This document shows positions 1 to 64,000 of a DNA stretch of 64,000 nt, piece by piece; the stretch's first letter is position 1; every line of letters begins with the position of its first letter. The DNA comes from Prochlorococcus sp. AG-402-I21 (lineage in GTDB: Bacteria; Cyanobacteriota; Cyanobacteriia; PCC-6307; Cyanobiaceae). A program made the position numbers and the translations under genes. The notes beneath the pieces were generated by a model that saw only the letters and a list, made by a program, of their open reading frames with translations, was not told the origin of the DNA and made no database searches. Location: contig QCHZ01000008.1 in the NCBI GenBank assembly GCA_003216955.1, positions 1 through 64,000 on the forward strand, given 5' to 3'.

Positions 1-7
1 GAGGTTT

Positions 8-1093
8 ATGGGCGTGACTTTTGATCAAGAATCCCTGTCACGTTTAACACTTCGTCAGCTTCGTCTTAAAGCTAGTGAATTAGGTATTCCTCTTTACAGT
101 AGAAAATCAAAGGCTGATTTAGTTAAGGGGGTTTTGCTCTACGAAGAAAAAAAGGAATTAGAAAATCAGCTAATCAATAACAAAGTTCAATCATCTCGCG
201 AAACCACACACTCAACTTCTTCAGAAACCAAAGCAGTTTTTCTTCCTCGTGATCCCGAGTGGGCTTATGTATTTTGGGAGATATCAGATGCTGATCGTTC
301 TAATGCCCAAAATGAAGGAGCTAATCGGCTATGTTTGCGTTTAGCTGATGTCACCAATAATAATTCTGGAGAATCTAATCCTGGTACTCTTCAGGAAGTT
401 GTTGTTGATAGTCATAGTACTGAGTGGTATTTACCTATTCCTTTAGGCGGAAGAGATTATAAGGTTGAACTCGGTTATCGAATTGGTCATAAATGGATGT
501 CACTTGCTCATTCATCCTCAGCCAAAGTACCTTCATTGCATCCAAGTGAACAAATTCTTGATCAATTTGTTCCTTTTAGCTTGGACGCCTCAGTTAAGTC
601 CTCTGATCCCAAGATAGAAAGTTTTGCATCAGATCAACCAGATAGTGGCTTGCATGAAAGGTTGTATCAATCAGCGACCACAAAATTTAGAACTAGAAGA
701 GTTGGTTCAGAAGAATTCCAGGAGGGTGTTCTAGGAGATCTAAATTCAAATAATGAATCTGGTAGTGGGCTTTGGGCTAGTGGATTGAATGAATCTGGTA
801 TTGGAGGGGTTCCTCAACCACGTTCTTTTTGGTTAGTTGCAGATGCTGAATTAATCGTTTATGGAGCTACTGATCCCTCAGCTAAATTGTTTATCGAAGA
901 TGAAGAGGTTCCATTAGCAAATGATGGAACTTTTAGATTGCAAGTACCTTTCAGAGATGGTATTCAAAATTATTCAATTAAAGCGATTGATAAAGATGGG
1001 GTTGATTCAAGGAACATAACCATGAAATTCGAAAGAGTTACTCCAGTTGATAATACTAATCCAAATTCAAAAGCTGAATCAGAATGGTTTTAA
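8..1093 (+). CDS. DUF4912 domain protein with N-terminal Rho_N/SAP-like segment
   Basis: The 361-residue product has two recognisable parts. Residues about 10-45 (SRLTLRQLRLKASELGIPLY and the following basic stretch) look like a Rho_N/SAP-type helix-extension-helix that often binds nucleic acid. Residues about 75-180, starting at LPRDPEWAYVFWEIS, match the DUF4912 pattern. Residues about 275-340 form a beta-rich segment with a GATDPSAKLFIEDEEVPL stretch, of the type found in adhesive or immunoglobulin-like folds. GAGG at 1-4 is a ribosome binding site just before the ATG, so the start is well placed although it lies at the window edge. No signal peptide or membrane helix is seen. Function is unknown; a role in DNA or RNA binding is only inferred from the N-terminal fold. 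A small membrane protein gene follows 19 bp downstream, probably in the same transcript. Confidence 0.8.
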   Translation: MGVTFDQESLSRLTLRQLRLKASELGIPLYSRKSKADLVKGVLLYEEKKELENQLINNKVQSSRETTHSTSSETKAVFLPRDPEWAYVFWEISDADRSNAQNEGANRLCLRLADVTNNNSGESNPGTLQEVVVDSHSTEWYLPIPLGGRDYKVELGYRIGHKWMSLAHSSSAKVPSLHPSEQILDQFVPFSLDASVKSSDPKIESFASDQPDSGLHERLYQSATTKFRTRRVGSEEFQEGVLGDLNSNNESGSGLWASGLNESGIGGVPQPRSFWLVADAELIVYGATDPSAKLFIEDEEVPLANDGTFRLQVPFRDGIQNYSIKAIDKDGVDSRNITMKFERVTPVDNTNPNSKAESEWF

Positions 1094-1112
1094 ATCTAAT
1101 TCCACCTAATTA

Positions 1113-1283
1113 ATGCTTCGCTTAATTGTTGCTTTTACACCATTAGTGGGGGCTATTGCTTTTCCTTTATTAATTCCTACTACGATTGAGCGTTTAGGAC
1201 TTGGTCCGGGTGTTTTAAGTGCGTTGATATTAAGTACTCTTTGGTTTATCGCAATGCTTCGTACTTCTGAAATGCCTCACTGA
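1113..1283 (+). CDS. small conserved-looking membrane protein (56 aa)
   Basis: An ATG at 1113 opens a 56-residue frame that ends at TGA 1281-1283. The product has two hydrophobic helices (about residues 3-21 and 33-49) separated by a short loop with TTIERLGLGPG, and a short polar tail RTSEMPH. It fills the gap between the DUF4912 gene (19 bp upstream) and pgm (64 bp downstream) on the same strand. The helical hairpin composition, a proper start and a snug position speak for a real gene; I do not recognise the family. It could be an accessory subunit of a membrane complex, but that is a guess from size and hydrophobicity alone. Confidence 0.6.
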   Translation: MLRLIVAFTPLVGAIAFPLLIPTTIERLGLGPGVLSALILSTLWFIAMLRTSEMPH

Positions 1284-1347
1284 ATTCAAGGTGTTGATAT
1301 TTCATTTCCGATTCATTTTTTATATCATTCACTAATTTATTTTCAAA

Positions 1348-2997
1348 GTGTTTTCTACAGAATTTAGCCAACTTAAAGTTAAGTTAAACACACCTTTTAC
1401 TGATCAGAAGCCAGGTACTTCTGGTTTAAGAAAAAGTACTGTGCAGTTCGAAGAGGCTCATTACCTTGAGAGCTTTATTGAATCAATCTTGTGTTGCCTG
1501 CCTGGGGTGCAAGGAGGTGTTTTGGTTTTGGGAGGTGATGGAAGATATGGCAACAAAAGAGCGATTGATATTATTATTCGGATGGCAGCTGCGCATGGAA
1601 TTAAAAAAGTCATAACAACTGTCGATGGGATTTTGTCGACTCCTGCCGCTTCTAATTTGATTCGAATTAATAACGCAATCGGTGGAATTATTTTATCTGC
1701 TAGTCACAATCCAGGTGGACTTAAAGGTGATTTTGGAGTCAAGCTAAATGGTTCGAATGGTGGACCTGCCTCTGAGTCTTTAACTGATGAAATTTATAAT
1801 TACTCCAACAATCTTGAAGAATATAAGATCATCAAATGTCAATCAAATAATTCTTATTCACCTGGTAAATATAAATTAGCTTCAATGGTTCTCGAGATCA
1901 TTGATGGAATAGATGATTACTTAGATTTAATGAAAAAAATATTTGATTTTGATTTGATTAGTTCCTATATCAACAAAGATTTTCCAATCGTTTTTGATGC
2001 ATTAAATGCTGTTACGGGGCCATATGCAAAGCGTCTTTTTGTTGATCATTTAGGAGCTAATGTAGAAACGGTAAGGAATGGAATACCTCTGGAAGATTTT
2101 GGAGGTCTTCATCCTGATCCAAATTTGACTTATGCAAAAGATCTTGCTGACTTGCTTTTAAAAGGAAATTTATTTTCCTTCGGTGCAGCATGTGATGGAG
2201 ATGGCGATAGAAATATGATTTTAGGACGTGGTTGCTTTGTAAATCCTAGTGATAGCCTTGCAATTTTAGCTGCTAATTACGATTGTGTGCCAGGGTATGC
2301 AAAAGGTTTGTCTGGTGTTGCTCGTTCCATGCCGACGAGTTCAGCTGTAGATGTTGTGGCAAAACATTTAGGGATAAATTGCTTTGAAACTCCTACTGGA
2401 TGGAAATTCTTTGGCAATCTTTTGGAAGCTAATCAAATTACTCTGTGTGGAGAGGAGAGCTTTGGCACTGGAAGTGATCATGTAAGAGAGAAAGATGGAT
2501 TGTGGGCTGTTCTCTTTTGGTTACAGATACTTGCGACCAAGAAAAAGTCTGTTTCTGAGATAATGAGAAATCATTGGCTATTTTTTGGTCGTCATTATTA
2601 TTCTCGTCACGATTATGAATCTATTCCATCTGAAGTTGCAAATTCTTTGTATTCTAGATTGAGCAATTTGCTTCCCACTTTAAAAGATCAATCTTTTGCT
2701 GGAAGGATAGTGAAAAATGCTGATGATTTTAGCTATACAGATCCAGTTGATGGTTCAATTACTCTTAATCAGGGTTTAAGAATTTTATTAGATGATGGTA
2801 GTCGAGTGTTAGTACGACTGTCTGGTACGGGCACCCAAGGAGCTACTTTGAGAGTTTACTTTGAAAGCTTTGTTCCAAGTGATGGTGATATCACTCAAGA
2901 TCCGCAGTTAGCCTTGGATCCCTTAATTAAAAGTATTGATTCTCTAGCTGAGATTTCAAAACGAACAGGAATGTCTGCTCCGACAGTTATTACCTAG
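1348..2997 (+). CDS. pgm: phosphoglucomutase (alpha-D-glucose-1,6-bisphosphate dependent)
   Basis: The 549-residue protein is full length for the phosphohexomutase family and interconverts glucose 1-phosphate and glucose 6-phosphate, linking glycogen metabolism to central carbon flow. The phosphoserine loop is SASHNPGG (residues 117-124, catalytic Ser119), the metal loop is CDGDGDR (282-288) with Asp283, Asp285 and Asp287, and the sugar-binding loop is GEESFGTGSDH (368-378). The C-terminal phosphate-binding domain carries RLSGTGTQGATLR. GTG is the start codon; no closer ATG gives a complete N-terminus. The N-terminal KPGTSGLR motif is typical of the bacterial/eukaryotic Pgm1-type enzymes rather than of ManB/GlmM. 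It stands alone, followed by the RarA gene after 87 bp. Confidence 0.95.
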   Translation: MFSTEFSQLKVKLNTPFTDQKPGTSGLRKSTVQFEEAHYLESFIESILCCLPGVQGGVLVLGGDGRYGNKRAIDIIIRMAAAHGIKKVITTVDGILSTPAASNLIRINNAIGGIILSASHNPGGLKGDFGVKLNGSNGGPASESLTDEIYNYSNNLEEYKIIKCQSNNSYSPGKYKLASMVLEIIDGIDDYLDLMKKIFDFDLISSYINKDFPIVFDALNAVTGPYAKRLFVDHLGANVETVRNGIPLEDFGGLHPDPNLTYAKDLADLLLKGNLFSFGAACDGDGDRNMILGRGCFVNPSDSLAILAANYDCVPGYAKGLSGVARSMPTSSAVDVVAKHLGINCFETPTGWKFFGNLLEANQITLCGEESFGTGSDHVREKDGLWAVLFWLQILATKKKSVSEIMRNHWLFFGRHYYSRHDYESIPSEVANSLYSRLSNLLPTLKDQSFAGRIVKNADDFSYTDPVDGSITLNQGLRILLDDGSRVLVRLSGTGTQGATLRVYFESFVPSDGDITQDPQLALDPLIKSIDSLAEISKRTGMSAPTVIT

Positions 2998-3084
2998 ATC
3001 CAAAATCTTCTAATTTCAAATCATCAAAACAACTGTATAAGTATTTTTTTGCTTTTAGAGTAAAAAAATGTTTGTTTACCAGTT

Positions 3085-5292
3085 TTGGCCAAAGATCTGT
3101 TTGCTTTTCATGGTGAACAGCTAATTCAGAATAATGCTCCATTAGCTGATCGCTTACGGCCTAAAACACTTGATGAATTTGTGGGTCAAGATCACATTCT
3201 TGCTCAAGGACGTTTATTGAGACGCTCAATTGTTGCTGATAAAGTAGGCAACTTATTGCTTTATGGGCCACCAGGAGTTGGTAAGACTACTTTGGCTAGG
3301 ATTATCGCCTCAAATACCTTATCTCATTTTAGTGTCGTAAATGCTGCCTTGGCTGGTATCAAGGATTTGAGATCTGAGATTGAGTCTGCAATAGATAGAT
3401 TAAATAAATATGGTAAACGCACGATTTTATTTATTGATGAGGTTCATAGATTTAATACGGCTCAACAAGATGCCTTATTACCTTGGGTTGAAAATGGAAC
3501 TTTGACTCTTATTGGGGCAACTACGGAAAATCCATATTTTGAAGTTAATAAAGCTTTGGTCAGCAGATCTAGACTATTTCGTTTAAATAGTCTGAATTCA
3601 AAAGCTTTACATCAATTGCTGCAAAGAGCTTTAAGCGATAAGGAAAGGGGGTATGGGTTGAAATTAATCAATTTATCTAGTGAAGCTGCGGATCATTTGG
3701 TTGATGTGTCTAATGGTGATGCACGGGTTCTGCTTAATGCGCTTGAACTTGCTGTAGAAAGCACTATTGCAAATCAAGATAGTTCGATATGTATTGATCT
3801 CAATATTGCTGAGGATTCAATTCAAGAACGAGCGGTTTTATACGACAAACAAGGTGATGCTCATTTTGATACGATCAGCGCTTTTATTAAGTCATTACGA
3901 GGCTCGGATCCAGATGCGGCATTGTTTTGGCTGGCTCGAATGTTGGAGGCTGGAGAAAATCCACGCTTCATTTTTAGACGTATGCTCATCGCTGCAGGAG
4001 AGGATATTGGTCTGGCTGATCCAAATGCAATTGTCATAGTTGAGTCATGCGCGGCGGCTTTTGATCGAATTGGTTTGCCAGAGGGTATTTACCCACTAGC
4101 TCAGGCAACCTTGTACTTAGCTGCCACTGAGAAAAGCAATAGTGTGAAGGCTATTTTTAAGGCAGTTCAGAAAGTTAAAGATTCCCAAAAGCAAAATGTT
4201 CCGTCTCATCTTAAAGATGCAAGCCGAGATCAAGAAGCATTTGGAGATGGCCTGGGTTACAGCTATCCTCACTCATTTTCAAAAAATTGGGTACCTCAGC
4301 AATATTTACCAGATAGTTTGCTAAAAGAGAATTTTTGGGAGCCAACTGAACATGGATGGGAAGGGCAAAGACGATCTCTTTTGAATGAGAGACGATCTGA
4401 ACAGTTAGCTTCACTAATTGAAGTTGACAAACAAAATCCTTTAACTATTACATCTGGAAAAGTTGATAGTGACTTGGAGAAATGGTTATCTCACCAAGTT
4501 TTGCAAGAGGGGGAACGATTAAAAAACTTGATGACTAAATTATGGTCGGGTATTACTTGGAAAAAAAATCATAGAGTTTTAGTCTTAACACCTAGTTCTT
4601 TGCTTTGGTCTTTAAAGCCTTTAAGAGAGGTATCTGAAGGGGGAGTTGTTTTGGCTGTTTCAGAAGATAATCATCCAAGGTTATTAGCTGAATTAGAAGT
4701 TTTAGCTCCCATGGAGCGACCTGTTTTAATTGATTCAACTTTTGAATCAATTAAAAAATTAGAATACAATCTCAAATTTGAGGTGATTGGAGGAAGGATT
4801 CCATGGAAAGTTTTTTCTGAAATAAATTTTTCGGAATTATGGCCGATTCTTACTGAAAAATGTACAGAGAATGCAGACTTAAGTTTAATTATAAGTAACC
4901 CATCCTCTGGTCCTGCACTTTCTCTAAAGGAAAGCTTAGAAGCTTATAGCAATAATAAGAATAACGATTTTTTATTATTAGATAATTTAATTTGCAAAGA
5001 AGAGGAGTGGTTGCAAAAACAAGATTATAAAAAGACATTTATTCTACAATTAGAAAAATTAGGCTGGAATATTTCTTTTGAAGAATGGACTGAGTTTGTA
5101 TATCAAAAAGTTGATAGTTCTACAATTAAAAGATGGCTTACTGAAGGAAGTGATTATCGAGAAATCATTCTAAAAAATTGTAAGGAAGAAACATTAGATC
5201 GATTGCAGAAATTATTTAAAAGATTGGAAGGCAAGACTATAAAACAGAAACTTCTACATACTAAATATGTTGCCAAAAGAATGATTAGTTAA
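3085..5292 (+). CDS. rarA: RarA/MgsA replication-associated AAA ATPase fused to an extra C-terminal domain
   Basis: Residues 1 to about 430 are a RarA (MgsA/WRNIP1) clamp-loader-like AAA ATPase with Walker A GPPGVGKTT (61-69), Walker B ILFIDEVHRF (114-123), sensor 1 GATTENPYFEVN and the MgsA C-terminal region (ARMLEAGENPRFIFRRM). Such proteins act at stalled replication forks. About 300 residues follow that ordinary bacterial RarA lacks: a region (about 450-735) with alternating strands and helices, including VLVLTPSSLLWSLKPLREV and GGVVLAV, suggestive of a Rossmann or methyltransferase-like fold. RarA fused to such a domain is a known arrangement in cyanobacteria; the function of the tail is not established. 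TTG at 3085 is the start. The 3' end overlaps the convergent phosphopantetheinyl transferase gene by 8 bp. Confidence 0.9.
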   Translation: MAKDLFAFHGEQLIQNNAPLADRLRPKTLDEFVGQDHILAQGRLLRRSIVADKVGNLLLYGPPGVGKTTLARIIASNTLSHFSVVNAALAGIKDLRSEIESAIDRLNKYGKRTILFIDEVHRFNTAQQDALLPWVENGTLTLIGATTENPYFEVNKALVSRSRLFRLNSLNSKALHQLLQRALSDKERGYGLKLINLSSEAADHLVDVSNGDARVLLNALELAVESTIANQDSSICIDLNIAEDSIQERAVLYDKQGDAHFDTISAFIKSLRGSDPDAALFWLARMLEAGENPRFIFRRMLIAAGEDIGLADPNAIVIVESCAAAFDRIGLPEGIYPLAQATLYLAATEKSNSVKAIFKAVQKVKDSQKQNVPSHLKDASRDQEAFGDGLGYSYPHSFSKNWVPQQYLPDSLLKENFWEPTEHGWEGQRRSLLNERRSEQLASLIEVDKQNPLTITSGKVDSDLEKWLSHQVLQEGERLKNLMTKLWSGITWKKNHRVLVLTPSSLLWSLKPLREVSEGGVVLAVSEDNHPRLLAELEVLAPMERPVLIDSTFESIKKLEYNLKFEVIGGRIPWKVFSEINFSELWPILTEKCTENADLSLIISNPSSGPALSLKESLEAYSNNKNNDFLLLDNLICKEEEWLQKQDYKKTFILQLEKLGWNISFEEWTEFVYQKVDSSTIKRWLTEGSDYREIILKNCKEETLDRLQKLFKRLEGKTIKQKLLHTKYVAKRMIS

Positions 5293-5941
5293 GGCAAATT
5301 ATTGGTACTCTTGTTACGGAGTCTTCATCTAATGCAATTGCATAAGTCCACTGATCATGAATGCGTTCGTAAATTTTTACTTTGTGTCCTAGCATTTTAT
5401 GATAAGCAAATAATGATTTATTTTTCCAAATCCATTGATTTATATTAGTTGCTATTTTTCCACTCTGCCATTTGATTGCGGCTTCTTTTACTACCCATCT
5501 TTTTAGTACTATTTCTTTAGCTTGATTTGGCGTCAAATATTCTATTTCGCTATTTTCATCTTGAGTGAAAAAGCGTTTGGACAATTTATGAGCTTGAAAC
5601 TGTCTATCCTTTCTTTCAATATCTACACCAATTTTGGTTGAAGACCATCCAATTAATAACGCATCAGAACAGTGACTCATGCTGATATAACCCAATCCAT
5701 CCGCTAATAAAGGTGGTTTCCCAGGATCGGCTTTAAGAGGGATCTCCAGAGGTTCTAAGCCAGTCATGTTCGACATGACATGTCTAAGGCAGCCTCTGGA
5801 AAAGTGGTAATTTAATGCTCTGCTTGGTGGTAAGTTGTTAACCCATTTTTTCTCTTCGCTGCTTATGGGTAAAAGTTTTGATGGCATCAAAAAAAGCCAA
5901 AGACCTAGTACGCTTTTATTGTTTATTTGAGTAGTAATCAT
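5285..5941 (-). CDS. 4'-phosphopantetheinyl transferase, Sfp/HetI type
   Basis: This enzyme transfers phosphopantetheine from CoA to acyl or peptidyl carrier proteins. The family signature is present: ISMSHCSDALLIGWS, then IGVDIERKDR, then KRWVVKEAAIKW about 45 residues later, giving the (V/I)G(I/V)D...W..KEA..K pattern with the Mg-binding Asp and Glu. No AcpS-type gene is visible in the window, so this may be the general carrier-protein activator, as reported for cyanobacterial Sfp-like enzymes. The frame is open further upstream to 5977, but that start would run 38 bp into the peroxiredoxin gene; the ATG at 5941 shares the bases CATG with the start of bcp. A later Met (start 5887) is also possible. 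Confidence 0.85.
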   Translation of the reverse strand: MITTQINNKSVLGLWLFLMPSKLLPISSEEKKWVNNLPPSRALNYHFSRGCLRHVMSNMTGLEPLEIPLKADPGKPPLLADGLGYISMSHCSDALLIGWSSTKIGVDIERKDRQFQAHKLSKRFFTQDENSEIEYLTPNQAKEIVLKRWVVKEAAIKWQSGKIATNINQWIWKNKSLFAYHKMLGHKVKIYERIHDQWTYAIALDEDSVTRVPIICLN

Positions 5942-6407
5942 GACTCTCTGTATAGGCGATTCTGCACCAGATTTCATTCTCCCTAATCAAGATGGTGTTG
6001 ATACCAGTCTCTCATCATTCAAAGGGTCGAGAGTTGTAATTTATTTTTATCCAAAAGATGATACTCCTGGCTGCACTAAGGAAGCTTGCAGCTTTAGAGA
6101 TAGTTGGGACCTTTTTGAATCAAACAATATTCAAGTTTTAGGTATTAGTAAGGACGCCTCGAAATCGCATATAAAATTCATTGATAAACATAAACTGCCA
6201 TTTATACTTTTAACTGATAATGAGCCTTGTCCTGTTGCGGCATCATACGAAAGTTATGGCTTGAAGAAATTTATGGGTAGAGAGTATTATGGAATGATGA
6301 GACATACTTTCGTTATAGATAAAGATGGGAAAATAGAATTAATCTATTTAAAAGTAAAATCAGCAAATATGGCTAATCAAATTTTAAATGATCTTAAATT
6401 GAATTAA
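5940..6407 (+). CDS. bcp: peroxiredoxin Q/BCP (thiol peroxidase)
   Basis: The 155-residue protein is a thioredoxin-fold peroxidase of the PrxQ/BCP class, which reduces hydroperoxides using thioredoxin. The active-site loop is PKDDTPGCTKEAC: peroxidatic Cys45 and a second Cys50 five residues on, the arrangement of atypical 2-Cys PrxQ. MRHTFVIDKDGKI is the typical later strand. No signal peptide is present, so it acts in the cytoplasm. The gene starts divergently from the phosphopantetheinyl transferase with overlapping start codons, and its 3' end overlaps the convergent coaX gene by 14 bp. Confidence 0.92.
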   Translation: MTLCIGDSAPDFILPNQDGVDTSLSSFKGSRVVIYFYPKDDTPGCTKEACSFRDSWDLFESNNIQVLGISKDASKSHIKFIDKHKLPFILLTDNEPCPVAASYESYGLKKFMGREYYGMMRHTFVIDKDGKIELIYLKVKSANMANQILNDLKLN

Positions 6408-7095
6408 CTTTTTGGTCTATATCAATCATTCCTTCTAGAACTAAATTCGGACAATAATTTATATCAATATTTGTATTTTTAAGTTCATTTAATATCAGTG
6501 GAGCATCACCTCCGCACATCCATATTGGTAATTTTGTCTCCTCGAATATTTTTAAGATTAATCCTAATAATCCATTTATTGCACCTCTGACCATTGCATT
6601 TTTAGTTTCATGTTGAAATGTCTCTATTGGGATTGTCTTGATGATTGGATTTTCTAAATTTAATGAACCATTTGCCATAGAAGATAATTGAAGTCTTAAT
6701 CCAGAAATTAATTGCCCTCCAGCGAATACACCTTTTTTTGTTATTTTTGTGACGCTCATGATTGTGCCTGCATCAATAACAATTAAGTCTTGCTCTTTGC
6801 TTTTGAAAGATGATTGCTTTTTATAAGCACTCCATGAAGCTAGAGCTCTATCAATCCCTAAATTAGATGGAAGGTTGATGAGCGGAACATCATCTAAATT
6901 TATTTTTTTTGAAGGGCATAATTTAATGTTCTCAGGGATGGAACCAACTGAGGCCCAAGTTAACTGAGAATAATCCTTATCTTTAAATTCGATTGGATTT
7001 GGCGAGGTATGAAAATATTTCCAATCTTTTTTTCTCTTGCTTGCCCAATGCCATCTTGTATTCCCAATCATTAAGTAATTTTTTTCTGAAAACAC
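6394..7095 (-). CDS. coaX: type III pantothenate kinase
   Basis: CoaX phosphorylates pantothenate, the first step of CoA synthesis, and uses an ASKHA fold. Visible motifs are LPSNLGIDRALASW (76-89), VIDAGTIMSV (106-115) and FAGGQLISGLRLQ (124-136), all matching the type III family, and WMCGGDAP near the C-terminus. The first phosphate loop reads LMIGNTRWHW (8-17): the Asp usual in the D-x-G-N-T motif is replaced by Met. The 233-residue length is normal for the short cyanobacterial versions. It lies 3 bp downstream of cysH on the same strand, so co-transcription is likely. Confidence 0.85.
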   Translation of the reverse strand: MFSEKNYLMIGNTRWHWASKRKKDWKYFHTSPNPIEFKDKDYSQLTWASVGSIPENIKLCPSKKINLDDVPLINLPSNLGIDRALASWSAYKKQSSFKSKEQDLIVIDAGTIMSVTKITKKGVFAGGQLISGLRLQLSSMANGSLNLENPIIKTIPIETFQHETKNAMVRGAINGLLGLILKIFEETKLPIWMCGGDAPLILNELKNTNIDINYCPNLVLEGMIDIDQKVNSI

Positions 7096-7098
7096 CAG

Positions 7099-7890
7099 CT
7101 ATATTCCTTCTCCTAAAAAATTATTTTCATCAACATGAATTCCACACTCTTCACTGACCCCTCCAAATCTTGTTGATCTCCCTTGGGAATTATTATTTTC
7201 AGCTATGCTTGAATGCCAATCTCCGACAGTAGAATAGCCTTTTTCAAATAAAGGGTGTTGAGGTAAATCATTACTTTCCATGTAATAGAAAATATCTTTC
7301 TTAGTCCAGTTTAAGAGTGGTCGTAGAGTTAAACGGTCTCTGATGTAATCAATATGTGACATGGATTCTCTGTTTTTGGTTTGACCTTTACGTACTCCGC
7401 TAGCCCAACAATGCACATCGAGTTCTGAAAAGACATTTTCTAAAGGTTCAATTTTTCGTATTTGGTGATATTTGTTTAGGTCTCTTAGTTCGCCAGTTTC
7501 CCAAAGTTTTCCATATATTGCTTCCATTCTGGCTGGTGAGATAGAGCTTTGGGCTACGATTAAATCTAATTCGAATAGATTTGTTAGTTCTTCTGCATAG
7601 TTATAAGTTTCTTTAGGTAGATAACCAGTATCTATCCAAATTACCTTTGGTTTTTTTCTAGATTTCAAAGCCACTGTCATATGAAGTAAAACAGCAGATT
7701 GGATTCCAAAACTGGTTGTTAAAACAAATTTCTCATCAAATTTCTCATGGGCCCATTGCAGTTGATCTTGAGCAGCAAGTTTTTCAAGATATTTACTTGT
7801 TTCATCAATTGATTCCACCAGAAAAGGTTGAGCAATGTTAGTTGATTCTCTCAAATCACCGGTGTAATTGTCTTGGGATTCTTTCTGCAT
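7099..7890 (-). CDS. cysH: phosphoadenylyl-sulfate (PAPS) reductase, thioredoxin dependent
   Basis: CysH reduces PAPS to sulfite in assimilatory sulfate reduction. The PP-loop region reads VLTTSFGIQSAVLLHM, the substrate loop VIWIDTGYLPKETY, and the C-terminal catalytic motif is ECGIHVD with Cys249. The paired cysteines that hold the 4Fe-4S cluster of APS reductases (CC...CxxC) are absent, which argues for the PAPS-specific type. At 263 residues it is full length. It is followed after 3 bp by coaX and starts divergently from the type II NADH dehydrogenase gene, with 71 bp between the starts. cysK, the final step of cysteine synthesis, is elsewhere in the window. Confidence 0.9.
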   Translation of the reverse strand: MQKESQDNYTGDLRESTNIAQPFLVESIDETSKYLEKLAAQDQLQWAHEKFDEKFVLTTSFGIQSAVLLHMTVALKSRKKPKVIWIDTGYLPKETYNYAEELTNLFELDLIVAQSSISPARMEAIYGKLWETGELRDLNKYHQIRKIEPLENVFSELDVHCWASGVRKGQTKNRESMSHIDYIRDRLTLRPLLNWTKKDIFYYMESNDLPQHPLFEKGYSTVGDWHSSIAENNNSQGRSTRFGGVSEECGIHVDENNFLGEGI

Positions 7891-7961
7891 ATTTGAGAAT
7901 TGAATGCCGAATCGGTCAAAGTTTGTTTAGGGTCTTTAAAAACATCTTAAATCTAGTCCCT

Positions 7962-9164
7962 ATGGACTTGAACAATTTGAAATCTGACCCAATAGTTGTT
8001 GTAGGTGGTGGCTTCGGAGGACTGGCTACTGTTCAAGCTTTGTTAGCCAAGTCAGATGGAACTTCAGTGATTTTGATTGATGAAGGCAATAGATTTCTTT
8101 TTAAGCCATTGCTTTATGAGTTATTAAGCGGTGAGCTTCAATTATGGGAGGTGGCACCTCAGTATTCTGATTTAGCTTCAGAATTAGGATTTATTTTTTT
8201 ACAAGAATGTGTAGTTGAGATTGATGAAATAGCACAAAAGTTAATTACTTCATCTGAGATTGAAATAACTTATTCTCAACTTGTCATTAGCACAGGAGTG
8301 ACAACTAATTATTCATTGCTAGAAAATTTACAAGACTATGCTTGTGGCTTTTCTAATTTAAATGACTTGCGAATAATTAAAAATTTAATAACTAAAATAA
8401 ATAATTCTTCTGAATATACGAATCCTATAGTGATTGCTGGAGCTGGTCCAACCGGTGTTGAGCTTGCATGTAAAATTTCTGATTTAATAAAAGATCGGAT
8501 TGAAATATATTTAGTTGATAAAGGAGATAAAATTCTACCTAGGTGTAAATCATTTAATAGAGAAAAAGCAATCGAAGCAATAGGTAAGAGAAATATTAGA
8601 GTTTATTTAGACTATTTTATAAAATCTGTTGATAAAACTTTTTTAGAACTCTACAGTCCTAATAATGAAATAAATAATTACATTAAAATTGATTATTCTA
8701 CTTTATTATGGACTGCAGGATTAAAACCTTCAAAATCAAAATTTTTGTATCATTTTTTGAATGAAAATCAGAAGATTAAAGTAAATAAATTTATGCAAAA
8801 GGATGAATATAAAAATATTTTTTTCGTTGGAGATATCACATTTTGTGAAAATGCCCCCTTCCCTTCTTCCGCTCAAGTTGCAATGCAGCAAGGTTCTTTA
8901 GTGGCTCAAAATATTTTTTCTCTAAGGAAGGGAAATGAACTTAAATCATTCCAATTTGAAGATCTTGGAGAAATGTTGAGTCTTGGCATTGGTAATGCAT
9001 CTATTACTGGCTATGGAATTACCTTGGCAGGACCCCTTGCATTTGAAATTAGGCGTTTTGCATATTTAATGAGAATGCCAGGTTTTCTTCTATCGTTTAA
9101 ATCCTCTGGTTCATGGCTATTTAGTAAAAAATTAATTAATCGTTTATTTTCCCAATCTCCTTAG
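7962..9164 (+). CDS. ndbB: type II NAD(P)H dehydrogenase (NdbB-like flavoprotein)
   Basis: The protein is a single-subunit, non-pumping NAD(P)H:quinone oxidoreductase of the Ndh-2 family. FAD binding is shown by IVVVGGGFGGLATVQALL (11-28) and NAD(P) binding by IVIAGAGPTGVELAC (156-170). LLWTAGLKPSK and IFFVGDITFCENAPFPSSAQVAMQQG are the conserved flavoprotein closing motifs. The last 60 residues are hydrophobic and basic and probably attach the enzyme to the membrane. The frame is open from 7842, but that stretch overlaps cysH and has no match to the family; the ATG at 7962 puts the FAD motif at the normal distance. Cyanobacterial relatives also serve in quinone (vitamin K1) reduction, which cannot be excluded here. 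Confidence 0.85.
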   Translation: MDLNNLKSDPIVVVGGGFGGLATVQALLAKSDGTSVILIDEGNRFLFKPLLYELLSGELQLWEVAPQYSDLASELGFIFLQECVVEIDEIAQKLITSSEIEITYSQLVISTGVTTNYSLLENLQDYACGFSNLNDLRIIKNLITKINNSSEYTNPIVIAGAGPTGVELACKISDLIKDRIEIYLVDKGDKILPRCKSFNREKAIEAIGKRNIRVYLDYFIKSVDKTFLELYSPNNEINNYIKIDYSTLLWTAGLKPSKSKFLYHFLNENQKIKVNKFMQKDEYKNIFFVGDITFCENAPFPSSAQVAMQQGSLVAQNIFSLRKGNELKSFQFEDLGEMLSLGIGNASITGYGITLAGPLAFEIRRFAYLMRMPGFLLSFKSSGSWLFSKKLINRLFSQSP

Positions 9165-9225
9165 CTCCGTTACGCAGTAGTCTTAAAATTAATACTTGGA
9201 CAGAGTCAGTTGAAAAGGTTATTAA

Positions 9226-11052
9226 TTGAATAATATGAATGAGGTACTAACTGTTTTTGAAAATCCAAAAGCTGTCATAACTTTGGCAGTGTTAATTAGT
9301 GCAGTTTGTTTATTTGTAAGTAGTGCTCTAGCTCCTGAACTGACTGGACTCTTGAGTGTCGCATTATTAATGGCAACAGGAGTTCTTTCTCCTCAAAAAG
9401 CATTGGCTGGTTTTGGAAGCCCTGCATTGATTACATTGATGGGCTTATTTGCTGTTTCTGCTGCACTTTTTAAAAGTGGAGCTCTTGATCGTTTAAGAGA
9501 GTTAATAGCTTCTGAAAGTATTCGAACTCCGCGTAGGTTAATAGCTTTGCTTGGATTGGTTGTTGCTCCTGTGTCAGGCGTTGTTCCTAATACTCCAGTG
9601 GTAGCTTCGCTTTTACCAGTTATTGAGGCTTGGTGTGTAAAGCGAAAATTATCTCCTTCTCGTGTTTTGCTGCCACTATCTTTCGCTACGGTTTTAGGCG
9701 GCACATTAACTCTTTTGGGGAGTTCAGTAAATTTGTTGGTGAGCGATATTAGCGATCAACTTGGCTACGGTCCTTTTGATCTTTTTACTTTTACTGCAAT
9801 AGGTATACCAATATGGTTGTTTGGGACAGCGTATATGTTGTTAGCTCCTCAATCTTTACTACCTGATAGAGGAAGAATTAGCTCAGAGTATGGAGGCAGT
9901 TCGGATCAAACTGGCTATTTTACGGAGGTCACAATTCCTTCTGGTTCAGAATTGGTTGGGAATTCCTTGAGGAATAGTCGCTTACAAAGAAGATTTGATG
10001 TCGATGTTTTAGAAATACAGCGAGAGAATGAGAGATTTTTGCCACCTTTGGCTGATCGAATAATTCAATCTGGAGATCGCTTGTTGATCAGAATTACACG
10101 CTCAGATCTTTTGAGATTAAAACAAGAACATACAGTTCAATTAACTAAAGATTTAAATCCTGAAAAGAATTTTTTTCTATCCAATACTGATGAAGGTCAA
10201 CAAACTGTAGAGGTCCTTTTGCCAGCTGGCTCAACCTTGGCTGGCGCGAGTTTGCGAGAATTACGCTTTAGGCAAAGGCATAATGCAACTGTTTTAGCTT
10301 TAAGACGAGGGCAGCAAACTGTTCAAGAAAGATTGGGCCAAGCAATTTTAAGAGAGGGGGATGTACTACTTCTTCAAGCACCAAGAGATTCTATTAGAGG
10401 ATTGCAAGATAGTAATGATCTACTCGTTTTAGATCAATTTGATAATGATCTACCAACTGTCACAAGAAAGCCTATAGCAATTGGTATAGCCATTGCTATG
10501 TTGATTCTTCCCTCACTTACTGATTTACCTCTTGTTGCTTCGGTCTTATTGGCAGTAATTGGCATGGTTTGGGGTGGATGCTTAAGGCCCGCAGAGGTTC
10601 AAAGATCAATTCGACTGGATGTAATTCTTTTGCTTGGATCTCTCTCTAGCTTTAGTGTCGCAATGCAAAACACAGGTCTTGCAGATGCTTTTGCGAATAT
10701 TTTAATTTTTATATTGAAAGACCTATCTACTTATTCCGCTTTACTAGTAATTTTTCTCTCGACTACAATATTCACTCAATTTGTCAGTAACGCCGCTTCA
10801 GTAGCTCTTTTGGCACCAATCGCTGTTCAACTGGCGCCAAGTATGGGTCTACCTCCTTTGGCTTTATTGATAACAGTTCTTTTTGGCGCTAGTCAATCTT
10901 TTCTTACTCCTATGGGTTACCAGACAAACCTTATGGTATTTGGACCTGGGCGTTATCAGTTCTTAGATGTCACTAGATACGGAGCTGGGTTGACCATCTT
11001 GATGACGTTTCTTGTTCCTGGGTTGATTTTGCTAAACTATGGCATTTCTTAA
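9226..11052 (+). CDS. SLC13/DASS-family anion permease with two central RCK_C (TrkA-C) domains
   Basis: The 608-residue protein has about five hydrophobic helices before residue 210, then two soluble RCK_C domains (about 226-300, FTEVTIPSGSELVGNSLR; and about 323-395, VEVLLPAGSTLAGASLR), then a second membrane half. The hairpin signatures of the ArsB/NhaD/SLC13 fold are visible: VVPNTPVVASLLPVI and VSNAASVALLAPIAVQL. Relatives are annotated as Na+/sulfate or dicarboxylate transporters; the substrate cannot be read here. An in-frame ATG lies three codons after the TTG used; AAAAGG at 9213-9218 is better spaced for the TTG. KtrB and KtrA genes follow on the same strand, so RCK-type regulation may be a shared theme. 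Confidence 0.85.
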   Translation: MNNMNEVLTVFENPKAVITLAVLISAVCLFVSSALAPELTGLLSVALLMATGVLSPQKALAGFGSPALITLMGLFAVSAALFKSGALDRLRELIASESIRTPRRLIALLGLVVAPVSGVVPNTPVVASLLPVIEAWCVKRKLSPSRVLLPLSFATVLGGTLTLLGSSVNLLVSDISDQLGYGPFDLFTFTAIGIPIWLFGTAYMLLAPQSLLPDRGRISSEYGGSSDQTGYFTEVTIPSGSELVGNSLRNSRLQRRFDVDVLEIQRENERFLPPLADRIIQSGDRLLIRITRSDLLRLKQEHTVQLTKDLNPEKNFFLSNTDEGQQTVEVLLPAGSTLAGASLRELRFRQRHNATVLALRRGQQTVQERLGQAILREGDVLLLQAPRDSIRGLQDSNDLLVLDQFDNDLPTVTRKPIAIGIAIAMLILPSLTDLPLVASVLLAVIGMVWGGCLRPAEVQRSIRLDVILLLGSLSSFSVAMQNTGLADAFANILIFILKDLSTYSALLVIFLSTTIFTQFVSNAASVALLAPIAVQLAPSMGLPPLALLITVLFGASQSFLTPMGYQTNLMVFGPGRYQFLDVTRYGAGLTILMTFLVPGLILLNYGIS

Positions 11053-11143
11053 ATATGATCGATATGATTGTTAATTTAGAAACAAATCCAAAGTTTCCAT
11101 TTGATTTTGATTATTTAATCTTTTCAGAATTAGTCTCCATTTA

Positions 11144-12541
11144 TTGTCGAAAAAAGTGAGTATTAGGCAAGAAACTTATAGAAGACTTACGGTTCCACAG
11201 TTTACAGTGGTAACTGGTTTACTTGTGATTACTTTTGGAACATTATTATTAGCTACTCCTTTATGTTCTCATGCAAATGTAGGCCTGTGGGAGGCATTCT
11301 TTACGGCAACTTCTGCTGTCACAGTTACTGGATTATCTATTATTGATATAGGAATAGATTTGACATTTTTTGGGCAAATAATTTTAGCGATTATGTTGTT
11401 AACTGGGGGCCTAGGTTTAATGGCAATTACTACATTTTTACAGGGCTTTATTGTTAGTGGAACAGAATTGAAAACACGTCTTGACAGAGGAAAAACTCTT
11501 GATGAATTTGGAGTTGGTGGTGTGGGAAGAACTTTTAAAGGGATTACGCTTACAGCATCTATTCTTATTTTCCTTGGTTCTATTACTTTGTATTTTTTTG
11601 GTTTCAATAATATAACTAGCTCAAGTGAGAGGATCTGGGTATCAATTTTTCATAGCATCTCTGCTTATAATAATGCTGGATTTAGTTTATGGTCAAACAG
11701 TTTACAAGATTATAGAAGTAATTGGGTAGTGAATTTTGTTTTAATTACTTTAATTATATTAGGTGGTTTTGGATGGAGGGTAACAAATGATATTTGGATA
11801 AATCGTAGATCTTTAAAATTAAGAAATTTAAGTCTTCATACACGTTTAGTAATTAGATCATCTTTTATATTAATTTCTCTGGGATTCTTCGGATTGCTTT
11901 TTACTGAATCGTTAGCTAGGGGTAGTTTCTTTTCGTTAATTAATTTTGATGATCGTATTTTAACCTCTCTATTTACTTCTGTTAGTGCGCGAACTGCAGG
12001 CTTTACGAATTTACCTATATCAATTGAGAGTGTCTCTGACTCTGGCCTTTTGTTGTTAATGTTTCTTATGTTTATTGGAGCAAGTCCAGGTGGCACTGGA
12101 GGCGGAATTAAGACAACAACTATTGCGGCATTAATGGCAGCTACTAGAGCAACTTTACGAGGTCAAAATGAAATCATTATTCGGAATCGGCAGATATCTG
12201 ACAAAGTAATTCTGAAAGCTGTAGGTATTACTGTTGGTTCGTTTTTATTTGTATTAATTATGGCTTTATTATTAAGTTTGAGTAATGGTTTCAATAGTGG
12301 AGAGAATTTTTCATTTTTAGAAATGCTTTTCACTTGTATTTCTGCTTTTGCAACTGTAGGTTTCGATCTTGGCGTTACCTCTAAGCTAGGACATGTAGGT
12401 CAATTAATTCTGATTATTGGAATGTTTGTTGGGAGACTGGGAATCCTTTTATTCTTGAGCGCTGTATGGCAAGCTCTTAATAAAAGCAAGCTTCAGAATC
12501 GCAATCGAATCGGCTATCCGAGGGAGGACCTTTATGTTTAA
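11144..12541 (+). CDS. ktrB: K+ transport membrane subunit, KtrB/TrkH family
   Basis: KtrB forms the K+ (Na+-coupled) translocating pore. Four selectivity-filter segments with the key Gly are visible: AVTVTGLSIID (P1), ISAYNNAGFSLW (P2), SVSARTAGFTNL (P3) and ISAFATVGFDLG (P4). The intracellular gate region, with small residues, is LMFIGASPGGTGGGIKTTT. At 465 residues it is the usual KtrB size and has about eight to ten membrane helices. TTG at 11144 is the likely start, with an in-frame GTG four codons later. The stop lies 12 bp before the KtrA start, a clear operon. Confidence 0.92.
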   Translation: MSKKVSIRQETYRRLTVPQFTVVTGLLVITFGTLLLATPLCSHANVGLWEAFFTATSAVTVTGLSIIDIGIDLTFFGQIILAIMLLTGGLGLMAITTFLQGFIVSGTELKTRLDRGKTLDEFGVGGVGRTFKGITLTASILIFLGSITLYFFGFNNITSSSERIWVSIFHSISAYNNAGFSLWSNSLQDYRSNWVVNFVLITLIILGGFGWRVTNDIWINRRSLKLRNLSLHTRLVIRSSFILISLGFFGLLFTESLARGSFFSLINFDDRILTSLFTSVSARTAGFTNLPISIESVSDSGLLLLMFLMFIGASPGGTGGGIKTTTIAALMAATRATLRGQNEIIIRNRQISDKVILKAVGITVGSFLFVLIMALLLSLSNGFNSGENFSFLEMLFTCISAFATVGFDLGVTSKLGHVGQLILIIGMFVGRLGILLFLSAVWQALNKSKLQNRNRIGYPREDLYV

Positions 12542-12548
12542 GGAGGAC
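12541..12548 (+). promoter_or_regulatory. strong ribosome binding site for ktrA
   Basis: AGGAGGAC lies 5 bases before the ktrA ATG at 12554 and overlaps the last base of the ktrB stop codon. It is one of the few near-consensus Shine-Dalgarno sequences in this window, where most genes lack one. It fixes the ktrA start and suggests high or coupled translation of the regulatory subunit. Confidence 0.8.
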
Positions 12549-12553
12549 AAATC

Positions 12554-13258
12554 ATGAGTGATTGGTGGCAATGGTCTCCCATAAAAGCAAACCAGAAACT
12601 TGGGTTTGCTGTAGTTGGAATTGGTCGTTTTGGAAGTGCGGTATGTAGAGAACTATTGAGAAATGGTGCTGATGTTTTGGCTGTTGATTTCTCAGAGAAG
12701 GCAATAGAGGAATTACGTCAACTCGAGCCAACAATTGAAGCTAGGGTGGTTGACTCAACGGATGAAGAGTCTATGAAAGAGGCAGGTGTTCTTGAAATGG
12801 GGACTGTAGTGGTAGGCATTAGTGAGCCAATTGAGGCAAGTATTACGACAACTCTTATTGCTAAAGACACAGAGGGAAGTTTAGTGAAGCAGGTTATTGC
12901 TAGAGCAACAAGTGATCTGCATGAAAAAATGCTGAAAAGGGTTGGTGCTGATCGGGTGGTATTTCCTTCGAGAATGCAAGGAGAAAGATTGGGTTTGGAA
13001 TTAGTCAGACCTAATTTGATTGAAAGATTAGAACTCGATGATAAAACCGGTATTGATGAGATTAAAGTTCCTGAGGTATTTGTAGGCCGTTCTTTAAGAG
13101 ATTTAAATCTTAGAAAAAATTATTTTGTTAACGTTTTAGCTGCTGGTCCTGCTCAACTACTGACGGTCAATCCTCCAGCTAAATATATTTTAGAAAAAGA
13201 TCATGTACTTGTAGTTATGGGCTCAATGGAAGATCTTCAAAAGCTGCCACAAACTTAA
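12554..13258 (+). CDS. ktrA: K+ transport regulatory subunit, KtrA/TrkA family
   Basis: The 234-residue protein has an RCK_N domain with the nucleotide motif FAVVGIGRFGSAVCREL followed by the acidic VLAVDFS strand end, and an RCK_C domain from about residue 155 (IDEIKVPEVFVGRSLRDLNL) to the end (HVLVVMGSMEDLQKL). Such subunits form an octameric ring under KtrB and gate it with ATP/ADP or NAD(H). It directly follows ktrB and is itself followed 3 bp later by anmK. No membrane segment is present. Confidence 0.92.
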   Translation: MSDWWQWSPIKANQKLGFAVVGIGRFGSAVCRELLRNGADVLAVDFSEKAIEELRQLEPTIEARVVDSTDEESMKEAGVLEMGTVVVGISEPIEASITTTLIAKDTEGSLVKQVIARATSDLHEKMLKRVGADRVVFPSRMQGERLGLELVRPNLIERLELDDKTGIDEIKVPEVFVGRSLRDLNLRKNYFVNVLAAGPAQLLTVNPPAKYILEKDHVLVVMGSMEDLQKLPQT

Positions 13259-13261
13259 TCC

Positions 13262-14398
13262 ATGCGTGTCTTGGGTTTGATGAGTGGTACTAGTGCTGAT
13301 GGAATAGATGCAGTTTTGGTTGATTTTAAAGGTGATCCTTCAAAGCCAAAATGGAAAATTTTAAATACATGTTCATGTCAATATCCTTCATCAACAAGAA
13401 AAAAAATAATCCAAGTTGGACAAGGATTAAAAATTAACAGTAAAAATTGGCTTGAGTTGGCTGAGGAAATTACGGAACTAAATGCTTTTGCTGCAAGGAA
13501 TTGTGATCCTGAATCAACTGCAGAAGTTGTTGGATGTCACGGTCAAACTTTATTTCATAGAAGTGTAGAAAGATCTAAAAGAGGAGGAAGTCTTCAAATT
13601 CTTTTAGGACCTTTACTTGCATATATTTTAGATCAAATCGTCATTTATGATTTTAGATCAAAAGATATTGCTGCAGGTGGTCATGGTGCCCCTTTAGTAG
13701 CGTTAGTCGATGAAGCCTTGGTTGGAAGGCTTCATGGATGGAGAGGAGTTCTCAACCTTGGTGGAATTGCGAATATTACAATTATCCCACCTAAAACTGG
13801 AATTGATAAAACTTCTGAATGCTTAGGCTGGGATTGCGGACCGGCTAACTCTTTAATTGATCTAGCTATGACAGAAAGTACTCAGTCATCTTTAACTTTT
13901 GATCAGGATGGATCAGTAGCATCTCGTGGAGAACCTAACTTAGGAATTATCGAAAAGTGGTTGAAGGATCCTTTTTTTCATTTAGAACCTCCACGATCTA
14001 CAGGTAGAGAGCAATTCGGTTTCCAAGATTTACAAAAAAGGAAACAGGAATTAGGTGATATATCAACAGAAGATTTAATTTCAACATTAACTACATTTAC
14101 CGCATCAATAATCTCTCAAGATTTAGATAATATTTTTAGGCTTAAAAATATACGTTTAATTGAGCTTTTGGTTGCAGGAGGTGGAAGTAGAAATCTATTT
14201 TTAATGAGGCAAATACAGAAACAATGCCATGGTATTCATCTGCGTCCAATAGATGAAATTGGTATTCCTTCGCAATTTAGAGAAGCACTAGTTTTTGCAA
14301 CTTTATCTTGGTGGAACTTCTTAGGGAAAAAAGTGAATCCGAAGTACATAACAGGAGCAAACAAATCTATTTTATATGGAGTAAGAGTTGATCCCTGA
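13262..14398 (+). CDS. anmK: anhydro-N-acetylmuramic acid kinase
   Basis: AnmK cleaves and phosphorylates 1,6-anhydro-MurNAc to MurNAc 6-phosphate in peptidoglycan recycling. The signature [19 protein letters not shown] opens the protein; [43 protein letters not shown] and [11 protein letters not shown] follow in the family order, and [14 protein letters not shown] closes it. The 378 residues are full length. It begins 3 bp after ktrA and may be read from the same transcript, although the functions are unrelated. The GH3 hexosaminidase at 37196 would act in the same recycling pathway. Confidence 0.93.
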
Positions 14399-14416
14399 GG
14401 GTACTTGATTGAATAG

Positions 14417-14719
14417 TTAAATTCTTTTAAATTTTAATCTTTTTGGAATCCCTTTTAATCTTTGTGTTTTTTGCTTTTCTAATGCATTTATAAAATTTTG
14501 TGTTTTAGTTTTTTTTGTTTCTAATTCTTTAGATTCTGAACTTGCTCTCAATTCGTAATTCTTAACTCCTTCTTGAATTAATACTTTGGCCATATTACTA
14601 ACAGTTCTCGATTCTGTTTCGGCTAGCTCTGACAATCTGTCACATAAATCCTCTGGTAGGACAACTTGTATCCGTGGCGATTTCTGCTTCCCGTTCGATG
14701 AGTGTTGACGAGTAGCCAT
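14417..14719 (-). CDS. ribbon-helix-helix (CopG/MetJ/Arc-like) DNA-binding protein
   Basis: Residues about 14-55 fit a ribbon-helix-helix fold: a strand PRIQVVLPEDL, helix CDRLSELAETES, turn, and a second helix SNMAKVLIQEGVKNYE. The remaining 45 residues are highly charged and Lys-rich, possibly extra DNA or RNA contact. At 100 residues it is typical of a small transcription factor or antitoxin-like regulator, but no toxin gene is next to it. Its start faces a region with several inverted repeats (14731-14780), which suggests autoregulation and possibly control of the divergent gene at 14858. Confidence 0.75.
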   Translation of the reverse strand: MATRQHSSNGKQKSPRIQVVLPEDLCDRLSELAETESRTVSNMAKVLIQEGVKNYELRASSESKELETKKTKTQNFINALEKQKTQRLKGIPKRLKFKRI

Positions 14720-14730
14720 GCTTGCAAAGA

Positions 14731-14780
14731 ACTACCAGGTAGTAAATAGTGTACACTTATACGCAAGGGTAGTATCCTTG
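14731..14780. promoter_or_regulatory. cluster of inverted repeats, candidate RHH operator
   Basis: Three palindromic elements lie between the divergent starts at 14719 and 14858: ACTACC-A-GGTAGT at 14731-14743, AGTGTACACT at 14749-14758, and CAAGG-7-CCTTG at 14764-14780. The heptamer GGTAGTA occurs at 14738-14744 and again at 14768-14774, exactly 30 bp apart, about three helical turns. A TATGAT hexamer at 14783-14788 could be the -10 box of the rightward gene. Small RHH proteins usually bind such short palindromes upstream of their own genes; binding here is an inference. Confidence 0.5.
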
Positions 14781-14857
14781 TGTATGATGCTTGCTAATCT
14801 GGCCAGTTTTGCCTTATCAACCTTTACTTAAATTTTTTGATTTAAAAGGAGTATTCC

Positions 14858-15214
14858 ATGTCTAAGCCATCTCTTCCACAAACATCAAAGCCTCTTTCTG
14901 CAAATGTTGTTGTCAATAAAGGAACTATAAAACGACAAAGAAGGAAGAGTCGTAACAATGGCAAGAATGGAGATGTTCTAATTTCTGCTGTTGTTAGTTC
15001 TTATTTATTAACTCATTTACACCATGTTTTGCAAAGAGCAGAATATGGGGCCAGTAAAGAAGGAAGAGCTTCTCATGCTGCAAACTTTGCTCAACTTCGT
15101 AAAGTCCTTTGCATGGATGCTAGAAGCATGAAAGACGCCTCTGCTTTAGGTTTAAAAGAAAGTGATTTAGATATGTGCAATGAATCAACTGGTTTCGGGA
15201 CAAAAGCTGCATAA
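14858..15214 (+). CDS. conserved-type hypothetical protein with basic N-terminus (118 aa)
   Basis: The gene has an AAAAGGAG ribosome binding site 8 bases before the ATG. The first 36 residues are polar and then strongly basic (IKRQRRKSRNNGKNG), followed by a predicted helical domain (VLISAVVSSYLLTHLHHVLQRAEYG) and a region with two Cys (LCMDARSM, DMCNES). No signal peptide or clear membrane segment is present. I do not recognise a family. It is followed 32 bp later by the Nif11-like gene and lies downstream of the RHH operator candidate, so it may be under that control. Confidence 0.7.
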   Translation: MSKPSLPQTSKPLSANVVVNKGTIKRQRRKSRNNGKNGDVLISAVVSSYLLTHLHHVLQRAEYGASKEGRASHAANFAQLRKVLCMDARSMKDASALGLKESDLDMCNESTGFGTKAA

Positions 15215-15246
15215 TTGAATATTGTTGAATTAGTCAGGTTTTTCTT

Positions 15247-15477
15247 ATGAGTGGCAATGCTGCAGAGCTTTATAAGCTTATAAATGCAGATCCAAATAAA
15301 AAACAAGATCTTTTTCGACAAGCTCTTCAAAACCCCAAAGGTGCAATGCAAGCTATATGTGCATTTGGTATTGAAATGAATTTGCCAGTTACTTCTGAAG
15401 AGGTGAAAGAATATTTGACTACCATTGATGATTTAGAGACTAAGCAATGGCTAATAAAGGCTAGGGGTGGTTTGTGA
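15247..15477 (+). CDS. small Nif11-like protein (76 aa)
   Basis: The sequence ELYKLINADPNKKQDLFRQA, then an Ala-rich helix (MQAICAFGIEMNLPVTSEEVKEYL), follows the Nif11-domain pattern: a helix, a D..L...L spacing, then A...G...T..E...L. In cyanobacteria Nif11 domains occur as stand-alone small proteins and as leader peptides of ribosomal natural products such as prochlorosins. Here the protein ends with KARGGL, so a GG-like end is present but no core peptide follows. No lanthipeptide synthetase is in the window, so a stand-alone function is more likely. The resemblance is weak and judged by eye. Confidence 0.6.
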   Translation: MSGNAAELYKLINADPNKKQDLFRQALQNPKGAMQAICAFGIEMNLPVTSEEVKEYLTTIDDLETKQWLIKARGGL

Positions 15478-15642
15478 TTAATTTTTGAATGAAGAGGGGG
15501 TTTCTAACGTCTCTTGACCATTGTCTCTAATTCCTCTTCTTTCATAGCCGCCTCCACCTGCCATCGTCCAAAAAAACCAATAACTTGGAATTGCAAGAGC
15601 TGCGGCGAGTACTAGAGCAGTAATTTGTTCGAGTCTTAACAT
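15478..15642 (-). CDS. small single-helix membrane protein (54 aa)
   Basis: An ATG at 15642 opens a 54-residue frame: MLRLEQI, a hydrophobic helix TALVLAAALAIPSYWFFWTM, then a Gly4 stretch and a polar tail (YERRGIRDNGQETLETPSS). The stop is back to back with the stop of the convergent Nif11-like gene, with no base between. The design (short N-terminus, one helix, polar tail) is like small photosystem or cytochrome complex subunits, but it does not match PsbM, PsbX, PetM or PetN that I know. Its 5' flank holds a 17-bp inverted repeat. Confidence 0.6.
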   Translation of the reverse strand: MLRLEQITALVLAAALAIPSYWFFWTMAGGGGYERRGIRDNGQETLETPSSFKN

Positions 15643-15646
15643 AGCC

Positions 15647-15663
15647 TTACATAAGTAATGTAA
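15647..15663. promoter_or_regulatory. 17-bp inverted repeat TTACAT-5-ATGTAA
   Basis: The arms TTACAT (15647-15652) and ATGTAA (15658-15663) are perfect complements around a 5-bp centre. The element lies 5 bases upstream of the minus-strand start at 15642 and 66 bp before the ABC-F start at 15729. It may be an operator or an mRNA hairpin that covers the ribosome binding site of the 54-residue gene. No regulator can be named from sequence alone. Confidence 0.35.
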
Positions 15664-15728
15664 TTTAAATCAGTTAGCATCTGTTAAAGCTAAATGATTG
15701 AAGGTAATTCAATTGAGGTTTTGTTGTA

Positions 15729-17447
15729 GTGTTGCGACTTGAGAAGATTAGTAAGATTTACCCTACTGGCGAAGTCTTGAAAGATGTCAGTTGGGAAATA
15801 AAAAATGGAGAGAGAATTGGTTTGGTTGGAGTTAATGGAGCAGGGAAATCAACACAATTAAAAATTATTGCTGGATTAGAAGATGCAACGGATGGGTCTT
15901 TGATTAGTGAAGGGGATCCATCTATTGCATATTTGAAACAGGAATTTGATGTTGACCTTTCAAGAACCGTCAGAGAAGAGTTATTCGAAGCATTCAAAGA
16001 GGCATCGGATTTAATTCACAGTCAAAAATTAATTCAAGAAAATATGGAATCTGAATTAGCATCCAGAGATCTGGATTATTTGGATTCATTAATCAAAGAA
16101 TTAAGTCTTATTCAAAGCAAATTTGAATCAATAAATGGCTACGATTTAGAGTCTCAAGTGGAAAAACTATTACCCACTATTGGTTTTAATCCAAATGAGG
16201 GAGACAGATTAGTTGGAGACTTCTCGGGTGGCTGGCAGATGAGAATAGCTTTAGGGAAAATTCTCTTGCAAAGTCCTGATTTATTATTATTAGATGAACC
16301 AACTAATCATTTAGATTTGGAAACTATTGAATGGCTAGAGAATTATTTACTTAATCAGAAAGTTGCCATGGTAATCGTTAGCCATGATAGATCTTTTTTA
16401 GATAAAGTTTGTACAAGAATTGTTAATACTGAACGAGGTCAATCTAAAAGTTATCTTGGGAATTACACATCATATCTTCAACAGAGAGATTTTGAATTGG
16501 AATCAACAAGAATTGCATACGAAAAACAGCAGAAGGATTTGCAAGTTCAAAAGGCATATATTGATAGATTCCGAGCTAGTGCTACAAGAAGTACACAAGC
16601 TAAAAGCAGAGAAAAGTTATTAGATAAAGTTGAAAAAATAGAAGCTCCTGAGAATAATCTTAAAGGACCTGTTTTTAAATTTATGGATGCTCCTCGAGGT
16701 GGTAAGGATATATTAAGTATTCAGGATTTAACGCATAGCTATGAAGATAATATTTTATTTTTAGGAGCTTTTCTGGAGCTTGAACCAGGAGAAAGAATAG
16801 CATTTTTAGGACCTAATGGTTCTGGAAAATCAACTTTGCTTCGACTAATTATGGGTTTAGAGGAACCTGATGAAGGATCTATTATGATAGGAAAATATAA
16901 TATTATTCCTAGTTATTTTGAGCAAAATCAGGCAGAAGCCTTACCATTAGAGAAAACCGTAATCGAGACAATTTCTGAGACTGTACCAAATTGGACCCAA
17001 ACAGAAGTAAGGTCTTTACTTGGTAGCTTCGGTTTAACTAATGATTCAGTTTTTAAGGAGGTTGGTCAGATAAGTGGAGGAGAAAAAGCAAGACTTGCTT
17101 TAGCTTTAATGATTATTAAACCATCAAATTTACTTATTCTAGATGAACCGACAAATCATTTAGATATACCTTCAAAGCAAATGCTAGAACATGCATTATC
17201 TAATTATAATGGAACTGCATTAATAGTTTCTCATGATAGATATTTTATTTCAAAAGTTGCAAATAAAATTGTAGAAATAAAAGATGGTCAATTAATTAAA
17301 TATCAGGGTGATTATCAATATTATAAAGAGAAAAAAATGGAAGAAGAAAAAGTGAAAGAAAAAGAATTAAAATTGGCTGAACGTGAAAGAAAAAGGTTGG
17401 CTAATCGAGAGAAACAGCGAAAGAAGAAAAAATTAAATAAAAAATAA
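15729..17447 (+). CDS. ABC-F family ATPase (ribosome-associated, Uup/YbiT-like)
   Basis: Two ABC cassettes lie in one chain without any membrane segment: the first with GVNGAGKST, FSGGWQMRIAL and [13 protein letters not shown], the second with GPNGSGKST, ISGGEKARLALAL and LLILDEPTNHLDI. The linker between them is the charged P-site tRNA interaction motif type (YEKQQKDLQVQKAYIDRFRA...). The C-terminus is a Lys/Glu-rich coil (KEKKMEEEKVKEKELKLAER). ABC-F proteins act in translation, resolving stalled or difficult ribosome states. GTG at 15729 is the start. It ends convergently with htrA. Confidence 0.9.
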   Translation: MLRLEKISKIYPTGEVLKDVSWEIKNGERIGLVGVNGAGKSTQLKIIAGLEDATDGSLISEGDPSIAYLKQEFDVDLSRTVREELFEAFKEASDLIHSQKLIQENMESELASRDLDYLDSLIKELSLIQSKFESINGYDLESQVEKLLPTIGFNPNEGDRLVGDFSGGWQMRIALGKILLQSPDLLLLDEPTNHLDLETIEWLENYLLNQKVAMVIVSHDRSFLDKVCTRIVNTERGQSKSYLGNYTSYLQQRDFELESTRIAYEKQQKDLQVQKAYIDRFRASATRSTQAKSREKLLDKVEKIEAPENNLKGPVFKFMDAPRGGKDILSIQDLTHSYEDNILFLGAFLELEPGERIAFLGPNGSGKSTLLRLIMGLEEPDEGSIMIGKYNIIPSYFEQNQAEALPLEKTVIETISETVPNWTQTEVRSLLGSFGLTNDSVFKEVGQISGGEKARLALALMIIKPSNLLILDEPTNHLDIPSKQMLEHALSNYNGTALIVSHDRYFISKVANKIVEIKDGQLIKYQGDYQYYKEKKMEEEKVKEKELKLAERERKRLANREKQRKKKKLNKK

Positions 17448-17455
17448 TGATTCTT

Positions 17456-17468
17456 GAAAATCGTTTTC
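17456..17468. terminator. small hairpin between convergent genes
   Basis: GAAAA-TCG-TTTTC lies in the 23-bp gap between the convergent ABC-F and HtrA stop codons. The stem is short and mostly A-T, with short T/A runs on either side, so it could serve as a weak bidirectional terminator. Confidence 0.3.
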
Positions 17469-17470
17469 AT

Positions 17471-18688
17471 TTATAGCTGCAGATCATAAATATCAATTGG
17501 TTTAATAATTTTTAAGAGCTCTATATTCTCTCTAAGTATTTTAATTTTCAGATTCGATTGAATATTATTCTTATTGATTTTTTGTACCACATCTGACGGA
17601 GTAAAAATCTTTTCATTATTGATTGCGATTATTAGATCATTAACTTTTAATCCGCCTTTCTCGGCAGGACCATTTGGCATCAAATATTTAATAATTGCAC
17701 CATTTTCTGTTTGGGAAAGAAAATTATTTTTTTGTTTAATATTGCTTGCAAGTGTAACTCCTATCATAGGGTGTTTGGCTCTACCATTTGTGATTAAATC
17801 TTTAGCGATTTTTCTAGCTCTATTTATTGGTATTGCAAAACCTAACCCTGCCCCTGGCCCTGAGCGAACAAGAGTATTAATACCAATCACTTCTCCATCC
17901 GAATTCAACAATGGCCCCCCAGAATTACCTGGATTAATCGCTGCATCAGTTTGAATGAGATCTATTCTTTTATCGGATATACCTAATTGAGCAACATCTC
18001 TATTTAGATTGCTAATTATTCCAAGAGTTACCGTATTTTCAAGTCCAAAAGGATTTCCAACTGCAATAGCCCAATCACCAACTTTTAAATTATTGGAGTC
18101 TCCTAATTTAGCGGTGGGCCAAGGGCCTTTTGATTTGAGTTTAATAACTGCAAGATCCGTTAAAGAATCTTCTCCAACAACACTTCCAAGTACTCTTCTT
18201 CCATCTGATAAACCCACTATGAGTTGATCAGTTTTTTCTACTACATGAGCATTGGTCAAGACTAGACCTTCTTCAGAAAAAATTACTCCACTACCTTGAC
18301 CTTTTTCAATTCGAGATCGCGGAACTCGGAGGCCTCGGAGACCAAAGAATCTTTCAAAATATGGATCATTTAAGATTCCAGGAGGAAACATGCCTTCACT
18401 TGAAGATAAAACTTTACGCTCCGTTTCAATTGTGACAACTGCATCTCCACTTATATTTAATGCTTTTGATACGAAGGATTGTTTAGTGCTTTTTTGTGGT
18501 GTTTCTAGTAATGCTTCATTGGAATGCAGCGGAGTTTCAAATCGGAAATTTAAAAAAATAAGAAAAACCAAAACAAAAATTTTAAAATATTTTTGTTGGG
18601 GTATTCTTAGGGATTCTATTAGTATTCCCTTTGCATCTAATCCATGCATGATTTTTTGAAAGGGATTAGTTTTTATTATCAAAATCAA
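17471..18688 (-). CDS. HtrA/Deg-type serine protease with one PDZ domain
   Basis: The protein has an N-terminal signal anchor (about residues 34-50, YFKIFVLVFLIFLNF), a trypsin-like domain with His148 (LTNAHVVEK), Asp178 (LTDLAVIKL) and Ser256 (NPGNSGGPLL), and one PDZ domain (about 300-400, MIGVTLASN and GPAEKGGLKVNDLIIAINN). Deg proteases handle damaged or misfolded proteins outside the cytoplasm or at the thylakoid membrane. One PDZ domain is the cyanobacterial HhoA/HhoB/HtrA pattern; which of the three this is cannot be said. A second in-frame ATG (18649) is a possible start and leaves the signal anchor intact. Confidence 0.92.
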   Translation of the reverse strand: MILIIKTNPFQKIMHGLDAKGILIESLRIPQQKYFKIFVLVFLIFLNFRFETPLHSNEALLETPQKSTKQSFVSKALNISGDAVVTIETERKVLSSSEGMFPPGILNDPYFERFFGLRGLRVPRSRIEKGQGSGVIFSEEGLVLTNAHVVEKTDQLIVGLSDGRRVLGSVVGEDSLTDLAVIKLKSKGPWPTAKLGDSNNLKVGDWAIAVGNPFGLENTVTLGIISNLNRDVAQLGISDKRIDLIQTDAAINPGNSGGPLLNSDGEVIGINTLVRSGPGAGLGFAIPINRARKIAKDLITNGRAKHPMIGVTLASNIKQKNNFLSQTENGAIIKYLMPNGPAEKGGLKVNDLIIAINNEKIFTPSDVVQKINKNNIQSNLKIKILRENIELLKIIKPIDIYDLQL

Positions 18689-18872
18689 TAATAGCTAATT
18701 TGAGAATTGAAAGATCCATTAATTTCATTACAGTAGATTTTTAATAAGAACTTATGTTTGAACTTTATTTCCTTTAGACTTCTGCTCTAGTATTTTTTTT
18801 TATGATGAAACTAGAATTTCTTCAAAACTTAATCTGACTTAAGGCCTTCAGTTTTTCTGTATCATTTTGAAA

Positions 18873-19151
18873 ATGTTGAGTAATTTTTTACCTTTTGTTT
18901 ATGGCCTTTCAGTTTTTGTTTTGTTAATTTTGGCTGCCAGGGTAATGATGAATGGTTTTTTCTCCGGTCAATCATTTTTAAAAACTCAAAATTCACTATC
19001 TAAGACAAGAAATGAGGATCGAACAGGTTTGGTTACTGTTCATCCTGAGCTTTTAAAAGAAGATGGCTGCATTACTGATGAAGATTTGCTCACAGTTCGT
19101 TTTTCAAAGGACACTGATCATCCACAATCATCTGAAAAGCCTTATGAATAG
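18873..19151 (+). CDS. DUF2973-type small membrane protein
   Basis: The 92-residue product begins MLSNFLPFVYG and has one N-terminal membrane helix (about residues 5-27) followed by a polar region with RNEDRTGLVTVHPELL and an acidic segment DGCITDEDLLTVRF. This matches the cyanobacterial DUF2973 pattern, a helix plus a TVHPE-type sequence. A TTG two codons upstream (18867) could also start it. Function is unknown. Confidence 0.7.
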   Translation: MLSNFLPFVYGLSVFVLLILAARVMMNGFFSGQSFLKTQNSLSKTRNEDRTGLVTVHPELLKEDGCITDEDLLTVRFSKDTDHPQSSEKPYE

Positions 19152-19205
19152 TTTTCATTAGATTTTTTTAATTGACATTCAATAGTTCTCAGAGAGGTTT
19201 TAATT

Positions 19206-19589
19206 TTGGAACAAAGAACCCGCATAGTCGCTGCAGTTTTGAAAAACATGAAGTTACCTCCAAGGTTTCGTCTTAGATTATTAAAGGAAGATCCAGTCAG
19301 GCTCGAACTAAGTCTTACCCCAGCATATGGAAAAGATCCTATTCAAGTTGGGTTAGTAGAATCTCTTGATTTAGTTGCCAGACGTGATAGGGAAGGAAGA
19401 ATGCCTAGAGATTTACAAGGAACATGGGATTGGACAGTGCGACACGGGGAGGTTAGTACTGGAGGATGGAATCCTTATTTAAAAGAAGCTCTTCAAACAA
19501 TGTTCGAAACTGGATTACCAGCAATTATTTATGAGGAGCTAACTGGAGAGGATTATCATCCAGTTGATGGCGCAAGACACGTTAGATAG
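19206..19589 (+). CDS. conserved-type cyanobacterial hypothetical protein (127 aa)
   Basis: A soluble protein begins at TTG 19206, preceded by AGAGAGG at 19191-19197. It is rich in Arg/Lys and has the sequence MPRDLQGTWDWTVRHGEVSTGG followed by NPYLKEALQTMFETGLPAI. No cofactor or catalytic motif is recognised. Its length, codon use and position 54 bp after the DUF2973 gene support it as real. I do not know the family. Confidence 0.75.
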   Translation: MEQRTRIVAAVLKNMKLPPRFRLRLLKEDPVRLELSLTPAYGKDPIQVGLVESLDLVARRDREGRMPRDLQGTWDWTVRHGEVSTGGWNPYLKEALQTMFETGLPAIIYEELTGEDYHPVDGARHVR

Positions 19590-19690
19590 GTTTTGAAAAA
19601 TTTAAAAATCAATTAATTTTTAGAGTCAATTTATATGTTTTCTCATTGTGAGCATTTCTTTAGTATTATTGAATTGATTTTGATTTACAA

Positions 19691-19837
19691 ATGAAAGATA
19701 ACTTCGAACCTCGTTATGGATTTGTCAATTTTGCTGAAATATGGAATGGCCGATTAGCCATGATGGGTATTTTAATAGGTTTAACAACAGAGCTTTTAAC
19801 AGGGCAAGGAATATTAACTCAAATGGGAATCGGTTGA
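19691..19837 (+). CDS. high-light-inducible protein (Hli/SCP), one-helix chlorophyll-binding protein
   Basis: The 48-residue protein carries the chlorophyll-binding helix motif FAEIWNGRLAMMGILIGLTTE, with Glu16, Asn19 and Arg21 as the ligand and salt-bridge residues of the LHC-like family. The N-terminus (MKDNFEPRYGFVNF) is short and follows the usual R-F/Y-G-F pattern. Hli proteins bind chlorophyll and carotenoid and protect photosystem assembly under excess light. The C-terminus GQGILTQMGIG is the typical end. Prochlorococcus genomes hold many hli genes; this one stands alone, 33 bp before xseA. Confidence 0.92.
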   Translation: MKDNFEPRYGFVNFAEIWNGRLAMMGILIGLTTELLTGQGILTQMGIG

Positions 19838-19870
19838 AAAATTAAAAAATATTTTTTTATTTTTAATAGT

Positions 19871-21034
19871 TTGACTTATCTTAAAAACGGTAATAAACAA
19901 ACTCTAACTACATATAGTGTTAAAGAATTAAACGAATCTATCGGTTTATTACTATCAATAGGATTTGCACCAAAATTTATACTGAAAGCAACTGTTTCTA
20001 AATCGCAAATCAAAAAAGGTCATTTATGGCTGACTTTAAGTGATGGGCAAGCAAGTATAGATGGGGTTGCATGGTCATCTACCATAAAGTCTTTAAAATT
20101 TTTGCCGAATCAAGATGATGGAGTAGTGATTATTGGCAAATTAAATTTTTGGGAATCTCAAGCAAGATTATCTGTACAAGTTCTTGATATTCAAACAAGT
20201 ATTTCTACTGTGCTTAAGAAGTTCGAAATAGTTAAATCGAAACTTCTCAAGGAGGGTTTGATAGATGATTCATTACGAAAAAAATTACCAAAATACCCTC
20301 ATTCAATTGGAATTCTCACAAGTGTTCCAAGCTCTGCTTTGGCTGACATGCTTAGAACATCTAAGGAAAGATGGCCATTAACCAAATTGCAAATAATTCC
20401 TATTCCTGTTCAAGGTAATAATGAAAATGAATTGAAATCTATTTTAAGTAAATTAAAGATAAATAATTTAAAATTAGATGCTTTAATCATAGCTAGAGGA
20501 GGCGGAAGCAGAGAAGATTTAATGTTGTTCGATAGTGAAATCATAGCTAGAGAGATAGCAGCACTTCCTTTACCAGTAATTACAGGAATAGGTCATGAAG
20601 ACGATCTAACAATCGCTGATCTTGTTTCAGATCATAGATCTGCTACTCCAACCGCTGCGATTGTTGATCTATTACCCTCAAGAGAAATTGAAAAATATAA
20701 TTTTTTACAAAATAAAAAAATACTCAAAGATTATTTGAAAAGATTTTTTCATAACAAAAAGAAATTTTTGCTTACAAAAAAATCTTTTTTTCAAGCTCAT
20801 TCACCAAGACTATTAATTAAACACAAAAGAACAAAAATAAATTATATGGTTGAGCTTTTAAATGCACTTTCTCCAGAAAAATTGTTAAAACGAGGTTTTG
20901 CATTAATTACTGACGAATCAGGAAATTCGATTTATGGTATAAAAAAAGTCAAGAAAAAAGATAAGTTATTAATTCAATTTTCTGATGGAAAAATTACAGT
21001 AGAGGTTAATAGTCTTAATTATGATAAAATATAA
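19871..21034 (+). CDS. xseA: exodeoxyribonuclease VII large subunit
   Basis: XseA with XseB degrades single-stranded DNA. The N-terminal OB domain is followed by the catalytic region with IGILTSVPSSALADML, DALIIARGGGSREDLMLFDSE, PVITGIGHEDDLTIADLVSDHRSATPTAA. The final S1-like segment reads LLKRGFALITDESGNSI. The 387 residues are slightly short because the long coiled-coil region is reduced, which is common in small genomes. TTG at 19871 is the start. xseB follows 27 bp later. Confidence 0.93.
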   Translation: MTYLKNGNKQTLTTYSVKELNESIGLLLSIGFAPKFILKATVSKSQIKKGHLWLTLSDGQASIDGVAWSSTIKSLKFLPNQDDGVVIIGKLNFWESQARLSVQVLDIQTSISTVLKKFEIVKSKLLKEGLIDDSLRKKLPKYPHSIGILTSVPSSALADMLRTSKERWPLTKLQIIPIPVQGNNENELKSILSKLKINNLKLDALIIARGGGSREDLMLFDSEIIAREIAALPLPVITGIGHEDDLTIADLVSDHRSATPTAAIVDLLPSREIEKYNFLQNKKILKDYLKRFFHNKKKFLLTKKSFFQAHSPRLLIKHKRTKINYMVELLNALSPEKLLKRGFALITDESGNSIYGIKKVKKKDKLLIQFSDGKITVEVNSLNYDKI

Positions 21035-21061
21035 ATTTATTAAATAAAAATTTTCTAGTCA

Positions 21062-21352
21062 ATGCCATTTTCAGATGAAGTCACTAGAGATCATTTATCA
21101 ATGTCTAACAAAGTTATTAACAAGAAAAATATAGAAAGTTTAAAAAAAGATATTCATAAATTAAGTTATGAAGAATCCATATCTGAATTGGAGAGTATCT
21201 TAATTAATGTAAAAGATGAAAATATTTCACTTGATAAAATTAAGATTAATTATATTAAAGGTCATTTACTTCTAAAACATTGCGAGGAACTTCTGCAGTT
21301 TGTTGAACAAGAGATTAATGAAATTAATCCGGAATTTTTGAAAATAGATTAA
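21062..21352 (+). CDS. xseB: exodeoxyribonuclease VII small subunit
   Basis: The 96-residue protein contains the XseB core LSYEESISELESILINVKDENISLDK, with the later HCEELLQFVEQEINEI helix. An N-terminal extension of about 30 residues precedes it; an internal Met (MSNKV) could be the true start. It lies just after xseA and ends 2 bp from the convergent zinc-ribbon gene. Confidence 0.85.
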   Translation: MPFSDEVTRDHLSMSNKVINKKNIESLKKDIHKLSYEESISELESILINVKDENISLDKIKINYIKGHLLLKHCEELLQFVEQEINEINPEFLKID

Positions 21353-21354
21353 TT

Positions 21355-21684
21355 TTATAATTCTATATCTTCAGATTTTATATCAATTGTTGCTGCACTC
21401 GCTGGAATATTTTCAAGAATATCTGTGGTTTTTTTTGTGGTTGTTCCACAAATTGGACAAATCATTTGACTGTTAAGAAAGCTTGAGCCACATGCTTCAC
21501 AGGTTTGTACTTTTGATTGGATTCTTTTCCAAGTAAACCATCCAATTCCTCCTAAGATTAATGGTATTATTGTAATGATAAGGAATATTCCACCTGCTAA
21601 ATCAATAATCAATTTCCCAGCTGGTGTAGGTAAAATAACAAGTAATAGAAACACCATCCAAACCAATGAAGATGGCTTATTCAT
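21355..21684 (-). CDS. zinc-ribbon membrane protein
   Basis: The 109-residue protein has two hydrophobic helices (about residues 8-20 and 26-50) followed by a cytoplasmic zinc ribbon with Cys62, Cys65, Cys76 and Cys79 (CEACGSSF, CPICGTTT). The last 25 residues are acidic. The zinc ribbon may bind a protein or nucleic acid partner near the membrane; the function is unknown. It ends beside xseB and its upstream region has an ATTT repeat. Confidence 0.75.
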   Translation of the reverse strand: MNKPSSLVWMVFLLLVILPTPAGKLIIDLAGGIFLIITIIPLILGGIGWFTWKRIQSKVQTCEACGSSFLNSQMICPICGTTTKKTTDILENIPASAATIDIKSEDIEL

Positions 21685-21697
21685 GAGTAGTTAAGAG

Positions 21698-21721
21698 ATT
21701 TATTTATTTATTTATTTATTA
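21698..21721. repeat. (ATTT)n tetranucleotide repeat
   Basis: Five perfect ATTT units and a partial sixth lie 14-37 bp upstream of the zinc-ribbon gene start. Such a tract can change length by slipped-strand pairing and is in the promoter/leader position of that gene. Confidence 0.7.
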
Positions 21722-21754
21722 TAATTTGAAATTTGTTACTTGTTTCATTAATGT

Positions 21755-22669
21755 TTAAACGTATCGATTGCGACGCATGCTTGCAATGACAACACTCCAA
21801 CATTGACCAAAATAAATAATCACTCCTACCATCCAAACCCAAAGGGTCAATACTAGTACTCCACCAATGAATCCATAAGCTTGAAATCTTGCTCCCAACG
21901 AGAGGATACTTCTACTGACTGCTAAATTTAGAATTGTTAGCAAAGTTCCAATCATAAAAGCCCCAGGTATGAGTGGCTTTAGAGGCACTCTTCTACTAGG
22001 GAGTAAACCCTGTAAAAGTAATGCCATAGTTGAAAAACCTATCAGAGGAAGTATAAATTGACCCACTTGAAGTACAGGTATTTTTGTGATTGCATTTTCA
22101 ATCCAAGGGGTTGTGTTGGCTAAGTCCTCCAAAACTGCCTCAGGAATCATACGAATATTTGCACTGATTTGATCGATAACCATTAAAATTCCAACTAAAA
22201 GAACTACGAAAAAAGCTTCAATACGATTTCTAATAAATCGAAACGCTTGAATTTTTAGGGGATCAGGCTTTGATTTAACTGGTAGAACATCTTCCCATAA
22301 TCGATCAGCTCCTCTTTGCAATGTTAGATATGCATTGCCAGCAGTGATCATTAAAAACATTGCCCCTAGTATTCCTGCTCCAAACCCTTGATTAATTAAT
22401 TGTTCTAAAGTTGATGCGACCAATGCTATTACTTCCGAGGGTAAAACTTCAGCAGTTAATTCGATTATTCTTTGCTCTATGCCTTGCTGTTTGCCTAAAA
22501 ACCATGATGCAACTGATAGAGATATTAGTAATATTGGAAAAAAGGATTGAAGAGTGTAGTAAGCAAATGCTGCGCTTAAATCTACGCAATCACATTTGGA
22601 CCATCTTTCATAAGCGCTCCAGAGGCTACTAAAAAACCATCTTGCTTTTTTGCTCCAGTTCAAGCCCAC
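21755..22669 (-). CDS. YihY/BrkB-family inner membrane protein
   Basis: The 304-residue protein has six hydrophobic helices and the family features: AAFAYYTLQSFFPILLISLS near the N-terminus, GNAYLTLQRGADRLW in the middle and GFIGGVLVLTLWVWMVGVIIYFGQ at the C-terminus. The old name ribonuclease BN for this family was wrong; the role is unknown, perhaps transport. The gene stands alone with about 138 bp to the next minus-strand gene upstream of its end partner. Confidence 0.88.
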   Translation of the reverse strand: MGLNWSKKARWFFSSLWSAYERWSKCDCVDLSAAFAYYTLQSFFPILLISLSVASWFLGKQQGIEQRIIELTAEVLPSEVIALVASTLEQLINQGFGAGILGAMFLMITAGNAYLTLQRGADRLWEDVLPVKSKPDPLKIQAFRFIRNRIEAFFVVLLVGILMVIDQISANIRMIPEAVLEDLANTTPWIENAITKIPVLQVGQFILPLIGFSTMALLLQGLLPSRRVPLKPLIPGAFMIGTLLTILNLAVSRSILSLGARFQAYGFIGGVLVLTLWVWMVGVIIYFGQCWSVVIASMRRNRYV

Positions 22670-22807
22670 TTTGGTTTTAAAATATTTACTATTACGCTAC
22701 CTCCTAGGGAGAGAATTTTTCTTAGTTGAATCGATAGATTTAAAATCATAAATTGTTTTAGTGAAGCTAATTTTATTATTTAATGAAAATAAAAAGCAGT
22801 TCTTTAA

Positions 22808-23626
22808 TTATCTATCTTCTATTAAGGCAGTCGCCCATGGCAGCATGTTTTTCAACTGATCTTCGGAAGATGCAGTTACTAATGGGAAATTCACCGAAGT
22901 AAGATCTGTTCCACAAATAATATTTTTTGGATTAGTGTCCAACCAATGGATTAGACAATTAAGTTCTTCAAGTATCAACCACGCCGCTGCAACATCCCAG
23001 ATTTTTGGTGTTGCCTCTAAAGCAGCAATGGTTTGACCTATTGCAACACTAGTCATATTTAAACTAGAGACTCCAAGTAGTCTTATTTTTCCTGGGAAAG
23101 TCTGTTCTGGCTTCATTTGTAAAACTTTAATTGACCGGCTACAAAGAGAAATGCAGTCACTATTTTTTTTGAAGCGAGATTCAGGTTTAAGGGGCTTGTC
23201 GTTTAGCCAAACTCCTTTTCCTTTTATTGCGAAAATTCGTTTTTTCAGTGCTGGTATGTCAAGAAAGGCTGTCTCAGGTTCCCCATTGGTGAATCTTGCT
23301 ATTGAGATTGCCCAGTAAGGAATGCCTGCTGCAAAATTAGTTGTGCCATCGAGCGGGTCAACTACCCAATATGCACTTGAGCTTGGAATTGACTTCTTAC
23401 CTTCTTCACTAAGCACGCCTTCTCCAGGAGCAATTTTTGATAACCCTTGAACTATGGTTTTATCACTCCATCTATCACACTCTGTAATAAGTGTTCCATC
23501 AGGCTTTATGTCAGAGTTGATTTGACCAAAATCTTGAAGTTGACGTTTTCCAACTTCATCAACTAATCGATGAATTGCTATTAGTTGAGTGTTACTGAGA
23601 GGTTTAGATATTGGGTTTTGATTCAT
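22808..23626 (-). CDS. inositol-monophosphatase-family phosphatase
   Basis: The 272-residue enzyme has the Li-sensitive phosphatase motifs: Glu74/Glu75 in GVLSEEG, DPLDGTTNF (90-98) and the C-terminal WDVAAAW (210-216). Mg2+ binding residues are Glu, Asp90, Asp93 and Asp211. The family includes inositol monophosphatase, histidinol phosphatase (HisN) and CysQ; the substrate cannot be decided from sequence alone. It is followed by the TolC-like gene on the same strand but upstream in transcription order. Confidence 0.88.
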   Translation of the reverse strand: MNQNPISKPLSNTQLIAIHRLVDEVGKRQLQDFGQINSDIKPDGTLITECDRWSDKTIVQGLSKIAPGEGVLSEEGKKSIPSSSAYWVVDPLDGTTNFAAGIPYWAISIARFTNGEPETAFLDIPALKKRIFAIKGKGVWLNDKPLKPESRFKKNSDCISLCSRSIKVLQMKPEQTFPGKIRLLGVSSLNMTSVAIGQTIAALEATPKIWDVAAAWLILEELNCLIHWLDTNPKNIICGTDLTSVNFPLVTASSEDQLKNMLPWATALIEDR

Positions 23627-23643
23627 TTTTATTCAGTGAAAAT

Positions 23644-25221
23644 CTAAAGCTGACATAAAGGAATTAAATTCGATTCATAGAGATTTGATTGGCTATCTAC
23701 ATTGCTTTGATTTTGTTGATTGACTTTGATATCACATGGTTTGATGTTATCTACGCCCGTTTGTCTACTTAAATCAGCTAATAAGGTGTTATAGCTAGTG
23801 ACAGAAATAATATAACGAACTTCAGAATCAGTTAAATCTCTTTGGTTATTTACAACTTCTCGTTGTGTTGTAATACCTGATTTGAATCTGAGCTTGGCAA
23901 GTCTTAGAGACTCTCTTGCGGATAACACTTCTGTATAAGATGCAGAAATATTTAGTTTTGCTGATTCTAGTTTGAAGAATATTTCCTCAACTTCTTTTCT
24001 AATCTGAGCCCTTCTTGAAGCAAAATTTAGCTTTGCTTCTTTTGCTTTACTTTTATTGTAATTATATAAAGATCTTGAATTACCTCCATCAAAAATAAAC
24101 CATGTTGCATTGAGACCAATGGTGTTAGAAAAGCTGGAGGAGGTATTTCTAGTATTTGGGGATATTTGATTTAACTCACCTTTCGCAAATGAAGAGGTAG
24201 ATGTATTAACTATGCTTAATTTGGGTTGTCCTGCAGCAAGTGCGGCATTGGCATTATTATTGTTAATCGATATATCTAAGATGATACTTTCAAGTTCCTC
24301 TCTTGAATTATAGGCAGCAATAATACTATCCTCTAATGACAAATCCCATATACCTGTTACATGAGTTTTTGAACCAATTAATGGTGTGACATCTTCTGGA
24401 AAATTAAGTATTTCAGCAAGAGATCTTTGACCTATCTTTTGATCTCCTAATTTAATATTAAATAACTGCTGATCTCTGGCTAATTGTGTTTTGGCTTCTA
24501 GAACGTCTAGTTTCGTACCAATACCGGATTCAAATCTAATCTCTGCGTCTCTTAATCCAAGAGTCGAGGATTCAATTGACTTCTTTGCTACTTCTATTTC
24601 CTCATTTGCTTTTTGCAAATTGAAATAACGTTTTTTGGCCTCTAATTTTAAATCTCTTAAAACTATTGAATACGAATATTTTGACTTTTCAAAACTATCT
24701 CTAGCTGAGGCTATCTCTGGAACTCTTGCAGGATTAATTAAATCCCATCTAATTTGAGCTGAGATAGACGAGCTCCATTGTTTACTTGAAGTGTCTTGTA
24801 TTAAACTTGAATCATTGTAATTATTAGATTCAAAATATTGAGGAATTCCATTAGCAGTTAGATTTAATGTCGGGTACCAGGATGATAATGAACTTTTTAA
24901 GATTGATTTAGCTTGCTCAACTCTTTCTATGTAAATTTTTATTGTTCGATTGTTATTTATAAGTATGTTTTCTAATTGATCGAGATTAACGTTTTTATAG
25001 GTTTTTACTAAAACTTCTCGCGATCTAGAGGGTAAAAAAAGATCTTCAGGTGAATTTAATTCATATAAGACTTCTTGTTGTTTTTGACTTTGAATTTTAC
25101 TTAATTCTACTTTTGTCTTTACATTAGAGTTTACTTTTTGCGAACTAGTAGCCCATAAAGGATTTAGTCCAGATATAAATAAACCTGCAACAATTAGGAA
25201 CTTTCTCTTCACTCTCCTCAT
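23644..25221 (-). CDS. TolC-family outer membrane efflux protein
   Basis: Two TolC/OEP repeats are visible: long coiled helices with SKYSYSIVLRDLKLEAKKRYFNLQKANEEI and RFESGIGTKLDVLEAKTQLARDQ in the first half, and the matching RFKSGITTQREVVNNQRDLTDSEVRY in the second. These trimeric channels serve type I secretion and drug efflux. The ATG at 25221 gives a proper signal peptide (MRRVKRKFLIVAGLFISG, cut near LWA); a start at 25272 adds 17 residues that overlap the DUF512 gene by 14 bp. No partner pump gene is nearby. It is transcribed after the DUF512 gene. Confidence 0.88.
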   Translation of the reverse strand: MRRVKRKFLIVAGLFISGLNPLWATSSQKVNSNVKTKVELSKIQSQKQQEVLYELNSPEDLFLPSRSREVLVKTYKNVNLDQLENILINNNRTIKIYIERVEQAKSILKSSLSSWYPTLNLTANGIPQYFESNNYNDSSLIQDTSSKQWSSSISAQIRWDLINPARVPEIASARDSFEKSKYSYSIVLRDLKLEAKKRYFNLQKANEEIEVAKKSIESSTLGLRDAEIRFESGIGTKLDVLEAKTQLARDQQLFNIKLGDQKIGQRSLAEILNFPEDVTPLIGSKTHVTGIWDLSLEDSIIAAYNSREELESIILDISINNNNANAALAAGQPKLSIVNTSTSSFAKGELNQISPNTRNTSSSFSNTIGLNATWFIFDGGNSRSLYNYNKSKAKEAKLNFASRRAQIRKEVEEIFFKLESAKLNISASYTEVLSARESLRLAKLRFKSGITTQREVVNNQRDLTDSEVRYIISVTSYNTLLADLSRQTGVDNIKPCDIKVNQQNQSNVDSQSNLYESNLIPLCQL

Positions 25222-25258
25222 AGTTATAAGAAAAACTGAGATGGATTTAGTAAAACAA

Positions 25259-26608
25259 TTATGCTTTACCAAGTGCTTTGCTCACGATGTCTTGCGCATC
25301 ATGAACAATTCTTATAGACACATTAAGTGACGAAGAGAGCTCTTGAAGAGTCATGTCATCAAGAAAGATTTTTTCACCTTGCCTGAGCATGACCGATGGT
25401 AGCAGCAACTCATCGCCTAATTCTTTTCCTTGCAGTCCTTTTATCAGGTCTTGGCCTGTGAGTAGACCTGTCACTATTTGTTCTTGCCCCCAATAGGGAC
25501 TTGTCATCCCATAAAGATGAACTGTCAAATTATTAATTTTATTTAGTCGTTTGCAAGGATTTTGTAATTCATTTTCAACAAGTTTGCCAACAATCCAGCT
25601 GCAGGTTCTCTGTTGATCAATTTTGATAGGCAGATTTCTTGTGGCTTTATCCATTGCTCTAAGAAAACTTCGAATACTTCCTACTCCATTTTCTTTTTGA
25701 GGTAAATCTTCATAAGAATTTAGTGAGGGTAAAGGTTTTTTCGCTATTAAATACCATTCGTCAGATAACCAGGCAAAACGGGAACCTGTTGATTTATAAA
25801 ATATCTTCTGCATTGGCTCAACTTGATTGATGACTTTTGTCGCACAATCAGAATCCACGGGTATTAGTCCATCATTACTAGGGCGAAACCTTGTTAACCC
25901 AACTGGAACTATTGCTGCTGAAAGGACTACAGGAAAATCTCCTTGCGCAAAACTATATAGATCATTAATGGTCCTTTCTAACGCTTTCCCATCATTTATT
26001 TCAGGGCAAACAACAATTTGAGCATGTATTTGTATTCTCTTTTCTGAGAACCAAGTTAACTGATTTAAAAGATCAATAGCCTTGGGATTTCTTAGTAATT
26101 TCGATCTTAAAGAAGGCTCTGTCGCATGCACTGATACAAATAAAGGTGTGAGCCTTTGTTGATCAATTCTCAGCCAGTCTTGTTCGGAAAGATTGGTTAG
26201 TGTTAAGTAAGAACCATATAAAAAACTTAGCCTGTAGTCGTCATCTTTGAGATATAAGCTTTTTCTTTTTCCTGAAGGCTGTTGGTCAATAAAACAAAAT
26301 GGACATTGATTATTGCATTGTTTTAATCCATCGAATAAAGCTTCAGTAAAACCAAGCCCTAACTCATCGTCAAAATCTTTTTCGATTTCAATTGTATGTT
26401 GTTTACCCTTTGCATCTAGTATTTTTAGTTGAATATTTTCTTCAGCAATAAGAAATTTGTAATCAATCAGATCCCTTGGCTTTACACCATTAATACTAAT
26501 TAATTGATCTCCAACTTCAAATCCAAGCTCCTCTCCTATTGAACCTTCATCAATAGAGGCAACAACGGCAGGTTTTATTTTGTTTTTAGCTATCTTTACC
26601 GTGCTCAT
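25259..26608 (-). CDS. DUF512 family protein, PDZ plus radical-SAM-like Fe-S domain
   Basis: The protein starts with a PDZ-like fold (about residues 10-75, GSIGEELGFEVGDQLISINGV), then a radical-SAM-like barrel with the cluster motif Cys98-x3-Cys102-x2-Cys105 (CNNQCPFCF), and ends with the DUF512 domain. The family is widespread in cyanobacteria and Clostridia; the reaction is unknown. The C-terminal LLPSVMLRQGEKIFLDDMTL is conserved in relatives. Full length at 449 residues. The end overlaps an alternative start of the TolC-like gene, so the two may be co-transcribed. Confidence 0.88.
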   Translation of the reverse strand: MSTVKIAKNKIKPAVVASIDEGSIGEELGFEVGDQLISINGVKPRDLIDYKFLIAEENIQLKILDAKGKQHTIEIEKDFDDELGLGFTEALFDGLKQCNNQCPFCFIDQQPSGKRKSLYLKDDDYRLSFLYGSYLTLTNLSEQDWLRIDQQRLTPLFVSVHATEPSLRSKLLRNPKAIDLLNQLTWFSEKRIQIHAQIVVCPEINDGKALERTINDLYSFAQGDFPVVLSAAIVPVGLTRFRPSNDGLIPVDSDCATKVINQVEPMQKIFYKSTGSRFAWLSDEWYLIAKKPLPSLNSYEDLPQKENGVGSIRSFLRAMDKATRNLPIKIDQQRTCSWIVGKLVENELQNPCKRLNKINNLTVHLYGMTSPYWGQEQIVTGLLTGQDLIKGLQGKELGDELLLPSVMLRQGEKIFLDDMTLQELSSSLNVSIRIVHDAQDIVSKALGKA

Positions 26609-26999
26609 TTATGCTTATCAGTAAGAAAATAAATTTTTTATAGTTTTCGGATTATTTGAAAAAATTAACTTGATCTCAATGAATCATTTGTTCTTTCAAT
26701 ATAAGTGAATTTACAAGAAAAAGCCTTAATAAGCTTTGTTGAATGTTCCTTTTTTCTAAGGATTTAAAAACTGAGTCTTGAAACCCATTGCAATTATTGA
26801 AATTCAAAAGTTTTTAAGAATTTTAATTTTAACTTTGTTATTTGTATCCTGAAGACTGTTTGGTTTGTGTATCGACTTGACTGTAAATTCATAGAAGGTT
26901 GAGCTGAAAACCAACTCAGTTTTATTAATTCTGATTTACTCAAACAATCCCACCAAGCCCAATAATCAAAAAGCGTCCTATCTTTCAAAGCCAAGGACA
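26609..26999. other. 391-bp intergenic region, no supported gene
   Basis: This gap lies between the divergent DUF512 and DUF3120 genes and must hold both promoters. A 68-codon frame on the minus strand (26794-27000) is open but has no recognisable domain, and its start overlaps that of DUF3120. No RNA fold or palindrome stood out. Confidence 0.5.
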
Positions 27000-27659
27000 T
27001 TGCAATTTTGGGCTAGCACAATGGTAGTCCTGCCAGTTTTTGTTCAGGCTCCATGGGTTCATGTGTTTCCTTTTTCAGCTTTTTTATTTAGTTTCATAAT
27101 ATTTTTTCTTGGGTTTTATTTACTAAAATTTTGTAGTGATAGATGGTCTTCTGTTGGTTCGTTATTGGTTGGCGTGAGTTGGAGCTGGTTAGGAGGATGT
27201 CTTTTTTGGGGATGGTTAAGATCTCATCCTGTCTGGCATTTGCCTGTTGAGTCAATAGCTTTGCCAATAGCAATGAGCCTTTTGCAGACTCGATGGAGAA
27301 TAGGAGCGAGTTTCTATTTGGCATCTTTGTTAGGTACTGCTTTTACTGATTTAATGATTGTTTTAACAGGTGTCATGAAGGCTTGGCCCAGAGTTGTTGA
27401 TGCGCCTTTTTCAGAAGCCTCTAAAATGTTGAGCTTTACTGCGGAACAATTATTGGCACCTTTTTCTCTATTCGCAATTTTTATTGCTGCACTTTTAATA
27501 ATCTTTATAGCGAATTGGATGAATCAAAAATCAAAAAGTGAACCTTTATCTTCTGATGCTTGGCTTGTATCAAGTTCAGCTTTGACGACAACCTTGTGGG
27601 TTGATGGCTTATTTTTTGCGACCACATTGATTCAGCCTCAATTAAGTGGATTGATTTGA
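27000..27659 (+). CDS. DUF3120 membrane protein
   Basis: The 219-residue protein has about six membrane helices and matches the cyanobacterial DUF3120 pattern: FWASTMVVLPVFVQAPWV at the N-terminus, WLRSHPVWHLPVESIALPIAM in the middle and LTTTLWVDGLFFATTLIQPQ at the end. TTG at 27000 is used; an ATG seven codons later is possible but the first residues look part of the domain. Function unknown. nadB follows 12 bp later. Confidence 0.85.
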   Translation: MQFWASTMVVLPVFVQAPWVHVFPFSAFLFSFIIFFLGFYLLKFCSDRWSSVGSLLVGVSWSWLGGCLFWGWLRSHPVWHLPVESIALPIAMSLLQTRWRIGASFYLASLLGTAFTDLMIVLTGVMKAWPRVVDAPFSEASKMLSFTAEQLLAPFSLFAIFIAALLIIFIANWMNQKSKSEPLSSDAWLVSSSALTTTLWVDGLFFATTLIQPQLSGLI

Positions 27660-27671
27660 AAATCAATATTT

Positions 27672-29372
27672 ATGTACTTAAATACTGGATTTAATAAAAA
27701 AGATATTTACTCAACTAATTGGGATGTAATTGTTATTGGGGCAGGAGCTGCGGGCTTAATGTCTTCTCTTGAATTGCCATCAAATCTCAAAATTTTACTG
27801 TTAAATCGCAATACTAGTAAGCGTTCTTCCAGTAGATGGGCGCAAGGAGGAATGGCTGCTGTGACTCGAATTGAAGATAGCGAGGATATTCATGCACTGG
27901 ATACTATTAAAGCTGGGGCAGGGCTTTGTGATTCTGAAGCAGTGCAGATGTTTGTTAAGAGTGCTCCTCGATTAGTAGATAGACTTTTGAAACTAGGGAT
28001 GGAATTTGATAGACACTCTGGAAAGTTATCTACAACTCTTGAAGCTGCCCATAGTCATAGAAGGGTTCTTCACGTAAAAGATAGAACTGGAAAGGCCCTG
28101 GTGGATGTGCTTAATGAGCAAGTAGATCAAAAAGATAATGTTCTTCATCAAAGAGGAATAAGAGTGACTCAGATTTGGGTTGAAGAAGGAAGATCTTCAG
28201 GGGTACAAGTTCTTGATGGACCAGCTTTGCGATGGATAAAAGCAAAGGCAGTTGTTTTAGCTACCGGTGGCGGTGGTCATTTGTTTGCAAATACAACAAA
28301 TCCAACTCAAGCAGCAGGTGAGGGAATTGCTTTAGCGTGGAGGGCTGGTGCTTTTATAGAAGATCTCGAATTTTTTCAGTTTCATCCAACTGCTCTGAAA
28401 TTGGACGATGCACCTTCGTTTTTAATTTCTGAAGCATTGAGAGGAGAGGGTGCAGTTTTAGTAGATTCCCATGGAGAAAGCCCAGTGGATCATCTTGATG
28501 GGCAAGATCTTGCATCAAGAGATCAAGTCAGCAGGGCATTGTTTAAGACGATGCAAAAGCAAAAAGTTGATCACATTGGACTTGATGTCAAATCTATTGC
28601 TGTGGAGGATGTGGAAGCACGTTTCCCTTCAATTTTTCAAAGGTGCAGAGAGCTTGGGTTAGAACCTTTAAAAGAAGTCATCCCAGTAGCTCCATCAGCC
28701 CATTATTGGATGGGTGGTGTCGCTACAAACTTGAAGGCACAAACAAATATCGAAGGACTTTTCGCTATTGGAGAAGTGGCATGTACTGGTCTGCATGGTG
28801 CCAATAGACTTGCAAGCAATTCATTGATGGAATGTTTGGTTTTTGCAAATCAAATGCGAAATATTGAATTAAATGATTGTAAAACTTCTGATTTATCAGG
28901 AAATAATTTAAGTTTTAACAAATCAAATCTTCGCCTTTCTAAGGATCAAGGTACTAAGTATTTAAAAAAAGAAATTGAAAAACTTAGACAATTATGCTGG
29001 CGTGAAGCGGGAGTTGATCGATCACGAAAAGGAATGAGCTCTGCTCTGGCAAAAGTGAAACGAGATTATCAAAATCTTTTAAACGAGCCCTTATTAAATT
29101 TGGTTTTTTCTCAATCAAAATATGCAATTAATGAATTTGATGAAATTGCCAGGAGAGAACTTAATTTGCTGCTTGATTTAAGTAATCGACAAATGTCAAG
29201 CATGCTTATGTTGGAGGCTTGTTTGTTTCGTGAAGAGAGTAGAGGAGGCCACTTTAGAGATGACTTTCCTACCTCAGTTCCTTTTTGGCAATGTCATACT
29301 CGCCAAATAAAAGGAAAGCATATTCATACAAGACCAGTTGTTGATAAAGATAAATTCTCTAAAAATCTTTAG
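27672..29372 (+). CDS. nadB: L-aspartate oxidase
   Basis: NadB oxidises L-aspartate to iminoaspartate, the first step of NAD synthesis with NadA. The FAD site is VIVIGAGAAGLMSSLEL, the active-site and substrate region SRWAQGGMAAV, HSHRRVLHVKDRTGKAL, FHPTAL, and AHYWMGGVATN; FAD closure is GEVACTGLHGANRLASNSLMECLVFA. The protein is full length at 566 residues with the helical C-terminal domain (REAGVDRSRKGM). It follows DUF3120 closely and overlaps the convergent VKOR gene by 14 bp. Confidence 0.94.
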   Translation: MYLNTGFNKKDIYSTNWDVIVIGAGAAGLMSSLELPSNLKILLLNRNTSKRSSSRWAQGGMAAVTRIEDSEDIHALDTIKAGAGLCDSEAVQMFVKSAPRLVDRLLKLGMEFDRHSGKLSTTLEAAHSHRRVLHVKDRTGKALVDVLNEQVDQKDNVLHQRGIRVTQIWVEEGRSSGVQVLDGPALRWIKAKAVVLATGGGGHLFANTTNPTQAAGEGIALAWRAGAFIEDLEFFQFHPTALKLDDAPSFLISEALRGEGAVLVDSHGESPVDHLDGQDLASRDQVSRALFKTMQKQKVDHIGLDVKSIAVEDVEARFPSIFQRCRELGLEPLKEVIPVAPSAHYWMGGVATNLKAQTNIEGLFAIGEVACTGLHGANRLASNSLMECLVFANQMRNIELNDCKTSDLSGNNLSFNKSNLRLSKDQGTKYLKKEIEKLRQLCWREAGVDRSRKGMSSALAKVKRDYQNLLNEPLLNLVFSQSKYAINEFDEIARRELNLLLDLSNRQMSSMLMLEACLFREESRGGHFRDDFPTSVPFWQCHTRQIKGKHIHTRPVVDKDKFSKNL

Positions 29373-30300
29373 AGCCTTTGTAATTACTAAGTTCAGCTAA
29401 TTCTTCTAGACCTTTGACTCCTGAATCAATTGAGCCATTAATTTCCCAAGAAGGGAAACCTGTTATCCCTTTGGCTTCGCAAAGCTCTCTTTTATTATTA
29501 AACCCATCTTTTGCGCATTCAACTAAATTTAGTTTTTTTGCAGCTTCTTTCCCGAACATTTCTTTTTGATCATGACAATGTGGACACCAATAAGCGTTAT
29601 ACATCACAGCTCCTTCTTTTGTTAGATGTTCAGCGAGCTTTATTTTGTCAGGAGAACTTATCGCGACTACCGCAGGTGGCATACCTTGGATGTTATTTGA
29701 AACTTCCTTGGGGGATGGATCAACTGATGATGACCAAATTAGTCCTGCTAGAAGCACTGCTAATGACACAACAAAACCTCTGAAAAATAACTTTCCATAA
29801 TCTTCCCATCCCGCTCCAAACACATTTAATAGTAGAAGTGAAAGTGATATGAGACAAGAAAGAAGACAGAAAAAACAGAAAGCTTTAATTTTAAATATCA
29901 TAATTGAGATTAAAATTAAGCTAAACGTAAAAGTTGATATAGATATATAAAAAGATCCCCACCATGTAACTTTTGATATATCATTTTTTTGGCTTTTGAG
30001 TATAGGTATTAATGGCAATATTGCCATTAATAATATTAAAAAATAACTGATTAATCCTATGAAAGATAATGGAATAGAATAATTATTTGTTTCAATTAAG
30101 GTCCCCCAAGGGCTATTTAAAACTTTATCGCAACCCCCTAGTCCACCTGGACAGTTTAAATTTCCTATTAATCCCCATTTATTCAATGTTATAGATCCTG
30201 TATCAATAACTCCAACTGTTGATAATATAGCGATTGCAACTCTCGCCCATTTGGAACTCAGATCTTGGTGCCGTCTACTTTTTAGTCTTGAAGATCCCAT
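29359..30300 (-). CDS. VKOR-thioredoxin fusion, thiol oxidase for disulfide formation
   Basis: The first 190 residues are a vitamin K epoxide reductase domain with membrane helices, the loop pair Cys50/Cys57 and the quinone-site pair Cys142/Cys145 (CFFC). After a linker, a thioredoxin-like domain has Cys239-Pro-His-Cys242 (YWCPHCHDQ), the cis-Pro at GFPSWEING and further Cys262 and Cys274. This fusion, as in plant LTO1 and Synechocystis VKOR, forms protein disulfides in the lumen or periplasm with quinone as electron acceptor. 313 residues is full length. Confidence 0.92.
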   Translation of the reverse strand: MGSSRLKSRRHQDLSSKWARVAIAILSTVGVIDTGSITLNKWGLIGNLNCPGGLGGCDKVLNSPWGTLIETNNYSIPLSFIGLISYFLILLMAILPLIPILKSQKNDISKVTWWGSFYISISTFTFSLILISIMIFKIKAFCFFCLLSCLISLSLLLLNVFGAGWEDYGKLFFRGFVVSLAVLLAGLIWSSSVDPSPKEVSNNIQGMPPAVVAISSPDKIKLAEHLTKEGAVMYNAYWCPHCHDQKEMFGKEAAKKLNLVECAKDGFNNKRELCEAKGITGFPSWEINGSIDSGVKGLEELAELSNYKGSKDF

Positions 30301-30477
30301 GCAAGTGAATTCTGAATCAATGAATCTTTTTATTATTCTAATGAATAATTCATTTAAAGACTGAAAATCTCAATCAATTTGAATGTTCTTTATATTTAAG
30401 AATCATTTAAATATTTGATTGTGTATTAAATATAAACTCCTTTAACTAAGCTAGGAATAATAAAAAGATTGATTGAT

Positions 30478-30570
30478 TCAGATTAATTTAATAGCTTTAA
30501 GGGCTTTTTGAATCAAGAATGCTGCAGAAAGGCCTGCTCCAACAAAAACTAAGTAAAAAAGAATTCCCAT
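30478..30570 (-). CDS. petL: PetL-like small membrane protein (30 aa), cytochrome b6f subunit candidate
   Basis: The frame from the ATG at 30570 gives 30 residues: MGILFYLVFVGAGLSAAFLI then QKALKAIKLI. The single helix followed by a basic end K-x-I-K-L-I is the pattern of PetL, subunit VI of the cytochrome b6f complex (plant PetL ends in KIRLI). An upstream ATG at 30603 would add 11 residues (MFYYYLRPSNQ). The gene lies in a gap between two minus-strand genes, well spaced. Assignment rests on a very short sequence. Confidence 0.5.
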   Translation of the reverse strand: MGILFYLVFVGAGLSAAFLIQKALKAIKLI

Positions 30571-30632
30571 TTGATTTGAAGGTCTCAAGTAATAATAGAA
30601 CATCGGTGCTTTATCTTTTTAATTTATTAATT

Positions 30633-31034
30633 TTAATCTTGAATATATTGTTTACCAGTGATCAGGCATTGCTCCGCTCGCTGTAATTCACGACCAATGT
30701 AAATAGCATGATCTAAATGACTGATGGGGAAAGGACCATCACCCTCGGAAATTTGGATACCTAATTCCTTGGCACTTTTTCCTCTATAAATATTGCTTGG
30801 TTGATTTCTACTTTTTGTTTGACAACCAATTGGTGCTCCCGATTCTGGATCAATAGCGCGACCTTTGTGATCAATATCATTTAAATAATGTTCAAGTATT
30901 AACTCATTCGTTGTAGGTTCAATTTTTATTAAGAAATAACCATTTGGGTCAAGCTCTATTTTCCGCTTGGATAATTTATCGTCTAAAAGCTTTATTGAGT
31001 TAATTAAGTCTTCTTGAAGATCTAGATTTTTCAT
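30633..31034 (-). CDS. DUF4346 domain protein
   Basis: The 133-residue soluble protein has DPNGYFLIKIEPTTNELILEHY, followed by GAPIGC and YRGKSAKELGIQI, then SHLDHAIYIGRELQRAE, which fits the DUF4346 pattern. That domain occurs in cyanobacteria and in some archaeal tetrahydromethanopterin-related proteins; no function is established. Conserved His/Asp residues (SHLDHAIYIGREL) could bind a ligand. It is separated from the 88-residue membrane protein by 81 bp on the same strand. Confidence 0.75.
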   Translation of the reverse strand: MKNLDLQEDLINSIKLLDDKLSKRKIELDPNGYFLIKIEPTTNELILEHYLNDIDHKGRAIDPESGAPIGCQTKSRNQPSNIYRGKSAKELGIQISEGDGPFPISHLDHAIYIGRELQRAEQCLITGKQYIQD

Positions 31035-31115
31035 TTTTTAAATTTACAAATTAATAAGAAGCTTCACAAGTCAACTGTTTTGAATTCATTAAATTTTTAG
31101 GTTTCCCTTGAAAAA

Positions 31116-31382
31116 TTATCCCGAAATAAAGCTTTTTAAAATTAGAAATATAAGTAGGTTTACAAAAATAAAAGATAAATAAACAATACCTGGATTTTTT
31201 AGGCCCGCTGGTGCTGTCAGTTCATAGCCAAACAGAGTAATAACACCTTGGGTCCCTTTATCTTTATAACTAAAAATCCCTTTAGCAAAGAAAGGTTTTT
31301 CTTCATTAGAATCAACTTTATTGTTCTCGGTGGAAAGTGATTTATTTGTCTCAGGTGAATCTAGTAAATTGTTGTCTGTCAT
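31116..31382 (-). CDS. membrane protein with acidic N-terminus (88 aa), unknown
   Basis: The N-terminal 30 residues are acidic and Asn/Ser-rich and probably flexible. The middle, FFAKGIFSYKDKGTQGVITLFG, is followed by YELTAPAGLKNPG and one hydrophobic helix (about residues 66-85) at the C-terminus. It is a tail-anchored-type topology. I cannot place it in a family. It lies 31 bp downstream of the acyltransferase gene on the same strand. Confidence 0.65.
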   Translation of the reverse strand: MTDNNLLDSPETNKSLSTENNKVDSNEEKPFFAKGIFSYKDKGTQGVITLFGYELTAPAGLKNPGIVYLSFIFVNLLIFLILKSFISG

Positions 31383-31413
31383 TTAGATTAAGTCTTTAAT
31401 TGGTCTGAAGTTA

Positions 31414-32595
31414 CTATGTATTTGATAGTTTTGGCTCTTCAAGCTTATAAGGAACTTCATTATTTGTAGCGTTTATTTGATCAAGCATTAACTTATTTGC
31501 TTTTGGTAGCCATTCTCTTATTAATGAGTCCATAGATAAGTTGTACCATCTATGAAGACTTGCATTGGGTTTAGCAATAAAACCTCTTCGTTTTTTGTGA
31601 CTCCCGCCCGCTCCAGGATCAAAATATTTTATATTATTTGCTATTGCCCACTCAATCGGGGAGTAATAACAAGCTTCAAAATGTAAATTATCTATATTTT
31701 TTTCTGAACCCCAATATCTTCCCCAAAGCATATTTTCGTTTTTTACGCATAAAGACATTCCAATTGTTTTATCAATTCCTTCTTCTTTTGCCTCAAATAA
31801 AACAATATTTTCTTTGAGTTCTGTTGATGTAAGTTCAGTAAAAAATGATTCAGTGAGATATTTACTTCCCCATATTCCCCATCTTGAGCAATGAAGCTTA
31901 TAAAAATAATGCATTTTCTTTAAATTAATTACATTTATTTGAGACCCACTAAGAGGTTCAACTTTTACTCCACATTTTTTTATACTTTCTCTCTCTCTCC
32001 TAATATTTCTACGTTGATTGGAATTAAATTTTTTTAAAAAATCAGAAAAACTTTTTTCTTCATTCAATTTCAACAAACTTTGCTGGTTGACCCACTTAGC
32101 GCAATTTAGAGATTCCGCTATTTTCATCCATTTAGAATCTACATATAAAAAATTACAACTTAGAATACCATTTTGTTTGGCAAAACTATCAATTTCAGAT
32201 ATTAATATTTGTGTGAGATCTATATCATTAACTCCCTCTGCAAACAGAAAACGATAACCTTCTATTGGACTTAATGGACTCATTCCTATTAGTTTTGGAT
32301 AATATTGAAGTCCCATATCTTGAGCTAGTTGAACAAAAGCACTATCAAAAATAAATTCTCCATAACTATGTGATTTAAGATAGAGAGGTGCACATGCAAT
32401 TAAATTATTTTTACTCCACGCAGAGAGAAATAATGGTTGCCATCCATATTTTGTACTAACACTTTTTGATCTTTCTAATGCATTTAACCAATCCCAAGTA
32501 TAAAAAGGAGTTGGATTTTCTTTCAAGAAATTATTCCAAATAATTTTAGGAATTTCTTGGATTGATACATGCCATTTGATTTGTATATTGTTCAT
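31414..32595 (-). CDS. GNAT/FemAB-like acyltransferase (DUF482, COG3146-type)
   Basis: The 393-residue protein has the features of this family: TPFYTWDWLNALE near the start, the central FLKKFNSNQRRNIRRERESI, and the C-terminal FDPGAGGSHKKRRGF with LHFEACYYSPIEWAIANN before it. Relatives are predicted N-acyltransferases of the peptidoglycan or Fem fold and their substrate is unknown. No signal peptide is present. It lies 21 bp after the RibD-C gene and may belong to the same transcript. Confidence 0.82.
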   Translation of the reverse strand: MNNIQIKWHVSIQEIPKIIWNNFLKENPTPFYTWDWLNALERSKSVSTKYGWQPLFLSAWSKNNLIACAPLYLKSHSYGEFIFDSAFVQLAQDMGLQYYPKLIGMSPLSPIEGYRFLFAEGVNDIDLTQILISEIDSFAKQNGILSCNFLYVDSKWMKIAESLNCAKWVNQQSLLKLNEEKSFSDFLKKFNSNQRRNIRRERESIKKCGVKVEPLSGSQINVINLKKMHYFYKLHCSRWGIWGSKYLTESFFTELTSTELKENIVLFEAKEEGIDKTIGMSLCVKNENMLWGRYWGSEKNIDNLHFEACYYSPIEWAIANNIKYFDPGAGGSHKKRRGFIAKPNASLHRWYNLSMDSLIREWLPKANKLMLDQINATNNEVPYKLEEPKLSNT

Positions 32596-32616
32596 TTATT
32601 ATATATAAATATATAT

Positions 32617-33297
32617 TCAGGATAAATTATTTCTAAAATATCTGATAAGTAATTCATTATTATCTAGCTTTTTACTTTCTTTGAGAATCCAGTTATTTTT
32701 TTTCTTCTTCATGATTGTATTTAAATTTCTTAATTTAGATGAAACCCAGCAGTAATCTCCTCCTAAGAGATGAGGTGTAATTGTAATTTGTAATTCATCT
32801 ATTAGATCTTCTAACAGAAAAGCTGAAATAAGATTTGCGCCTCCTAGTAATACAATTTTCGCAATACCTTTATGATATAAATCATCAAGAGAATCACGCC
32901 AAGTGATTTTAAAATCTATCTTTTTATCAAATCCATTAGGAAGCATAATTTCATTTTTCTTATCTTGCTTTTGGATCAACCATTTTTGAAGAGGTTGTTT
33001 AAAAAAAAGCCAACTGGCTGGAAAATCTATTTGATTGCTTGCTATAAGAGCAATTGGCTGTTCATTCTTTCCCTCTGAAGTTCTTTGTTTTAATAAGTTA
33101 TTATTTTTAATGACACAAATTGATTGATGATCTCTCAGAGTTTGCCCTCCCATTAAGATCCCATCTGACCAAGCAAGTGATTCTTCTAAAACTAAACGAT
33201 CACCAGACTGACCTAATTCCGTTTTTCCTCCCTCTGGATATGCGATACGTCCATCAATACTACAAGCCAAAACTAATTTAACCCATTTTTTTTTCAA
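32617..33297 (-). CDS. RibD C-terminal-type reductase (DHFR-like fold)
   Basis: The 226-residue protein is a stand-alone RibD_C domain: VKLVLACSIDGRIA with the family's Ser-x-Asp-Gly-x-Ile/Ala start, DGILMGGQTLRDH, and KIVLLGGANLISAFLLEDLIDELQITITPHLLGG near the end. Such domains reduce a pyrimidine or pterin sugar chain with NADPH. There is no deaminase domain, so it may serve riboflavin synthesis with a separate RibD-N, or act on a pterin. It starts with TTG directly after the TAA of the PTPS gene, with no base between. Confidence 0.82.
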   Translation of the reverse strand: MKKKWVKLVLACSIDGRIAYPEGGKTELGQSGDRLVLEESLAWSDGILMGGQTLRDHQSICVIKNNNLLKQRTSEGKNEQPIALIASNQIDFPASWLFFKQPLQKWLIQKQDKKNEIMLPNGFDKKIDFKITWRDSLDDLYHKGIAKIVLLGGANLISAFLLEDLIDELQITITPHLLGGDYCWVSSKLRNLNTIMKKKKNNWILKESKKLDNNELLIRYFRNNLS

Positions 33298-34224
33298 TTA
33301 TCTCAGCAAACCAACCTGATTATTTGAGTCTTTAGTATCGATTTTTGATTCAGGTACTTTTGCATAAACTTCAGCTGCATTATTTGGACTCTCCTGTAGT
33401 TTTATCTTATATAAATGTGCCCCAATCGCATTTATTGGATTAGTTAACTTATCTGAAATATGTAATGCAATATTTTCAGCTGTAGGGACACAATTTGTAA
33501 AATAAGGAATATCTTTATTTAAAAAGGTATGATCAAAAGGTTCTACAACTAAATCATTAATTAAACTATTTAATGCGGATAAATCACATATCATTCCTGT
33601 CCTAGGATTAATCTTTCCTTTGACAGTTATATCTACTATGTAATTGTGACCATGTCCATTAGGTCGAGCACATTTCCCGAATATTTTTTCGTTTTCCGCT
33701 TGAGGCAGGTCTTCTCTAGCTAAGCGATGAGCAGCTGAAAAGTGTGTTTGAACAGTTAAATAAGCATCCATAGCATTTCCTTGATAGTCAGCCCAGAGTT
33801 TTGTGTTTTCGTAAAGACGAAGTGATTTTAGGGGTAAGTGAGATTTAAGGCGTTCCCATATAATACGAGTTAAGCTTTCAGTTGTGGCAAGGCAACCTTC
33901 GGGTTTAGAAAGATCAAACTCTGGCCATGTTTCATTTAAAAAACGAAAGTCAAGCTGACTGGTTACTTCGTTTTTTATTGCATGTTTTACATCTGAAAGG
34001 TTTAAGACCATGCCATATTTATTAAGACCTCCTTCCATGGTTACGATTAACTCGTAATTATGTCCGTGGCCAGGAGCTATTGAACATGGTCCAAACAAAG
34101 CTGAATTATCATCATCAGATAATTCAGGAAGCCTATATAGGTGGCTTGCGCTAAAGCAGGCGCGCCTTGTGATTACACAGCTTCTTCCCTCTCCGTGAGG
34201 GAAATTAGATGTGATTGCTTCCAT
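33298..34224 (-). CDS. tandem-domain 6-pyruvoyl-tetrahydropterin synthase-like protein
   Basis: Two PTPS/QueD units are joined in one chain. Unit 1 (about 16-150) has His28 (FSASHLY), Cys47 and His53/His55 (PGHGHNYEL); unit 2 (about 155-300) has His166 (FSAAHRL), Cys185 and His191/His193 (NGHGHNYIV), with PTAEN around Glu250. The three His bind zinc and the Cys is the catalytic residue. PTPS makes 6-pyruvoyl-tetrahydropterin from dihydroneopterin triphosphate; QueD relatives make 6-carboxy-tetrahydropterin. Both units keep the metal ligands, so two active sites per chain are possible. The RibD-C gene follows without gap. aroK starts divergently, 52 bp away. Confidence 0.9.
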   Translation of the reverse strand: MEAITSNFPHGEGRSCVITRRACFSASHLYRLPELSDDDNSALFGPCSIAPGHGHNYELIVTMEGGLNKYGMVLNLSDVKHAIKNEVTSQLDFRFLNETWPEFDLSKPEGCLATTESLTRIIWERLKSHLPLKSLRLYENTKLWADYQGNAMDAYLTVQTHFSAAHRLAREDLPQAENEKIFGKCARPNGHGHNYIVDITVKGKINPRTGMICDLSALNSLINDLVVEPFDHTFLNKDIPYFTNCVPTAENIALHISDKLTNPINAIGAHLYKIKLQESPNNAAEVYAKVPESKIDTKDSNNQVGLLR

Positions 34225-34276
34225 AAATTTTTCACATCAATACACATCTTAATAACTTTTAGCTGCTTCTGTCTTT

Positions 34277-34873
34277 ATGAACGTCCAATCCACCCCTAAA
34301 ACTCTTAAAGAAAAGTTAGGCGGTCGAAATATATTTTTGATAGGAATGATGGGTGCAGGTAAAAGCCAAACGGGACCACTTCTAGCCAAAATGATCAATT
34401 ATGCTTTTGTTGATACTGACGATGTTATCGAAAAAGCTTCTAAGCAATCTATTGCATCTATTTTTGAAAAAGATGGAGAAAAAGTCTTTAGAGATGTTGA
34501 AAAAAAAGTTTTAAAAGAAATTAGTCAACATCATTCTCTTGTAATTGCTACTGGAGGTGGTTTAGTTACCTTGCCTGAAAACTGGGGAATTCTTCACCAA
34601 GGAATAGTTATTTGGTTAGATCTTGATTTAAAACGTTCACTTAAACGAATAGAAAGTGATAAAAAGAAACGCCCTTTATTAATTGGGGATGATTTAGCTG
34701 AAAATTTTAGTCAGATTTATAAAAGTAGAAAACCAATATATTTAGAGTCAGATTTGAGAATAGAAGTTGAGGATCAATCTCCATACGAGGTTGCAACTAT
34801 GATTGCTGAACATTTGCCAAGCATCCTTATTGACCCGGAGACTCAAGACGAACGGCATACCACTGAATTGTAA
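34277..34873 (+). CDS. aroK: shikimate kinase
   Basis: AroK phosphorylates shikimate in aromatic amino acid synthesis. The P-loop is GMMGAGKS (23-30), shikimate binding includes FVDTDDVIEKAS and RDVEKKVL, and ATGGGLVTLPENW is the glycine-rich loop; KKKRPLL provides the lid Arg. The 198 residues include a 16-residue extension before the core. Its 3' end overlaps the convergent CRR7-like gene by 47 bp. Confidence 0.93.
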   Translation: MNVQSTPKTLKEKLGGRNIFLIGMMGAGKSQTGPLLAKMINYAFVDTDDVIEKASKQSIASIFEKDGEKVFRDVEKKVLKEISQHHSLVIATGGGLVTLPENWGILHQGIVIWLDLDLKRSLKRIESDKKKRPLLIGDDLAENFSQIYKSRKPIYLESDLRIEVEDQSPYEVATMIAEHLPSILIDPETQDERHTTEL

Positions 34874-35090
34874 AACCTGTTTTTATTTCTAGGTCGCAGG
34901 CGGTATCAAGCAAATGTTGCGCTGCATCTGCTATTGATGACTTACATGCAAGATCTAATGGTAATGAATCGAATTTATTTAACCAAGATTGAAGCCATAA
35001 TAGAGTTTGTTCTTTATCCAGGAATTGTTCACTTTCGCCAGGAACCAAAACAACATAATTATCCATTTCTCTAATTAGCGGATCAGACAT
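34827..35090 (-). CDS. CRR7-like protein (NDH-1 complex related)
   Basis: The 87-residue protein matches the CHLORORESPIRATORY REDUCTION 7 pattern: the N-terminal MSDPLIREMDNYVVLVPGE, then DKEQTLLWLQSWL, and the end LEIKTGFTIQWYAVRLE. In plants CRR7 is needed to assemble or stabilise the chloroplast NDH complex; the cyanobacterial role is less clear. Its start codon shares CATG with the divergent exported-protein gene, and its end overlaps aroK. Confidence 0.75.
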   Translation of the reverse strand: MSDPLIREMDNYVVLVPGESEQFLDKEQTLLWLQSWLNKFDSLPLDLACKSSIADAAQHLLDTACDLEIKTGFTIQWYAVRLESPGQ

Positions 35091-35820
35091 GAGACAGAAA
35101 ATTTTCTTTTTTTTGAGTTCTATTTTAATTATTTTTACTTACACAGGTCCTGTGCTGGCTGAAACTATTCTTGAAATAAATAATTTTCAACCATCTAAGC
35201 TTTCCGAACGTAAATTAATCTGGCCTGATTGGCTCTTCCCTTCTTCGATTAAGCGGCCAGGATTGAAAGATGATTTAATTTACCCTGATTGGTTTGAAGG
35301 TGTATGGGATGTTACTAGCGAGATAGAAGGTGATCAGAATCAAGCACCTATTATTCATACAGCTAAATTTATTTATAACACCTCTGGTAATTTAATTGCC
35401 GACCGTGAATACAACACTAAGTCTTATGCTTTTAGCACTAAGACTGGTGGTTTTTTATCAGTAAAGAATGATCCTAAATCTCCTAATCGTCAGTTTGCTA
35501 AATTAACTGAAGATAGGTATTTAGAGACAAAAATTATTGGAAGACTTCAAGACCAAATAGATAATAATACTTTTATTACTGATGAATTAATTTTACAAAT
35601 TTTTCATTCACCAGAATTTAGCAGGGTTAGCCAGGTTGAAACATTAACTGAGTTTAAAAAATGTGGATCTAATCAAAACAATGAAATATATCTGAGTGAT
35701 TTTAATATTTGTGGAGAGCAATTTCAGGCAATTTACAATCAGCCTGGGCAAAATTTGATTTCTTTACCTATAAAAACAGATAAATCTAATTTAATACTTA
35801 GAAAGACTAATGATGATTAA
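35089..35820 (+). CDS. exported DUF6816-type protein
   Basis: A signal peptide (MRQKIFFFLSSILIIFTY, cut near VLAE) is followed by a beta-rich domain with YPDWFEGVWDVTSEIEGDQ and a middle region FNTSGNLIADREYN-like strands, then a lipocalin-like C-terminus. The motif DWFEGVWDVTS is typical of DUF6816 proteins in cyanobacteria. Location is probably lumen or periplasm; function unknown. The 3' end overlaps the convergent GST gene by 14 bp. Confidence 0.8.
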   Translation: MRQKIFFFLSSILIIFTYTGPVLAETILEINNFQPSKLSERKLIWPDWLFPSSIKRPGLKDDLIYPDWFEGVWDVTSEIEGDQNQAPIIHTAKFIYNTSGNLIADREYNTKSYAFSTKTGGFLSVKNDPKSPNRQFAKLTEDRYLETKIIGRLQDQIDNNTFITDELILQIFHSPEFSRVSQVETLTEFKKCGSNQNNEIYLSDFNICGEQFQAIYNQPGQNLISLPIKTDKSNLILRKTNDD

Positions 35821-36526
35821 TTATTGCTAATTTATCTTCAATTAAGTCTCTCCAGTTAAAAAGATTTTGAAGACTTGGGTTGTTTATATATAAAGAACAA
35901 CCTTTCCCTGCTAGATTTTTTCCAGATGAATTTGGAAATTTGAGTAGTGATAAGTGTGATGCTACTGCAATATCAGCAATTGAAAGCTTTTCTCCAATAA
36001 GAAAGTTTCCTTGATCAATTAATTTTGATAGATATTCTAGATTTAATTTTAAAGATTCTTTTTCTTTTTGATTTATTAATCCAGAAATCTGACTAGCAAT
36101 CTTTGTAGGAATATTAAAAAGAAATCTTTGCATAGAATCCGAAATTTCGTTGGCGAATAAAGAGGAAAACAATACTGGATTTTTCGTAAGCTCTTCCAAA
36201 AAGGCAATTTTTATAGATTTTGCCAAAGTTGTATCTGCCCAGTTCTCAATTATATGGACCTGAGAAGCTTCCTTTAGATCCTCTGGAATTAATTTTGGTT
36301 CTATTTCAATTTTCTCTAAGTATCGTATTATTGAACTTGAGTCATGGATTGTTCTTTCCTTATCAAAAAGCACGGGTAATTTTTTTTGCCCTGTCTTTTG
36401 AAAGATATCTATTTGCCCTATGGCTGGAGTTATCTCAACGGTTCGATATTCAAGCTTTTTTGCAGCCAAAGCCATTCTTACTTTCAAGCAATAGGGTGAG
36501 TGCTTAAATTGATGAAGTTCCAACAT
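35807..36526 (-). CDS. glutathione S-transferase family protein
   Basis: The N-terminal thioredoxin-like domain begins MLELHQFKHSPYCLKVRMAL, with the active Ser/Cys pair in SPYC, and has the GSH-binding KLPVLFDKERTIHDSSSIIRYL segment. The C-terminal all-helical domain reads GEKLSIADIAVASHLSLL. It is a soluble enzyme of about 239 residues, and the natural substrate is unknown. The frame opens five codons upstream (36541), but family members begin at the second Met. It is convergent with the exported protein gene. Confidence 0.88.
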   Translation of the reverse strand: MLELHQFKHSPYCLKVRMALAAKKLEYRTVEITPAIGQIDIFQKTGQKKLPVLFDKERTIHDSSSIIRYLEKIEIEPKLIPEDLKEASQVHIIENWADTTLAKSIKIAFLEELTKNPVLFSSLFANEISDSMQRFLFNIPTKIASQISGLINQKEKESLKLNLEYLSKLIDQGNFLIGEKLSIADIAVASHLSLLKFPNSSGKNLAGKGCSLYINNPSLQNLFNWRDLIEDKLAIINHH

Positions 36527-36585
36527 TTTATGTTCCTTCAAATGGTTAGCACAGTAGCTATTAATTCAGTCGTTTGGTGGTAAAA

Positions 36586-36792
36586 ATGGGTGAGTTTTTT
36601 TCTAATGTTTCTAGATATCCCAAATATCTCATCACAATAGTTTTGGGGGTTTTCACTGCTGCAATTTCTCCATTAATTAAACGAGGTAGTAACCCGATCA
36701 CAGCGATTGCTCTCGTTGGGGCGTTGTTAAGTGGACTTCTGACAATAATTTTCTTATTAAAGGCTATGGCTTTCCCTGTATCAATTACTTAA
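36586..36792 (+). CDS. ycf33: Ycf33/DUF751 family small membrane protein
   Basis: The 68-residue protein begins [21 protein letters not shown], and has two membrane helices and [15 protein letters not shown], the recognisable Ycf33/DUF751 pattern. It is conserved in cyanobacteria and algal plastids, with unknown function. A TTG at 36574 would add four residues, but the ATG gives the family start. rbfA follows with only 2 bp between. Confidence 0.85.
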
Positions 36793-36794
36793 TC

Positions 36795-37178
36795 ATGGCT
36801 AATTCAAGAAGGGTAGAAAAATTGGCAGCTTTACTAAAAAGAGAAGTGAGTGAACTTTTAGTGAATGGGGTTAGAGATGAAAGAATTCATCAAGCTATGA
36901 TTACCATTACATCTGTTGAAGTTTCAGGTGACTTACAGCATGCAAAAATTTTTATAAGTCTTTTTGGCGAAGAGAGAAAAAAAGCTGAAGTATTAGTAGG
37001 TTTAGAGGAAGCAAAGGGATTTATTCGCGCTGAGCTTGCTCGAAGGCTCCAAATGAGAAGAGCTCCTGAGCTTGTTTTTAAGATTGATAAAGGTATGACA
37101 AAAGGTCCAGCAGTTTTAGATCTTCTCAATTCATTAGAACTTGAGCGTAAAAGTAAAGATATAAGTAAAGACTTATAA
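36795..37178 (+). CDS. rbfA: ribosome-binding factor A
   Basis: RbfA helps 16S rRNA and 30S maturation. The KH-like core is visible: [44 protein letters not shown], and [19 protein letters not shown]. The 127 residues are full length. It is translated just after ycf33 and before the GH3 gene (17 bp), so an operon is likely. Confidence 0.93.
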
Positions 37179-37195
37179 ATTAACCAATATTTTTG

Positions 37196-38830
37196 ATGAA
37201 TAAATCTGATCTTAGAAGACAAGTCGCTGAATTATTTATAGTTAGAGCAAGTGGATTTAATCTTGATTCGCAACGTTTATATCCTAACCTTGAAGAATCT
37301 AATTCAAATCTTAAGAGACTTTTAGAAGAAGGTGTTGGCGGAGTTATTTTTTTAGGAGGAACTGTAAAAGAATTAGAAATTCGTTGCAATGTCTTAAAAA
37401 AATGGTCTGGTAAACCCCTTCTTTTATGTGCTGACATTGAGGAAGGTGTGGGTCAAAGATTTTATGGAGGAACAAAGTTTATTCCTCCAATGGGTATCGC
37501 GCAGATTTATAAAAAAGATCATAAATTAGCTATATCAATTGCTGAGAAAATTGGATATTTTACTGGTAAAGAAGCAAAAACTATTGGTTTAAATTGGTTA
37601 TTAGCTCCAGTCTGTGATATCAATAACAATTCAAATAACCCAGTTATAAATCTAAGAGCTTGGGGAGAAGAACCTGAAACAGTAAAAAGTTTAACTTCTG
37701 CTTTTCATAGGGGTGTTGTTAGATCAAAAATGTTGACTTGTGCGAAACATTTTCCTGGGCATGGAAATTCCCAAGTTGACTCTCACTTGGATTTGCCAGA
37801 AATACAGACTGACTTATTCAAATTAGAGAAATGTGAATTGATTCCATTTAAATCTTTAATCAATCAAGGAGTAAATAGTGTCATGATCGGACATTTACTT
37901 TTTCCAAAGATTGATTCTAATTATCCTGCAACACTTTCAAAAAGACTGGTTACTGATTTGTTACGTATAAAATTAAATTACGATGGTTTAGTCGTCAGTG
38001 ATGCGTTAGTTATGAATGCAATATCTAATAAATATAGTAGTGGTAAGGCTGCAGTTATGGCATTTGCTGCAGGAATTGATTTGATTATGATGCCAAAAGA
38101 TATTGATGAGGCAATTGATTCTCTTACTGATGCTTTTTATTCAGGAAAAATTTCTTTAGAAAGCTTACATGTATCTATTGAAAGAAGAAAAAAACAACTT
38201 GATTTAATTAGTAATAAAAATGATTTAGATAAAGAAGAATTGATGAATGAAGATATAAAGAATAAATTTTCATTTGATGCTGATAGATTTAGTAATTCTA
38301 TAATAAAAAAATCAATTTTTATCAGAGCAGAAAATACTATAAAAGCTGAAGTTGATGATATTAATCTTATAAAAATTGATAATTTTGATCAAGTATCTCA
38401 TAAATTCTTTCCTGCCATAGATTTACCTAAGGCAGTAGGATTTAAAAGTTTAATTATACATCCACTTGGTATCAGTCCATGGAAAAAAACTAATAAAAGT
38501 TTTTTAGAACTGGGGCAATTTGGTAATAGTAAAATTCTTGTTCAGCTTTTTGTAAGAGGTAAACCATTCATCGGACTAGATTATCATAATGATCATTGGA
38601 TAGACGCTATAAAAAACTTAGAGATTGAGAAAAGATTGTCAGGAATTATTATATATGGATGTCCATATTTATATAATAAAATAAAGAAAAGTATTCATAA
38701 CTCTATTCCTTTAGCTTATAGTCCTAGTCAAATAGAGGAAGCACAAAATCAAATTTTAAGTCGTATTTTGCAATCAAAAATAGTTCAAAAGGAAATTGAT
38801 AAAAAATCAAGTAAAGAATTTACTGATTGA
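37196..38830 (+). CDS. GH3 beta-N-acetylhexosaminidase (NagZ-like)
   Basis: The catalytic GH3 barrel has LLCADIEEGVGQRF, LAPVCDINNNSNNPVI, the NagZ loop KHFPGHGNSQVDSHLDLP with its general acid/base His-Asp and the nucleophile Asp in VVSDALVMNAI. A C-terminal domain of about 200 residues follows with no clear motif. NagZ removes GlcNAc from muropeptides in peptidoglycan recycling, the path that also uses AnmK encoded in the window. ATG at 37196 is one codon after a TTG. The substrate is inferred from the family. Confidence 0.87.
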   Translation: MNKSDLRRQVAELFIVRASGFNLDSQRLYPNLEESNSNLKRLLEEGVGGVIFLGGTVKELEIRCNVLKKWSGKPLLLCADIEEGVGQRFYGGTKFIPPMGIAQIYKKDHKLAISIAEKIGYFTGKEAKTIGLNWLLAPVCDINNNSNNPVINLRAWGEEPETVKSLTSAFHRGVVRSKMLTCAKHFPGHGNSQVDSHLDLPEIQTDLFKLEKCELIPFKSLINQGVNSVMIGHLLFPKIDSNYPATLSKRLVTDLLRIKLNYDGLVVSDALVMNAISNKYSSGKAAVMAFAAGIDLIMMPKDIDEAIDSLTDAFYSGKISLESLHVSIERRKKQLDLISNKNDLDKEELMNEDIKNKFSFDADRFSNSIIKKSIFIRAENTIKAEVDDINLIKIDNFDQVSHKFFPAIDLPKAVGFKSLIIHPLGISPWKKTNKSFLELGQFGNSKILVQLFVRGKPFIGLDYHNDHWIDAIKNLEIEKRLSGIIIYGCPYLYNKIKKSIHNSIPLAYSPSQIEEAQNQILSRILQSKIVQKEIDKKSSKEFTD

Positions 38831-38930
38831 AAATTGTTTAATCGAGAATTGAGTATTCAAAAACCCCCCTATTATTGTTTAAATAACTGCCTAGTTATTC
38901 TTTAGACTTCCTAGAAAGAAGCATACAGAA

Positions 38931-39716
38931 ATGGCTTTAACCGACAAGAAAATAATTATTACCCGTGCCCAAGAACAGAGCTCAGAGGCTCGTGAGATCT
39001 TTCGAAAAAATGGCGCTGAGGTATTCGATCTTCCTGCCTTAGTGATTGGACCTCCAGATGACTGGTCTCCTTTAGATGATGCCTTAAAGGAAATTAATAC
39101 CTTTGACTGGATCATCTTTTCTAGCGCCAATGGTGTTAGAAATGTTGAAGATAGAATGAGAAAAATAGGCTTATCGTTGTCAAAAATTTCTAAGACTATT
39201 CAAATTGCCGCAGTTGGAAGAAAAACAGCTTCTTTGTTATCAGATATGGATGCAATGATTAGTTTTGTTCCTCCTAGCTTTGTTGCAGATAGCTTGGTTG
39301 AATATTTTCCTCAGAATCAAAAAGGTTTAAAACTATTTATTCCCAGAGTACAAACTGGAGGTAGATCAATATTATCTGATTCTTTCAAATTAAAAGGAGC
39401 AGATGTTACTGAAGTAGCTGCTTATGAATCTTCTTGTCCTAAAGGTATTCCTCCAAAGACTATAGATGCTTTGAATGGTGGAGAAATAGATATTATTGCT
39501 TTTACTAGTGGTAAAACAGTCATAAATACTGTCAGCTTATTTCACAAATACTTTGGTGAAGATTGGGTGAAAATAATTGAAAAGGTTAAACTTGTTTCGA
39601 TTGGACCTCAAACAACTATTAGCTGTAAAAACCTTATTAGAAAACCTGATAAACAGGCTTCCCCGCATGATCTAGAAGGATTATTAAAAGCTTGTTTAGA
39701 ACTAAATTTTAATTAA
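38931..39716 (+). CDS. hemD: uroporphyrinogen-III synthase
   Basis: HemD closes and inverts the tetrapyrrole ring for heme and chlorophyll synthesis. The family is poorly conserved, but two Rossmann-like halves are seen: KIIITRAQEQSSEAREIFRK at the start, DWIIFSSANGVRN, IAAVGRKTA, and the late IDIIAFTSGKTV and KLVSIGPQTT. 261 residues is the usual length. The gene stands between the GH3 gene and the convergent SRPBCC gene with a 2-bp gap. Confidence 0.88.
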   Translation: MALTDKKIIITRAQEQSSEAREIFRKNGAEVFDLPALVIGPPDDWSPLDDALKEINTFDWIIFSSANGVRNVEDRMRKIGLSLSKISKTIQIAAVGRKTASLLSDMDAMISFVPPSFVADSLVEYFPQNQKGLKLFIPRVQTGGRSILSDSFKLKGADVTEVAAYESSCPKGIPPKTIDALNGGEIDIIAFTSGKTVINTVSLFHKYFGEDWVKIIEKVKLVSIGPQTTISCKNLIRKPDKQASPHDLEGLLKACLELNFN

Positions 39717-39718
39717 AT

Positions 39719-40171
39719 TTATGCTGATTTTTCGACGAGTTCTTTAAATCCATCAAGATTCTTTTGTAATTCTTTCGTCACCATTCCGCCAAGAATATTT
39801 GCTCTCATTAGATTTGCTAAAACTTGCGGTAGTTCATAAGATATTTTTAATTTAACCACAGTTTTAGTGCTCCCTTCATTATAAAATCGTACTGAACCTT
39901 TAGTAGGTAAACCCCCAACTGATTTCCATTCCAATTTCTCTGCTTCTACTCTTTCTGTGATTTGAGCTTTCCATTTAAAACGAAAGCCATTAGCTGCAAG
40001 TGTCCATTCCGTTAAATCAGGAAGTGTCGAAGTTTTTTCATCGACTGTCTTAACCGACTCAATCCAAGTCATCCACAAAGGCATCGAATCTAAATCACTC
40101 CAAAACTTCCAGACTAGTTCAACTGGAGCATGAATTTCACTTATCACTGTGTGATCAAGCCACTTTCCCAT
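39719..40171 (-). CDS. SRPBCC/polyketide cyclase-like protein next to zds
   Basis: The 150-residue protein has the START/Bet v 1-like pattern: VISEIHAPVELVWKFWSDLDSMPLWMTWIESVKTVD with WKWTLAANGFRFKWKAQI later (written here in part), and a final amphipathic helix. Such proteins bind hydrophobic ligands. It begins 3 bp after zds on the same strand, so it could bind or pass a carotenoid or other lipid; this is inference from position. Confidence 0.82.
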   Translation of the reverse strand: MGKWLDHTVISEIHAPVELVWKFWSDLDSMPLWMTWIESVKTVDEKTSTLPDLTEWTLAANGFRFKWKAQITERVEAEKLEWKSVGGLPTKGSVRFYNEGSTKTVVKLKISYELPQVLANLMRANILGGMVTKELQKNLDGFKELVEKSA

Positions 40172-40174
40172 TTC

Positions 40175-41635
40175 TTAAGCAACCGAAGAATTTTTTGCTA
40201 GTGAAACAGACTTTGAGAGCATTGCTGAAGCAGCAAGATGACCGCTCATTGTTGCCCCTTCCATAGAGTCAATGTAATCCTGTTTTGTGTAACTGCCTGC
40301 TAAGAAGAAATTACTAAAAGAAGTTTTTTGATCTGGTCTATATGGCTCCATTCCAGGTGCCTCCCTGTAGAGAGAATGAGAAACTTTGACCACATTGCTC
40401 CATAAAAGCTTCAAGCCTGTTGAAGAAGGGAAAAGTGTCCTGACCTGTAGATCAGTATGTTTTACAATTTCATCTGAGGACTTGGTAATCCAAGGATCTC
40501 CAGGGGTTAAAACACATTGAAGTAGTGAGCCCTGACCATCTTTTTTATAGTCTTCTGGGCTTGATAAAGCTAAATCTGCAAAACAACTGAAATCAGCATC
40601 GGCCGTGTATAACAAATTGTCTAAACCAGCTGGACTTTTTAAGTTGAATTGAGCTTGTTCATTGTTGATCTCGGTTACCCAGCCATCGTATCTAAGTTGT
40701 ACTGTTGCAACTGGTACGGCATCAAGCTTGAAAAGTGAATCAAACTCTTTAAAGCGTCTCCATGATCTAGGAATGATTCTTTTGATACCAGATACATCAC
40801 AAGCAGCTAAATATTTGTCTGCTTGAATTTTTTTTTCACCTTCTGGTGTTTGAAGAGTTAATCCAGTAACAGATGGTTGGTCTGAATCCTCTGAATGAAT
40901 TTCTTTAACAATATTCTGTAAGTGAAGTTTTCCGCCTTTTTGTTCAATGTAATCGAGTATTGGCTTGGTGAGCCATTTGTGGGGTGAGCCCTTCAATAGA
41001 TTGAGCTTGGATGCCTCTGTTTTTGAAGCAAACATCATAAAGATGGTAAGCATGCATCTTGCTGAAATGGATTCGCAATCAATGAATCCCAGTGCATATG
41101 CAATAGGATTCCACATCCTTTGGATACTATTTAGGCTGCCTCCATGGTTAAGAAACCATTCTTGAAAGCTTATCGAATCTAGTGAACGTATTGTTTTCAT
41201 CGCACCCTCGTAATCAATAAGTCCTCTTACAATTGGACTTGTTCCAAGAGCAAGAGCATTTCTTAGTTTGTCAATCCAATTTAATTGAGGTGTAGTGAAG
41301 AAGGCTTTTAAGCCGTTAAAAGGAGCTCCAGCAAAAAATCGAAAATCAAGTGATTTAATGTCACCACCCTTGTTAACAAAAAGGTGAGTGTGGTCTTTTG
41401 GTAAAAGATTTTCCAGTGCCCCTACTTTTCTCATTAAGGCAAATAGATTGGCATAGTTGAAAAAGAACACATGTAAGCCCATCTCTATATGATTGCCATC
41501 GGAATCTTCCCAGCTTCCAACTTTGCCTCCCATGAATGGTTTTGCCTCATATAGGTCGACCTCATGTCCTTCATCAACAAGGTCAACTGCAGCAGTCAAT
41601 CCTGCTAAACCTGCACCTATTATTGCGATTTTCAC
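40175..41635 (-). CDS. zds: zeta-carotene desaturase
   Basis: Zds (CrtQ-type) converts zeta-carotene to lycopene at the membrane. The FAD motif is [21 protein letters not shown] (3-23), followed by [13 protein letters not shown], and the C-terminal flavin site [13 protein letters not shown] with [14 protein letters not shown] just before, as in plant-type PDS/ZDS. The 486 residues are full length. It is divergent from the IscA-like gene and followed by a SRPBCC gene. Confidence 0.95.
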
Positions 41636-41684
41636 TCGTTTGATTAGATGGATACACTAACTCTATGAATAAAAACTCTTTTTT

Positions 41685-41708
41685 GGCACTTTTAAAATCG
41701 AATATAAT
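41685..41708 (+). promoter_or_regulatory. candidate -10 box of the IscA-like gene
   Basis: TATAAT at 41703-41708 lies 32 bases before the ATG at 41741. A TTGGCA hexamer at 41685-41690 resembles a -35 box but the 12-bp spacing is too short; the T-run at 41681-41686 fits the distance better. The -10 alone is the reason for the call. Confidence 0.4.
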
Positions 41709-41740
41709 TAATAGAGTGTTATTAAAGTTAGGAAAAAACA

Positions 41741-42130
41741 ATGACTGAATCAAACGCACCGCCAAAAACTCATAAAGCTCAGGATGGGAAGGGAGTACTT
41801 ATTACCACTCCTGCATTGGATCAGTTGTCTAGACTTTGCCAAGAACAAGGCTCAGGGAAATTATTGAGAGTAGGAGTACGTTCGGGAGGATGCAGTGGTA
41901 TGAGTTACACAATGGACTTTGTATCTACTGATGATATTCAAAAAGATGATGAAGTCTATGAATATTCAGTAGGTAGCAATTCGTTTAAAGTGATTTGTGA
42001 TCCTAAGAGTCTTTTATATATATATGGTATGCAGTTAGATTTCAGTACAGATTTAATTGGTGGAGGCTTTAACTTTACTAATCCCAATGCATCACAAACT
42101 TGTGGCTGTGGAAGTTCCTTTGCAGTTTAA
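41741..42130 (+). CDS. IscA/SufA-type iron-sulfur carrier protein
   Basis: The A-type carrier signature is complete: Cys51 in RSGGCSGMSY and Cys121-Gly-Cys123 near the end (TCGCGSS). Such proteins pass Fe-S clusters to target apo-enzymes, for example photosystem I. A polar extension of about 20 residues precedes the core. It starts divergently from zds. A TPR-like protein gene follows after 29 bp. Confidence 0.92.
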   Translation: MTESNAPPKTHKAQDGKGVLITTPALDQLSRLCQEQGSGKLLRVGVRSGGCSGMSYTMDFVSTDDIQKDDEVYEYSVGSNSFKVICDPKSLLYIYGMQLDFSTDLIGGGFNFTNPNASQTCGCGSSFAV

Positions 42131-42159
42131 CTTTAACTAAAAGAATTTTTAAATTAACA

Positions 42160-42579
42160 ATGGATCAATCAGAGGGAAGCCTTTTTGAAGAAGCCCTAAA
42201 TCGCTATAAAGCTGGTTCGCCAGCAGAGGAATTGATTGAAGATTTTCAGATAATAGCCTCTACCACTCCAAATAATGCTGCTGCATGGACATGCTTATCT
42301 TGGTTGCAATTGTTATGTGATTTGCCACAGGAAGCTTTGCGATCTGCTCGGTATGCAGTGAAACTTAATGGCCAAGATCCACAGTCAAGAATTAATTTGA
42401 GTCTTGCATTGTTAGAAACTAATTCTAAAGGTGTTAGAAATCACATTGATTATGTAAAAAGAGCTATGTTTGTCCTTCCTGAATTAGAAAAAGAATTAAA
42501 AGAATCATTTGAAGATGGTCTTTCTCGAAAACCTAATTGGAAAACCTTACTTAAAATAAAAAATTGGTTAGATCTTTGA
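42160..42579 (+). CDS. TPR-like helical protein (139 aa)
   Basis: The protein begins MDQSEGSLFEEALNRYKAGS and has helical pairs AWTCLSWLQLLCDLPQEALRSARYAVKLNGQDPQSRINLSLALLE that follow the TPR pattern of W/L-G-Y-A-P spacing. The frame is open from 42100, but that stretch overlaps the IscA-like gene and has no domain. The role is unknown; its position after the Fe-S carrier may hint at a scaffold function. Confidence 0.75.
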   Translation: MDQSEGSLFEEALNRYKAGSPAEELIEDFQIIASTTPNNAAAWTCLSWLQLLCDLPQEALRSARYAVKLNGQDPQSRINLSLALLETNSKGVRNHIDYVKRAMFVLPELEKELKESFEDGLSRKPNWKTLLKIKNWLDL

Positions 42580-42605
42580 TTGCTTATTAGATTCCATTAA
42601 AACTT

Positions 42606-43535
42606 TTAAGTTAATATTGCTTTAAAAGCTTCATTAATTATTGGGAAGCTGAATTTAAATTTGAGTTTGTTCAATCTTTGAGCTTGGACATGTTGTCCCT
42701 CTAAAACCACACGTGATCCATCTCCCAAAATTAATTTCAATATTGGACCAGGGACTGCTAGAAGACTTGGTCTGCCAAGTGCTTGACCAAGTGAATTAGA
42801 GAACTCATTCATTCGTACAGGTTTTGGTGCAACCCCATTGACGACACCTGACCAAGAAGAATTTTTCACACTTTCTTTAATAAGATTACAAAGATCTGTT
42901 CTATGTATCCAGCTCATCCATTGTTTTCCATCTCCTATAGGACCTCCAAGACCAGCTCTAAAAATGGGAAGCATTTTCCCAAGTGCCCCACCATCTTTAG
43001 CTAATACGATGCCAATTCTTATAATTAAAAGGCGAGTCGCTCTTGGTTTGTTTTTTGCAATAGATTCCCACTCTTTGCATAGACTTGCTAAGAAATCATC
43101 ACCGTGAATATTTTCTTCATTGAATTCATTATGAGGATGGGAGCCATAAAAACCAACTGCCGATGCATTGATAAGAACTTTTGGGGGTTTTCTTAGATTC
43201 CGTAGGCTTTTAATTAGATTCTTTGTTGTCTCTATGCGACTATTTGTAATTTCTTTACAGTGAGAGGTAGTCCATCTTTTTTCAGCAATAGGTTCGCCAG
43301 CGAGATTTATAACTCCTTCGCAGCTTTTAAGAGAATTTTGAATTTCTTCTTTATCCCAAGACGAAGACTCAGCTGGATTCATTTGTATTACATTGATGCT
43401 TTGGTCATTAGCTATGGCTTTTAGTTGCTCTTTAGATTGTCTAGATATGACTATTAGGCTATGACCTTCTTTGATCAGTAAAGGAACTAGTTCTCTTCCG
43501 ATAAAACCAGTACATCCAGTAAGTAGTAATTTCAT
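42606..43535 (-). CDS. TIGR01777-type NAD-dependent epimerase/SDR protein
   Basis: The 309-residue protein is an extended SDR with TGCTGFIGRELVPLLIKEGH (nucleotide motif), GVINLAGEPIAEKRW and INASAVGFYGSHP, the TIGR01777 (YfcH/SulA-like) signatures. The C-terminal DUF1731 domain (APKPVRMNEFSNSLGQALGRP, GSRVVLEGQHVQAQRL) is present. In plants and cyanobacteria relatives are chloroplast-type epimerases with unknown substrate. Confidence 0.88.
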   Translation of the reverse strand: MKLLLTGCTGFIGRELVPLLIKEGHSLIVISRQSKEQLKAIANDQSINVIQMNPAESSSWDKEEIQNSLKSCEGVINLAGEPIAEKRWTTSHCKEITNSRIETTKNLIKSLRNLRKPPKVLINASAVGFYGSHPHNEFNEENIHGDDFLASLCKEWESIAKNKPRATRLLIIRIGIVLAKDGGALGKMLPIFRAGLGGPIGDGKQWMSWIHRTDLCNLIKESVKNSSWSGVVNGVAPKPVRMNEFSNSLGQALGRPSLLAVPGPILKLILGDGSRVVLEGQHVQAQRLNKLKFKFSFPIINEAFKAILT

Positions 43536-43726
43536 GATTTCTCAAATTAGATTTAATCAGCTTAGAGGGATTTTGATTAACTTATGGTGTGTTGATAGGT
43601 AAAGAAAATTTGTGTTATGGAATTTGCAATTAATTAATGAAATGATTTTTCCCATTTTGTTTTAACTGCTATTCTTCATGTGAATATTTGAATTAAGTCA
43701 TTAGTCTTTTTTATTAATTATTTAAA

Positions 43727-43993
43727 ATGTCTGAACAAACTGGAAAATTAGATGATTCCCAATTATCTAAAAAGATACAAAAGAAATTCAGAAAAGGAGA
43801 TCTAGTAAAAGTTGATCGTGAAAAATATTCTCTTAGCTTAGAATCTAAAGCTAGCGACACAAATTTTCCTGAATATATTTTTCAAGGCCCTGGACAAATA
43901 TTACTGATTAAAGGTGATTATTGTCAAGTTAGGTGGAGAAGACCAGTTCCTGATGTTTGGATAAATTCTGATCATTTATTCTCATATGAATAA
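43727..43993 (+). CDS. ndhO: NAD(P)H-quinone oxidoreductase subunit O
   Basis: The 88-residue protein contains the NdhO core FRKGDLVKVDREKY, then FPEYIFQGPGQIL and the end CQVRWRRPVPDVWINSDHL. NdhO is a small peripheral subunit of the cyanobacterial NDH-1 complex in cyclic electron flow and respiration. It has no membrane helix. It ends near the convergent DnaJ-domain gene. Confidence 0.92.
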   Translation: MSEQTGKLDDSQLSKKIQKKFRKGDLVKVDREKYSLSLESKASDTNFPEYIFQGPGQILLIKGDYCQVRWRRPVPDVWINSDHLFSYE

Positions 43994-44009
43994 AAAATAA
44001 AAATAGAAA

Positions 44010-44663
44010 CTATAATATAAGCCATTCTTTTTTATTGCTTTGTAAAAATTTTCTTTTTTTCTTAGCAAGAGTAATCATTGCCTTTCCATCATATAAATAA
44101 TTATCTACATAACCCATTGTGTATCTTTCTAATTCATTAATACCATCCTCGACTTGCGATAAGCAATGATAAAGATCCAAACTGAAATCTCTTATGATTG
44201 AAGGACTCGTAGCAGATGTATAAATTTTTTTAACCTTAGTTATTTTGTTTTTACTTTTCTCAAGATACAGGCAGAAAGAATCCATTAATATATCATCATA
44301 AGGATCAGCTGATAAATCTTTTATTTTTGCACTTAAAGGATTAATAATTTGACCTAATAATTTATCAATAGGGAGATATATATTTTGAAACCATTTCTTT
44401 ATATCCTCAGATTTAGCGTAATTAAAATTTTCTTTTTTGTATTCATTTTGGTTGTAAACTTTTGAATTATTAATTTTATTTGAATCAAGATCTTTATGTT
44501 TTTTCTTTAATATTTCCCATGCAGAGTTTACCTCGAGCATTAAGGCTGAATCTCCTCCTTTGTCTGGGTGATGTATTTTGACAAGTTTTCTATATGCTTT
44601 TTTGATTTCTTCTAGTTTTGCGCTGGGATGAACTTGCAATATTTGATATGGGTCTTTGCTCAT
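44010..44663 (-). CDS. DnaJ-domain (type III) protein
   Basis: Residues 4-65 are a J domain with the HPD motif (KIHHPDKGGDSAL). The rest, about 150 residues, has no zinc or Gly/Phe region and no known domain, mostly Lys-rich helices. It should stimulate a DnaK partner for a particular target. The gene lies 21 bp after cysK. Confidence 0.85.
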   Translation of the reverse strand: MSKDPYQILQVHPSAKLEEIKKAYRKLVKIHHPDKGGDSALMLEVNSAWEILKKKHKDLDSNKINNSKVYNQNEYKKENFNYAKSEDIKKWFQNIYLPIDKLLGQIINPLSAKIKDLSADPYDDILMDSFCLYLEKSKNKITKVKKIYTSATSPSIIRDFSLDLYHCLSQVEDGINELERYTMGYVDNYLYDGKAMITLAKKKRKFLQSNKKEWLIL

Positions 44664-44684
44664 TATTTAATGATTTTTTATGTT

Positions 44685-45653
44685 TTAGATGTACTCATTC
44701 CCTTTGACTGGGTTTGCGGGGATAGAAGTAAACATAGTTGTTGAGAGATATCTTTCACCAAAACTAGGAAGGATAACAACTAAGCGCTTATTAGAAAACT
44801 CAGGTTGTTTCCCTACTTTTAAAGCAGCAGCTACTGCAGCACCACTGCTTACACCACTTAGCAATCCTTCCTCCTTGGCAAGTCTTCTTCCTATATCCAT
44901 TGCTTCATTATCATTGATTCTTATAACTTCATCAATTTGCTTCATGTCTAATACATTGGGGATGAAACCGGCACCAATGCCTTGTATCGCATGAGATCCA
45001 GGCTTCCCTCCTGACAGAACAGGGCTTGATGCAGGTTCTACAGCAAAAACCTTGATTTTTGGATTTTTTTGTTTTAAAAATCTGGCACAACCTGTAATTG
45101 TTCCTCCTGTTCCTACTCCAGCAATTAATCCATCAAGCTTGCCTTCGCAATCTTCCCAGATTTCCCTAGCGGTCGTTTTTTCATGAATTTCAGGATTGGA
45201 TAAATTATCGAATTGCTGAAGCAAATATGCATTAGGGATTGAAGCTACCAATTCCTTTGCTAGCTCAATAGCTCCTTGGATTCCGACTTTGCCTGGAGTT
45301 AGTTGAAGCTCTGCTCCGAATGCTCTTAACATTGAGCGTCGCTCAGTACTCATTGTGTCAGGCATTGTAAGTATGAGCCGATAACCTTTTGCTGCTGCAA
45401 CCATGGCCAATGCAATTCCTGTATTTCCGCTAGTCGGTTCAATAAGAACAGTATGTCCAGGTTTGATGGTGCCTTCTTTTTCTGCTGATTTCACCATTGC
45501 GCCAGCTATGCGGTCTTTGACGGATGCCGTCGGGTTGAAACTTTCTAATTTGGCTATAATCTCGGCGCTACAATTAAATTCATTTGGTAGTCGATTCAGT
45601 TTAACCAATGGTGTTTGGCCAACTAAAGAAGTTATGTCATTAGCAATTGGCAT
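44685..45653 (-). CDS. cysK: cysteine synthase A
   Basis: CysK combines O-acetylserine with sulfide to form cysteine, using PLP. The PLP lysine is Lys46 in NPTASVKDR, the substrate loop TSGNTG (74-79) and the phosphate loop GVGTGGTITG are present. C-terminal SGVSSGAAVAAALK completes it. 322 residues is the normal length. It is followed by the DnaJ-domain gene on the same strand. Confidence 0.95.
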   Translation of the reverse strand: MPIANDITSLVGQTPLVKLNRLPNEFNCSAEIIAKLESFNPTASVKDRIAGAMVKSAEKEGTIKPGHTVLIEPTSGNTGIALAMVAAAKGYRLILTMPDTMSTERRSMLRAFGAELQLTPGKVGIQGAIELAKELVASIPNAYLLQQFDNLSNPEIHEKTTAREIWEDCEGKLDGLIAGVGTGGTITGCARFLKQKNPKIKVFAVEPASSPVLSGGKPGSHAIQGIGAGFIPNVLDMKQIDEVIRINDNEAMDIGRRLAKEEGLLSGVSSGAAVAAALKVGKQPEFSNKRLVVILPSFGERYLSTTMFTSIPANPVKGNEYI

Positions 45654-45790
45654 GATCGTATTCTAAAAACTTGAATCGGTTTCGAGGTAAAAGTTATTTA
45701 ATAATTCAATTCTTTTCTAATAATGCTTGAAAATTTGTTATTCAAAAGCTTTGTTGGCCTTTTAGAGATATAAATAGATGGAATAATTTT

Positions 45791-47362
45791 TTGATATTGT
45801 CCGAGAGCATTTCCCAAAACTATAGGCCTCCAATCTTATGGGTTTTTCTTTTTTGGACCATAGCTTGTGGAATTGCATTTGTCTCACTGGGAAATTTGCC
45901 TTTAAGAGATTTTGATGAAGCAACTGTCGCAAGAGTTGCATTGGAATTAAACCAGAAAAGTGGACTAGAACGATTGCTTCCCTCTATTTGGGATAAACCT
46001 TATTTGAATAAACCTCCTGGATTGCATTGGATAATATCTTTTGCTATTGGAATTAGTCGAAATTTCCAAAATAGTTTTGATTTATTACCCTCTGAGTTTT
46101 GTATAAGATTTTTTCCTGCACTTTTTTCTACTTTTGTTGTTCCATTGGGTGGACTAATTCAGTGGAATTTGCGTCCTAAAGATCGAATAGCGAGTATTAC
46201 TACATCAGCAATTTTATTGACTTTATTGCCAATTATTAGGTATGGAAGAATGGCAATGTTGGATGGAACGCAGCTTAGTGCTATTGCACTTTTATGGTTT
46301 TGTTTATCATCAATAAAAAATAATAGGTCTAATAAATTTAATTTTTTAGTAGCTGGATTTGCGTGTAGTTTTATGCTTTTACTTAAAGCTCCTGTAATTA
46401 TTCCTGCACTAATTGCATCTTTATTACCTTTAATCTGGGAAAATAAATCAAAAAAATATTTTAATAATCTTTCATTGCCTTGGTTCTTTTATGGGCTAAT
46501 ACCAGGTTTTGCTTGGCATTTATGGAACATCATTTCATATGGTTCAGGAGCTTTCTGGTTATGGTGGGGCGATGGTGCAGGAAGAGTTTTATTTGAAAAA
46601 GGCTCAGGTAGTGAGCTAGGAGTTTTGGTACCAATCATTGAGATATTTGAAGGTGGGTGGCCTTGGATTCTTGTTTGGCCAATTGGATTTTTGTGGGCAT
46701 GCTTTAGCCTTAATACTCGTTGGGGCGTTTGGGCTTTTAGTACTCAGATAATTATTGCAGGAAGTATTTTACCTCTCAAAATGCAACTTCCTTGGTATAT
46801 CCATCCATTATGGTTGCCTTTCGCTTTAGTATGTGGCCCTCCAGTATCTTGGTTAATTCATAGGAAAGAGAATGATTGTATTTTTGCTAGGAAAATATTA
46901 AGAAAAATACCTTATATCTTATCTTGTATTGGATTATGCTTATTTGCATTTTCTTTATTAGTTAAATTAAATATTTTCAAGCTTGAAAAAGGTTACTTTA
47001 GTGCAATCTTTAGTATTAGCTTTGCTTGGTTTTTTGGGGGTATATTATTATCTAATTCAAGAAAGAATATTAGAAAAGTTGGTTTTATTGGAATTATTTT
47101 TGCAAGCACAATTGGGCTATTCTTTTTTGTGAGTTCTAAATTTTGGTTATGGGAAATAAATGAGAATTGGGATGTCAGACCAGTAGCTGAATTTATATCT
47201 GGTTTTCCCGATCAACAAATTTATATTAGAAATAGCTTTGAGCGGCCAAGTTTAAATTGGTATTCACAAAAACAAATTAAAAGTTTTGATGATAAAAATC
47301 AAGTTAAATGCAATTCAATTAAGAAAACTAATGATTGGGTTCTTTATACATGTTATGATTAA
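45791..47362 (+). CDS. GT39/ArnT-like membrane glycosyltransferase
   Basis: The 523-residue protein has about 11 hydrophobic helices and the PMT/ArnT signature early loop: NLPLRDFDEATVARVALEL with the catalytic-type Asp-Glu, and WDKPYLNKPPGLHW. Such enzymes use polyprenyl-phosphate sugars to modify lipids or proteins on the outer face of the plasma membrane. The short C-terminal soluble part (about 60 residues) contains no repeat. TTG at 45791 is the most upstream start; a second TTG two codons later is possible. The acceptor is not known. Confidence 0.85.
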   Translation: MILSESISQNYRPPILWVFLFWTIACGIAFVSLGNLPLRDFDEATVARVALELNQKSGLERLLPSIWDKPYLNKPPGLHWIISFAIGISRNFQNSFDLLPSEFCIRFFPALFSTFVVPLGGLIQWNLRPKDRIASITTSAILLTLLPIIRYGRMAMLDGTQLSAIALLWFCLSSIKNNRSNKFNFLVAGFACSFMLLLKAPVIIPALIASLLPLIWENKSKKYFNNLSLPWFFYGLIPGFAWHLWNIISYGSGAFWLWWGDGAGRVLFEKGSGSELGVLVPIIEIFEGGWPWILVWPIGFLWACFSLNTRWGVWAFSTQIIIAGSILPLKMQLPWYIHPLWLPFALVCGPPVSWLIHRKENDCIFARKILRKIPYILSCIGLCLFAFSLLVKLNIFKLEKGYFSAIFSISFAWFFGGILLSNSRKNIRKVGFIGIIFASTIGLFFFVSSKFWLWEINENWDVRPVAEFISGFPDQQIYIRNSFERPSLNWYSQKQIKSFDDKNQVKCNSIKKTNDWVLYTCYD

Positions 47363-47444
47363 ATAAAATATTATTTCTAACATATTTTTCACTTCTTCAG
47401 CTTTTGTTTGTAAGAATCAAATAGTTATTAGGTTTTTTAAAAAA

Positions 47445-47705
47445 GTGTATTGTATCGAGCTTACTATTAAACTAAGTCCTATGCCTTTGATAGTGCAGAG
47501 GAAAGAGCATGCAGACGCTCAAAGGCTTTATTTGGAAGTGATAGATTCAATTAAAAAAGGTAATCAAAGGCTTCTAGAGTTGACTTGTGAGAAAGTTGAA
47601 GATAAAAGAATTACTGTTCTTGTTAGTGAAATTACTTCTGTACAGATTTATGAAAAAACCAGTGGTACTACTAGTAAAAGACCTGGATTTTCATTTCAGC
47701 ATTGA
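47445..47705 (+). CDS. UPF0367 family protein
   Basis: The 86-residue protein reads [44 protein letters not shown] and ends near RPGFSF, the pattern of the cyanobacterial UPF0367 family. The GTG start at 47445 keeps the IELxIKxxPMPL N-terminus of the family. A beta-rich soluble fold is expected; function unknown. Its stop overlaps the ABC ATPase start (TTGA). Confidence 0.85.
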
Positions 47706-48412
47706 ACCAAAGTAGGAGTTATTCAATTTTGGAACCAACAGGGTCTGGCTATTTAGGATTCGAAAAAGTTTCTTTTTCTTGGCCCAATGGAGTCAATATC
47801 ATTGATCAATGCTCTTTTTCAATTGTTAAACCTGGTTTATGGATGTTAGTGGGTGAAAATGGGAGTGGTAAGAGCACCTTGTTTCGCTTAATAAGTGGAG
47901 TCATCCGTCCTAAAAGTGGAAAAATTTTTTGTTCACTTAGACCATCAATGGTTTATCAAAATCCTGACCATCAATTGCTGATGCCAACATGTAAAAGCGA
48001 GTTGATGCTTAGTGTTCCAAAAAGCATTTCCCACAGTAAGTTATTTGATTTGATTCAGTCGGCTCTTGAAAAAGTGGATTTAGGAGAAATGATGGACAGA
48101 CCTATTCATACTTTAAGTGGTGGGCAAAAGCAGCGTTTAGCTCTTGCTGGAGCAATTGTCAGTAATTCAAATTTACTTTTACTTGATGAGCCCACAGCAC
48201 TATTGGATCCTCAAAGTCAAAATTCAGTTTTGAAAGTTGTAAAGAAATTGACAAGTTCCTCAGTTGATCCCATTACTGCAATATGGGTTACTCATCGATT
48301 GGAAGAATTGTTAGTTTGCGATGGGGCGGCAATCGTTAAGAATGGGGGAATTAGTACATGGAATTCTGGTTCAAAAGTGTTCCAAGAATTAAAATCACTT
48401 GCCCTTAGGTAG
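47702..48412 (+). CDS. CbiO/EcfA-like ABC transporter ATP-binding protein
   Basis: The 236-residue ATPase has Walker [10 protein letters not shown] (51-59), the Q-loop [12 protein letters not shown] typical of ECF ATPases, the signature [14 protein letters not shown], Walker [14 protein letters not shown] and the switch His in [12 protein letters not shown] ATPases power uptake of vitamins or metal ions with a T and an S component; neither is next to it. TTG start overlaps the stop of UPF0367, so the two are coupled. Confidence 0.88.
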
Positions 48413-48441
48413 CTGTCAAGGTTAAGTTCTTACTGTTGTAA

Positions 48442-48513
48442 TCCTCGGTAGCTCAGCGGTAGAGCGATCGGCTGTTAACCGATTGGTCGCAGGTTCGAAT
48501 CCCGCCCGGGGAG
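48442..48513 (+). tRNA. trnN: tRNA-Asn (anticodon GTT)
   Basis: The 72-nt sequence folds as a tRNA: acceptor TCCTCGG pairs with CCGGGGA (T4-G wobble), the D arm is GCTCAGCGGTAGAGC, the anticodon loop CTGTTAA with GTT at 48474-48476, and the T loop is GGTTCGAATCC. The discriminator base is G, normal for tRNA-Asn. CCA is not encoded. It lies 29 bp after the ABC ATPase stop. Confidence 0.97.
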
Positions 48514-48529
48514 TTTTTCACTACAACCA

Positions 48530-48565
48530 AAGACCCTAAAGGCCTTTTAAAGCCTCCCGGGTCTT
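48530..48565 (+). terminator. hairpin downstream of tRNA-Asn
   Basis: AAGACCC (48530-48536) pairs with GGGTCTT (48559-48565), and an inner AGGC pairs with GCCT. The stem is strong, but the following bases are not a clear T-run, so it may be a processing or weak termination site rather than a classical terminator. Confidence 0.45.
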
Positions 48566-48804
48566 AGGTAGTTGTTTTGCTTTTCTAATCCATGCTTGCT
48601 AGACGTAATATGGCATCAGGAGGGTCTAGGAGCATTTAGCAAAAGTGCATTTCTCCCATTTGTTCAATAAATAGTAAATAGTTCTTTGGAAAAGTTAAAT
48701 ACCTCAGTCATCTCGATCTATGTTTTCAAGGAAAATAATTTACTAAAGAGTTTCAAGATCAATTGAGTTGGTATTAGAATTTTGTCTATAGAAGTGTATA
48801 AAAG

Positions 48805-49779
48805 ATGAAAGAGTCTGGTAAAAGAGAGCAAGAGCAAAAAAAGATTACTGAAGTTCAGACATACTCAGTTCCATTGGCTTTAGAAGATATCAAACAAAAT
48901 ATATTTATTATTAATACTTCTTTTAAACAATCCATAACAACAATACGTAAGCAAGCATTTAAGCTTCATTCAGAAGGCAAAATCTCTGAAGCAGCTGAAC
49001 ATTATCAAAATCTCATAACTCATGGCAGTAATGATTACAGGGTTTTCACTAATTATGGAGGAATATTAAAAGATCTTGGCCGATTAGAAGAAGCAGAATT
49101 ATCGATTCGCAAAGCGATTGAACTGAATCCTGCTTTCGCAATGGCTCATTTGAATTATGGAGGAATATTAAAAGATCTTGGCCGATTAAAAGAAGCAGAA
49201 TTATCGAGTCGCAAAGCGATTGCACTTAATCCTGCGTTTTCAGAAGCTTATTTAAATTTAGGAATCATATTGACAGATCTTGGCCGATTAGAAGAAGCAG
49301 AATTATCGACTCGCAAAGCGATTGAATTGAATCCTGGTTTAGCAATGGCTCATTCAAATTTGGGAAGCATATTGAATGAACTTCGCCAATTAGAAGAAGC
49401 AGAATTATCTACTCGCAAAGCGATTGCACTGAATCCTGGTTTAGCAATGGCTCATTTAAATCTTGGTGTTATATTTTTAAATCTTGGTCAATTAGAAGAA
49501 GCAGAATTATCGACTCGCAAAGCGATTGAACTGAATTCTGGTTTGGCAATGGCTCATTTAAACTTGGGTAATATTTTGATAGATCTTGGAAAATTAGATG
49601 AGGCTTTTTTATGTTATGAGGTAGCAATTGACCTTGATCAAAAGCTTGATTCTGCAATGGTAGGGATCGGGAGAATACTCTTATCGAAAGGTAATCATTC
49701 AGAAGGTATTAGTAAACTTAGAGAAGCTGTTGGTTCCATCGGTTTTAATCCTCAAAAGCCCTCTATAATTATTTATTGA
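48805..49779 (+). CDS. TPR repeat protein with near-identical 34-residue units
   Basis: After a polar N-terminus of about 45 residues, the 324-residue protein consists of tetratricopeptide units of 34 residues, starting near residue 48 and then in strict phase from residue 82 (TNYGGILKDLGRLEEAELS) to about 319. Units 2 to 6 differ in only a few positions (RLEEAELSTRKAIELNPGLAMAH type), indicating recent duplication. TPR domains bind other proteins. The stop is directly followed by the ATG of the oxygenase gene (TGA at 49777-49779, ATG at 49780), so the two are translationally coupled and probably work together. A substrate or scaffold role for the oxygenase is an inference. Confidence 0.85.
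   Translation: MKESGKREQEQKKITEVQTYSVPLALEDIKQNIFIINTSFKQSITTIRKQAFKLHSEGKISEAAEHYQNLITHGSNDYRVFTNYGGILKDLGRLEEAELSIRKAIELNPAFAMAHLNYGGILKDLGRLKEAELSSRKAIALNPAFSEAYLNLGIILTDLGRLEEAELSTRKAIELNPGLAMAHSNLGSILNELRQLEEAELSTRKAIALNPGLAMAHLNLGVIFLNLGQLEEAELSTRKAIELNSGLAMAHLNLGNILIDLGKLDEAFLCYEVAIDLDQKLDSAMVGIGRILLSKGNHSEGISKLREAVGSIGFNPQKPSIIIY
49048..49659 (+). repeat. 102-bp tandem repeats encoding TPR units
   Basis: Six units of 102 bp run from 49048 to 49659, the last one diverged. The central block GAAGAAGCAGAATTATCGA and CGCAAAGCGATTG recurs nearly unchanged at DNA level in the first five units. This is well above what protein selection alone would keep, pointing to duplication or gene conversion and possible copy-number variation. 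Confidence 0.85.
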
Positions 49780-50376
49780 ATGAAAAAAGTAGAGCTAGCT
49801 TCTGGAGGTGAAAACCCCAACTTTATTGGCTCTTGGACAATAGAACCGATCCAAACTTGTGATGATCTTATATCTTACTTTGAATGTAATATCCCTAAGC
49901 AAAAAGCTGGATTATCAGTTGGTGGTTTAAATCTAGAAACAAAAGATAGCGTTGATATTACTATTAATCCTAGAGAAATTGCCTTACCAGGGAATGAATC
50001 ATTTAAAACATATTTTGATGAACTTTTTGAATGCTATAAAAACTATGTAGAAACATGGCCTTTTTTAAAAAATATATCGGAAAGATTAGAAATTGGTTCC
50101 TTTAATTTACAAAGATATAAACCTGGTCAACATTTTAAAAAAATACATACTGAACGATCATCTTTGCAAAGTCTTCACCGAATTTTTGCGTTTATGACTT
50201 ACTTGAATGATGTTCAAGAGGGAGGTTCAACATATTTCAGTCATTATGATCTTGAAATAAAACCTAGAAAGGGTTTGACTTTAATTTGGCCTGCTGAATG
50301 GACTCATGCACATAGAGGTAACATATTAAAAGAAGGTTCAAAATACATCATTACTGGTTGGATTAATTTTTGCTAA
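49780..50376 (+). CDS. prolyl-4-hydroxylase-like 2-oxoglutarate/Fe(II) oxygenase
   Basis: The C-terminal half (about residues 100-198) is a double-stranded beta-helix of the P4Hc type: LQRYKPGQHFKKIHTE gives the metal pair His123-x-Glu125, LNDVQEGGSTYF is the conserved strand, HAHRGNILKEGSKYIITGW gives distal His178 and 2-oxoglutarate-binding Lys188. The usual pair is His-x-Asp; here it is His-Thr-Glu. The N-terminal 100 residues have no known domain. The enzyme would hydroxylate a protein or small molecule; the TPR protein upstream is a natural partner. No signal peptide. Confidence 0.87.
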   Translation: MKKVELASGGENPNFIGSWTIEPIQTCDDLISYFECNIPKQKAGLSVGGLNLETKDSVDITINPREIALPGNESFKTYFDELFECYKNYVETWPFLKNISERLEIGSFNLQRYKPGQHFKKIHTERSSLQSLHRIFAFMTYLNDVQEGGSTYFSHYDLEIKPRKGLTLIWPAEWTHAHRGNILKEGSKYIITGWINFC

Positions 50377-50848
50377 TTGGTTAGATACCGAAAGTATTTG
50401 ATACTTTGCAGAACAATAGATAAGAAATAAAAAGAAGTTTTATCTTTAGCTTTGGAGGAAGGAGAACTTCAGTATTTATTTTTTATACGTATGCAACTTT
50501 TTGCTTGTGATCCAGAAATATTTTTCTGATATTTACTAGCTTTTCAAACCTTATTAAATTTTTTGAGATAAATTCGTTTTTAAATAAACGTATTTATGAG
50601 CATTTTTAATAAAAGTTTTTAGAGATCCGTAACAGTTGAGCCCCCGAATTGGAAGACTTTCTAAAGAGAGCAAAACTTTTTTTAGTCTTTAAATTCCTGA
50701 AAAATCAGTGATAGTATGGCATTTTCTCCATTTTGCTATTTAAAAACGAATTTTTTCAATTCTGCAATAAAAACAAAATTTTGAGAGAATCATACAAATC
50801 TCAAGTAATCGCAACTGCGGGTACTTTTTAAAACTTGGGCAATTATTA
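50377..50848. other. 472-bp intergenic region upstream of rpaA
   Basis: No open frame of meaning is found. There is a perfect hairpin at 50391-50407, a purine-rich run GGAGGAAGGAG around 50454-50464 with no suitable start codon close behind, and a C-run with CCCCCG near 50641. The length is unusual for this compact genome; it may contain a long rpaA leader, an unlisted small RNA or the remains of lost genes. Confidence 0.5.
50391..50407. terminator. perfect 7-bp-arm hairpin after the oxygenase gene
   Basis: AAAGTAT-TTG-ATACTTT begins 15 bases after the oxygenase stop codon. The stem is AT-rich and has no long T-run behind it, so termination is possible but not assured; it could also be a binding site. 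Confidence 0.4.
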
Positions 50849-51646
50849 ATGAAGCCTTGCATTTTACTTATTGAAGACGACCAAGACATGAGAGATCTGG
50901 TTGCAGGGCATCTTGAGCACACTGGTTTTGATGTCCAAAAAGCTGAGGATGGAATCAAGGGACAAGCACTTGCCTTGCAATACGCGCCTGATCTGATTCT
51001 TCTAGATTTAATGCTTCCAAAAGTTGACGGTTTAACTCTTTGTCAACGTTTAAGAAGAGATGAGAGAACAGCTGGTATACCAATTCTTATGATCACTGCT
51101 TTGGGCGGCATCAAGGACAAAGTTACAGGTTTTAATTCTGGTGCAGATGATTACATAACCAAACCATTTGATCTAGAGGAATTACAAGTTAGGATCAAAG
51201 CGTTGCTAAGAAGAACTAATCGTGCTCCATTAGGAAGTAATAATCAGCAGGAAATACTCAATTATGGTCCTCTTACATTAGTTCCTGAAAGGTTTGAAGC
51301 TATATGGTTCGAATCTCCAGTACGTTTAACTCATTTGGAATTTGAACTTCTTCATTGTTTAATGCAAAGACATGGGCAGACAGTTGCTCCATCATTAATT
51401 CTTAAAGAAGTTTGGGGTTATGAACCTGATGATGATATTGAAACCATACGTGTGCACGTAAGACATTTAAGAACCAAGCTTGAACCTGATCCTAGAAAAC
51501 CAAGATTTATTAAAACCGTCTATGGCGCTGGATATTGCTTGGAATTACCAACTGGGGATAAAATAAAGGAAATTCAATCTTTAATTACTCAAGCTAGAGG
51601 AAGCAACTCTATCAATAACAATAGTGATGAAAGAGTGATAGTTTAA
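50849..51646 (+). CDS. rpaA: response regulator RpaA (OmpR family, circadian output)
   Basis: Receiver domain: Asp10/Asp11, phosphoacceptor Asp53 ([11 protein letters not shown]) and Lys105 (ITKPFD). The DNA-binding winged helix spans about 135-240 with [20 protein letters not shown] and [17 protein letters not shown], ending [13 protein letters not shown]. These sequences fit RpaA, the target of the SasA kinase that passes clock timing to gene expression, rather than RpaB. 265 residues with a polar tail. It ends convergently with holB with a 4-bp overlap. Confidence 0.9.
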
Positions 51647-52602
51647 TTATTTAAGGTCATCTCCAATAAAGTTATTTCCCACGCAAGTCGTGGCTGTACA
51701 TAATTTAATAATTGTTTTCTCAACTCTTCAAGTTTTTGAACCATAGTTGAATTTTGTTCTTTTCTCCATACAGTGTTTTGTTGGAAATCAATAAACCATA
51801 ATTGCTGCTCTATATTAAGTTCATCAGTGAGTTCTTTGGCTAATTTTAGTAACTCAATTTGATTAGTAGATTTAATTTCTAGCTTTTGTCTTAACGTACT
51901 TGGGATAGCTAACCAATGTTGAAGGTTCATGAGATATCTTCCAGGAGATCCATATGAAAAATCGACTAATTCTCTAATTCTGTCACTAGGAATACCATCA
52001 CTTTCTTGAGCAACCTCTAATTTCTGAACAATCTTATTTACTTGATTATCTTTCAATCTTACAAATGGTATGATTTGACATCTTGATCTGATAGTTGATA
52101 ATAATTTTTCTGGTCTTTGAGTGATAAGAATAAATAATCCTGTACTTGTCTCTTCAAGAGTTTTTAATAATGCATTTGATGCAGATTCATTTATTCTCTC
52201 AATATCCTCAATTATCACTATGCTTCTTTCTGATGCAAATGGCCTTTTCCCTAGAAATTCTATTATTTCTTTAATTTGATTTAGCCTTATCTGCGGAGGT
52301 GATTTCATGCTTAAATTTTCTGCTCTAGCTTGACTCTTAGAAATACTTTTACCTTGGACTATATAAGAGGGTTCTATCCATAATAAGTCAGGATGATTAT
52401 TATTTTCTATTTTCCTTTTTGTACTTTCTTTGTCAAAATTTTTATTAAGAATAGAGTTGATAAAAACTTTAGCAGTTTTTTTTCTTCCAACACCCTCTGG
52501 CCCAGAGAATAAATAAGCTGGAGAAATATGTTCTTTTGAAATTGCAGACTTTAAAATTTCAATCGCTAAATCTTGTCCATATATATCTTTAAAATCATCC
52601 AT
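51643..52602 (-). CDS. holB: DNA polymerase III delta' subunit
   Basis: HolB is part of the clamp loader. The AAA-like region has [50 protein letters not shown] (with the clamp-loader signature of sensor type), and RCQIIPF. The P-loop is degenerate (GPEGVGRKK), as in delta' proteins that do not hydrolyse ATP. The region between residues 60 and 90 is unusually polar. It lies one base downstream of tmk on the same strand. Confidence 0.9.
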
Positions 52603-52603
52603 A

Positions 52604-53239
52604 TTATTTGTTTTTTAACAACTTCTTTATTTCATATTTTATCTCTGATATTATTTCTTCTGTGGAGTTGATAGCAGATATTTTTTTCCATTTACTATCC
52701 TTAGATAATCTCTGAAAACCTAGAGATACATTTGATAAAAATTGTCTACCTTCTTTTTCAATTCGATCATCTATTCTATTTATTCTTCTTTTTATACTTT
52801 CTTCAACAGGTATGTCTAATAGAAAAGTAATATCAGGATAAATTCCTTGCGTGGCTATAGTTTCAAGATTTTTAATTAACTTGAGATCTAATTTTCTTCC
52901 ATAACCCTGATAAGCAAGTGTGGAGCCACAAAATCTATCGCTTATTATCCAATCTCCTTTATTTAAAGTTGGGCGAATAATTTCATTAATATGTTGTGCT
53001 CTATCTGCAGCGTAAAGTAAAAGCTCAGTAATAGAATCTGGGCTTGTTTCTATAGAAGTATCAAGAAGAAGAGATCTTATAGATTTTCCTAATTTAGTAC
53101 CTCCAGGTTCTCTGGTGATAACCAATTGATTATTTTTAGGAATGAGGTCGCTGCTCCTAAGCCATGTTGATAATTTATTGATTTGAGTGGTTTTCCCAGA
53201 GCCATCAATCCCCTCAAAAACAATAAATTTACCTTTCAT
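52604..53239 (-). CDS. tmk: thymidylate kinase
   Basis: Tmk makes dTDP from dTMP. The P-loop is FEGIDGSGKTTQ, the LID/DR region TREPGGT, DRFCGSTLAYQGYGR is the substrate loop. At 211 residues it is full length. Its ATG overlaps the stop of the copper ATPase gene (ATGA), and holB follows after 1 bp; the three genes form an operon. Confidence 0.95.
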   Translation of the reverse strand: MKGKFIVFEGIDGSGKTTQINKLSTWLRSSDLIPKNNQLVITREPGGTKLGKSIRSLLLDTSIETSPDSITELLLYAADRAQHINEIIRPTLNKGDWIISDRFCGSTLAYQGYGRKLDLKLIKNLETIATQGIYPDITFLLDIPVEESIKRRINRIDDRIEKEGRQFLSNVSLGFQRLSKDSKWKKISAINSTEEIISEIKYEIKKLLKNK

Positions 53240-55566
53240 TTTGACTTCAAAGATAAAGCATTAAATACAACACTTATGGAGCTCAAAGCCATAAGTAAAG
53301 CCGCCAAGGGAGGAGATAGTAATAACCCAAAGGATGGTAAAAGTAATCCTGCTGCGACTGGTAGAGCAATTAAGTTGTATCCAAATGCCCATGCAAGGTT
53401 TTGTTTGATTTTCAGCATTGCTTGTTTCGATAGTTGTAAAGCATTGGGAAGTGCTTCCAAGTTTTCTCCAAGCAGAACAAGATCAGCAGAGTCTTGAGCG
53501 ATTTGAGTTCCGGTGCCAATGGCTACACCCAAGTCTGCAGCGGCAAGAGCCGGGGCATCATTAATCCCATCGCCTATCATCGCCACTAACCCATTAGTTT
53601 TTAATAAGTTCAACTTATTTAGCTTGTCTGAAGGTAACATTTGCCATTCAATTTGTTGTTCAGTAAATCCTAATTTTTCCCCTAAAGATAAAACTGCTGA
53701 ATCTCTATCACCACTAAATAAACTCAATGAAAAACCTCTTGAGCGTAATTTGTTAATTGAAAGTAAGGCATCTTTTCTCAATTGGTCATCAATTAAGAAA
53801 AAACCTAATAACTTTTTCTCTAAAGCAACTGCAATAATTGATTGAGCTTTTCTTTTTGAAAGTTTGAGGTTTTTTTCACTCATTTCATCCCATTCAATTC
53901 CTTCACTTTTTATCCATTCAGGAGTTCCCACTCTTATTAGTCCTTCTAAATTATTAATTTTGCCAGCTAAGCCTTTGCCTGCATATGTGGTTGATGTTGA
54001 AACTTTTTCTAGTTTAATTTCTTTTTTATGTGCTTCTTGAGTAATTGCTTTGGCTAGCGGATGCCGACTATCTTGTTCAATGCTTGCCGCAACTTTGAGC
54101 ATCATATTTCTTGTTGAATCTTTGTGTTCCCAAGAGCCAACTACTAAAGGTCTTCCAATCGTGAGGGTACCTGTTTTATCAAAAATAATTTGACTTATTT
54201 TTGATGCCATTTCAATCACATCCCCACCCTTAAATAGCCAACCTCGTTTAGCAGCTTCTCCTGAGGCAACAGTTATTACTGTGGGTGTAGCGAGACCTAG
54301 AGCACATGGACATGCCACCACTAAAACAGCTATTGATAATTGAAATGAGAGACCAATAGGTGTTTGAGGTGTATTCATTAAATGATTATGAACATGATGG
54401 CTTTGCATGAAACCTTTATTAGAGACTTCTAAGACTTCAGGCCATATCCGCGTACCTATTTGCCACCAAAAAAGAAAAGTCATTAAAGAAAGAGTTGTAA
54501 CCCCATAGCAAAAAATGCCTGCCACCTTGTCTGCTAATCCCTGAATAGGTGCTTTTCTAGCTTGCGCTTCTTCAACTAAACTTATTATTTTTGCTATTGC
54601 AGTTTCAGATCCTATTCTCTTAACTTCTAAAGTGATTGTTGACTCTAAATTTAGGCTCCCAGATGGTAGCTCTATCCCTGGTTTAGCTTCTAAAGGTAAA
54701 GACTCACCAGTTAAACTTGAGACATCGATAGCTGAATTTCCTTTTATAACTAACCCATCTATTGGAATTCTATCCCCAGCTAATAATTGAATTTTTTCGC
54801 CTGGTCTTAGAGCACCTATTCTGATTTGACGTATTTCATTGTTATCTAAAATAAGATTAGCGGTTTCGGGTTGTAATTTTGCTAATTCTTTTAATGCAGT
54901 TCCTGTTTTTACTCGTGCTCTTTCCTCTAAAAAACGTCCTAATAAAACAAATCCAAGCAGCATGACTGGTTCGTTGAAAAAACATGGCCAGCCAACTTTT
55001 GGCCAAATTAAAGCAATTATGCTTGCTAAGTAAGCACTTAACACACCAAGGCTGACTAGGGTATCCATAGTCGGCGTAAGAGTGCTTGCTGATTTTAGAC
55101 CTGCTTTGAGTATCGATTTGCCAGGGCCAAGTAAAGCAAATGTTGCAAGTGCTGCATGAAAAGGTAATGAACCAATAAGTGGAAAAGATAATTGTTGCCC
55201 CTCCACTAGATGTCCCATCACAGAGAGTATTAGTAATGAAGTAGCGATTATTAATTGTCGCCATTTATTCCACAAATTCCAATTTTCGTTTATCTCTGAG
55301 TCGGCATTGTTCCCAATTGTTTGATAAACCCTTTCTCTTGATGGAAAACCCTTTGATGCAAGAGTTTGTATTACATCAGACAAGGAAATATTAGGTTCTT
55401 TAACTTCTATAAAAGCCGTTTTTGTCACTAAATTAACGCTTGCATTACTTATGTTTGGATGATTTTTCAGTAATTTTTCAACTGCCTGTACACAACTTCC
55501 GCACTTCATTCCATCTACATCAAGCAGAATTGAATTTTTGCTTTGGGCAATCTTTTTGTTGCTCAA
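53236..55566 (-). CDS. P1B-type heavy metal (copper) ATPase
   Basis: The N-terminal metal-binding domain has GMKCGSC (Cys22, Cys25). The membrane part has the CPC motif (419-421) of P1B ATPases, the phosphorylation site DKTGTLT (463-469, Asp463), TGES in the actuator domain (286-289), and GDGINDAPALAAADLGVAIGTG. A His-rich segment (SHHVHNH, 389-395) sits in the loop just before the CPC helix. Such pumps in cyanobacteria (CtaA, PacS) supply plastocyanin and cytochrome oxidase with copper; which one this is cannot be fixed. 776 residues is full length. Confidence 0.93.
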   Translation of the reverse strand: MSNKKIAQSKNSILLDVDGMKCGSCVQAVEKLLKNHPNISNASVNLVTKTAFIEVKEPNISLSDVIQTLASKGFPSRERVYQTIGNNADSEINENWNLWNKWRQLIIATSLLILSVMGHLVEGQQLSFPLIGSLPFHAALATFALLGPGKSILKAGLKSASTLTPTMDTLVSLGVLSAYLASIIALIWPKVGWPCFFNEPVMLLGFVLLGRFLEERARVKTGTALKELAKLQPETANLILDNNEIRQIRIGALRPGEKIQLLAGDRIPIDGLVIKGNSAIDVSSLTGESLPLEAKPGIELPSGSLNLESTITLEVKRIGSETAIAKIISLVEEAQARKAPIQGLADKVAGIFCYGVTTLSLMTFLFWWQIGTRIWPEVLEVSNKGFMQSHHVHNHLMNTPQTPIGLSFQLSIAVLVVACPCALGLATPTVITVASGEAAKRGWLFKGGDVIEMASKISQIIFDKTGTLTIGRPLVVGSWEHKDSTRNMMLKVAASIEQDSRHPLAKAITQEAHKKEIKLEKVSTSTTYAGKGLAGKINNLEGLIRVGTPEWIKSEGIEWDEMSEKNLKLSKRKAQSIIAVALEKKLLGFFLIDDQLRKDALLSINKLRSRGFSLSLFSGDRDSAVLSLGEKLGFTEQQIEWQMLPSDKLNKLNLLKTNGLVAMIGDGINDAPALAAADLGVAIGTGTQIAQDSADLVLLGENLEALPNALQLSKQAMLKIKQNLAWAFGYNLIALPVAAGLLLPSFGLLLSPPLAALLMALSSISVVFNALSLKSK

Positions 55567-55727
55567 GGGAATATAAATTTTGAAAACTTATTCTAAACTT
55601 AATAAATATAAAGTATCTTGCATTCATTTAATAATTTATTAATACATAAAAATTAGTTTCATTATTTCTATACATTTTTTCTTTTTCCAGGCAGGATAGA
55701 ATTATATCTATTGATAAGGGTCCAATT

Positions 55728-56249
55728 GTGCCTAGAAGTCAAAACAAAGACAATTTTCTTGATAAGGCCTTCACAAAGATGGCTGAGGGAATAGTGAAAG
55801 TGATGCCAATCGCCTCCAAAGAAAAAGAAGCCTACCTTTATTACAGAAAAGGTTTGGCAGCTCAAAATGATGGAGATTACTCAGAGGCTCTTGAGTATTA
55901 CGAAGAGAGCCTAAAACTTGAGGACAATCAAGTTGATAGAGGAGAGACATTAAAAAACATGGCAATAATTTATATGAGTAATGGAGATGAAGAGAGAGCA
56001 CTAAATACATACAAAAAAGCTTTGGGACAAAATCCCAAACAGCCATCTTGCTTAAAAAATATGGGATTGATTTATGAAAAAAGAGGCAGAATGGCTCAAA
56101 GAAATGGCAATCAAGATGAGAGTGATATCTGGTTCGATCAGGCAGCTGAAGTTTGGAGTAAAGCTGTTCGTTTATATCCAGGAGGATATCTAGATATAGA
56201 GAACTGGCTGAAGACTACAGGTAGAGGAAATGTTGATGTTTATTTATAA
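55728..56249 (+). CDS. ycf3: photosystem I assembly protein Ycf3
   Basis: The 173-residue protein has three TPR units (about 36-150: [62 protein letters not shown]) and ends with [10 protein letters not shown], the Ycf3 end. Ycf3 guides PsaA/PsaB assembly. GTG at 55728 gives the family N-terminus MPRSQ. It ends near the convergent radA gene. Confidence 0.95.
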
Positions 56250-56269
56250 GTAATTAAAAAGAGGATTAA

Positions 56270-57646
56270 CTATATATTTAATCCATAGATTAGGGCTTGA
56301 TTAATATTAGAAGCTTTTAATATTTCTAATTTTTTATTTGTTTCAAATTCACTTGTATCTATTCCATCTGGGATAATTAATTTTTTATATCCAAGTCTCA
56401 CAACTTCATTAATTCGTTGTTGCATTTGTCTAACTATTCGTAATTGACCGGCTAGACCTATTTCTCCTATAAAAACTACACCTTCTTCAAGGTCAATATC
56501 TTTAAAGCTCGAGACTATGGCAGCTGCTATTCCTAGATCTGCCCCGGGTTCTTCTACTTCTAATCCCCCAGCTACTGCTAAGTAGCAGTCATATCTTGAG
56601 AGTGAGAGATTCATATTTTTTTCTAGAACTGCCAAGATTTGATGAAGCCTGTTAATCTCAACTCCAGTGGTGGTTCTTCTTGGACTTGCATAACTAGTAG
56701 GATTTAAAAGGGCTTGTATATCAATGGCTAATGGCCTTGTTCCTTCACAAGTAACGATTGTTGAAATTCCAGGCGCAGAGGTTTTGCTTAAAAATAACTC
56801 GCTTGGATTAGATACCTCCGATAATCCATCTGCTTGCATTTGAAAGACTCCGAGCTCACAAGTGGCACCAAATCGATTTTTCACACCTCTCAGAAGTCTA
56901 TGAGAAGCAAAGCGATCGCCCTCAAAAGTCAATACTGCATCGACAAGATGCTCAAGAACTTTTGGTCCTGCTAACATTCCATCCTTCGTAACATGCCCAA
57001 TGATCAAAAGTGATATGGTTTCACGTTTAGCAATTTGCTGCAAAGCTGCAGAACATTCTCTAACTTGAGCAACTGAGCCAGGTGAACTTGATAAATTTTG
57101 ATCATACAAGGCTTGAATGCTATCAATCACTGCAACATCAGGCTTTAAATGATCAAGCTCTTTGATAATTAGCTCAAGATCTGTTTCTGCGAGTAAATGA
57201 AGATTGGATTCAGAATCTTCAATTCGATTCCATCTGAGTTTTACTTGTTGAGCAGATTCTTCAGCAGCTACATAAAGGACTGATCTTTGACGAGCCATTG
57301 CCGTCGCACTTTGCAAAATGAGAGTGCTTTTACCAATTCCTGGGTCTCCACCAATTAATACAAGTGATCCAGGCACTAAACCACCTCCAAGTACTCTGTC
57401 TAATTCTTCATATCCACTTGGAATACGATCAATAATTTGTTTTTTTGTCTGGCTTATCAGTTCTGAACGATAGGGAGATTTCTCATGAGGAGAATTAATC
57501 TTTGTGTAAAAAGATTTATCTGATTTTTGATTAATTTTTTCTTCTATTATTGAGTTCCATTCTCCACAATTGTTGCAGCGACCAAAGAATTGCCTGGTTT
57601 TAGCACCGCAACTTTGACAGACATAAATAGAGACAGAACGAGACAC
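56270..57646 (-). CDS. radA: DNA repair protein RadA/Sms
   Basis: RadA is a RecA-like helicase in recombination. The N-terminal zinc finger is Cys10/Cys13/Cys24/Cys27 (CQSCGAKT, CNNCGEW); Walker A is GGDPGIGKST, the RadA motif KNRFGATCELG is present, and a Lon-protease-like C-terminal domain follows. 458 residues is full length. It starts divergently from rpaB, with 107 bp between. Confidence 0.94.
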   Translation of the reverse strand: MSRSVSIYVCQSCGAKTRQFFGRCNNCGEWNSIIEEKINQKSDKSFYTKINSPHEKSPYRSELISQTKKQIIDRIPSGYEELDRVLGGGLVPGSLVLIGGDPGIGKSTLILQSATAMARQRSVLYVAAEESAQQVKLRWNRIEDSESNLHLLAETDLELIIKELDHLKPDVAVIDSIQALYDQNLSSSPGSVAQVRECSAALQQIAKRETISLLIIGHVTKDGMLAGPKVLEHLVDAVLTFEGDRFASHRLLRGVKNRFGATCELGVFQMQADGLSEVSNPSELFLSKTSAPGISTIVTCEGTRPLAIDIQALLNPTSYASPRRTTTGVEINRLHQILAVLEKNMNLSLSRYDCYLAVAGGLEVEEPGADLGIAAAIVSSFKDIDLEEGVVFIGEIGLAGQLRIVRQMQQRINEVVRLGYKKLIIPDGIDTSEFETNKKLEILKASNINQALIYGLNI

Positions 57647-57753
57647 TTAGTTGTAAAAAGGAAGTTGGCTGTAGTTGAATAAACATAGTGATCTTTAAAT
57701 GATGGTGAACCTTCACTTAAGATCTTGTCGCAGCCGCCAAAGCTAAGGAACAA

Positions 57754-58500
57754 ATGACGGCCACAAGTCCCTCCAAGGAAACCATCCTCGTAGCCGATGA
57801 TGAGGCAAGTATTAGGAGGATCCTAGAAACTCGCCTATCCATGATTGGCTATCAGGTAGTTACTGCTTGTGATGGAAATGAGGCATTGGATCTTTTCAGA
57901 AATTGTGAGCCTGATTTGGTGGTTCTCGATGTCATGATGCCTAAATTGGATGGATATGGAGTTTGCCAGGAACTAAGAAAGGAATCAGATGTTCCAATAG
58001 TCATGCTGACAGCATTGGGAGATGTTGCAGACAGAATTACTGGTCTAGAGCTTGGTGCTGATGACTATGTGGTTAAACCATTTAGCCCAAAAGAATTAGA
58101 AGCTAGAATCAGATGTGTTTTAAGAAGAGTAGAAAAAGAGCAAATAGCAGGACTCCCTAATTCAGGTGTGATTGCGGTTATGAATTTAAAGATTGATACA
58201 AATAAACGTCAGGTTTATAGAAATGATGAACGAATTAGATTAACGGGCATGGAATTTAGTCTTTTAGAATTATTGGTAAGTCGTTCAGGAGAACCTTTTA
58301 GTCGAGGTGAGATTCTCAAAGAAGTTTGGGGATATACACCTGAACGACATGTTGATACAAGAGTAGTCGACGTTCACATTTCTAGACTTAGATCAAAACT
58401 TGAGGATGATCCTGCAAATCCAGAACTAATTCTTACAGCAAGAGGAACAGGCTATCTTTTTCAAAGAATTGTTGATTCTATGATTCCTGAAGGATCATAA
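57754..58500 (+). CDS. rpaB: response regulator RpaB (high-light/redox regulator)
   Basis: The OmpR-family regulator has Asp15/Asp16, phosphoacceptor Asp59 (VVLDVMMPKLDG) and Lys108 (VVKPFSPKEL), then a winged-helix domain with FSLLELLVSRSGEPFSR and RVVDVHISRLRSKLEDDP and the end ILTARGTGYLFQR. It matches RpaB, which with kinase NblS controls photosynthesis genes through HLR1 sites. The start ATG agrees with the short family N-terminus. plsX starts 4 bp after its stop. Confidence 0.93.
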   Translation: MTATSPSKETILVADDEASIRRILETRLSMIGYQVVTACDGNEALDLFRNCEPDLVVLDVMMPKLDGYGVCQELRKESDVPIVMLTALGDVADRITGLELGADDYVVKPFSPKELEARIRCVLRRVEKEQIAGLPNSGVIAVMNLKIDTNKRQVYRNDERIRLTGMEFSLLELLVSRSGEPFSRGEILKEVWGYTPERHVDTRVVDVHISRLRSKLEDDPANPELILTARGTGYLFQRIVDSMIPEGS

Positions 58501-58504
58501 ATTA

Positions 58505-59827
58505 GTGGAAAAAAATCACCTAAATAATAAAACAAATCGTTCTAAGGCTATTAGACGATTGGTTATTTGGTATCGTCGAAACTCTGCTGTTACAAGTCTT
58601 GTTGACACTGCAACAAGCTCAGCTACAGCAGCAAGTAATGTTGCTGGAACAGTTGTTTCTAATGCTGGTTCTGTTGTTACTAGTGCTGGATCAATAGCCA
58701 GGAGTACATTAGAACCTTTTGTGTTTGATCCTCTTAGGAGACTGCAAGGTGGATTAAGTACAGACGAGAAAAATGAAATTCAAGATTCCAAAAGGATTTG
58801 GGTTGCTGTCGATGGAATGGGAGGGGATTTTGCACCTGGAGCGATTCTAGATGGGTGTTTAAAATCTTTGTCATTACTTCCATTGAAAATTAAATTTGTC
58901 GGCGAAATTGAGAAAATAGAAAAAGCAGCCATTGAATTTGGCTTAGAAGAATCTCTTGATAAAGCTATAAATGATGGAAATTTTGAGTTAATTCCAAGTG
59001 GTCTCTCAGTGGGCATGGATGAAGAAGCCACTGCCGTGCGCAAAAAAAAAGATGCGAGCATAAATATTGCAATGAAATTGGTTAAAGAGGGAAAAGCCAT
59101 GGGTGTTTATTCAGCAGGAAACTCTGGAGCAATGATGGCATCAGCAATTTTTAAATTAGGACGTTTAAAAGGAATTGATCGTCCAGCAATTGGAGCATTA
59201 TTCCCAACTAAAGATCCTGGTCAGCCAGTTTTGGTTTTAGATGTTGGCGCAAATATGGATTGTAAACCAACCTATTTGCATCAATTTGCTCTTCTTGGAA
59301 ATATCTATTGTCGTGATGTGTTGCAGGTAGACAAACCAAGAATAGGATTATTAAATATTGGTGAAGAATCTTGTAAGGGTAATGATCTTTCTCAAGCAAC
59401 TTACAAACTTTTAAACGAAGAAGAACGTTTTTGCTTTTCCGGAAATTGTGAAGGAAGAGATGTTTTATCTGGTGATTTTGATGTTGTGGTTTGTGATGGA
59501 TTTACAGGTAACGTTTTGCTGAAATTTCTAGAGTCAGTAGGAAGTGTCCTTTTGGGGGTTTTGAAAGCTGAGTTGCCAAGAGGAAGAAGAGGCAAAGTTG
59601 GTTCTGCTTTTTTAAGAAATAATTTGAAACGAATAAAAAAACGTCTAGATCATGCTGAACATGGTGGAGCATTACTTCTAGGTATTAATGGAATTTGTGT
59701 TATTGGTCATGGTGGAAGTAAAGCTTTATCTGTTTTGAGTGCTCTAAGAGTTGTTCATTCCGCTGCAAGCCATGGAGTAATGGATGATTTAGCAGATTTA
59801 AATAAACCAGATGTTTTAAAGGTCTGA
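58505..59827 (+). CDS. plsX: phosphate acyltransferase PlsX with a long N-terminal extension
   Basis: PlsX makes acyl-phosphate from acyl-ACP for phospholipid synthesis. The conserved core starts about residue 98 (RIWVAVDGMGGDFAP) with GNSGAMMAS, LDVGANMDCKP, GLLNIGEES and CDGFTGNVLLK. Before it lies a basic helix (KAIRRLVIWYRRN) and a Ser/Ala/Thr/Val-rich stretch (about 30-68, ATAASNVAGTVVSNAGSVV and on) that looks like an amphipathic repeat. Most bacterial PlsX lack this. The GTG start lies 4 bp after rpaB; a shorter start would leave the extension out, but no Met precedes the core nearby. Confidence 0.9.
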   Translation: MEKNHLNNKTNRSKAIRRLVIWYRRNSAVTSLVDTATSSATAASNVAGTVVSNAGSVVTSAGSIARSTLEPFVFDPLRRLQGGLSTDEKNEIQDSKRIWVAVDGMGGDFAPGAILDGCLKSLSLLPLKIKFVGEIEKIEKAAIEFGLEESLDKAINDGNFELIPSGLSVGMDEEATAVRKKKDASINIAMKLVKEGKAMGVYSAGNSGAMMASAIFKLGRLKGIDRPAIGALFPTKDPGQPVLVLDVGANMDCKPTYLHQFALLGNIYCRDVLQVDKPRIGLLNIGEESCKGNDLSQATYKLLNEEERFCFSGNCEGRDVLSGDFDVVVCDGFTGNVLLKFLESVGSVLLGVLKAELPRGRRGKVGSAFLRNNLKRIKKRLDHAEHGGALLLGINGICVIGHGGSKALSVLSALRVVHSAASHGVMDDLADLNKPDVLKV

Positions 59828-59880
59828 TTGGAACTGTCCTACCATGTGATTGACTTATGAAATGAGGGCTTTTTTTAGAT

Positions 59881-60897
59881 TTGATTAGAAATTCTCAATG
59901 GGACTCAGGAATATCTTTTGTGGGGTGCGGAAGTGCCATACCTCAAAAGGTAATCAAGAATGATCAACTTGGTCAGAGAGTGGATACTAATGATGAATGG
60001 ATTCAAACTAGAACAGGTATTGGAGAACGAAGGGTTATTGGAGAAAATGAATCTTTGATTGACTTGGCTACTGAAGCAGCACTTAATGCTGTGAAAATGG
60101 CTAATTGGGATGTAAAAACTATAGATTTGATAATTCTTGCAACATCTACTCCAGAAGATTTATTTGGCTCTGCGCCTAAAATTCAATCAAATTTAGGAGC
60201 TTGTAATGCAGTTGCTTTTGATTTGACGGCTGCTTGTAGTGGTTTTTTGTTTGCTTTGGTCACTGCATCACAATATTTAGCATCTGGAACTATGAAAAGA
60301 GCTGTTGTGATCGGAGCAGACCAATTATCCAAATGGGTGGATTGGGATGACAGAAAGACTTGCGTTTTGTTTGGAGATGGAGCAGGAGCAGTTGCTGTTG
60401 AGACATCTTTAAATGAAGGTGGTTTGATTGGATATGATTTGAAGTCTGATGGAAGTAAAGGAGGTTGCTTAAATCTCTCTCAATCAAAGATTTTTTTAGA
60501 TTTAGTCCAAGGAGCTACCTATCAAAAAGGGGAATATTTGCCAATAAGAATGGAGGGAAAGGAGGTTTATAAGTTTGCAGTTAAAGAAGTTCCAATCATT
60601 CTTGGAGAAATTTTAGAAAAATATCAAATTAATTCAGAAAGAATAGATTGGCTGCTATTACACCAGGCTAATCAAAGAATTCTTGATGCTGTAGCTTCAA
60701 GATTTTCAATACCATCAAAAAAAGTGCTTTCAAATTTGAAACATTATGGAAATACCTCAGCAGCAACGATCCCATTGATGCTTGATGAAGCAGTTAGAGA
60801 TCAGAGAATTAAATCAGGCGATTTAATAGCCTGTAGTGGATTTGGCGCTGGCTTGAGTTGGGGAGCTGCTTTGTTTTATTGGCATGGTCCCTATTAA
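59881..60897 (+). CDS. fabH: beta-ketoacyl-ACP synthase III
   Basis: FabH starts fatty-acid synthesis by condensing acetyl-CoA with malonyl-ACP. The catalytic triad is Cys119 (AACSGFLF), His261 (LLHQANQRI) and Asn291 (KHYGNTSAA). The N-terminal EWIQTRTGIGERR loop and the final GFGAGLSWGAAL are present. Full length at 338 residues. TTG is the start. It lies between plsX and fabD. Confidence 0.95.
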   Translation: MIRNSQWDSGISFVGCGSAIPQKVIKNDQLGQRVDTNDEWIQTRTGIGERRVIGENESLIDLATEAALNAVKMANWDVKTIDLIILATSTPEDLFGSAPKIQSNLGACNAVAFDLTAACSGFLFALVTASQYLASGTMKRAVVIGADQLSKWVDWDDRKTCVLFGDGAGAVAVETSLNEGGLIGYDLKSDGSKGGCLNLSQSKIFLDLVQGATYQKGEYLPIRMEGKEVYKFAVKEVPIILGEILEKYQINSERIDWLLLHQANQRILDAVASRFSIPSKKVLSNLKHYGNTSAATIPLMLDEAVRDQRIKSGDLIACSGFGAGLSWGAALFYWHGPY

Positions 60898-60924
60898 GCT
60901 GTTTAATAATCAATTTATAAAATC

Positions 60925-61821
60925 ATGACTATTGCCTGGGTCTTTCCTGGACAAGGTTCTCAAAAATTAGGTATGGCAAATTCGTTATTAGATTTGCCTG
61001 GTTCGAGAGATAGATTTGACTTGGCCTCAGAAATTCTTGGTAGAGATCTTTGGAAAATTTGTTGCGGTGAAGGGGTTCCAAATGAAGAAATATATGATTT
61101 AAACGATACTAGAAACACACAACCTGCACTTTTCGTAGTTGAGTCACTGTTGGTTGATGATTTAAAAAGACAAGAAAGGGAGACCCAAATAATTGCAGGT
61201 CACAGTCTCGGAGAAATAGTTGGTCTTTATTCAGCAGATGTTTTAGATGCGAAGACAGCATTAGTGCTATTAAAGAAAAGATCTGAATTGATGGCATCGG
61301 CAGGAGGAGGAGCAATGATTGCTGTTTTGGGCTTTGATCGAAATGAATTAGATGATTTGATTAGAGAAACTGATGGGGCTGCAATAGCAAATGACAATAG
61401 TGAATCTCAAGTTGTTTTATCTGGTTCACCAGAAGCAGTGAGTAAGGTGGCTGATAATTTAAAATGTAAAAGAGCAATTCCTTTACAAGTTTCAGGTGCT
61501 TTTCACTCCATATTTATGACTGAAGCATCTCAAAGCTTTGCTGAAGAACTTGATCAAGTAATTTTTCAAGATGCTCAAGTTCCAGTACTTAGCAATGTTG
61601 ATCCAACTCCAACTTTAAGTGGTGAAATATTGAAGGATCGTCTAAAAAAACAAATGACTTCTGGAGTTAGGTGGAGAGAGACTATGGATGTGATGAAAAA
61701 AGAAGGTATAACAACACTGGTTGAGATTGGGCCAGGAAATGTTCTTAGTGGCCTTGCTAAGCGATCAATGAAAGGAGTGCTGGCAAGTCAAATATCAAAT
61801 GCAAGTGATTTGGGATATTGA
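60925..61821 (+). CDS. fabD: malonyl-CoA:ACP transacylase
   Basis: FabD loads malonate on ACP. The nucleophile loop is GHSLGE (92-97, Ser94), with FPGQGSQ at the N-terminus (7-13) and the catalytic His in VSGAFHSIFM. The C-terminal IGPGNVLSGLAKR is the usual end. 298 residues is full length. Its stop overlaps the plsC start by 4 bp. Confidence 0.95.
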   Translation: MTIAWVFPGQGSQKLGMANSLLDLPGSRDRFDLASEILGRDLWKICCGEGVPNEEIYDLNDTRNTQPALFVVESLLVDDLKRQERETQIIAGHSLGEIVGLYSADVLDAKTALVLLKKRSELMASAGGGAMIAVLGFDRNELDDLIRETDGAAIANDNSESQVVLSGSPEAVSKVADNLKCKRAIPLQVSGAFHSIFMTEASQSFAEELDQVIFQDAQVPVLSNVDPTPTLSGEILKDRLKKQMTSGVRWRETMDVMKKEGITTLVEIGPGNVLSGLAKRSMKGVLASQISNASDLGY

Positions 61822-62504
61822 TTTTGGAAAAAACTAGAGTTTTTAAGGGAGTTGAAAAAATCCATAAAAATATACCTCGACAAAGTTTTGTTTATGGTTG
61901 CGTTAGTTATCTATTTGTTTTCCCGATTTTTCGCTTTTTGTTTAGAGGGCAAACAATAGGGATTTCGAATTTACCAAAGACCGGAGGAGTTGTAGTTGTT
62001 TCTAATCATGGTTCCCATCTGGACCCCCCGATTTTGGGCCATGCTTTGGGGAGACCAGTTGCTTTCATGGCAAAATCTGAACTTTTCAAGGTCCCTATTT
62101 TGTCATCCATAATTTCTGCTTGTGGCGCATATCCAGTGAAGAGGGGGGCTGGAGATAGAGAGGCAATAAGAAATGCATCTAATCGATTAAATGAAGGTTG
62201 GGCTACGGGTGTGTTTTTGGATGGAACCAGACAAGAAAATGGGAGAGTTAATGATCCAAAAGCAGGAGCTGCGCTGCTAGCTGCGAGAACAGGTTCCTCT
62301 ATTCTTCCTGTTGCAATAGTCAATAGTCATAGAGCTTTTCCCAAAGGATCTCTTCTTCCCCGATTTGTTTCCATTCATTTAAGAGTTGGCAAATTAATTC
62401 AACCACCTAAAACAAAGACAAGAGAAGATTTAAAATCAACAACTAAAGAAATTCAAATTTCTATAAATTCAATGCTGGATAAAGGACTAATTCAGAATAT
62501 TTAA
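61818..62504 (+). CDS. plsC: 1-acyl-sn-glycerol-3-phosphate acyltransferase
   Basis: PlsC makes phosphatidate. The His-x4-Asp motif is NHGSHLDPP (His64, Asp69), followed by MAKSELFKVPILSSIISACGAYPVKRG and FLDGTRQENGR, the substrate-binding motif, then LPVAIVNSHRAFPKG. A hydrophobic segment before the active site (about 27-43) anchors it at the membrane. TTG at 61818 overlaps the fabD stop. Confidence 0.93.
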   Translation: MILEKTRVFKGVEKIHKNIPRQSFVYGCVSYLFVFPIFRFLFRGQTIGISNLPKTGGVVVVSNHGSHLDPPILGHALGRPVAFMAKSELFKVPILSSIISACGAYPVKRGAGDREAIRNASNRLNEGWATGVFLDGTRQENGRVNDPKAGAALLAARTGSSILPVAIVNSHRAFPKGSLLPRFVSIHLRVGKLIQPPKTKTREDLKSTTKEIQISINSMLDKGLIQNI

Positions 62505-62550
62505 AAAAGTTATCTTTACAAGATTAGAAAAAATCTGAACTTATGCATTT

Positions 62551-63213
62551 TTATCTTTGATTGTCGATTGGTGAAGTTGGATAGATGGGTAATGTTTTTT
62601 CCCAAGTAGCTTGAACTTGTGAATTTTGACAATATTCAGAAAAATTTATAAGAGAAATAATATCTTTTTCTATATTATTAGAGGCCTTAATTGAAGGATT
62701 CATTTGTTTTTCATCACTTATTAATTTTGGAGTAATTATTTCACTAAATTCATGAAAATTTGACTCTTTGTGTATTTTAACTAGTTGATATTGACCAGCA
62801 ACAATTCCTCTACGTGGCAAAGAATCTGTTATCCAAAATGGATTCAAGATTTGGTTTTCAGCAAGCTCTTTGTAAAGTCTTGGAGCCATTAAGTGAAAAG
62901 TACTAATCGAATCTAATGAACAATCAATTTGTTGAGCAATCGTTCTGGCTATTGAGATAGTTAATCGTGTACTAGTAAAACTCCCAGGACCTTTTGCTAC
63001 TGAAATGCGAATAATTTGTTTCCAAAATTCTCTAGGAAGAATTGTTTCTATACAATGAAATACCTTGTTTGATAATGAGCGGCCAATATTAAATACTTCA
63101 CTTTTTATTCTTTTCTCTGGATTCTTAGTATCTTTAATTGCTATTCCAAAGGATTCTGAGCAGCTGTGTAAGGCCAATAAATATTTTGATTTTGAGTTAT
63201 GGAAATTTTGCAA
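62551..63213 (-). CDS. tsaB: tRNA threonylcarbamoyladenosine biosynthesis protein TsaB
   Basis: TsaB works with TsaD/TsaE in the t6A37 modification of tRNA. The ASKHA-type N-terminus is LLALHSCSESFGIAI, and KGPGSFTSTRLTISIARTIA is the family signature. The frame is open to 63270, but that start overlaps ycf34 by 40 bp and adds an unusual basic-hydrophobic stretch; the TTG at 63213 (LQNFHNS) gives a more usual N-terminus of about 10 residues before the first strand. The start is therefore unsure. It is co-oriented with ycf34. Confidence 0.82.
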   Translation of the reverse strand: MQNFHNSKSKYLLALHSCSESFGIAIKDTKNPEKRIKSEVFNIGRSLSNKVFHCIETILPREFWKQIIRISVAKGPGSFTSTRLTISIARTIAQQIDCSLDSISTFHLMAPRLYKELAENQILNPFWITDSLPRRGIVAGQYQLVKIHKESNFHEFSEIITPKLISDEKQMNPSIKASNNIEKDIISLINFSEYCQNSQVQATWEKTLPIYPTSPIDNQR

Positions 63214-63230
63214 TGAATTTATTATGATTA

Positions 63231-63482
63231 TTATTTTGGAATTTCTTCTCCTGGACGTAGCCTGCTCCATTTCCCTTGATCAAGTTTAAAACTATCGCAT
63301 CCTCTTACATCCCATTCTATACCTGTCTTACTATCAGGCAGATCAAAAATATTGATATGTATTTTTGGATTAATGCCTTGAAAGTCTGGATTTTTGGAGA
63401 GGTGTTTGACTTTATGATTTTCTTCAACTGTGTAGTAGGTCTTACATCTATCTACCCAAGCACAATCAACACAGATGCACAT
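63231..63482 (-). CDS. ycf34: Ycf34 iron-sulfur protein
   Basis: The 83-residue protein begins MCICVDCAWVDRCKTYYTVE, with Cys2, Cys4, Cys7 and Cys13, and ends DVRGCDSFKLDQGKWSRLRPGE, matching Ycf34. In Synechocystis Ycf34 binds an Fe-S cluster and affects photosynthetic electron transport. tsaB follows it on the same strand. Confidence 0.92.
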   Translation of the reverse strand: MCICVDCAWVDRCKTYYTVEENHKVKHLSKNPDFQGINPKIHINIFDLPDSKTGIEWDVRGCDSFKLDQGKWSRLRPGEEIPK

Positions 63483-63511
63483 AGTTATTCAAGAAAAATC
63501 TAGGTGTCATT

Positions 63512-64000
63512 TTGATAAGTAAGCACACATTACTATCAAATGATCTTTTTGGAGATTTAAACCCAAAAGATTGGCCAATATCCATCGATGAGTTGCCTCC
63601 TGGAAGTGCCTTAGTGGGAGGTTCTATTAGAGACGGATTATTGAAAAAATTGAGTCAAAAACCTGATTTGGATTTTGTGATACCAATAAATGCTATTAAT
63701 TTCAGCGAAAGTTTAGCTCAAAAGATTCGGGCCACTTTTATAAAGCTTGATGAAAATAGAGATATTGCTCGATTAGTTATTGATGGATGGACTCTAGATT
63801 TTGCTGGACAAGTTGGAGAAAATCTTACTGAAGATTTATTAAGACGAGATTTTCGAATAAATGCAATTGCTTTAAGGCTTACAAAGAAGCCAGTAATTTT
63901 TGATCCAACCGGAGGTATGGAAGATCTAAAAAGTCAGAAAATTGTTGCAATAAGTGAAAAGAACTTACTGGATGATCCTTTAAGGATTCTGAGAGGTTTT
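63512..64000 (+). CDS. CCA-adding enzyme/poly(A) polymerase family, N-terminal part
   Basis: The frame from TTG 63512 runs past the window end with 163 residues visible. Features of class II nucleotidyltransferases are LVGGSIRDGLL, the DLDFVI metal Asp pair, LLRRDFRINAIAL and the FDPTGGMEDL loop and ending DDPLRILRGF. The enzyme adds CCA to tRNA 3' ends, needed here since the tRNA-Asn lacks an encoded CCA. The 3' part is cut by the window. Confidence 0.9.
   Translation, partial: MISKHTLLSNDLFGDLNPKDWPISIDELPPGSALVGGSIRDGLLKKLSQKPDLDFVIPINAINFSESLAQKIRATFIKLDENRDIARLVIDGWTLDFAGQVGENLTEDLLRRDFRINAIALRLTKKPVIFDPTGGMEDLKSQKIVAISEKNLLDDPLRILRGF

Follow-up and report, generated by a model that had tools for sequence, protein, structure and literature searches.

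The window, as we call the whole stretch of 64,000 nucleotides analysed here, originates from a Prochlorococcus genome comprising 37 contigs and 1.73 Mb. It harbors a tRNA-Asn (GTT) gene on the forward strand (48442–48513), which was identified by ARAGORN and Rfam. Immediately downstream, a strain-specific insert (48514–50592, with an approximate right edge) separates the tRNA from a conserved block upstream of rpaA (50593–50848, forward strand) that is present in both empty and occupied sites, with homology to empty sites starting at about position 50593. The first of the two forward-strand genes of this insert (48805–49779) encodes a TPR protein of 324 amino acids (Pfam TPR_1, E=2e-40), in which leader and first TPR precede six regular repeats, with a degenerate repeat and a tail at the C-terminal end. 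The N-terminal leader ITEVQTYSVPLALEDIKQNI... (48805–48930) belongs to a type whose family form, KTFPVPFALGE.KENI, was obtained from an alignment of 25 genes of the same genome. The regular repeats (49036–49647) are tandem TPRs of 34 residues, which all contain an Asn at position 6 (6/6, as part of NLG or NYG) and thus display the Asn ladder known from O-GlcNAc transferase (OGT), a feature that extends to 224 of 262 repeats across the paired TPR proteins described below. On the DNA level, the repeats have a period of 102 nucleotides and are 63–84% identical, which suggests that they are moderately young, so that their description as ‘very recent’ in an earlier note on this DNA was too strong. 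The degenerate last TPR and the conserved C-terminal tail (49657–49776) contain the sequence GSIGFN (49732–49749) and were delimited in a tail alignment of about 85 pairs.

The second gene (49780–50376) encodes a prolyl-4-hydroxylase (P4H)-like 2OG-Fe(II) oxygenase of 198 amino acids, which matches the Pfam family 2OG-FeII_Oxy_3 (PF13640) with E=7e-12 and 46.5 bits at a cut-off of 27 and whose profile matches include the P4H of Bacillus anthracis and the viral P4H of PBCV-1. The Fe/2OG ligand signature HxD/E...H...K is represented by the motif H123-T-E125 (50146–50154), H176 (50305–50307) and K188 (50341–50343), with H123, E125, H176 and K188 being invariant among 29 relatives. The HxE signature, also named in the earlier note, is kept in all cellular (80/80) and viral (80/80) relatives examined. 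Both profile and ligands place the protein among P4H-like oxygenases, with the name P4H, as used here, referring to fold and sequence only. In a comparison with NCBIfam models, including those of PKHD and PiuC, no family matched at E<=0.01.

The stop codon of the TPR gene and the start codon of the oxygenase gene abut as TGA|ATGA (49777–49783) with zero gap and in frame. Coordinates, junction and Pfam assignments thus agree with the previously proposed order of a tRNA-Asn, a TPR gene and an oxygenase gene whose ATG follows without gap, an arrangement that likely confers translational coupling. Since other pairs have out-of-frame junctions (+1, +4, –1 and –2), the two genes are not a single gene that was split by a nonsense mutation. 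For the same reason, and with zero fused versions among the pairs found, we also ruled out that they are remnants of a split fusion. The pair was described to be unlike its surroundings, which holds locally but not on a genome-wide level, as there is a second TPR-P4H pair on another contig (C6:13299–14857) and a total of 39 TPR matches in the genome.

The integration site between tRNA-Asn and rpaA

Comparison of the interval between tRNA-Asn and rpaA across genomes of the same genus reveals an integration hotspot, whose attachment site is the 3' end of the tRNA gene. Most complete intervals are empty and span 342–490 bp. The TPR-P4H pair occupies the site in three strains (the window, G021 and G035, with the latter being cut by a contig end), while the cargo found in other strains includes two long TPR genes (G011), a TPR-methyltransferase fusion (G032), a carbamoyltransferase gene (G036), other ORFs (G007) and, elsewhere, remnants. 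At the far end of occupied sites, homology to empty sites returns, and exactly at this distal junction the 3' end of the tRNA gene is repeated with 17/20 matching positions in four strains (G007, G011, G036 and G022), whose intervals otherwise contain no match better than 10–12/20. Weaker matches in the pair-containing strain G021 (13/20, seven bases off the junction) and in G062 (11/20, one base off) are possibly decayed distal repeats. The search for such a repeat in the insert of the window was negative and its 2.3-kb interval does not contain a recombinase gene, the TPR and P4H genes being its sole gene-like ORFs. In these two respects, the insert differs from the tycheposons of Prochlorococcus (PMC10872708), which the site resembles in the presence of cargo at a tRNA gene and, in other strains, of tRNA-end repeats at the far junction. 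The three pairs found at this site (in the window, L129 of G035 and L135 of G021) fall into three different clades of the P4H tree and thus look like separate insertions or exchanges. At the site of G036 (L101), we also noted, besides the tRNA-end repeat at the far junction and the carbamoyltransferase gene (2815–4683), an ORF of 61 residues (1676–1858), which by eye has the appearance of an AlpA-type regulator and is without match in Pfam.

Recurrence of the gene pair and its conserved tail

A scan of GTDB species genomes identified 231 cellular relatives of the oxygenase, of which we examined the best 80. Among these, one was without upstream sequence and 75 of the remaining 79 informative cases carry a TPR gene directly upstream of the P4H gene, with both genes mostly abutting or overlapping. 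These relatives span Prochlorococcus, Alpha-, Beta- and Gammaproteobacteria and one Flavobacteriales MAG. Within the genus, all copies of the P4H subfamily with upstream sequence reside behind a TPR gene, the two being joined at 0, +1 or +4 nucleotides or separated by short gaps. The P4Hs without TPR partner are found in four related gammaproteobacteria (L189, L195, L197 and L203), where the upstream region contains no TPR ORF in three cases and an unrelated ORF in L189. Their grouping into one nested clade of the P4H tree (100/96) is consistent with a single loss of the partner. The placement of Prochlorococcus P4Hs in two or more positions within the proteobacterial sequences points to horizontal transfer. 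With the pair being confined to some of the strains at the tRNA-Asn site, most of which are empty, and with TPR-P4H neighbours recurring almost without exception in cellular relatives, both the interpretation of the insert as an island and of the two genes as a functional pair, as put forward in the earlier note, are supported.

The neighbourhoods offered no hint at a substrate, with wide recurrence being limited to further TPR genes, at 35 loci, and to a TonB-receptor-like family, at 18. A member of the latter, in one case confirmed by Pfam, is located within 4 kb of a pair or a TPR-less P4H at 18 cellular loci, including L156, L160, L169, L171, L173, L179, L181, L183, L184, L186 and L188. 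The neighbours of the four TPR-less P4Hs are a TonB-receptor-like gene and a gene of tryptophan-halogenase type, identified as PF04820 in L189.

About 85 paired TPR proteins share the ending ...G....LL..G...EG(L/I).......GxIxF(D/N)..., which in loci of the genus sits 8–12 residues before the stop codon. In this tail the Gly is invariant, I/V is found in 99%, Phe in about 94% and D/N in about 92% of cases, with the latter position being occupied by His in two pairs and by Glu, Arg, Thr or Gly in some others. A profile search of eight genomes retrieved 11 hits, which correspond one to one to the 11 P4Hs of the subfamily found beside them. A conserved core P4H that is present in each of the eight genomes, and of HxD type in the genome of the window, is without tail, and no tail was found by the profile in G002, which contains 43 leader-TPR genes and zero subfamily P4Hs. 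As the tail is restricted to TPR proteins encoded ahead of a P4H gene, we rejected the idea that it is a common ending of TPR proteins in general. It singles out the actual partner from dozens of similar TPR genes and provides an interface to test.

In Prochlorococcus (n=16), Mantel correlations of P4H and tail (r=0.77) exceed those of P4H and leader (0.33) and of tail and leader (0.21, not significant). On contig C6 of the genome of the window (L044), two TPR genes (13886–14863 and about 17812–19299) share 90% identity across 953 bp at the 5' side and diverge at their 3' ends, with the former carrying the tail of a P4H pair and the latter a fused C-terminal module, which appears to reflect a recent module swap or duplication. 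Together, co-divergence and this case suggest that the 5' half of the TPR gene is exchanged while the tail and P4H travel as a unit.

To model the arrangement of tail and enzyme, we submitted the C-terminal 76 residues of the TPR protein together with the oxygenase to AlphaFold (AF2) as a single chain in which the stop was read as Gly, a device that relies on the in-frame arrangement of stop and start found in some pairs and implies no claim on the genetic code. The resulting models of the pair in the window (pLDDT 89.9, pTM 0.85) and of a divergent Methylophilaceae pair (pLDDT 88.6, pTM 0.84) both exceed a pTM of about 0.73, which is our own estimate for an unplaced small domain, with pLDDT values below 50 at the joint in either case. 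AlphaFold thus confidently places tail and enzyme together, in chains whose connection by one residue forces proximity and from alignments with 11 (window) and 10 (Methylophilaceae) truly paired rows. Rows containing only the tail were left out, as they misplaced the tail ends. The predicted shape of the tail differs between the two models, with a hairpin in the Methylophilaceae pair and one strand of three residues in the window.

Leader-TPR genes in Prochlorococcus

Leader and TPRs are common to about 25 genes in the genome of the window, where they are found on contigs C6, C10, C19, C22 and C3, and to 2 to 45 genes in those genomes of the genus that are complete or nearly so (41–45 in each of the complete genomes G034, G011 and G002, 14–17 in three others and 2 in G026), which makes the family very large for the genome size. 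The modules following the leader at the 3' side comprise sulfotransferase, methyltransferase, GT41-like, 2OG_Oxy_5, glycerophosphotransferase-like or unknown domains, and neighbours of these genes include CTP-transferase, SIS/CBS, DAHP-synthase-type, GDP-mannose dehydratase and carbamoyltransferase genes, with surface-sugar genes among them. In one case (L046, contig C10, 12478–15755) a row of cytidylyltransferase, SIS/CBS and DAHP-synthase-type genes beside TPR-enzyme genes has the look of a KDO-type sugar pathway. Several leader-TPR proteins (L048 10000–12000, L050 6793–8526, L044 at about 17812–19299 and L051 67–1017) carry a recurring C-terminal module that terminates in the motif HMCDxxHLSPxCLxxLFxNHLYxP, for which no Pfam match beyond TPR was found in three scanned proteins. 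Proteobacterial islands share the same habit with TPR N-termini of their own.

Proposed function of the pair

As the P4H is almost always encoded right behind a tailed TPR gene, we consider it reasonably probable that both proteins constitute one split, TPR-guided protein hydroxylase. The 198-residue protein would serve as its P4H-like oxygenase half and the TPR protein as dedicated adaptor, whose C-terminal tail, comprising the degenerate TPR and the GxIxF[D/N] segment, is predicted from the models to dock on the oxygenase. The groove of the TPRs with its Asn ladder might, as in OGT, hold an extended protein or peptide substrate, and the abutting or overlapping stop and start codons would ensure that both chains are produced in step. 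In Prochlorococcus, leader and TPR 5' half would be swapped among TPR-enzyme genes, with tail and oxygenase moving together, in a module that resides in islands, the tRNA-Asn integration site being one of them. We infer proteins as the substrate class of the oxygenase, which probably adds oxygen to them, and their recruitment by the TPR groove is suggested by analogy to OGT, collagen P4H and AspH.

The resemblance to these systems is in each case partial. Foldseek ranks P4Hs first, followed by P3H1 and AspH, both of which combine TPRs and oxygenase within one chain. The P4Hs from Bacillus anthracis, Pseudomonas putida (PPHD, with EF-Tu) and PBCV-1 (vCPH) are the best matches to the oxygenase in sequence and fold, but their sequence similarity is weak (E of about 1e-10 to 1e-6) and we know of no TPR partner for any of them. 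The collagen P4H α subunit and P3H1 (Foldseek 7zsc, 8k0f) share a P4H-type fold and a helical-repeat part for substrate binding, which in the former is a TPR-like peptide-substrate-binding domain connected to the catalytic domain (PMC12433258). Unlike in these one-chain proteins, repeats and oxygenase are separate ORFs in every pair found, with a Glu as carboxylate ligand and the tail as link. Equally, AspH, which is devoid of an Asp/Glu iron ligand, matches over about 330 columns in Foldseek and places TPRs next to a 2OG oxygenase, whereas in the pair the chains are separate and the Glu of the HxE motif is invariant. AspH is described as an Asp/Asn hydroxylase of EGF-like domains with both domains in one chain (PMC6817910) and its iron site is contrasted with the usual triad (PMC13168262). 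OGT and SPINDLY-type TPR-GT41 proteins share the Asn-ladder groove, and GT41-like enzymes are fused to the same leader-TPR module in the genome of the window, but the enzyme of the pair is a different one and not fused to the TPRs. Finally, PiuC, YbiX and CciO are likewise 2OG oxygenases in a conserved gene pair, and a TonB-receptor-like gene is found near some gammaproteobacterial pairs, yet the oxygenase is of a different family, as judged from the NCBIfam PKHD comparison, and its partner is a TPR protein.

As main rival, the TPR protein could itself be the substrate, with the oxygenase hydroxylating the Asp/Asn following the Phe of the tail or the repeats, in analogy to FIH and ankyrin repeats. 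The strict pairing and the prevalence of Asp or Asn, and in two cases His, in the tail would be in line with this possibility, as FIH tolerates the same three residues. Still, we regard it as rather unlikely, in light of the Glu, Arg, Thr or Gly found at this position in some pairs and the better conservation of Gly, Ile/Val and Phe, which are poor targets. Moreover, the Asp is located at a hairpin turn in one of the AlphaFold models, which suggests a structural role, and the tail lies where an enzyme-docking element would be expected. A comparably unlikely, if slightly less plausible, role of the oxygenase would be the modification of a cell-surface sugar, lipid or other small molecule, with the TPR protein acting as scaffold of a glycan-modifying assembly. 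The diverse enzyme modules and sugar-related neighbours of genes with the same leader would fit such a role, as would the TonB-receptor-like gene near 18 cellular loci, since the transported molecule was suggested to be the target of PiuC/YbiX-type oxygenases beside TonB receptors (PMC12004947). Conversely, the nearest solved relatives of the oxygenase are protein hydroxylases and none of the NCBIfam models, those of PKHD and PiuC included, matched it. TPRs with an Asn ladder, in turn, usually bind peptides.

The mobility of the pair invites two further explanations. Both genes reside in mobile islands and could travel together as mere neighbours without joint function, but the persistence of the pair across phyla and in unrelated neighbourhoods, its matching tail, coupled start and stop codons and the 11-to-11 co-occurrence of tail and P4H render this highly improbable. 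We assign even less credence to a phage-borne auxiliary gene that was left behind in the tRNA site. Phages are drawn to tRNA sites, and the oxygenase matches PHROG_61 (1e-37) with relatives in 426 phage records, but the viral relatives do not exceed about 45% identity, are never accompanied by an upstream TPR gene (0/80) and are located on the opposite side of a fully supported branch (100/100) from cellular P4Hs, while the leader has no phage match. On account of this split, we have rejected its membership in a phage auxiliary family defined by PHROG_61.

The features that are new here are the tail, the breadth of the pair across phyla and the leader family. We found no description of the TPR-P4H pair in the open-licence literature, where absence is no proof, nor a paper assigning it a function. 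Returning to the split hydroxylase that we favour, its relation to the wider family raises the tentative and still somewhat doubtful idea of a combinatorial repertoire for protein or surface modification, in which up to about 45 genes per 2-Mb Prochlorococcus genome would combine one leader and an exchangeable TPR array with swappable enzyme modules (sulfotransferase, methyltransferase, GT41-like, 2OG oxygenase), with the P4H module joining by a docking tail instead of fusion and recombination of the 5' half re-targeting the enzymes. In low-light Prochlorococcus, TPR families are reported to outnumber all others and were linked to photosystem II (PMC11357015), and the wider leader-TPR family may explain this abundance. 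The pair itself would define a hydroxylase module that consists of two proteins and is conserved among ocean bacteria of very high abundance, including Prochlorococcus, Pelagibacter, SAR92, SAR116 and Methylophilaceae, and as such would provide a concrete handle on bacterial protein hydroxylation.
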